A DNA stretch of 23,223 nucleotides. Origin: a virus. The notes beneath the pieces are model-generated. The model worked only from the letters and a program-made list of their open reading frames with translations, searched no databases and had not been told where the DNA came from. Shown piece by piece: positions 1 through 23,223 of the stretch. Where the stretch lies: positions 1 to 23,223 of IMG/VR virus record IMGVR_UViG_3300021185_000491; one strand, written 5' to 3'. A program made the position numbers and the translations under genes. Every line of letters begins with the position of its first letter. Positions within the stretch are counted from its first letter, which is position 1.

Positions 1-117
1 TCTGATGATTTGACCAGTGGATCATTCACGAACTACACGATCCAACATTTCAGGAAACGTATTGAGATCTACTCTGATCAACAGTTTCCATTTAAGATTT
101 ACAACATTGATATCTAG
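1..117 (+). CDS. C-terminal end of an unidentified protein (5' truncated by window edge)
   Basis: Frame 1 is open from the first base to a TAG at 115-117, encoding 38 residues that end in FPFKIYNIDI. The piece is rich in aromatic and charged residues, with a basic stretch around FRKRIEIYSD. The following 90 bases are non-coding and lead into an early promoter, so this gene looks like the last of an upstream unit. I do not recognise the family. An open frame of this length could occur by chance, but the protein-like composition and the position before a promoter favour a real gene end. Confidence 0.55.
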   Translation, partial: SDDLTSGSFTNYTIQHFRKRIEIYSDQQFPFKIYNIDI

Positions 118-206
118 CAGCTATAGAATCATTATTTAAAAGCGATAAATCGATTATAACAAACATCCAAACAGGAGTCAAGCTTTATTTTTAATTAATT
201 TACCGC

Positions 207-235
207 TTGACATCTGATTCAACATAGAGTATAAT
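207..235 (+). promoter_or_regulatory. Early (sigma70-type) promoter for gp55 operon
   Basis: A perfect -35 TTGACA (207-212), 17-base spacer and perfect -10 TATAAT (230-235) are read directly. Transcription would start near 241-242, giving a leader of about 28 bases that holds the AAGGAG ribosome site (257-262) before the gp55 ATG at 270. This is the form recognised by unmodified host RNA polymerase. Confidence 0.85.
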
Positions 236-269
236 GTACAGGACTTGATACCACAGAAGGAGAGGTCAT

Positions 270-773
270 ATGGCAAAAAGAGCCAAGAAGAATTATGTAA
301 ACAATAAAGACCTACTCGAATCACTCATCCAATACAAGGAAGCGTGTAGAGAGGCAGAAGATGCTGGCGAGGATTTACCACGAGTACCAAACTATATCGG
401 TGAGTGTATCTTTAAGATTGCGAATCGTCTTGCGACGAAACCAAACTTCTCTGGGTATTCTTACAAAGACGATATGATTTCAGATGGAATTGAGAACTGT
501 CTACAATACATTCACAATTTTGATCCAGAGAAATCCAAGAACCCATTTGCTTATTTCACGCAAATTATATGGTACGCATTCCTACGCAGGATTCAAAAAG
601 AAAAGAAACAACTATACATCAGATTTAAATCTTCGCAGAAGATGATCTCAGACATGCAGGTTGTTGACGGTGCAGAAGGATTGGTATCCATGGCAGAACC
701 GCCAGAATATATCAATGACTTCATCAGTGACTTTGAAGAAAAACTTACTAAGAAAAAGAACGAGGGCAAGTAA
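270..773 (+). CDS. 55: T4 gp55-like late-transcription sigma factor
   Basis: The 167-residue product matches the T4 gp55 family, especially the central block SGYSYKDDMISDGIENC followed by YIHNFDPEKSKNPFAYFTQI and WYAFLRRIQKEKKQ, the highly conserved sigma region-2-like core (about residues 60-115) that recognises the late octamer TATAAATA. T4 gp55 is about 185 residues. In T4, gp55 replaces the host sigma factor and is activated by the gp45 sliding clamp; gp45 is also encoded in this window. The C-terminal part contains YINDFISDFEEKL, which could include the hydrophobic/acidic clamp-binding element, although here it is followed by a short basic tail. The ATG at 270 has a strong AAGGAG site. 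The gene is first in a unit driven by the promoter at 207-235. Confidence 0.96.
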   Translation: MAKRAKKNYVNNKDLLESLIQYKEACREAEDAGEDLPRVPNYIGECIFKIANRLATKPNFSGYSYKDDMISDGIENCLQYIHNFDPEKSKNPFAYFTQIIWYAFLRRIQKEKKQLYIRFKSSQKMISDMQVVDGAEGLVSMAEPPEYINDFISDFEEKLTKKKNEGK

Positions 774-774
774 G

Positions 775-1410
775 ATGCAATATTATAAAATGGAACCGAC
801 TTACAAAAAGTCAGTAGTTGAAAACACTACGTTCATGAAAGCAATCGATGGTGGACATAAAGTAGAAGGTGGTAACACACTATGGGCAACTCTTGAAGTT
901 GGTTGGCGTTGGGGATCATGGGTAGTCAGTGTCCCAGAGTCTGAAGAAGAAATCATGGACTTTGCCAATAACAAAGTCGGTAGTCTTACAGAAGGTGACA
1001 GTCGTTACTACAAAACTATTAGAGAAGTATACGATGATTATGTGAGTGGCGATGCAACTTTGTTACAACAACAAATTATTGATCTCCAATCTGCATTTCT
1101 TCCAGACGTTAGTGAAGCATGTACATTCCATGAAGTCGATGACTACGATGCGGAGATGGAGGAAACTTGGGATGGTTGTTGGGAAGACTGGACAATCAAT
1201 CAGTTCTGTCAACCAGATGCGGATGGATATCTTGATGAAGAAGAATTACAAGCATACTTGGAAAACGTAGAAGAAGCTTGGCAAGAAGACGCATGGTCTG
1301 CACTCGAAAACTTGGACTTCTTAGAAGAAGGTAGTGAATTCGAAATTCACAGTGCTATCACACTGAAACCTTGTGACGAAAACGGACGGGTGGCTGGCGA
1401 AGAGGAATAA
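775..1410 (+). CDS. Acidic hypothetical protein with an EF-hand-like loop
   Basis: I chose the ATG at 775, one base after the gp55 stop, because the open frame upstream of it lies inside gp55; the product is 211 residues. It is strongly acidic and Trp-rich in the second half. Residues 146-157 read Q-P-D-A-D-G-Y-L-D-E-E-E and are followed by LQAYLE. This fits an EF-hand calcium loop (acidic positions 3, 5, 9 and 12, Gly at 6, hydrophobic at 8) except that position 1 is Gln instead of Asp. No second loop is evident. I do not recognise the family otherwise. The tight spacing to gp55 and to the next gene (3 bases) places it in the gp55 operon. Confidence 0.85.
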   Translation: MQYYKMEPTYKKSVVENTTFMKAIDGGHKVEGGNTLWATLEVGWRWGSWVVSVPESEEEIMDFANNKVGSLTEGDSRYYKTIREVYDDYVSGDATLLQQQIIDLQSAFLPDVSEACTFHEVDDYDAEMEETWDGCWEDWTINQFCQPDADGYLDEEELQAYLENVEEAWQEDAWSALENLDFLEEGSEFEIHSAITLKPCDENGRVAGEEE

Positions 1411-1413
1411 AGA

Positions 1414-1881
1414 ATGAGAATTCTAATTTATGGATTGCCAGGATCTGGTAAGTCCACTCTTGCGGCACCGTTGGCGAGACTTGTTAACGGTGTCCACTTA
1501 AATGCAGATAGAATACGTGAAGAATACAACGACTGGGACTTCACCACAGAAGGACGTATGCGTCAAGCGGCACGTATGAAGTATCTTGCTGATGGAGTTG
1601 TCAAGGCGGGTAAGACTGTAATCGCAGACTTTATCTGTCCTACAGTCGAATCACGTATGTTGTTCAATGCAGATTTCGCAGTGTGGATGGATACTATTCA
1701 AGAGGGTAGGTTCGAAGACACTAATAAGATATTCGAAGTTCCACACATTGATGAGTATGATTACCACGTCTCTAAGTGGTTCAATGATACACATGCACAA
1801 CTTGCCCCAGTCCTAGAGAAATGGCTCGACTGTAATGCCGAGGGATCTCGTGGGTTGACGTGGGAAATGAATAGGAGATAA
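1414..1881 (+). CDS. P-loop kinase, adenylylsulfate (APS) kinase-like
   Basis: The 155-residue protein starts with a beta strand and Walker A, GLPGSGKST (residues 7-15). HLNADRIREEYNDWDF follows, corresponding to the LDGDNIR...LGF region of CysC-type APS kinases, then KAGKTVIADFICPT, which aligns with the family block GxxVIxAFISP. APS kinases phosphorylate adenylylsulfate to PAPS, the sulfate donor for sulfotransferases. The protein is shorter than typical CysC (about 200 residues), and the exact substrate is inferred; another small-molecule or polynucleotide kinase of the same superfamily is possible. The next gene, 1 base away, is a nucleotidyltransferase, and a sulfotransferase is encoded at 10498, which supports a role in sulfate activation. 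Confidence 0.7.
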   Translation: MRILIYGLPGSGKSTLAAPLARLVNGVHLNADRIREEYNDWDFTTEGRMRQAARMKYLADGVVKAGKTVIADFICPTVESRMLFNADFAVWMDTIQEGRFEDTNKIFEVPHIDEYDYHVSKWFNDTHAQLAPVLEKWLDCNAEGSRGLTWEMNRR

Positions 1882-1882
1882 C

Positions 1883-2296
1883 ATGCCAGGCGTTTTTAAT
1901 AAATTCATTCCAACTGTACAAATGCTTGGAAGATGGCAACCTTGGCATCCTGGCCATACTGCACTCTTTAAGAAAGCGGTATCGATTACTGGTCAAGTCT
2001 GCATTCAGATCCGAACAGTACCACGAGACATTGATGCCAGTGGTGGTAGAACCATGGTACAGAATGATAATCCATTCAACGCAATGGATGTTGAAAACAA
2101 CATAATTAAGGAACTTGAAAAAGAGGGCTTTACATACGGTGAAAAGTATGTTATAATGCAGGTTCCTAACATTGTTGATATTAGTTATGGTCGTGGAGTG
2201 GGTTACACATTCACTGAACACGATCTTGGTGAAGAAGTTCACGACATCAGTGCAACAAAGATTCGGAAGCAAATGAGAGATGACGGAGAACTATGA
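1883..2296 (+). CDS. HxGH-type nucleotidyltransferase (adenylyl/cytidylyltransferase superfamily)
   Basis: The 137-residue protein carries both signatures of the superfamily. These are GRWQPWHPGH (residues 16-25, with the HxGH at 22-25) and a C-terminal ISATKIR (122-128), equivalent to the ISxTxIR element that binds the nucleotide phosphates. NMN, phosphopantetheine and FMN adenylyltransferases share these, and ATP sulfurylase has the related HxxH and ISGTxLR. Pairing with the APS-kinase-like gene just upstream suggests sulfate adenylation, but the length and motif spelling fit a generic NMNAT/cytidylyltransferase equally well, so the substrate is open. The gene ends 1 base before gp47, placing it in the gp55-gp46 operon. 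Confidence 0.8.
   Translation: MPGVFNKFIPTVQMLGRWQPWHPGHTALFKKAVSITGQVCIQIRTVPRDIDASGGRTMVQNDNPFNAMDVENNIIKELEKEGFTYGEKYVIMQVPNIVDISYGRGVGYTFTEHDLGEEVHDISATKIRKQMRDDGEL
2129..2157 (+). promoter_or_regulatory. Possible internal promoter upstream of gp47
   Basis: TTTACA (2129-2134), 17 bases and a perfect TATAAT (2152-2157) lie inside the nucleotidyltransferase gene, about 140 bases before gp47. It matches 11 of 12 consensus positions. Coding constraint and base composition could produce this by chance, so it is a candidate only. Confidence 0.35.
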
Positions 2297-3361
2297 ATGA
2301 AGATTGCTTTAATAACAGATATGCACATAGGAGTGCGTGGAGACAGTAAAGTATTTCTGGATAACCAAGAACGGTTCTTCTCAAATGTATTCTTTCCATA
2401 CTTGGATGAGAACAAGATCGACACTGTGTTCGACTTGGGGGATACCTTTGATAGAAGAAAGTTTATCAACTACAATACATTAAAACGTGGTAAGGAGTTC
2501 TATTTTGATGAACTTCAGAAACGTAATATAGAATATCATGCACTGGTGGGGAATCACTCAGTGTATTATACAAATACAAATGACATCAACAGTATGGATC
2601 TGTTGCTGCGAGAGTACACGAACTTTACCCTTTATGAACATGAAGCTGTTGAAGTTACGAAAGGCTCTACCAAATTTCTAATGACACCATGGATCACTAA
2701 AGACAACCGTGACACAATCCTTTCAAAGGTTTCGATGTCGAATGCGGATGTCTTGTTAGGTCACCTTGAAGTAAAAGGTTTTGAGATGATGAGAGGACAA
2801 ACATGTTCTCATGGTCTTGACATGGATATATTTAAATCTTTTGAAAACGTTTATTCTGGACACTTCCACCACCCATCACGGTACTCCAATATTGAATATC
2901 TTGGTGCACCTTATGAGATGACTTGGTCAGACTACGAAGGTAAACGTGGTTTCCATATCTTTGATACTGAAACAAAAGACTTGACATTTATTGCGAATCC
3001 GTATAGAATGTTTCATAAGATCGATTATGACGACGAAGATATGAGTATCGATGATATTAATAATCTCGACTTGTCTATGTTAGAAGATGCGTACATTAAG
3101 GTTATCGTGAAGAATCGCACGAATGCGTACATGTATGACTTGTTCATGAACAAACTAGCTGACAGTGGCGCAACAGATATCAAGTCAATTGATGATTCGT
3201 TGAACCTCGAAAACGTTGGTGCAGAAGAGATCTTAGACGAAACTAAGGATACAAAAGAAATATTGTATCAGTACATTGATGGGTTAGACACTCAGGTTGA
3301 TAAAGTAAAGGTGAAGAGTTTGATTAATGAATTATATTTTGAGGCGTTGAATCTTGGATGA
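2297..3361 (+). CDS. 47: gp47-like recombination nuclease subunit (SbcD/Mre11 family)
   Basis: The 354-residue protein is the T4 gp47/SbcD/Mre11 metallophosphoesterase (T4 gp47 is 339 residues). Phosphoesterase motifs appear in order: TDMHIG (residues 7-12), the DLGDTFDRR metal-binding block (residues 46-54), and LVGNHSVYY with the GNH motif. Later come GHLEVKG and SGHFHHPS, supplying the distal metal-binding histidines. With gp46 it forms the Mn-dependent nuclease that resects double-strand ends for recombination-dependent replication. The ATG at 2297 follows a GGAG site at 2285-2288, and the 3' end overlaps gp46 by ATGA, so the two subunits are translationally coupled. Confidence 0.96.
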   Translation: MKIALITDMHIGVRGDSKVFLDNQERFFSNVFFPYLDENKIDTVFDLGDTFDRRKFINYNTLKRGKEFYFDELQKRNIEYHALVGNHSVYYTNTNDINSMDLLLREYTNFTLYEHEAVEVTKGSTKFLMTPWITKDNRDTILSKVSMSNADVLLGHLEVKGFEMMRGQTCSHGLDMDIFKSFENVYSGHFHHPSRYSNIEYLGAPYEMTWSDYEGKRGFHIFDTETKDLTFIANPYRMFHKIDYDDEDMSIDDINNLDLSMLEDAYIKVIVKNRTNAYMYDLFMNKLADSGATDIKSIDDSLNLENVGAEEILDETKDTKEILYQYIDGLDTQVDKVKVKSLINELYFEALNLG

Positions 3362-5070
3362 GAATACAATTTAAGCAGGTTCGCTATAAGAACATACTAT
3401 CCACTGGTAATGTCTTCACTAAACTTGAGTTAGACAGAAATACATCCACTCTGATTAGTGGTACTAATGGTGCAGGTAAGTCTACACTATTAGATGCTAT
3501 CACGTTTGGACTGTATGGTAAACCATTCCGTAAGATCAACAAGGGACAGTTGATGAACTCTATTAACAAGAAAGAATTGTTAGTAGAGATTGACTTTTCT
3601 GTTGGTGGGGCAGAGTACACTGTTCGCAGAGGTATGAAACCAAACCTATTTGAAATCATCAAGAATGGTAAACTCGTTGATCAAGATGCAGCGGTAAAGG
3701 ATTACCAATCATACTTGGAGTCATCCATTCTTGGTATCAACTATAAATCGTTCAACCAGATTGTTGTACTTGGTAGTGCAACGTATGTTCCGTTTATGGA
3801 ACTACCTGCGAGTACTCGTCGTGATATCATTGAAGATCTACTTGATATCCAAGTGTTCAGTACTATGAACCTTCTTGCGAAGGATCGTATTGTTGAGAAC
3901 CGTACAGGTCTCACAGAGAACTCGTATCAAACAGAACTGGTAGAACAACGCATTGATAGTGCGAAAGATCATAACGAATCAATTCGAAAGATCCGCAAGG
4001 TAGAAGTAGAAAAGATCCGTGAGAAGATGCAGGTTCATATCGAAAAGATTGAAAGCTGTAAAGATATAATCGAAGGGATTGAAGTACAGATCGATGAGTT
4101 GTACGTACAAATCTCTGATAAGGCAGATGTAGATAAGAAGATTAAAGAAGCAACAGATATACGTAGAGACCTTGGTCAAAACCTACGTAACTTTGTGAAA
4201 GACTTGAACTTCTATCACGACAACGATAATTGTCCTGTCTGTAAACAAGGGATTGAACATGACTTTAAAGAGACAGTTGTTAAAGAAAAAGAAGACAAGA
4301 AAATCAAAATTGAAAGCGGTATGGTTGAAATCGATAAACGAATCGAAGAGTACCAAAGAAGATTTGCTGACATCACAGAAGTAGAAAGTCAAGTTCAGAA
4401 TAAGAACTTGGAAATCAAAGAGAACCGTAGTGAGATCAGAATTGCAAAGAATGCATTACTATCTTATAAAGGTGATCTTGATAAAGCTGAACAACAGGTT
4501 GAGGAAGTAGACACATCTAAACTAAAAGGTTTTCAAAACGAATTAAATGGTTTGATTACAGAACGTACAGATATGTTAGATCATCAGTCAGTACTAGGTG
4601 TCCTTTCGAATATATTAAAAGACGGTGGTATCAAGGCGAGAATTATCGCACAGTACATTCCTGTAATGAACAAACTTATCAATAAATACTTGGGTGCGTT
4701 TGATCTGTTCGTAGACTTCCGATTAGATGAGAACTTCAATGAAGTGATCAAGTCTCGTTTCCGTGACACGTTTTCATATGCATCATTCTCAGAAGGTGAG
4801 AAACTTCGTATTACATTGTCTATCATGCTTGCGTGGCGATCAGTTGCCAAACTGCGTAATAGTGTGAGTACGAACCTACTTCTACTAGATGAGACACTTG
4901 ACGGTGCAATGGACGGTGCAGGTATCGATAGTTTGATCGAAACACTGCATAACTTGAATGCAGATGACAATATCTTTGTGATATCTCACAGAGGTGATCA
5001 GTTTGGTGATAAGTTTACATCACACGTCAAGTTTAACAAAGTCAAGAACTTTAGTGAAATTGCAGCTTGA
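3358..5070 (+). CDS. 46: gp46-like recombination nuclease ATPase (SbcC/Rad50 family)
   Basis: The 570-residue product has the full SMC/Rad50 layout. Walker A is GTNGAGKST (35-43) and the Q-loop region contains YKSFNQIVVLGS. Two charged coiled-coil arms flank a zinc hook C-P-V-C at 292-295. The ABC signature is FSEGEKLR (477-484), Walker B is LLLLDE with D511 and E512, and the H-loop is ISHR with H544. The arms are short, as in T4 gp46 (560 residues). Partner of gp47 in end resection at recombination intermediates. It starts at an ATGA overlap with gp47, and its stop codon lies within the -35 element of the promoter at 5067. Confidence 0.96.
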   Translation: MRIQFKQVRYKNILSTGNVFTKLELDRNTSTLISGTNGAGKSTLLDAITFGLYGKPFRKINKGQLMNSINKKELLVEIDFSVGGAEYTVRRGMKPNLFEIIKNGKLVDQDAAVKDYQSYLESSILGINYKSFNQIVVLGSATYVPFMELPASTRRDIIEDLLDIQVFSTMNLLAKDRIVENRTGLTENSYQTELVEQRIDSAKDHNESIRKIRKVEVEKIREKMQVHIEKIESCKDIIEGIEVQIDELYVQISDKADVDKKIKEATDIRRDLGQNLRNFVKDLNFYHDNDNCPVCKQGIEHDFKETVVKEKEDKKIKIESGMVEIDKRIEEYQRRFADITEVESQVQNKNLEIKENRSEIRIAKNALLSYKGDLDKAEQQVEEVDTSKLKGFQNELNGLITERTDMLDHQSVLGVLSNILKDGGIKARIIAQYIPVMNKLINKYLGAFDLFVDFRLDENFNEVIKSRFRDTFSYASFSEGEKLRITLSIMLAWRSVAKLRNSVSTNLLLLDETLDGAMDGAGIDSLIETLHNLNADDNIFVISHRGDQFGDKFTSHVKFNKVKNFSEIAA

Positions 5071-5095
5071 CAATCTAAGGAGAATGTAGTACAAT
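5067..5095 (+). promoter_or_regulatory. Early-type promoter overlapping the next start codon
   Basis: TTGACA (5067-5072), 17 bases, TACAAT (5090-5095): 11 of 12 consensus positions. The -35 includes the gp46 stop TGA, the spacer contains the AAGGAGA ribosome site (5077-5083) and the -10 overlaps the ATG at 5094. If active, the RNA would begin near 5102, inside the small gene, and would serve the gene at 5295 and gp43. Confidence 0.55.
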
Positions 5096-5282
5096 GTGGG
5101 CATTAGTGTTTATATACTTTTACGATACCGTTCCATATGTGGAGTTGGTGACTAAACATGACGATATGATTGAGTGCTTCCATGCACGAGAAAAACTCGC
5201 TGTTGATGTTGGTAAAGGTGATGGACACTTTAAAACAGGACAACAAGCCCTCTGTATAAACCTAGGCGGAACTGAAACCTAA
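5094..5282 (+). CDS. Small hypothetical protein
   Basis: This 62-residue protein begins MWALVFIYFYDTVPYVE, a hydrophobic aromatic N-terminus, followed by a charged segment containing CFHAREKLAVDVGKGDGHF. I know no function. An AAGGAGA ribosome site lies 10 bases before the ATG, and the gene fits tightly between gp46 and the next small gene in the same direction. The N-terminal stretch contains Asp and is too short for a convincing membrane helix. Real-gene status rests on position, ribosome site and composition. Confidence 0.72.
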   Translation: MWALVFIYFYDTVPYVELVTKHDDMIECFHAREKLAVDVGKGDGHFKTGQQALCINLGGTET

Positions 5283-5294
5283 AGGACGTGCATC

Positions 5295-5579
5295 ATGCAA
5301 TACTCCGATATATCCTTCAAACCAACAAAAGTTCCACTAGGAATACAGGCAAGAATCTCATACGATAGTTATGAACTATCTATCGTACAGAACGAGTGTT
5401 CCTATGGAAACGAATTGGGTCTTTTTGAGATTGCGGTCTACAAAGATAAACAACAAACACCTCTAGAAGGTGTGACAGAAGATGGGGATACTGTAAAAGG
5501 GTTCTTGACACAAGACATGATTTCTGGTATACTTACTAAGATGACAGAGATCACACAAGAATCAGGAGTACAGTTATAG
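5295..5579 (+). CDS. Hypothetical protein upstream of gp43
   Basis: This 94-residue protein of mixed alpha/beta character contains YELSIVQNECSYGNELGLFEIAVY and ends TEITQESGVQL. I see no known motif. Its TAG stop overlaps the GTG start of gp43 by one base (TAGTG), so translation of the polymerase is probably coupled to it. The context suggests a T4-type replication-region accessory protein, but this is inference. Confidence 0.85.
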   Translation: MQYSDISFKPTKVPLGIQARISYDSYELSIVQNECSYGNELGLFEIAVYKDKQQTPLEGVTEDGDTVKGFLTQDMISGILTKMTEITQESGVQL

Positions 5580-8116
5580 TGGTAAACTTCTACACAAGCG
5601 TAGAACGGTTTGGTCAAAAGATATTGACCAGAGGTTACGAGAACGGTAAACGTTTCTCTCGTAAGGTTCCGTTCAAACCATCTCTATATCTGCAGTCTGC
5701 CAAAGGTGAAGGGGACTTCCGTTCCTTGGAAGGTAACTTCCCTCTCAAGAAGATGACCTTTGACTCCATGCAGGAAGCGAAGACTTTTGTAGAAGATTAC
5801 AAAGATGTGACCAACTTCAAAGTCTGTGGTACAACTAACTACGTTGCACAGTACATCCAAGAAACATATCCAGGCGACATTCAGTTCAACGTCGAAGACA
5901 TCAACATCTTCTCGTTTGATATTGAGGTTGACATCAGTGATGGTTATGCAGATATCAATACTGCAGACAAAGAGATCACGTCGATTGCAATCAAGTCTTC
6001 TAAGTCTGATACCTACCACTTGTTGGGACGTAAAGACTACGACAAAGATGCAACGATTACTGGGATCGATCCTGATGACATCCAGTTCATGAAGTTTGAC
6101 ACTGAGAAAGCTTTACTTCTACGGTTCATTCAGATCTGGAAGAATGATTTCCCTGATATCGTTACTGGTTGGAACGTTGAGTACTTTGACGTTCAATACA
6201 TTGTGACACGCATCATTCGTTTGATGGGTGAGAACACTGCGAAGTCACTCTCACCTTGGGGTAACATCCGTCAATCTTCACGTGAGATGTATGGTAAACC
6301 TCAGAGTACTTGGACTATCTCAGGTGTCTCAGTTGTCGACTACATGGACGCATTCAAAAAGTTCGGATACAAGTACGGTACACAAGAGACGTACAAGTTG
6401 GATCACATCGCACACGTTGTGTTGGGTGAGAAGAAACTTGACTACTCTGAGTATGGTAACCTTACTGGATTGTACGAACAGAACCCCCAACTCTACTTGG
6501 ACTATAACCTCAAAGACACACAACTTATCCAACGCATGGAAGACGAGACTGGACTGATGTCCCTCGTTATGACTATGGCGTATGGTGGTGGTGTTAACTT
6601 GCGTGATGCGTTCGGTACTGTGGGTATCTGGGAGACAACGATCTATCGTCGTCTTCTGAATGACGGTATTGCACCACCTCTTAAAGATGGTGCAGGTCAA
6701 CGTGGTGATGAACTGGTTGGTGGTTACGTGAAAGATCCTAAAGTTGGGATGCACCCTTGGGTGGTGTCCTTTGACTTGAACTCTCTGTATCCACACTTGA
6801 TGTTGCAGTACAATATGTCACCAGAGACTTTGGTGAAACAACGGTTGGAGTCTGTGTCTCAGGAAATGGTGTTGGAAGGTAATTACCAGAACCCCGATCC
6901 ATCTGTATCAGTTGCGGCAAACGGTGTTTGTTTTTCTAATGAGAAGATTGGTATCATCCCTCAGATCATTGATGAGTACTATGGTCGTCGTTCTGAGATT
7001 AAGAAAGAGATGTTGAAGGTCGAACAGGCACTTGAAGATGCGACAGATCCTGCAATGATCAAGAAACTCAAGTCTCAAGTGACGCAACTTCACAACTCGC
7101 AGATGTCTATCAAGATCTCTATGAACTCGTTGTATGGTGCGACTGCAAACGTTTACTTCCTCTACTACATTATGGAATTCGCAGAAGCGATCACTGTCTC
7201 AGGTCAGTTGTCCATTCGTTGGGCGCAGAAGTCTGTGAACGAGTACTTGAACAAACTGTTGAAGACAGAAGGTGAAGACTACATCGTCTACATCGATACT
7301 GACTCTATCTACGTAAACTTCGGTCCTCTGATTGAAGAGGTGTTCGGTACGGTTGACATCAGTCGTAAACAAGGTGAAGAGTTCCTCGACAAGATCTGTG
7401 GAACAAAGATCGAAGCGATCCTAGACAAGGGTTACCAAGAACTATCTGAGATCATGGGATCTTACCGTCAAGCTATGTTCATGAAACGTGAGAAGATCAC
7501 TGACAAGTCTGTGTTCATTGCGAAGAAACGTTACATCATGAATGCACTCAACTCTGAAGGTGTTCACTACGAGACACCTAAGATATCTGTTACTGGTCTC
7601 GAATCAGTACGTTCATCTACTCCCCAGATTTGTCGTGACACACTCAAAGAGACTTTCAAGGTTATTATGGAAGGTACTGAAGAGAACGTGCAGGACTTCA
7701 TCGCAGAGTTCAAGGATAAGTTCTACAAGTTACCACCAGAAGATATTGCGAAGAACTCTGGTACGAATAGTATCGAGTCTTATATGCATCAAGGTGGATA
7801 TAAGAAGGGTTGTCCTATGCACGTGCGTGGATGTATCCTCTTCAATCAATTCCTCAAGTCGAAAGATCTCGACAAGAGATACGAATCGATCCAATCAGGT
7901 GACAAGATTAAGTTTGTCTATCTGAAACAACCGAACCCAGTGAAAGAGAATATGATCTCATTCCCAGGCGTTCTACCACCAGAGTTCGAACTGCAACAGT
8001 ACATAGATTACGAGAAACAGTTCGAGAAAGTTTTCCTTGGCCCGATTGAACCAATCCTAGAAGCGATTGGTTGGGTTCCAGAGAAGATAAACACACTAGA
8101 AGATTTCTTTGTATAG
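5579..8116 (+). CDS. 43: gp43-like DNA polymerase (family B) with 3'-5' exonuclease
   Basis: The 845-residue protein has every family B landmark. Exo I is FDIE (D114, E116), Exo II is GWNVEYFDVQYI and Exo III is YNLKDTQLI. Pol motif A is DLNSLYPH (from D399), motif B is KISMNSLYG (from K512) and motif C is YIDTDSIY (D573 and D575). A KKRY element follows. The length is close to T4 gp43 (898). The C-terminus, INTLEDFFV, resembles the sliding-clamp-binding tail of T4-type polymerases. The start is a GTG overlapping the previous stop as TAGTG; no ATG lies nearby. It lies between gp46 and the accessory block, whereas in T4 it follows regA. Confidence 0.97.
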   Translation: MVNFYTSVERFGQKILTRGYENGKRFSRKVPFKPSLYLQSAKGEGDFRSLEGNFPLKKMTFDSMQEAKTFVEDYKDVTNFKVCGTTNYVAQYIQETYPGDIQFNVEDINIFSFDIEVDISDGYADINTADKEITSIAIKSSKSDTYHLLGRKDYDKDATITGIDPDDIQFMKFDTEKALLLRFIQIWKNDFPDIVTGWNVEYFDVQYIVTRIIRLMGENTAKSLSPWGNIRQSSREMYGKPQSTWTISGVSVVDYMDAFKKFGYKYGTQETYKLDHIAHVVLGEKKLDYSEYGNLTGLYEQNPQLYLDYNLKDTQLIQRMEDETGLMSLVMTMAYGGGVNLRDAFGTVGIWETTIYRRLLNDGIAPPLKDGAGQRGDELVGGYVKDPKVGMHPWVVSFDLNSLYPHLMLQYNMSPETLVKQRLESVSQEMVLEGNYQNPDPSVSVAANGVCFSNEKIGIIPQIIDEYYGRRSEIKKEMLKVEQALEDATDPAMIKKLKSQVTQLHNSQMSIKISMNSLYGATANVYFLYYIMEFAEAITVSGQLSIRWAQKSVNEYLNKLLKTEGEDYIVYIDTDSIYVNFGPLIEEVFGTVDISRKQGEEFLDKICGTKIEAILDKGYQELSEIMGSYRQAMFMKREKITDKSVFIAKKRYIMNALNSEGVHYETPKISVTGLESVRSSTPQICRDTLKETFKVIMEGTEENVQDFIAEFKDKFYKLPPEDIAKNSGTNSIESYMHQGGYKKGCPMHVRGCILFNQFLKSKDLDKRYESIQSGDKIKFVYLKQPNPVKENMISFPGVLPPEFELQQYIDYEKQFEKVFLGPIEPILEAIGWVPEKINTLEDFFV

Positions 8117-8125
8117 GAGGCAACT

Positions 8126-8305
8126 GTGGAAAAGATTGAACGCAGACTAAAACATCTGGAAGATAGTCACTCGCACCAACACAACATAGTAGAAACATTG
8201 ATTGCTGAGAAAGCACCAGAATACACAATTATAAAAGCGAAGAAAGAAAAACTTCGCATTAAAGATATGATAGAAAACTTGAAAGGAAACATCAATGGTC
8301 GATAA
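8126..8305 (+). CDS. Small DUF465/SlyX-like coiled-coil protein
   Basis: This 59-residue gene starts at GTG 8126 behind a perfect AGGAGG (8115-8120) with 5-base spacing. The product begins MEKIERRLKHLEDSHSHQH, then contains APEYTIIKAKKEKLRIKDMI. This resembles the YdcH/DUF465 pattern, a helical hairpin with HLE...H followed by a charged KKEKLxIKD helix. It overlaps the next gene by 11 bases, implying translational coupling. The function of DUF465 proteins is not well defined. The GTG start and short length make it easy to miss, but ribosome site and composition are convincing. Confidence 0.78.
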   Translation: MEKIERRLKHLEDSHSHQHNIVETLIAEKAPEYTIIKAKKEKLRIKDMIENLKGNINGR

Positions 8306-8555
8306 ACAAAAATTGAAAGAACAACTGACAACAGGAATTGTTGCAGTAGAATTTGAAAAGTCAGATGGAACTCTACGTAAGATGAGTGCAACTCTGCAGG
8401 AAAGTTTCCTACCAACACCAGTCGCATCTGATGATGAGATTAATCGCAATCGTGCTCCGAACGAAGAGATCCAAGTTGTTTGGGATACCGAATCGAATGG
8501 TTGGAGATCATTCCGATTTGACCGTCTTAAATCAGTTGCAGGAGTTGCCGTTTAA
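8295..8555 (+). CDS. SH3-barrel-like small protein (WYL_2/DUF2693-like)
   Basis: The 86-residue protein has the pattern of the T4-like phage family called WYL_2 or DUF2693, a Sm/SH3-like barrel. It has GIVAVEFEKSDGTLRKMSATL near the N-terminus and VVWDTESNGWRSFRFDRL near the C-terminus, matching the family blocks of the type VxFxKxDGxxRxMxxTL and VWDxxxxxWRSFRxD. Function is unknown; a nucleic-acid-binding or adaptor role is often supposed. It overlaps the genes on both sides (by 11 bases upstream, and TAATG downstream). Confidence 0.8.
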   Translation: MVDKQKLKEQLTTGIVAVEFEKSDGTLRKMSATLQESFLPTPVASDDEINRNRAPNEEIQVVWDTESNGWRSFRFDRLKSVAGVAV

Positions 8556-8929
8556 TGTCCTTGTTTGATGATATTAATAAGTTTGCAGAAGCATGTGATC
8601 AACCACCTAGTGCAGACAACTATAAAATGTATCTCTCTCTTATTGATGAAGAGGTTGGTGAACTTGTCGAGGCAGTAGCTGCAGATGATAAGATTGAACA
8701 ACTTGATGCATTAGTTGATATCCTTGTCGTAACCATTGGTGCAATTCGTGCAGGTGGTATGGATGGACAGGGTGCCTGGGATGAAGTTATGAAAACAAAC
8801 TTTGCGAAGATTGACCCAGAGACTGGTAAAGTTCGCAAGCGTGAAGATGGTAAGGTACTAAAACCAGAAGGGTGGAAAGCACCACAACTGGAAGAGTTCC
8901 TACAGGATCATTTAACGCACTATGTTTAA
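8555..8929 (+). CDS. MazG/PRA-PH-like nucleotide pyrophosphohydrolase 1
   Basis: This 124-residue all-alpha NTP-PPase has the metal-binding EExxE at E32-E33-E36 (LIDEEVGELVEA) and a second acidic helix EQLDALVDILVV (E48, D51, D55). The downstream AWDEVMKTNFAKIDP and the VLKPEGWKAP tail are typical of the MazG-like/phosphoribosyl-ATP pyrophosphohydrolase-like proteins of phages. Such enzymes hydrolyse NTPs or dNTPs to monophosphates. In marine phages MazG has been proposed to adjust nucleotide or (p)ppGpp pools, but the substrate here is unknown. It starts at a TAATG overlap and ends overlapping the oxygenase-like gene by 8 bases. Confidence 0.9.
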   Translation: MSLFDDINKFAEACDQPPSADNYKMYLSLIDEEVGELVEAVAADDKIEQLDALVDILVVTIGAIRAGGMDGQGAWDEVMKTNFAKIDPETGKVRKREDGKVLKPEGWKAPQLEEFLQDHLTHYV

Positions 8930-9335
8930 AAGACTGGATATACCTGCCGTACCAGAAGAAATGATTTTACCTCTTGATGGGATATTGAAATTAAAAAACT
9001 TCTTTGGTGGGTATACCGACAAGTATACGATACATGACTGTCAAGACGATTTGTACTTTTGGTTGAAAGATGTGTTTCCAGAATATAATAAGTTCTGTTA
9101 TCAGACACTACAAGACGATGTACCTATTCATATAGACAGTGGTAGAACCACTGCGATTAATTACATTATAAAGTCGGGTGGTGATTCTGTTTCTACTGCA
9201 TGGTACGATAGTGAGTTTGGTGAAAAGATAAACGAAATATCTATTGAACCAAATCAATGGCACGAAATCGAAGTAGACAAATGGCATACAGTTCATGGAA
9301 TAACAGATAGACGGATAGCAATAACCGTTTATTAA
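8922..9335 (+). CDS. 2-oxoglutarate/Fe(II) oxygenase-like protein
   Basis: The 137-residue beta-rich protein carries a candidate iron-binding triad: H70-I-D72 in VPIHIDSGRTTAINYI and a distal histidine in WHTVHGITDRRIAITVY (H122 or H125), followed by R131, which could bind 2-oxoglutarate. The strand order before and after HxD fits the double-stranded beta-helix of prolyl-4-hydroxylase-like phage proteins. The substrate is unknown; protein, nucleobase or small-molecule hydroxylation are all possible. A cupin without oxygenase activity is the main alternative. It overlaps the MazG-like gene upstream by 8 bases, placing both in one operon. Confidence 0.72.
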   Translation: MFKRLDIPAVPEEMILPLDGILKLKNFFGGYTDKYTIHDCQDDLYFWLKDVFPEYNKFCYQTLQDDVPIHIDSGRTTAINYIIKSGGDSVSTAWYDSEFGEKINEISIEPNQWHEIEVDKWHTVHGITDRRIAITVY

Positions 9336-9338
9336 CTA

Positions 9339-9367
9339 TTGACAAACAGTATAAAGGATGATATAAT
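9339..9367 (+). promoter_or_regulatory. Perfect early-type promoter overlapping the MazG-like 2 start
   Basis: TTGACA (9339-9344), 17 bases, TATAAT (9362-9367): 12 of 12 consensus positions. The spacer contains an AAGGA ribosome site (9354-9358), and the ATG at 9366 overlaps the -10 as TATAATG. RNA from it would begin near 9374, beyond that ATG, so it could serve dam and the following genes. Confidence 0.6.
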
Positions 9368-9626
9368 GGGTAACGATCAAATAACAGAGCGTGACGAACT
9401 GATGGTAATTCTTATGGAAGAGTGTTCAGAAGTTGCAATCGAAGCTGCAAAGATGATCCGTTTCGGATATGAGAACAACCAAAAGTTGGAATCAGAAGTG
9501 GGTGATCTTATGTGTATGTTGAACCTATTGCACGATCATGGTCTAATAGATTGGGAAAACGTTGACGCATGTGCTGATGCAAAACGTGAGAAACTAAAAA
9601 AGTGGAGTAACTTGAACCTTGAATAA
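9366..9626 (+). CDS. MazG-like nucleotide pyrophosphohydrolase 2
   Basis: Starting at ATG 9366 gives 86 residues. An in-frame TTG at 9339 would add nine residues, but it is part of the TTGACA -35, and the AAGGA at 9354-9358 fits the ATG. The protein has EExxE at E18-E19-E22 (LMEECSEVAIEAAKMIRFG) and a second acidic helix LESEVGDLMCML (E44, D47), the pattern of short MazG-type NTP-PPases common in T4-like marine phages. It is distinct in sequence from the MazG-like protein at 8555, so the phage carries two such proteins within 1 kb. The 3' end overlaps the dam start by 8 bases. Confidence 0.85.
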   Translation: MGNDQITERDELMVILMEECSEVAIEAAKMIRFGYENNQKLESEVGDLMCMLNLLHDHGLIDWENVDACADAKREKLKKWSNLNLE

Positions 9627-10497
9627 CCTAAAGACACCTTTGAGATATCCAGGCGGTAAATCAAGAGCAGTGCAATTCTTGTTTGATGGTGATCAGTTAC
9701 CTATCAAACAGATCAAACAGTATCGTGAACCCTTCCTTGGTGGGGGTTCATGTGCTTTTGCATTCACAAAGAAGTTCCCACACATTCCTATGCATGTGAA
9801 CGATAAATACTACAACCTGTATTGTTTTTGGATTACTCTTCAAAAAGAAGGTGACAAACTCGCTAAGAAATTACACGATGTTAAAAACGAATTGTTGAAT
9901 GCATCAGATCCCCTACAAGCGCACTTAGACTACTATAAAGTCATGCGTGAAGGTTTGTCTGTTGCAAAGAATGAGTTCGACATTGCTTGGCAGTTTTATG
10001 TTATGAATAGATGTTCTTTCTCTGGTCTTGGAGAAACGACTGGGTCTTTTAGTAAGGATGCAGTTCGTGATCTCTTTAATCATCGATTGATTGGAAAGTT
10101 GCCTCAGTTTTCCCATTTGATGAAAGACTGGAAGATTACCAATCTAGACTGTAGTGAAATCTTCGACGATGATGAAGACACCTTTGTGTTTGCAGATCCA
10201 CCTTACGACATCAAGACATTCATCTATGGTAACAAAGGTGACATGCACGATACGTTTGACCACCAAGATTTCCACAAAGTAGTGGACGCTTCTAAGAATA
10301 TGATTATGATTACATATAACTCTAATGAGACTTTGAGGAATGCGTACACTGGTTGGGATCAACAAGAGTGGGATCTGACATACACTATGGTGTCATCTAA
10401 GAACTATACGGAAAATCAACATGAGAAGAAAGAGTTACTGCTATTGAACTATGACAGACCAGTACAGTATAGCTTAGATAATTTTTTGGGGGACTAG
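9619..10497 (+). CDS. dam: D12-class adenine-N6 DNA methyltransferase (Dam)
   Basis: The 292-residue protein has the D12/Dam order of motifs: LRYPGGKS (8-15), then REPFLGGGSCAFAF (motif I, SAM binding), NDKYYNLYCFW, and the catalytic DPPY at D193-Y196. T4 Dam and E. coli Dam of this class methylate adenine in GATC; the recognition site here is inferred from class only. Likely roles are protection from restriction or marking of phage DNA. The start is TTG at 9619, overlapping the end of the MazG-like 2 gene, with a GGAG at 9604-9607; no ATG in frame lies before the conserved motif. Confidence 0.93.
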   Translation: MNNLKTPLRYPGGKSRAVQFLFDGDQLPIKQIKQYREPFLGGGSCAFAFTKKFPHIPMHVNDKYYNLYCFWITLQKEGDKLAKKLHDVKNELLNASDPLQAHLDYYKVMREGLSVAKNEFDIAWQFYVMNRCSFSGLGETTGSFSKDAVRDLFNHRLIGKLPQFSHLMKDWKITNLDCSEIFDDDEDTFVFADPPYDIKTFIYGNKGDMHDTFDHQDFHKVVDASKNMIMITYNSNETLRNAYTGWDQQEWDLTYTMVSSKNYTENQHEKKELLLLNYDRPVQYSLDNFLGD

Positions 10498-11277
10498 ATG
10501 ACCAAAACCGTATGCGTATTAACAAACTTCCGATCAGGGAGTACTTCATTCACACTACAAAAATCAGTAGAGTATGACCTTCCTTATAAAGGTGAGTTGT
10601 TCAGTCATGAACGCCCTTGGCCTTATGCAGGTATTGAAGCGTATCATCAAGAGATGAAGATCAGAACAAATCATAAAGACGATCCAAGAATTCAAGAGTG
10701 GGATGATCGTCAAAAGAATGGATTTGATTTCACACGCACTTACATCAAAGGTCTACAAGAACGTGACCCTATTTGTTTTAAGTTGATGCCTGATCACACC
10801 ACACCAAACTGGAGATACCCATTACCTAACACTCATGATATTGATATTGTTAAATCCTGTGAAAAGGTTTACTTGTTATATCGTCGTGATTGGGTAGCGC
10901 AGGCACTCAGTTGGGTTGCACTCAGAGCGAATGGTAAGTTCGGTGAAAACGGTTTCTTACATCCTCTACGTAATGGAACACAAACAACATTTGACTTTCA
11001 CTGGAAAATGCATGTCGGTACAGAGTACAATGAAGAGACTGTTAAGAAGAAAGTCAAAGGCGATATGCATGGTCACTTCGTTCATATGTGTATCGAACAG
11101 TTAATGAATAACTACAAACGCATGGCAGAGATCTATCACGAAGTGCCTGGCATTGAATTAGTTTGCATGGAAGACTTCTTTGCAACGACTGACTACAAGA
11201 AATATAATCATGAATTTGTTTGGGAAGATGGTATGCCAGATATCCCAGAGTTTGACACTGAAGGACTGTTTAAATGA
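10498..11277 (+). CDS. Sulfotransferase-family protein
   Basis: The 259-residue product has an N-terminal strand and loop, VLTNFRSGSTSF (residues 7-18), that matches the 5'-phosphosulfate-binding loop (xRSGSTxL) of PAPS-dependent sulfotransferases. The segment VYLLYRRDWVAQALSWVAL matches the 3'-phosphate-binding element with conserved Arg and Ser. These enzymes move sulfate from PAPS to hydroxyl or amino groups of sugars, lipids or proteins. The acceptor is unknown. The APS-kinase-like gene at 1414 could provide the donor. It starts directly after the dam stop and is joined by ATGA to the next gene. Confidence 0.75.
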   Translation: MTKTVCVLTNFRSGSTSFTLQKSVEYDLPYKGELFSHERPWPYAGIEAYHQEMKIRTNHKDDPRIQEWDDRQKNGFDFTRTYIKGLQERDPICFKLMPDHTTPNWRYPLPNTHDIDIVKSCEKVYLLYRRDWVAQALSWVALRANGKFGENGFLHPLRNGTQTTFDFHWKMHVGTEYNEETVKKKVKGDMHGHFVHMCIEQLMNNYKRMAEIYHEVPGIELVCMEDFFATTDYKKYNHEFVWEDGMPDIPEFDTEGLFK

Positions 11278-11543
11278 CTCTGATAACTATAGATATGGAA
11301 GACTTGTGTATTGCTGCCGAAGGTGATACATCAGAAGACAAGTATGGGATTTTCAATGCCCAACCTGCAATCTATACACTAGAACGAATAAATGAATGGA
11401 AAGAGTTAGGTTATAAAGTTATTGTCGAAGTTACTGACCGTGACGTAGATATCGACTATGACACAACTCACCATTGGATAAAGTATTACAACGTACAATG
11501 CGACGATGTAAACTGGAAGATCCCTAACTATAATAGGGCTTGA
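11274..11543 (+). CDS. HAD-like hydrolase-fold protein, probably degenerate
   Basis: The 89-residue protein follows the plan of small capsule-phosphatase HAD proteins: N-terminal strand LITIDMEDL, then YGIFNAQPAIYTLERINEWKE (compare the family A-x-P-x-A-I-x-x-I-N-x-L), LGYKVIVEVTDRDV at the second strand, and THHWIKYYNV at the cap helix, before KIPNY. The nucleophile position is D7 but the expected second Asp (DxD) is Glu9, and the C-terminal acidic motif is missing, so catalysis is doubtful. Remote similarity is judged by eye; an unrelated alpha/beta protein is possible. It overlaps the sulfotransferase stop as ATGA. Confidence 0.6.
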   Translation: MTLITIDMEDLCIAAEGDTSEDKYGIFNAQPAIYTLERINEWKELGYKVIVEVTDRDVDIDYDTTHHWIKYYNVQCDDVNWKIPNYNRA

Positions 11544-11576
11544 CAAACCACACCAACTGTGGTATTGTTATAAATA
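11540..11576 (+). promoter_or_regulatory. Combined early and late promoter for the ParB-like gene
   Basis: TTGACA (11540-11545) is spaced 17 bases from TATTGT (11563-11568), an early-type pair. It is followed at once by a perfect T4-type late octamer TATAAATA (11569-11576). The -35 begins within the stop region of the upstream gene. The late start would be near 11582-11584. Confidence 0.8.
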
Positions 11577-11583
11577 GATGTAC

Positions 11584-11602
11584 GGTATTCATGACGAATA
11601 TC
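11584..11602 (+). other. Inverted repeat at the predicted late transcript 5' end
   Basis: GGTATTC (11584-11590) pairs with GAATATC (11596-11602) around a 5-base loop, with one G-U pair. It starts 7 bases after the late octamer, i.e. at the expected RNA 5' end, and leaves about 30 bases before the ATG at 11633. Confidence 0.5.
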
Positions 11603-11632
11603 ATAATTCAAAATTAACTTTAGGAGTTAAAC

Positions 11633-12634
11633 ATGACTGTTTTAATCAAATCTACAAAAATGTCTGTCGTATCAGGCTATCTCGCATCCCTAAATGGTAT
11701 CGTATCTGTACAAGATATTCTAGACACCATCATGCAAATTTCCAATTTAAAATCAAAAACACTAGATGCACTCAAAGCAGAACCTTATGGTCCCGAATGT
11801 AACACGGTTCCTCTAAGAGATATTCTGATTGATATGCGTTATCAACGTGCGATTCGTTTGAACCTCATTCTCAAGAAATTGAGAAAAGTTGGTGGATACG
11901 ATAGTAGTGTTGCCGGTGCAATTGATGTTGCAATCCGTCCAAACAAGAAACAATATGCTTGGGACGGTCTTCGTCGTTGTATCATGGCCGGTCTATGTGG
12001 ACTAGAAGAGATCTCAGTATCAACCTTCAGACACAATGCACTGATGATGGAAAATGCATGTAAAGAAGACGAAGCACGTAAGTTCGAGATCCGTAATGCG
12101 GAGAACGAAAAGATGAAACCAGAAGAGATCTTCAAATCTCAGGTTGCATACAGTGATCCAGAGGCAATGCGCCTACTAGGAGTACTAAAGAATGCAAACC
12201 TAGATGTCGAACGTCTTAACCCAGATGGGAAGGTACTTGGTGGTTTTGCCGAACTTCAGAAAAACTTCAACTTAAAAATGAAACCGATTAGTGAGGAAGA
12301 AATCGTAACAGCTTCTTCTATCATTCAATCATCTTATGCAAACGAAACGAACGTTTCAGTATATCTATTGACAGGACTTGCGTGGTTATTGCAAGTGAAC
12401 AGAACAGATATCGTCGATACTTCTTATTCAGAAGAAGAGATCGTAGAAGCATTCCAATCTTTTGTTATGACGTATCCGAAACAAACTGAGTTGACTAAAA
12501 ATCGGTTGGGTGCAAAACAACGTGAATCAGTTGCATATGCAATCGCAAAGAAAGTTCTTCGTGATGATAATGGACTTATCAAGAACATTGGTCTAGATAG
12601 TGATGAGCGAGATATTGTTGAGGCATCTGACTAA
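11633..12634 (+). CDS. ParB-like-domain protein
   Basis: The 333-residue protein starts at ATG 11633 behind AGGAG (TTTAGGAGTTAAAC). The N-terminal half resembles a ParB N-terminal domain: VPLRDILIDMRYQRAIR (residues 59-75; ParB-like I-x-V-D-x-x-Y-Q-R) and, after a short segment, IDVAIRPNKKQYAWDGLRR (97-115; ParB-like DGxHR). The C-terminal half is helical, charged and unlike anything I recognise. ParB-like domains in phages include CTP-binding regulators, DNA nicking or transcription factors, so the role cannot be stated. It has its own early-plus-late promoter and is probably made in quantity late in infection. Confidence 0.75.
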   Translation: MTVLIKSTKMSVVSGYLASLNGIVSVQDILDTIMQISNLKSKTLDALKAEPYGPECNTVPLRDILIDMRYQRAIRLNLILKKLRKVGGYDSSVAGAIDVAIRPNKKQYAWDGLRRCIMAGLCGLEEISVSTFRHNALMMENACKEDEARKFEIRNAENEKMKPEEIFKSQVAYSDPEAMRLLGVLKNANLDVERLNPDGKVLGGFAELQKNFNLKMKPISEEEIVTASSIIQSSYANETNVSVYLLTGLAWLLQVNRTDIVDTSYSEEEIVEAFQSFVMTYPKQTELTKNRLGAKQRESVAYAIAKKVLRDDNGLIKNIGLDSDERDIVEASD

Positions 12635-12647
12635 ATACTGTTAGTCA
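12628..12647 (+). other. Inverted repeat with embedded late-like octamer
   Basis: TGACTAA (12628-12634) and TTAGTCA (12641-12647) form a 7-bp stem with a 6-base loop just after the ParB-like gene, followed by a weak T-rich tail, so it could be a weak terminator. It contains ACTAAATA (12630-12637), a variant of the late octamer, about 30 bases before the glycosyltransferase ATG. Confidence 0.45.
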
Positions 12648-12667
12648 TCTTTATTATGGAGAATTAA

Positions 12668-13534
12668 ATGGACATTAAAATTACTACAGAACAGTTGCGT
12701 GGTTATAAACTTTTCATTGGGACACCAATGTACGGCGGAAACTGTTCTGGACTTTTCACTAAATCTTGTAACGATCTTGCAATGCTTTGTACCAAAGCAG
12801 GTATTGAGATTCGATTCTACTATCTGTTTAACGAAAGTCTTGTACAACGTGCAAGAAACTATGTCGTCGACGAGTTCTTACGCTCCGATAGTACGCACTT
12901 AATGTTCATTGATTCTGACATCCACTTCAATGCTAAAGATGTTCTTGCATTACTTGGTCTCGCAGTACACGATCCAGAAAACTATAACGTCATGACTGGC
13001 CCATATCCCAAGAAAACAATTGCATGGGAAAAGGTTCAAGTTGCGTCGAAAGCAGGACGTGGAGACGAAAGTCCTTTCGCACTAGAAAACTATACATCTG
13101 ACTTTGTATTCAATCCAGTACGTGGTATGAAGGGTGAATTCAAACTGAACGAACCAATCGAAGTATCAGAAGCTGGAACAGGTTTCATGTTAATTGGACG
13201 TGAAGTCTTTGAGAAGTATCGTGAAGCGTATCCAGAACTTGAGTACAAACCAGATCACGTACGCACTGAGAACTTCGACGGTGATCGTAACATCACTGCG
13301 TACTTTGATTGTATCATTGATCCAGAGACTAAACGTTATTTGTCTGAAGACTATTTCTTCTGTCAATATGCACGTAAAGCTGGTCTGAAGGTATGGATGT
13401 GTCCATGGATGAATATCAACCACGTTGGTACGCATATCTTTAAAGGTAACATGGCGGCAATCGGATCTCTTGGAGTTTCTGCAACTGCAGACGTTAAGTC
13501 TCGTAAAAAGAACTACAAGAAAAAGAAGAAATGA
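12668..13534 (+). CDS. GT-A type glycosyltransferase
   Basis: The 288-residue protein begins with a Rossmann-like half (KLFIGTPMYGG). It has an RARNYVVDEFL helix and the metal/nucleotide-sugar-binding motif FIDSDIHF with D82 and D84. EAGTGFMLIGREVF and LSEDYFFCQYARKAG (E227 and D228, the likely catalytic acidic region) follow. This is the layout of the phage GT-A glycosyltransferases seen in cyanophage-like T4 relatives. The C-terminus is very basic (KSRKKNYKKKKK). It probably transfers a sugar to a virion protein, DNA or host glycan; acceptor unknown. The ATG at 12668 follows GGAG, and the stop overlaps the next gene as ATGA. Confidence 0.85.
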   Translation: MDIKITTEQLRGYKLFIGTPMYGGNCSGLFTKSCNDLAMLCTKAGIEIRFYYLFNESLVQRARNYVVDEFLRSDSTHLMFIDSDIHFNAKDVLALLGLAVHDPENYNVMTGPYPKKTIAWEKVQVASKAGRGDESPFALENYTSDFVFNPVRGMKGEFKLNEPIEVSEAGTGFMLIGREVFEKYREAYPELEYKPDHVRTENFDGDRNITAYFDCIIDPETKRYLSEDYFFCQYARKAGLKVWMCPWMNINHVGTHIFKGNMAAIGSLGVSATADVKSRKKNYKKKKK

Positions 13535-13779
13535 GTGATCAAGGAAAACTCATTTTAATTACGGATATTATTGAACAGAAAGTTCGTAAGGAAAAAGAAT
13601 TAGAGTTCTACCTCAGAGAACTTGAGAAACTGAATTCAAAAATCAGTTACTTGAGAACTGAGGTGGATCTCACCAATACCATTATCGGAATGATCAAAGG
13701 CGAAATGGTTTATGATATTAAAGAACAGATGATCGAAAATACAGAACTTATCGCAGACACACAGAAAGATAAATCATGA
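13531..13779 (+). CDS. Small coiled-coil protein
   Basis: The 82-residue protein is almost entirely helical: KVRKEKELEFYLRELEKLN continues into KISYLRTEVDLTNTI with heptad-like leucine spacing, suggesting a coiled coil of about 50 residues. No family is recognised. ATGA overlaps on both sides tie its translation to the glycosyltransferase and to the secreted protein that follows. A chaperone, adaptor or structural role is conceivable but not shown. Confidence 0.8.
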   Translation: MSDQGKLILITDIIEQKVRKEKELEFYLRELEKLNSKISYLRTEVDLTNTIIGMIKGEMVYDIKEQMIENTELIADTQKDKS

Positions 13780-14234
13780 AATATATTACTACAACAGCTA
13801 TCGCTCTTTTAATCGCAACATCTGCACAGGCAGAAGAACGTATCAAAGGTAAGGTATGGGATGAATATAGGACAGTAACCGAATCAACACCCACAACGAG
13901 ATATGAATGCTACGATCAAGAAATCCCAATCTATGGACGAACAGGTGGTGGTGCATCCTCTGGTGATATCCTTGGTGGACTTATCTTAGGTGGTATCCTT
14001 GGTAAAGGTGTATCTGGTAATGATCAAGGTGCAGCAGCAGGTGCAGTTCTTGGTGGTATGATTGCGGCAGATAACAAACAGGGTAAACGTCGAATCACTG
14101 GATATCGTACAGAACGTGTCTGTGAAGATAAAACCACATATGTTAATGTCGAAAGAAAAGTCTACAGTCATAGTATTATTGATTTCAGATCGAACGGTGA
14201 AAGATATCAACTACGGTTTCAGAAACAACCATGA
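13776..14234 (+). CDS. Secreted glycine-zipper protein (17-kDa surface-antigen-like)
   Basis: The 152-residue protein has a clear signal peptide (KYITTTAIALLIATSAQA, cleavage likely after AQA at residue 19; no lipobox cysteine). A glycine-zipper membrane segment follows, GDILGGLILGGILGKGVSG and GAAAGAVLGGMIAAD (about 57-99), of the kind in the Rickettsia 17-kDa antigen and related outer-membrane proteins. The flanks carry two cysteines, C45 and C116, which could form a disulfide in the periplasm. The C-terminal FRSNGERYQLRFQ resembles the end of that family. In a phage it could alter the host envelope, block superinfection or aid lysis. It lies among glycan-modifying genes, with ATGA overlaps on both sides. 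Confidence 0.82.
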   Translation: MKYITTTAIALLIATSAQAEERIKGKVWDEYRTVTESTPTTRYECYDQEIPIYGRTGGGASSGDILGGLILGGILGKGVSGNDQGAAAGAVLGGMIAADNKQGKRRITGYRTERVCEDKTTYVNVERKVYSHSIIDFRSNGERYQLRFQKQP

Positions 14235-14452
14235 AACCCAACAATAACTTTGAACTTTCAGTAAGAGACATTGAAGTTATAGAATCGGCACTCAGAGCAA
14301 AGGCTGGACGTAGAGGTTTGGCAATTGCACAAGGTGAAGCATCAGAACAATCTCGTGCTGAGATGAATGAGTTACAAGATCTACTTGGACGCATACATCA
14401 TCAAAAGCATTGGTACAGATCAAAAGACGGTACTTTCCAAGGTGGTGGATAA
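14231..14452 (+). CDS. Small helical hypothetical protein
   Basis: The 73-residue protein contains LSVRDIEVIESALRAKAGRRG and RAEMNELQDLLGRIHHQKHWY, a predicted helical hairpin with a HHQKHWY end. I do not recognise the family. It starts at an ATGA overlap with the secreted protein and stops directly before the cytidylyltransferase ATG, so it is embedded in the same operon. Confidence 0.78.
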   Translation: MKPNNNFELSVRDIEVIESALRAKAGRRGLAIAQGEASEQSRAEMNELQDLLGRIHHQKHWYRSKDGTFQGGG

Positions 14453-14860
14453 ATGAAAACAGGTTTTACTTGTAGTGCATTTGACTTGCTTCATGCAGGA
14501 CATATTCAAATGTTGCGAGAAGCAAAAGAACAATGTGATTATCTCTTAGTTGGGTTACAAGTAGACCCATCAAAAGATCGTAAAGAAAAGAACGCTCCCA
14601 TCCAAACGGTTGTGGAGCGTTACACGCAATTAAATGCTGTTTCTTACGTGGATGAGATCATTCCCTACTTGACAGAGGGCGATTTAGATGATATACTGTC
14701 ACTATACCAAATCGATGTAAGGATTCTTGGTGAAGAGTATCGTGAGAAAGACTTCACTGGTAAGGATATCTGTCGTTCACGTGGTATAGATTTATATTTC
14801 AACAAGAGAGATCATCGTTTCAGTACGAGTGATCTAAGAAAGAGAGTTTGCGGTGAGTGA
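14453..14860 (+). CDS. TagD-like cytidylyltransferase
   Basis: The 135-residue protein is a glycerol-3-phosphate cytidylyltransferase-like enzyme. It has GFTCSAFDLLHAGH (HxGH at 14-17), YLLVGLQVDPS with the family's LVV/LxVGVxxD strand, VVERYTQLNAVSYVDEIIPY, and a C-terminal RFSTSDLRKRV (122-132) equivalent to the family RTxGISTSDI. These enzymes make CDP-glycerol, CDP-ethanolamine or related CDP-activated building blocks. The length fits the family (about 130). Neighbouring sugar-dehydrogenase and glycosyltransferase genes suggest envelope or glycan work. Substrate unknown. Confidence 0.88.
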   Translation: MKTGFTCSAFDLLHAGHIQMLREAKEQCDYLLVGLQVDPSKDRKEKNAPIQTVVERYTQLNAVSYVDEIIPYLTEGDLDDILSLYQIDVRILGEEYREKDFTGKDICRSRGIDLYFNKRDHRFSTSDLRKRVCGE

Positions 14861-15053
14861 AGATCCACGGAGTTTTTTAGGACCAGTATTCGAGAAGGGT
14901 TACCCTTCATATGAAGCAGTAAATAGAAAACCCGATGAGGAGATTACACTCTCGCAACTCAAACAAATATTCGTGAGTAATGGACTAGATTTTTTCATTG
15001 CATCACAAACAGGTAAAGTAGTCAAAGTGAATTTTATGGTGAAATCAGAATGA
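14853..15053 (+). CDS. Small hypothetical protein
   Basis: The 66-residue protein begins at GTG 14853, overlapping the end of the cytidylyltransferase by 8 bases, and its stop overlaps the next ATG as ATGA. The sequence has EEITLSQLKQIFVSNGLDFF and ends KVVKVNFMVKSE. No family is recognised. The double overlap in frame with the operon supports its reality. Confidence 0.72.
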   Translation: MSEDPRSFLGPVFEKGYPSYEAVNRKPDEEITLSQLKQIFVSNGLDFFIASQTGKVVKVNFMVKSE

Positions 15054-15841
15054 AAATAACAGTTGCAGGTTATGGTTATGTGGGCAAGGCTATTGTTAAT
15101 GCCTTCAAAGATGTTGTTACTTACGAAGTAGTAGATCCTGCGTTTCGTGAACACAACTTCCCAATTGGTAGTGACACTGATGGAGTTATTGTTTGCGTAT
15201 CTACACCTAAGAACGGTGATGGATCTTGCAACATCAGTAACGTACACAAAGTCATTGATGATTCGCCAGAGGATGTACCTGTCCTCATTAAATCAACAAT
15301 GAGTCTTGAAGGTTGGGAACAGATCAAATCGGCATTCCCAGATAGAGAGATCTCTTTCAGTCCAGAGTTCCTACGTGCAGAGACTGCGGATCAAGACTTC
15401 TTAAACCAGAAGTACATGATTCTTGGAAACGACACAGACGATAGTTTCTGGGCGCAACTATTTACACAACGGTTTAAAAGAATTCGCATTCACCATTGTA
15501 CTAACGAAGAAGCAATCACAGTCAAGTATGCAGAGAATGCATTTCTTGCACTTAAGGTTAGTTTCTTCAACCAAGTCTTCGATTTCTGCAAGGCAGCAGA
15601 TGTCAACTTCGATGAAGTTCGATATCATCTATGTCTTGATGAACGAATCGGAGATGATCACAGCTTTATTACTAACGAACGTGGTTGGGGTGGTCACTGC
15701 CTTCCCAAAGACACGCAAGCACTATTACATACTGCAGACCAATTCGGTGCAAGTTTTTCACTTATCGAAGAAGCGATTAAATATAATCAAAGAATTCGAA
15801 GAAAAGACTTGACAAAGGATGAGTTTTGGGGTATAGTATAG
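15050..15841 (+). CDS. UDP-glucose/GDP-mannose dehydrogenase-like, C-terminally short
   Basis: The 263-residue protein has the NAD-binding GYGYVG (7-12), CVSTPKNGDGS, IKSTM, FSPEFLRAETADQDF, the central helix with KYAENAFLALKVSFFNQ, and the catalytic-cysteine motif GWGGHCLPKDT (C217). These are diagnostic for UDP-glucose 6-dehydrogenase-type enzymes, which oxidise a nucleotide sugar to its uronic acid. Cellular enzymes are about 390-450 residues; here most of the C-terminal UDP-binding domain is missing, with only a short helix after the catalytic motif. It may work with a reduced sugar-binding domain or on another substrate. It ends within the promoter region for gp45. Confidence 0.88.
   Translation: MKITVAGYGYVGKAIVNAFKDVVTYEVVDPAFREHNFPIGSDTDGVIVCVSTPKNGDGSCNISNVHKVIDDSPEDVPVLIKSTMSLEGWEQIKSAFPDREISFSPEFLRAETADQDFLNQKYMILGNDTDDSFWAQLFTQRFKRIRIHHCTNEEAITVKYAENAFLALKVSFFNQVFDFCKAADVNFDEVRYHLCLDERIGDDHSFITNERGWGGHCLPKDTQALLHTADQFGASFSLIEEAIKYNQRIRRKDLTKDEFWGIV
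15809..15837 (+). promoter_or_regulatory. Early-type promoter for gp45
   Basis: TTGACA (15809-15814), 17 bases, TATAGT (15832-15837), 11 of 12 consensus positions. RNA would start near 15844, about 30 bases before the clamp ATG, and include the AAGGAGA ribosome site. A second weaker pair, TTGACT (15848-15853) with TATAAT (15870-15875) at 16 bases, overlaps the ATG at 15874. Confidence 0.75.
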
Positions 15842-15873
15842 TCTGAATTGACTCACAAGGAGAATATTATATA

Positions 15874-16536
15874 ATGAAATTCAGTGAACGTACTCTTACG
15901 ATTCTTAAGAGTTTTGCTACCATCAACCGATCTATTCAGATGAAGGAAGGCAACACCTTAAAGACAATAACACCAGAACGCACACTTATTGCGTCTGCAA
16001 CTATCCCAGATACGATTCCATCTGAGGCATGTATTTACGACATGAGTCGATTTCTTTCGATCCTGTCACTTTATGCAGATCCAGACGTGGAATTCCACGA
16101 TAAATATTTTATCATATCAGAGGGGAAGCGCAGGACTAAATACTTGTTCGCAGACGTTTCTATGATCCACGCCGCACCTGATAAGGAAATCAAAATTCCT
16201 TCATCTGATGTGATTGTGGATGTCTCATGGGATGACATGCAATCTGTATTAAAGGCCGCAGGCGTTTTACAGTTCAATGAGGTTGCATTTGTCGGAGAAA
16301 ACGGCACATGCTATCTTAAAGCAATCGATAGTACTAATGAAGGAACCGACGACTACGGTGTCGAAATTGGTGAAACTAGCGATACGTTTAAGATTATTAT
16401 CAAAACAGATAATCTTAAATTACTACCACAGGACTACAGAGTTACGCTTTGTTCGAAAGGTATCTCTGAGTTCAAAGGTGAAAATGTCACATATTTCGTG
16501 GCAATTGATTCTAAGTCGACTTATAACAAGGGGTAA
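15874..16536 (+). CDS. 45: gp45-like DNA sliding clamp
   Basis: The 220-residue product matches T4 gp45 (228 residues). The N-terminus KFSERTLTILKSFATINRSI aligns with the T4 block KxxTxxLLKNFATINxxI. CIYDMSRFLSILSL aligns with the AIYDLxxFLxILSL strand-helix, and the C-terminal FKGENVTYFVAIDSKST aligns with KFEGEHANYVVALEADST. Gp45 forms a trimeric ring that tethers gp43 and also activates gp55-dependent late transcription, so it links replication to late gene expression. A strong AAGGAGA site precedes the ATG. The AT-rich leader around the ATG could be a RegA target, as in T4; that is inferred. Confidence 0.95.
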   Translation: MKFSERTLTILKSFATINRSIQMKEGNTLKTITPERTLIASATIPDTIPSEACIYDMSRFLSILSLYADPDVEFHDKYFIISEGKRRTKYLFADVSMIHAAPDKEIKIPSSDVIVDVSWDDMQSVLKAAGVLQFNEVAFVGENGTCYLKAIDSTNEGTDDYGVEIGETSDTFKIIIKTDNLKLLPQDYRVTLCSKGISEFKGENVTYFVAIDSKSTYNKG

Positions 16537-16542
16537 TACCAT

Positions 16543-16812
16543 ATGGAAAATCAACAAATGCAGGGACAGCAAGAACATGTCCAACTAACTTTGGCAGATA
16601 TTAGTACTGTCGTACAACTAATCGATGCAGTCTCCCGCCGTGGCGGATTCGAGGGACAGGAACTCGCAGGTGTAGGTACACTTCGTAACAAACTAGTTGC
16701 GTATGTAAACCAACGTGCACCACAACCAGATCCTAAAGATGTAATGGCAAACGAAGCTGATGTCGCTGAAGGCGGCCCAGACGTTGCACCATTAGCAGAC
16801 AAGGTACAGTAA
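16543..16812 (+). CDS. Small hypothetical protein between gp45 and gp44
   Basis: The 89-residue protein starts six bases after gp45. It has a Gln-rich N-terminus (ENQQMQGQQEHVQ), a central LADISTVVQLIDAVSRRGGF helix and a low-complexity acidic Pro/Ala tail. I recall similar small proteins in marine T4-like phages but cannot assign a function. In T4 the RNA-polymerase-binding protein RpbA is encoded next to gene 45 on its other side; no similarity is visible. It is the last gene of its unit, followed by a terminator. Confidence 0.82.
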   Translation: MENQQMQGQQEHVQLTLADISTVVQLIDAVSRRGGFEGQELAGVGTLRNKLVAYVNQRAPQPDPKDVMANEADVAEGGPDVAPLADKVQ

Positions 16813-16823
16813 TTGTACTCTAG

Positions 16824-16856
16824 AGGGGCGGCACTGTCGCCCCTTTAAACTTTTTT
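16824..16856 (+). terminator. Rho-independent terminator after gp45 unit
   Basis: AGGGGCG (16824-16830) and CGCCCCT (16838-16844) form a 7-bp GC-rich stem with a 7-base loop, followed by a T-rich run ending TTTTTT at 16851-16856. It separates the gp45 unit from gp44. Confidence 0.85.
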
Positions 16857-16880
16857 ATTATATTATGATCTAGGTGAATA

Positions 16881-17834
16881 ATGATGGTTGATGCAAAATC
16901 AAATGAGGTACTATGGGTAGAGAAGTACCGTCCAAACAAAATCTCTGACACAATCCTTCCCGAAACAACACGCAACATGTTTGCAAAGTTTGTGGAAGAT
17001 GAACAAATCCCCAACCTATTACTCACTGGTGGTCCTGGTGTAGGTAAAACAACAATCGCAAAAGCAATGTTGGAAGAGTTGGGATGCGATTACATCGTTA
17101 AGAATGGTTCTCTTAATGTGAATATCGACTCAATCCGTTACGACATTTCTACATTCGCATCTGCAGTATCACTGACAGGTGGTCGTAAGTATGTCATCTT
17201 CGATGAAGCGGATTACTTGAACGCTGCAAACGTGCAACCTGCACTACGTAACTTCATTGAAGAGTATTCATCGAACTGTGGATTTATTTTCACGTGTAAC
17301 TTTAAGAACCGTATCATCTCACCACTACGGTCACGCCTCTCTGAGGTAGACTTTTCTATTAACAATGATGAGAAACCTGCAATGGCAGGTGCGTTCTACA
17401 AACGTGTTCTACAAATCCTAGAAAACGAGAACGTCAAGTATGACAAGGGTGTTATTGCCAAAGTCGTACAGAAGTACTTCCCAGACTTTCGTCGTGTACT
17501 CACAGAACTTCAAACCTATTCAGCTTCTGGTATGATCGATGAAGGTATCTTCGTCAATCTGAAACAGGAGTCTATCGATGAACTGTTCCACTTCCTAAAG
17601 ACAAAGAACTTTACTGAGATGCGCAAGTGGGTTGCAAAGAACTCAGATCAAGACATGAACGAGATGTTCCGTAGGATCTACGATGTCGCAGGTGACAAAG
17701 TAGAATTCAGATCATTGCCTGCGTTCTGTGTAACAACTGCAGACTACATGTACAAAGCAAACTTTGTTGGTGATCAAGAGATCAACATGTGTGCGTTCTT
17801 AACAGAAGTTATGATTGAAAGTGAATACAAGTAA
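16881..17834 (+). CDS. 44: gp44-like clamp loader large subunit (AAA+)
   Basis: The 317-residue protein is the T4 gp44 (319 residues) AAA+ ATPase. It begins VLWVEKYRPNKISDTILPE, typical of clamp loaders. Walker A is GGPGVGKTT (50-58) and Walker B is VIFDEAD (105-111). Sensor 1 lies in FIFTCNFKNRI, and the arginine finger is in RSRLSEV (150-156), with Leu where many loaders have the Cys of SRC. The C-terminal helical collar is complete. With gp62 it opens gp45 and places it on primer-template DNA. Two adjacent ATGs (16881, 16884) are possible starts; AGGTG at 16872-16876 suits the second slightly better. Confidence 0.96.
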   Translation: MMVDAKSNEVLWVEKYRPNKISDTILPETTRNMFAKFVEDEQIPNLLLTGGPGVGKTTIAKAMLEELGCDYIVKNGSLNVNIDSIRYDISTFASAVSLTGGRKYVIFDEADYLNAANVQPALRNFIEEYSSNCGFIFTCNFKNRIISPLRSRLSEVDFSINNDEKPAMAGAFYKRVLQILENENVKYDKGVIAKVVQKYFPDFRRVLTELQTYSASGMIDEGIFVNLKQESIDELFHFLKTKNFTEMRKWVAKNSDQDMNEMFRRIYDVAGDKVEFRSLPAFCVTTADYMYKANFVGDQEINMCAFLTEVMIESEYK

Positions 17835-17998
17835 TGGTCGATTGTTTCTACTGTAGTACTACGTTCGACAAATCAGAATCATTTAAGATGACGGTGGAGA
17901 TGGCAGAGGGACAGGCAGAATATGATGTCTGTCCTGATTGCTCAGGAGATCTTAACGAAATCTTAAAGGGAATAGAGGCGGCACATAATGAAATTTAG
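17834..17998 (+). CDS. Small zinc-ribbon-like protein
   Basis: The gene for 54 residues starts at the TAATG overlap with the gp44 stop and ends overlapping the next gene by 11 bases. It has two CxxC pairs: DCFYCSTTF near the N-terminus and YDVCPDCSGDL about 29 residues later, the pattern of a zinc ribbon. The C-terminus is a short helix (LNEILKGIEAAHNE). Zinc ribbons of this size usually bind nucleic acid or proteins; no function can be assigned. The coupled position between the two clamp-loader subunit genes is notable. Confidence 0.8.
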   Translation: MVDCFYCSTTFDKSESFKMTVEMAEGQAEYDVCPDCSGDLNEILKGIEAAHNEI

Positions 17999-18305
17999 TC
18001 ATAAGAACGATTACGGAAACGAAATAGAATATTCAGTACCAGAAGGTTCAGATCTTGATGACGTACTTGATTCTTTTGTTGACTTTCTTCGTGGATGCGG
18101 TTATAATATAGACTACAGTAAATGTCTTGCTATCGTCAATCCAGAAGTATTTGCAGATAGTGTGATCAAAGATGCAGAACAAGATCTTGATCCAGAAGAT
18201 GACGAAGACATTGTTCGTATGCCAGATGAACCCTATTGGGATTACATGGCACGTAGACTAAGACAAATCTCTAAAGACAGTGGTGACAGGTGGGACGTAG
18301 AATGA
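17988..18305 (+). CDS. Acidic hypothetical protein between gp44 and gp62
   Basis: The 105-residue, strongly acidic protein contains SVPEGSDLDDVLDSFVDFLRGCGY and DLDPEDDEDIVRMPDEPYWDYMARRLRQ. I do not recognise it as any named family. Its start lies within the end of the zinc-ribbon gene and its stop overlaps the gp62 ATG as ATGA, so both loader subunits and the two small genes would be translated as one coupled set. Confidence 0.85.
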   Translation: MKFSHKNDYGNEIEYSVPEGSDLDDVLDSFVDFLRGCGYNIDYSKCLAIVNPEVFADSVIKDAEQDLDPEDDEDIVRMPDEPYWDYMARRLRQISKDSGDRWDVE

Positions 18306-18706
18306 GTAATAAAGAATTCACACCATTCGATTTCATGAATGCAGTATCTGACTCAAAGAAAGATATCATTCGTGGACATGAAAACCCAGAGATGGCAGAG
18401 AAAGAATATAGTTCTGTTGCCTATGTTATCAATCGTGGTTTCTCTTACTTTGAGGATACCATTCTACACGCTAACGAGATGAACCAGAGACCAGATATGT
18501 TTGGTATCGGTCAGTTCGATTACTACAATGGAATGTTGCGAAAACGTAAACGTTTCTCTAAGTGGCACAAGGCAGAAGCCAGTACAGACTTAGATGCAAT
18601 CCAAGAAGTATATCAGTGTAATCGTACAGTTGCCAAACAGTACTTGAAAGTTCTTACTAAAGATCAACTAGAAGATGTTCACCAGAAGTTGTTTGTTGGC
18701 GGTTAA
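18302..18706 (+). CDS. 62: gp62-like clamp loader small subunit
   Basis: The ATG at 18302 overlaps the upstream stop (ATGA), giving 134 residues. A GTG four codons earlier is less likely. The sequence EFTPFDFMNAVSDSKKDI, then EKEYSSVAYVINRGFSYFEDTILHANEMNQ, GQFDYYNGMLRKRKRFSKWHK and a C-terminal YLKVLTKDQLEDV matches the gp62 family of marine T4-like phages. The block FDYxxxxxRxxKRFSKWxK aligns with T4 gp62 FNYLMAAVPRGKRYGKWAK. It is shorter than T4 gp62 (187 residues). It partners with gp44 to load gp45. Confidence 0.9.
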   Translation: MSNKEFTPFDFMNAVSDSKKDIIRGHENPEMAEKEYSSVAYVINRGFSYFEDTILHANEMNQRPDMFGIGQFDYYNGMLRKRKRFSKWHKAEASTDLDAIQEVYQCNRTVAKQYLKVLTKDQLEDVHQKLFVGG

Positions 18707-18718
18707 ACTTGTTTAAAT

Positions 18719-18746
18719 TATAAATAAGTTCGTTGATATGATCAAC
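18719..18746 (+). promoter_or_regulatory. Late promoter with 5'-end hairpin, upstream of regA
   Basis: A perfect late octamer TATAAATA lies at 18719-18726, 64 bases before regA, with no -35 needed for T4-type late promoters and none seen. Five bases later GTTGAT (18732-18737) pairs with ATCAAC (18741-18746) around a 3-base loop, so the late RNA would start at or inside the hairpin. Confidence 0.75.
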
Positions 18747-18789
18747 ACCACCCATAACAATAAATTATAAAAAAAGGTGAACATGTATT

Positions 18790-19191
18790 ATGAACGAAGA
18801 TATTTTTAAGGGAGTTGGTGTAGAGATTGAATTACCGTCCGATGATAGCTTTTTAAAAGTAAAAGAAACTTTAACTCGCATCGGTATTTCCTCACGTAAA
18901 GAAAAAAGACTATACCAATCCTGCCATATCTTGCACAAGAAGGGCAGATATGCAATTCTTCATTTTAAAGAACTATTCATTCTAGACGGTAAAACAAATA
19001 CCTTCACAGATGAAGATCTTTCCAGAAGAAACACAATCGTAAATCTATTAGAGGAATGGGATCTGATAAAGATCATAGACAAGGAAAAAACAAAAGACCC
19101 TGTCGCTCCTCTCAACCACATTAAAATCATTTCCTATAAAGAGAAAAGTGAATGGGACTTAACAGTCAAATATAATATTGGAAGAAAATAA
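18790..19191 (+). CDS. regA: RegA-like translational repressor
   Basis: The 133-residue protein matches T4 RegA (122 residues), including SFLKVKETLTRIGISSRKEK, LYQSCHILHKKGRYAILHFKE, a DGKTNTFTDEDLSRRNTI segment, LLEEWDLIKII and the C-terminal ISYKEKSEWDLTVKYNIG. RegA binds AU-rich sites at start codons of early mRNAs, among them those for the T4 clamp and loader genes and its own, and blocks their translation. Relative to T4 it has about eight extra N-terminal residues. AAAAAAAGGTGA before the ATG gives the ribosome site. It sits after gp62 as in T4 but has its own late promoter. Confidence 0.95.
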   Translation: MNEDIFKGVGVEIELPSDDSFLKVKETLTRIGISSRKEKRLYQSCHILHKKGRYAILHFKELFILDGKTNTFTDEDLSRRNTIVNLLEEWDLIKIIDKEKTKDPVAPLNHIKIISYKEKSEWDLTVKYNIGRK

Positions 19192-19197
19192 TTTTTC

Positions 19198-19228
19198 TTG
19201 ACATTCAGTATTAAATGTGTTATAAATA
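19198..19228 (+). promoter_or_regulatory. Hybrid early/late promoter for hsp20
   Basis: TTGACA (19198-19203) lies exactly 17 bases before the late octamer TATAAATA (19221-19228), whose first six bases serve as a -10. Both host sigma70 and gp55 polymerases could use it. It lies just after the regA stop. Confidence 0.82.
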
Positions 19229-19232
19229 GAAC

Positions 19233-19253
19233 GTGAACGCCAAATGGGTTCAC
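19233..19253 (+). other. Inverted repeat at the predicted hsp20 transcript 5' end
   Basis: GTGAAC (19233-19238) pairs with GTTCAC (19248-19253); a further CC/GG pair may extend the stem across a bulge. It begins 5 bases after the late octamer, at the expected start of the RNA, and ends about 37 bases before the ATG. Confidence 0.55.
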
Positions 19254-19290
19254 ATTCAACATAAATCTTGCTAATATAGGAGATCACGAT

Positions 19291-19734
19291 ATGAATCGTA
19301 CACATTTTAATACCCTCTCGCCGTTTACCGTTGGGTTTGACAGAGTTCTCGACAGAGTTCTAGATCAACAAGAACAGTCAACAGGTTTCCCCCCATTTAA
19401 CATCGTTAAAAAGACTGATACCAATTTCAGAATTGAGCTTGCACTTGCAGGTTACAAGGATGAAGACTTGACTATTAAATATCAGGAAGGTGTCTTAACT
19501 ATTACTGGGGATAAAGAAAACTCAGGTGGAGAGGAAAGAGGATATATCCATCGTGGTATATCAGGACGTAAATTCACACGTAAGTTTACTCTTGCGGATG
19601 ATATTATTGTTCAAAATGCAGAGTTATCAGATGGTATGCTGACAATTCAGATGGAACGTATTATTCCAGAAGAAAAACGTCCACGTACTATTGAAATTAA
19701 TACTGGTATTCAACAGTCCTTTTTACAGGACTAG
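19291..19734 (+). CDS. Hsp20 (alpha-crystallin family) small heat-shock protein
   Basis: The 147-residue protein begins with FNTLSPFTVGFDRVLDRVLD, typical of IbpA-like proteins (compare FxPLxxxxVGFDRxFD). FPPFNIVKKTDTNFRIELALAGYKDEDLTI and GVLTITGDKE follow within the alpha-crystallin domain, then GISGRKFTRKFTLADDIIVQNAELSDGMLTI, and PRTIEINTG as the C-terminal I-x-I motif. Such holdases prevent protein aggregation; Hsp20 is a common gene of T4-like marine phages, perhaps aiding virion assembly. The gene has its own hybrid promoter and a terminator, making it a single-gene unit. AGGAG precedes the ATG. Confidence 0.95.
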   Translation: MNRTHFNTLSPFTVGFDRVLDRVLDQQEQSTGFPPFNIVKKTDTNFRIELALAGYKDEDLTIKYQEGVLTITGDKENSGGEERGYIHRGISGRKFTRKFTLADDIIVQNAELSDGMLTIQMERIIPEEKRPRTIEINTGIQQSFLQD

Positions 19735-19743
19735 AGAATTTAG

Positions 19744-19769
19744 GGGAGGCTTCGGTCTCCCTTTTTTTT
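19744..19769 (+). terminator. Rho-independent terminator after hsp20
   Basis: GGGAGGC (19744-19750), a TTCG tetraloop and GTCTCCC (19755-19761) are followed by eight or more Ts. The UUCG loop is unusually stable. It closes the hsp20 unit. Confidence 0.92.
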
Positions 19770-19861
19770 GTTAACGTGTAATGTAGGGTACGTGGTAAAG
19801 ACGTGTCCTATTTTGTATGTAAGCGCAGGGGTAAAGCCTGCACACAACAAGGAGAAGTATT
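19770..19861 (+). promoter_or_regulatory. Leader region of the PiT-like permease, with a hairpin
   Basis: These 92 bases between the terminator and the permease ATG have no clear -35/-10 pair or late octamer. GCAGG (19825-19829) and CCTGC (19837-19841) form a 5-bp stem with a 7-base loop, 20 bases before the ATG and just upstream of an AAGGAGA site. A promoter must lie here or transcription must pass the terminator; I cannot place it. Confidence 0.4.
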
Positions 19862-20821
19862 ATGGAAATGTTAACTATGTGGAGTCTCATAGGATTCCTA
19901 CTTGCCGCATATGCGGTTATCGCCAATGATTCAGTACAGACGCTCGGTACATGGATGGCATCTAACAATGAGCGATTTTCTTACAAAACATTATGGTTAT
20001 CTGCATCAGGTGTTCTACTTGCAACACTCTGGTATGGTTGGTATGTGAATGGTGGAGACATCAGTTATGGACGACTTAACAAGATCCCATGGCAAGAGGT
20101 ACAATGGTATCATGCTGCCGCACCTGCAATCCTCGTATTACTAACGAGACTAGGTGTACCAGTATCAACTTCATTCTTAGTATTGTCAGTCTTTGCAAGT
20201 ACCTTTGTACTTGAGAAGATGTTGATGAAGTCTATTATGGGATATGGTGTTGCGGCGGCATTCGCATATGCAGTGTGGTTCGCTATACACAAGTATACAG
20301 GTAAGTGGTTTGATGAGACCCAACCAGTCACCGAAAGTAACAAGACGTACTGGCGCATTGCCCAGTGGGTTGCCACAGGTGGTCTGTGGTGGACGTGGTT
20401 GTCACATGACATTGCAAACATTGCGGTGTTCTTACCACGTGTAGTACCAGTTGATTTGATGGTTATGATATCTGTGGTATTCGTCACAGGTCTATTCTTT
20501 ATGTTTAAAGAACGTGGTGGTAAGATCCAACAGATTGTATTAGAGAAACATAACACAAGATATGTTCGTAGTGCAACACTTATCGATCTGTTCTACTGGT
20601 TATGTCTCTATTTCTTTAAAGAGTTGAATGATATCCCTATGTCAACAACATGGGTATTCGTTGGTCTACTCGCAGGACGTGAACTTGCAATGGCAACATA
20701 CTTTGGTAAGAAGAAAACCAAATCAGTATTCCCATTAGTCGCAAAAGACTTTGGTAAGATGATGGTAGGACTTGGTGCATCTGTTGCATTAGTTTTGGTT
20801 ATTCACAACTTTTTGGGTTGA
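19862..20821 (+). CDS. PiT-like (inorganic phosphate transporter family) permease
   Basis: The 319-residue membrane protein shows the internal duplication of PiT permeases. Repeat 1 has VIANDSVQTLGTWMASN (19-35) then GVPVSTSF (98-105). Repeat 2 has WLSHDIANIAVFLPR (179-193) then IPMSTTWVFVGLLAGRELA (258-276). These match the family motifs GxNDxxNxxGT and PxSTTHxxxGxxxG, although the His of STTH is Trp and the first is STS. About eight to ten hydrophobic segments are visible. It is shorter than cellular PiT proteins (about 400-500). A role in importing phosphate during infection is plausible, but a divergent member could move another ion. AAGGAGA precedes the ATG. Confidence 0.72.
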   Translation: MEMLTMWSLIGFLLAAYAVIANDSVQTLGTWMASNNERFSYKTLWLSASGVLLATLWYGWYVNGGDISYGRLNKIPWQEVQWYHAAAPAILVLLTRLGVPVSTSFLVLSVFASTFVLEKMLMKSIMGYGVAAAFAYAVWFAIHKYTGKWFDETQPVTESNKTYWRIAQWVATGGLWWTWLSHDIANIAVFLPRVVPVDLMVMISVVFVTGLFFMFKERGGKIQQIVLEKHNTRYVRSATLIDLFYWLCLYFFKELNDIPMSTTWVFVGLLAGRELAMATYFGKKKTKSVFPLVAKDFGKMMVGLGASVALVLVIHNFLG

Positions 20822-20848
20822 CAAACCATCTATAATATGATATAAATA
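20818..20848 (+). promoter_or_regulatory. Hybrid early/late promoter
   Basis: TTGACA (20818-20823) is 17 bases from the late octamer TATAAATA (20841-20848), the same arrangement as at 19198. The spacer also contains TATAAT. The -35 overlaps the stop codon of the permease. Confidence 0.8.
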
Positions 20849-20853
20849 ATGTT

Positions 20854-20885
20854 GAGAGAGGGGTTAGGCTCCTCTCTCTTTTTTT
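20854..20885 (+). terminator. Terminator-like hairpin at the predicted late transcript start
   Basis: GAGAGAGG (20854-20861) and CCTCTCTC (20871-20878) form a perfect 8-bp stem with a 9-base loop, followed by seven Ts. It looks like the terminator of the permease gene, yet it begins 5 bases after the late octamer, so RNA from that promoter would start with this hairpin. Either terminator, 5' stabilising element or attenuator. Confidence 0.75.
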
Positions 20886-20908
20886 ACACACACAAACAGG
20901 AGAATAAA

Positions 20909-21139
20909 ATGGCTAATAAAAATCCGTTCGAGATTCGTGCAGATATGTTGCAACTTGCAAAAGAGTACATGGATCAACAGTACCACATGAATGTTCAGTT
21001 TGCTGAACAGATGATGGAACAAGGTAAGAAGAGTATTGAAGATATTCAAGGATCTTACAAAATGTACTCTATGGAAGATCTCATGGAAAAAGCAAAAGAA
21101 ATGTATAGTTTCGTAAGTACACGAGACGACAAAAGTTAA
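20909..21139 (+). CDS. Small helical protein, conserved-looking in T4-like marine phages
   Basis: I use the ATG at 20909 behind CAGGAGA; an in-frame ATG at 20849 would start inside the promoter and hairpin. The 76-residue product begins MANKNPFEIRADMLQLAKEYM and contains QFAEQMMEQGKKSIEDI and SMEDLMEKAKEMYSFVS, an all-helical acidic protein. I recall proteins beginning NPFEIRADML in T4-like cyanophages, but no function is known to me. The strong hybrid promoter and dedicated terminator suggest high late expression, consistent with a structural or assembly role, though that is inferred. Confidence 0.88.
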   Translation: MANKNPFEIRADMLQLAKEYMDQQYHMNVQFAEQMMEQGKKSIEDIQGSYKMYSMEDLMEKAKEMYSFVSTRDDKS

Positions 21140-21146
21140 ACTTAAG

Positions 21147-21171
21147 GGGTCTCTTCGGAGACCCTTTTTTT
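21147..21171 (+). terminator. Rho-independent terminator with UUCG loop
   Basis: GGGTCTC (21147-21153), TTCG, GAGACCC (21158-21164) and a run of Ts. It has the same tetraloop design as the hsp20 terminator and closes the 20909 unit. Confidence 0.93.
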
Positions 21172-21314
21172 CATTGACAACTTGTCACATTTGCACTCAG
21201 TGCATGTCGAGTATTCCAAATTGGTAAGGGTTATTTACCTATTTCTGTACTAAATAAATGTAGTGAAAGAAGACTATCACATATCATTTACCACATACAT
21301 TAAAGGAAGACCCA
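21172..21314 (+). promoter_or_regulatory. Leader with four short dyads and a late-like octamer, upstream of the DUF1127 gene
   Basis: This stretch contains TGACAA/TTGTCA (21175-21187), TGCAC/GTGCA (21192-21204), CCAA/TTGG (21217-21225) and GGTAA/TTACC (21223-21239) in succession. A TTGACA at 21174-21179 has no matching -10. ACTAAATA (21249-21256) is a variant late octamer. It is followed by a 5-bp repeat with one wobble pair, GTAGT (21260-21264) with ACTAT (21273-21277). The DUF1127 gene has AAAGGAAG before its ATG. The region may be a structured leader or a cluster of protein-binding sites. Confidence 0.45.
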
Positions 21315-21611
21315 ATGTCAATTATGCCAGGCATTACGCCCGTAAACTCCCAATCATCAATGTTCTCAGTAACCGCCTACAAAGTAGTAGTATGGTTCGA
21401 AAATCTAGGTCGCAAACTTGCTGAACGTAGAACACGTAGAGAAACATTCAAAACATTACATTCACTGACAGATCGTGAACTCGCAGATATCGGCATCTCT
21501 CGTGGAGATATCCGTTCTATCTCAAATGACACGTGGACAGATAACCGCAAACGTGATGAACTACCATACGTCCGTACTTACGCTAACCCAAACTTGAAGG
21601 GTTTAGTATAA
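21315..21611 (+). CDS. DUF1127-family protein
   Basis: The 98-residue protein contains a DUF1127 core at about residues 44-70, FKTLHSLTDRELADIGISRGDIRSIS, preceded by a basic stretch (GRKLAERRTRRE). DUF1127 proteins are small, arginine-rich and abundant in Alphaproteobacteria and Enterobacteria, where some have been tied to RNA metabolism and phosphate or central-carbon regulation. A phage copy suggests capture from such a host. The first 25 residues resemble no part of the short DUF1127 proteins. The stop overlaps the next ATG (TATAATG). Confidence 0.9.
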   Translation: MSIMPGITPVNSQSSMFSVTAYKVVVWFENLGRKLAERRTRRETFKTLHSLTDRELADIGISRGDIRSISNDTWTDNRKRDELPYVRTYANPNLKGLV

Positions 21612-21811
21612 TGCAGGAATCAATGGAAGTAGTGGGTAACACACCAGTTGAAACACCAAAGTTCATCAAAACACTTGGCAAAGTATTAGTTGCTGTTGCA
21701 ATGGCACTATGGGCATTCGGTGAGTCAGCAGGTAGAGCAAGAGCAGCCGCTGAACTAGCACGTCAAGGCTACCAAGAGGAAGCAAGACGTTTAATGTTGG
21801 AGAGTAAATAA
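21611..21811 (+). CDS. Small protein with one hydrophobic segment
   Basis: The 66-residue protein has one hydrophobic, probably membrane or amphipathic, segment (FIKTLGKVLVAVAMALWAFGES) followed by an Ala/Arg-rich helix, RARAAAELARQGYQEEARRLM. No family is recognised. It is joined to the DUF1127 gene by a one-base overlap (TAATG) and to the following gene by TAATG, so the three small genes form a coupled cluster. Confidence 0.78.
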   Translation: MQESMEVVGNTPVETPKFIKTLGKVLVAVAMALWAFGESAGRARAAAELARQGYQEEARRLMLESK

Positions 21812-21945
21812 TGTTTAAGAGATTTATGAAAGCAATGGAATACCGTTCATACTGCATGGCTATTCGTCAACTACGTCAAAGTGGTTACCACAGAGCAGCC
21901 AATGACATTTCTGAGTTTAAACACAAGATGTATCCAACATGTTAG
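21811..21945 (+). CDS. Small basic protein (44 residues)
   Basis: The ATG at 21811 overlaps the previous stop as TAATG. The product begins MFKRFMKAMEYRSYCMAIRQ, with RQSGYHRAANDISEFKHKM towards the C-terminus, and is rich in Arg, Lys and His. It resembles the basic, helical style of its neighbours, but I cannot link it to DUF1127 by motif. Coupling and composition support a real gene. Confidence 0.68.
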   Translation: MFKRFMKAMEYRSYCMAIRQLRQSGYHRAANDISEFKHKMYPTC

Positions 21946-22001
21946 ATCCAGATCACACATATACAAAGCCGAAAGGCGAAAAGAAAAAGGGCGGCAAGTA
22001 G
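21939..22001 (+). CDS. Possible 20-residue basic micropeptide
   Basis: An ATG at 21939 overlaps the end of the preceding gene by 7 bases and reads a 20-residue frame ending GEKKKGGK before TAG. It lies immediately before and partly within the terminator stem. Lys/Gly-rich peptides of this kind are easy to find by chance; only the overlap pattern favours it. Confidence 0.3.
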   Translation: MLDPDHTYTKPKGEKKKGGK

Positions 22002-22012
22002 TCGCCTTTTTT
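21984..22012. terminator. Terminator between convergent genes
   Basis: The A/G-rich run AAAAAGGGCG (21984-21993) pairs with CGCCTTTTTT (22003-22012) around a 9-base loop, with one bulged G. The stem has Ts on the plus-strand exit and As on the other side, so it could end transcription in both directions. The minus-strand gene's stop codon lies at its edge. Confidence 0.78.
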
Positions 22013-23223
22013 AATGCGCCATTGGGTGTGCACTAGAACTATCAGACGTGGTAGTAACAACCGTACTATTTTCTGTAACCTGAGTTGCACCACCTTTAAC
22101 AGTGTTTGCAAAGTTGTTAGTTGTAGATCCACCAGTCACCACAACGTTTTGTGAAACCTGTCCACCTGCCGCACCTGACAATACTTCTGGTGGGACGAGT
22201 GGTGTGTAACCTGTCAACTGAGGAACAGTAGACATATCTAAGTATCTTAATGGATCGTTAGTCGCCAACTGACCTATGTTCTTTTTGAACTGTTGGTTCT
22301 GTGCGAATATACCCGCTTTAGTTCTACTCATCGCATTAGACGAAACGATATTACCACTACCGTCTACAACATCATACATTGGGTTTCTACTTCTTTTCTT
22401 AGATCTTTGAACTGAGAAGTCACTACCCTGAGACATTTGTTGATAAGTTTGTTCTTCGATGTTTTGTTTTTCGAAGGCTTCTATTTCTTGTTTAGATGGT
22501 ACAGAGTCACCTAACATCCATTGTGCAAGTTTAAATGCTACCCACTCTCCTGCGAATGCACCTGCAACACCAGTGAGTGCCGCACCAATCAATGCACCCC
22601 ATGGTCCACCAATAAGTGTACCTGCAATACCACCAAGAATACCGAACCCTACTGCACCAAGTGATGCACCAAGGATAGGTGCAAGTCTTCTCGCACGTTC
22701 TGTATTATCGATGCCTGGGGTACTCATTACAACATAGATTTCGTAAATTGCTGCCGCAGCAAGAACAATCCCAACTCCTTTAAATACTTTTACGAGGTTC
22801 GCAAAGAACCTACCATATACTGGATCTAAAGAACTTTGTAACATCTTCAGTGCGTCTGCATTAGATACAAACTTTCCGTCTGGTCCTTTCAAAGAACCAT
22901 TTGCAGTAACTGTATAACCAGCTTTTCCGAAACGATTTCCTGCCGCTTGTCGCATCTGTGTGTTAGGGTTGTTTGTACTACCATAAACTTTAGGCTTTGA
23001 TGATGCGCCAGGTTGCGCACCGTTTGGATAAGCACTTCCAACCTTTGGAACATTACCACCAGTGGTGGTTGGAATACCCATTGACCTTGGAGGAAGCCTA
23101 ACTACCTTGGCATCTTTTGCGCCTCCAACTTTAGGAGCACCACTTTTCCCATCAATATCTGGGTTTGTTAAGTTCGGTATTGTTGTTTGCGCTCTTATTG
23201 GATTTTTAGGAGTTACTTTATTA
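22011..23223 (-). CDS. Large glycine-zipper protein, N-terminus beyond window
   Basis: The minus-strand frame stays open from the window edge to the TAA at 22011-22013, at least 403 residues. An internal ATG at 23081 would give 356, but the frame continues upstream without a stop and with the same Pro/Gly/Lys-rich composition, so the true start is probably outside. The visible order is a disordered PKVGG-type N-terminus, GNRFGKAGYTVTANGSLKGPDGKF and a hydrophobic helix GVGIVLAAAAIYEIYVVMS. A long glycine-zipper hairpin (GAVGFGILGGIAGTLIGGP and on through GAFAGEWVAFKLAQWML) follows, then a Ser/Thr-rich C-terminus with STTNNF. It is possibly a virion or membrane-penetrating protein; I know no family. 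It is the only gene on this strand. Confidence 0.85.
   Translation of the reverse strand, partial: NKVTPKNPIRAQTTIPNLTNPDIDGKSGAPKVGGAKDAKVVRLPPRSMGIPTTTGGNVPKVGSAYPNGAQPGASSKPKVYGSTNNPNTQMRQAAGNRFGKAGYTVTANGSLKGPDGKFVSNADALKMLQSSLDPVYGRFFANLVKVFKGVGIVLAAAAIYEIYVVMSTPGIDNTERARRLAPILGASLGAVGFGILGGIAGTLIGGPWGALIGAALTGVAGAFAGEWVAFKLAQWMLGDSVPSKQEIEAFEKQNIEEQTYQQMSQGSDFSVQRSKKRSRNPMYDVVDGSGNIVSSNAMSRTKAGIFAQNQQFKKNIGQLATNDPLRYLDMSTVPQLTGYTPLVPPEVLSGAAGGQVSQNVVVTGGSTTNNFANTVKGGATQVTENSTVVTTTSDSSSAHPMAH

Follow-up and report, generated by a model that had tools for sequence, protein, structure and literature searches.

A divergent PiT-type permease, probably for phosphate, is encoded by T4-like phages and shared with marine bacteria

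The gene described here raises the question of whether a phage can supply its host with a complete phosphate permease, as was first proposed from its sequence. The whole stretch of DNA analyzed (the window, a virus record of 23,223 bases and probably a fragment) contains hallmark genes recognized by Pfam, namely a gp43 family-B DNA polymerase, a clamp-loader A subunit and RegA. The gp43 protein is nearest to those of T4-like marine phages, with a best identity to annotated phages of 44.6%. These hallmarks identify the window as T4-like phage DNA and place the permease in a phage genome. Elsewhere, the window contains a UDP-glucose/GDP-mannose dehydrogenase-like gene (by Pfam) and a gene for a 288-aa protein that lacks a Pfam match and appears glycosyltransferase-like by eye (15050-15841 and 12668-13534).

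The features surrounding the permease gene are listed in Table 1. The assigned start codon is backed by conservation of the N-terminus among phage relatives. Terminator-like sites are abundant in this region (10 versus 1.5 expected from shuffles), and the strong terminators on both sides insulate the permease from hsp20 and end its unit, in agreement with the original prediction of a separate transcription unit. A search for a promoter of the permease gene yielded none above chance; the pho-box-like element anticipated in 19770-19861 was absent, and no Pho box scored above chance anywhere in the window. The T4-late-promoter-like sequence TATAAATA occurs four times in the window compared to 1.1 expected, a count reached by 3 of 100 shuffles. 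One copy is directly 5' of the terminator hairpin of the permease (window 20841-20878), so that a late transcript from it would begin with that hairpin. The small ORF that follows lacked a Pfam match and likely starts at an internal ATG at 20910.

Table 1. Coordinates of features at the permease locus within the window.
Feature	Position	Strand	Evidence
T4-late-promoter-like TATAAATA 5' of the hsp20 gene	19221-19228		
Hsp20 small heat-shock protein, upstream neighbor of the permease	19291..19734	+	PF00011, E 9.6e-18
Intrinsic terminator 3' of hsp20, insulating the permease upstream	19742..19763	+	terminator search
Ribosome-binding site AAGGAG, ATG 7 bases downstream	19849..19854	+	sequence
Putative PiT-subfamily permease, 319 aa	19862..20821	+	ORF call, profile-profile comparison, fold search
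T4-late-promoter-like TATAAATA downstream of the permease, before the small ORF	20841..20848	+	motif count
Small ORF between the permease and DUF1127 genes	20849..21139	+	
Intrinsic terminator 3' of the permease, 11-bp stem and T-run	20854..20878	+	terminator search
DUF1127 protein, 98 aa, possible partner acting on a phosphate sensor	21315..21611	+	PF06568, E 1.2e-11
66-aa protein, probably single-helix, travels with the DUF1127 gene	21611..21811	+	

Direct searches with the window protein against Pfam, PHROGs, NCBIfam and PDB sequences produced no match that named it. In particular, the proposed search against PF01384 (PHO4) gave no match at E ≤ 1, leaving the protein short of the gathering cut-off of 33.7 bits, and profile searches of PDB sequences gave none, with 6L85 not reached by hmmsearch. 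Its relatives link it to the family. PF01384 was matched by 30 of 61 diverse subfamily members, mostly weakly (best E 4.7e-9; relatives scored 11-27 bits), and no other family was matched by more than three of the 61. Alignment of the 61 sequences with 28 confirmed PF01384 proteins by hhalign gave an E value of 7.3e-8 over 252 columns, and a phage-only alignment gave 2.9e-6, compared to 0.27-0.67 for the controls (a reversed alignment, five column shuffles and an unrelated alignment of NptA-type Na/Pi cotransporters). A Pelagibacter homologue also directly matched two confirmed PiTs of 350 aa, with the N-termini aligned to each other, at 32% identity (E 2e-4 and 6.5e-4).

The predicted structure points to the same family. 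With a diverse alignment as input, AlphaFold2 returned a confident model (pLDDT 86.9, pTM 0.85); the choice of input matters, as a phage-only alignment yielded a pLDDT of 40. In a Foldseek search of the PDB with this model, only chains of 6L85, the solved Thermotoga sodium-dependent phosphate transporter (a PiT protein), fell below an E value of 0.001 (E 3e-5, probability 1.00, TMq 0.60), the next-best match having an E value of 0.29. A fold search of BFVD retrieved no viral match. The modeled permease therefore has the PiT fold, and no other transporter family gave a better match in Pfam or NCBIfam or among PDB sequences and folds. Taken with the profile comparisons, this places the protein in a divergent PiT subfamily whose members usually fall under the Pfam cut-off and are missed by standard annotation. 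Nor is it unusually compact, as had been supposed, since many confirmed bacterial PiTs are 328-350 aa long.

Each half of the permease matched PiT halves by profile (E 2e-8 to 6e-4), and the two halves matched each other weakly (E 0.012; reversed control 0.35), so the basis for an inverted duplication is the PiT fold rather than the sequence. The pairing of halves depended on the type of PiT used for comparison. Against one PiT type, the first half of the permease compared better with the second half than with the first, and vice versa. In line with a possible half-swap relative to PiT, a circularly permuted alignment scored 66.9 versus 62.7 for the collinear one, ranking higher in 27 of 30 resamplings. 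Thermotoga-like PiTs favored the collinear arrangement, and alphaproteobacterial PiTs paired first half with first half.

The PiT family is marked by two signature sequences with the core GANDVANA, one in each half. Their counterparts in the permease are IANDSVQT and LSHDIANI, in which the Asp is retained and the remainder is altered. When conservation was scored over the 61 subfamily members, cellular ones included, N22, D23, Q26, G29, T30, D66, R71, P100, V101, S102, T103, F105, S124, W179, D183, A185, N186 and G303 were invariant, and P259, S261, T262 and W264 were kept in 60 of 61 (the remaining sequence reads X). The first half thus carries N22-D23..G29-T30 and P100-V-S-T, and the second half carries H182-D183-I-A-N186 and P259-M-S-T-T. 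The expectation that ND...GT and PxST motifs occur in both halves held for PxST, whereas ND..GT is confined to the first half and is replaced in the second by (H/Q)D-x-AN.

Several residues known to be critical in human PiT2 (D28, D506, S113, S593, E55, E575 and H502; PMC3126765) can be located in this alignment. The signature Asp of each half (D28 and D506) is present as D23 and D183 in all 61 members, and S102 and S261 were taken, by motif alone, as the putative equivalents of S113 and S593. The signature Asn is replaced by Q26 in the first half and H/Q182 in the second. W179 occupies the spacing of H502 in all 61 members; H502 is critical for Pi transport in PiT2, but its equivalent is missing from 5 of 60 bacterial PiTs (PMC3126765) and is thus not strictly defining for the family. 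Likewise, the second-helix Glu (E55) is V51 in the hhalign alignment, and its absence from confirmed bacterial PiTs such as L237 indicates that it is not universal. Finally, the His that follows PxST(S/T) is lost as first noted, with F105 and W264 in its place. The suggestion that this loss may signify a changed ion finds no support: the replacement is common to all 61 members tested, cellular ones included, and the His is also missing from 4 of the 28 confirmed PF01384 proteins, indicating an old subfamily trait rather than a phage adaptation.

Relatives of the permease were found in at least 593 IMG/VR contigs; among the 80 kept, the best segments were 89-100% identical (about 90%). None occurred in 50,697 annotated phage records. 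A genome scan identified chromosomal homologues, 57-63% identical over nearly the full length and with the same substitutions, in Pelagibacteraceae (SAR11), other marine Alpha- and Gammaproteobacteria and Flavobacteriales; no NCBIfam model named those tested. Homologues from Bacteroidota genomes are 41-50% identical to the flavobacterial one. Many of the Bacteroidota homologues are 370-390 aa long (L246:1336-2463, L247:1459-2574 and others) and carry about 50 extra N-terminal residues that the phage proteins lack. Phage-like contigs in a Rhodobacteraceae bin encode relatives at 82% and 73% identity, and the 73% branch in turn has 347 relatives, again spanning hundreds of viral contigs. In a phylogenetic tree, nine phage sequences, these two included, formed one clade (SH-aLRT 99.9) within a subfamily of cellular proteins. 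The chromosomal homologues lie outside that clade and are host genes, and a very long branch separates the subfamily from canonical PiT. The simplest reading of this topology is one ancient acquisition of the permease from a marine bacterium. Genes around the permease differ between most phage contigs. Among 95 distinct phage coding sequences, the median pS was 0.68, near saturation, and the median pN was 0.08; unsaturated pairs gave a dN/dS of about 0.06. The permease is under strong purifying selection. One query with a canonical alphaproteobacterial PiT found none in viral contigs. PiT matches in records labeled as phage (Listeria, Salmonella and others) were set aside as probable host DNA within unannotated records.

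Gene neighborhoods in cells bear on the substrate. Of about 38 cellular homologues, 7 had a PF02690 Na/Pi cotransporter gene nearby, which adjoined the homologue in six of the seven when spurious short ORFs were disregarded; because these loci stem from about three lineages, the linkage is suggestive only. Along with the profile comparison, the fold match and the relatives matching PF01384, these neighbors support the proposal of a PiT-like permease. No PF01384 protein above the cut-off was detected in ten genomes with a relative, nor any match in two SAR11 genomes searched. By eye, a SulP-type gene is near two cellular homologues, and in Pelagibacter ubique HTCC9565 (SAR11) the homologue has an aquaporin (MIP) gene and a ZnuA-type zinc system as neighbors (L174:5700-8963). 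Phosphate is the most likely substrate.

A second neighbor associated with phosphate lies in the phage itself. The DUF1127 and 66-aa genes co-occur in 44 related phage loci, usually adjacent to each other and often divergent from the permease, with both divergent and downstream arrangements represented. Of the 20 phage contigs in which DUF1127 was matched, 11 have it no more than 2 kb from the permease (1.8 expected, p 1e-7), as do 9 of 16 after near-copies were dropped (p 1e-6), p values that are optimistic because the contigs are related. In both Agrobacterium and E. coli, proteins of the DUF1127 family have been found to bind PhoR and to hold back phosphate uptake (PMC12501420). We found no open-access paper on DUF1127 in phage genomes. 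By this analogy, the two genes might form a phage phosphate module, a doubtful but conceivable arrangement in which the permease would import phosphate and the DUF1127 protein would bind host PhoR and switch the Pho response, uncoupling uptake from host control.

Taken together, the PiT fold and a divergent branch common to marine bacteria such as SAR11 suggest that these phages import phosphate directly during infection. We consider it probable that the permease is an inner-membrane secondary transporter of a divergent PiT (TC 2.A.20/PHO4) subfamily serving this purpose. The infecting phage would insert the permease into the host membrane, where it would act as a symporter that takes up inorganic phosphate together with Na+ (or H+), supplementing the host Pst system or going around it, and would thereby feed phage DNA synthesis. 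Transport would proceed by alternating access as in 6L85, with D23/D183 and S102-T103/S261-T262 predicted to surround the substrate and ion sites.

Counted against a phosphate-transporting PiT are the lack of a direct PF01384 match, the changes at canonical sites, the missing Pho box, the long branch and the SulP-type neighbors. The PiT superfamily also contains the sulfate permease CysP, and the protein could be a PiT-fold permease for another oxyanion, such as sulfate, or for metal-phosphate complexes. The binding-site region departs from canonical PiT at fixed positions, one cellular relative weakly matches the CysP model (E 0.003, far below the cut-off) and the zinc system of HTCC9565 would fit a metal complex; however, among the neighbors of the cellular relatives it is PF02690 cotransporters, not sulfate genes, that recur, and the phage gene lies close to DUF1127, which has been linked to the sensing of phosphate, making a different substrate unlikely. 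It is more improbable still that the protein has ceased to transport and serves another role in infection, for example by blocking a receptor (superinfection exclusion) or acting as a sensor. Loss of both the H502 equivalent and the PxSTT His would be consistent with such a protein, but the substrate-site motifs are invariant and chromosomal homologues of two phyla have these substitutions fixed as well, which a phage-specific role cannot explain. Chance resemblance of an unrelated membrane protein would account for the failure of Pfam, PHROG, NCBIfam and PDB sequences to match the window protein directly, yet it is contradicted by the profile, fold and relative-based evidence with its negative controls, and we regard it as highly improbable.

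The permease thus resembles PiT (PF01384 PHO4, TC 2.A.20, 6L85) in its predicted fold, its profile match over most of its length, its paired Asp and PxST motifs and its apparent two-half build, and differs in falling under the Pfam cut-off and in the F105/W264, Q26, H/Q182 and W179 replacements. PHO4 genes have been described in the algal viruses EhV-86, OtV-2 and BpV-1 and in JF837193, a partial phage-like clone of 1139 nt with a PHO4 ORF near HIMB59 (Monier 2012, PMC3429862), and pit is among the listed genes of soil phages (PMC10987575). These are virus-encoded PiT phosphate transporters with the same supposed role, but they were found by the PF01384 HMM or by annotation, and that HMM misses the window permease. 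Virus-encoded PHO4/PiT is therefore already known, and what appears new is the divergent subfamily in phages; our search of the open-access literature found no paper on it. Cyanophage pstS is likewise a phage gene for phosphate uptake, but PstS is a periplasmic binding protein that needs the host ABC transporter, whereas the window protein is a whole permease.

The phosphate genes known from phages, such as PstS and PhoH, mostly aid host systems. For hundreds of uncultured T4-like phages, a complete permease encoded by one gene would open a direct phosphate route during infection, one that surveys of phage metabolic genes relying on Pfam, PHROGs and NCBIfam will have overlooked, since these miss the window protein. 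Moreover, the chromosomal homologues suggest that SAR11 bacteria possess an unannotated phosphate-type permease.
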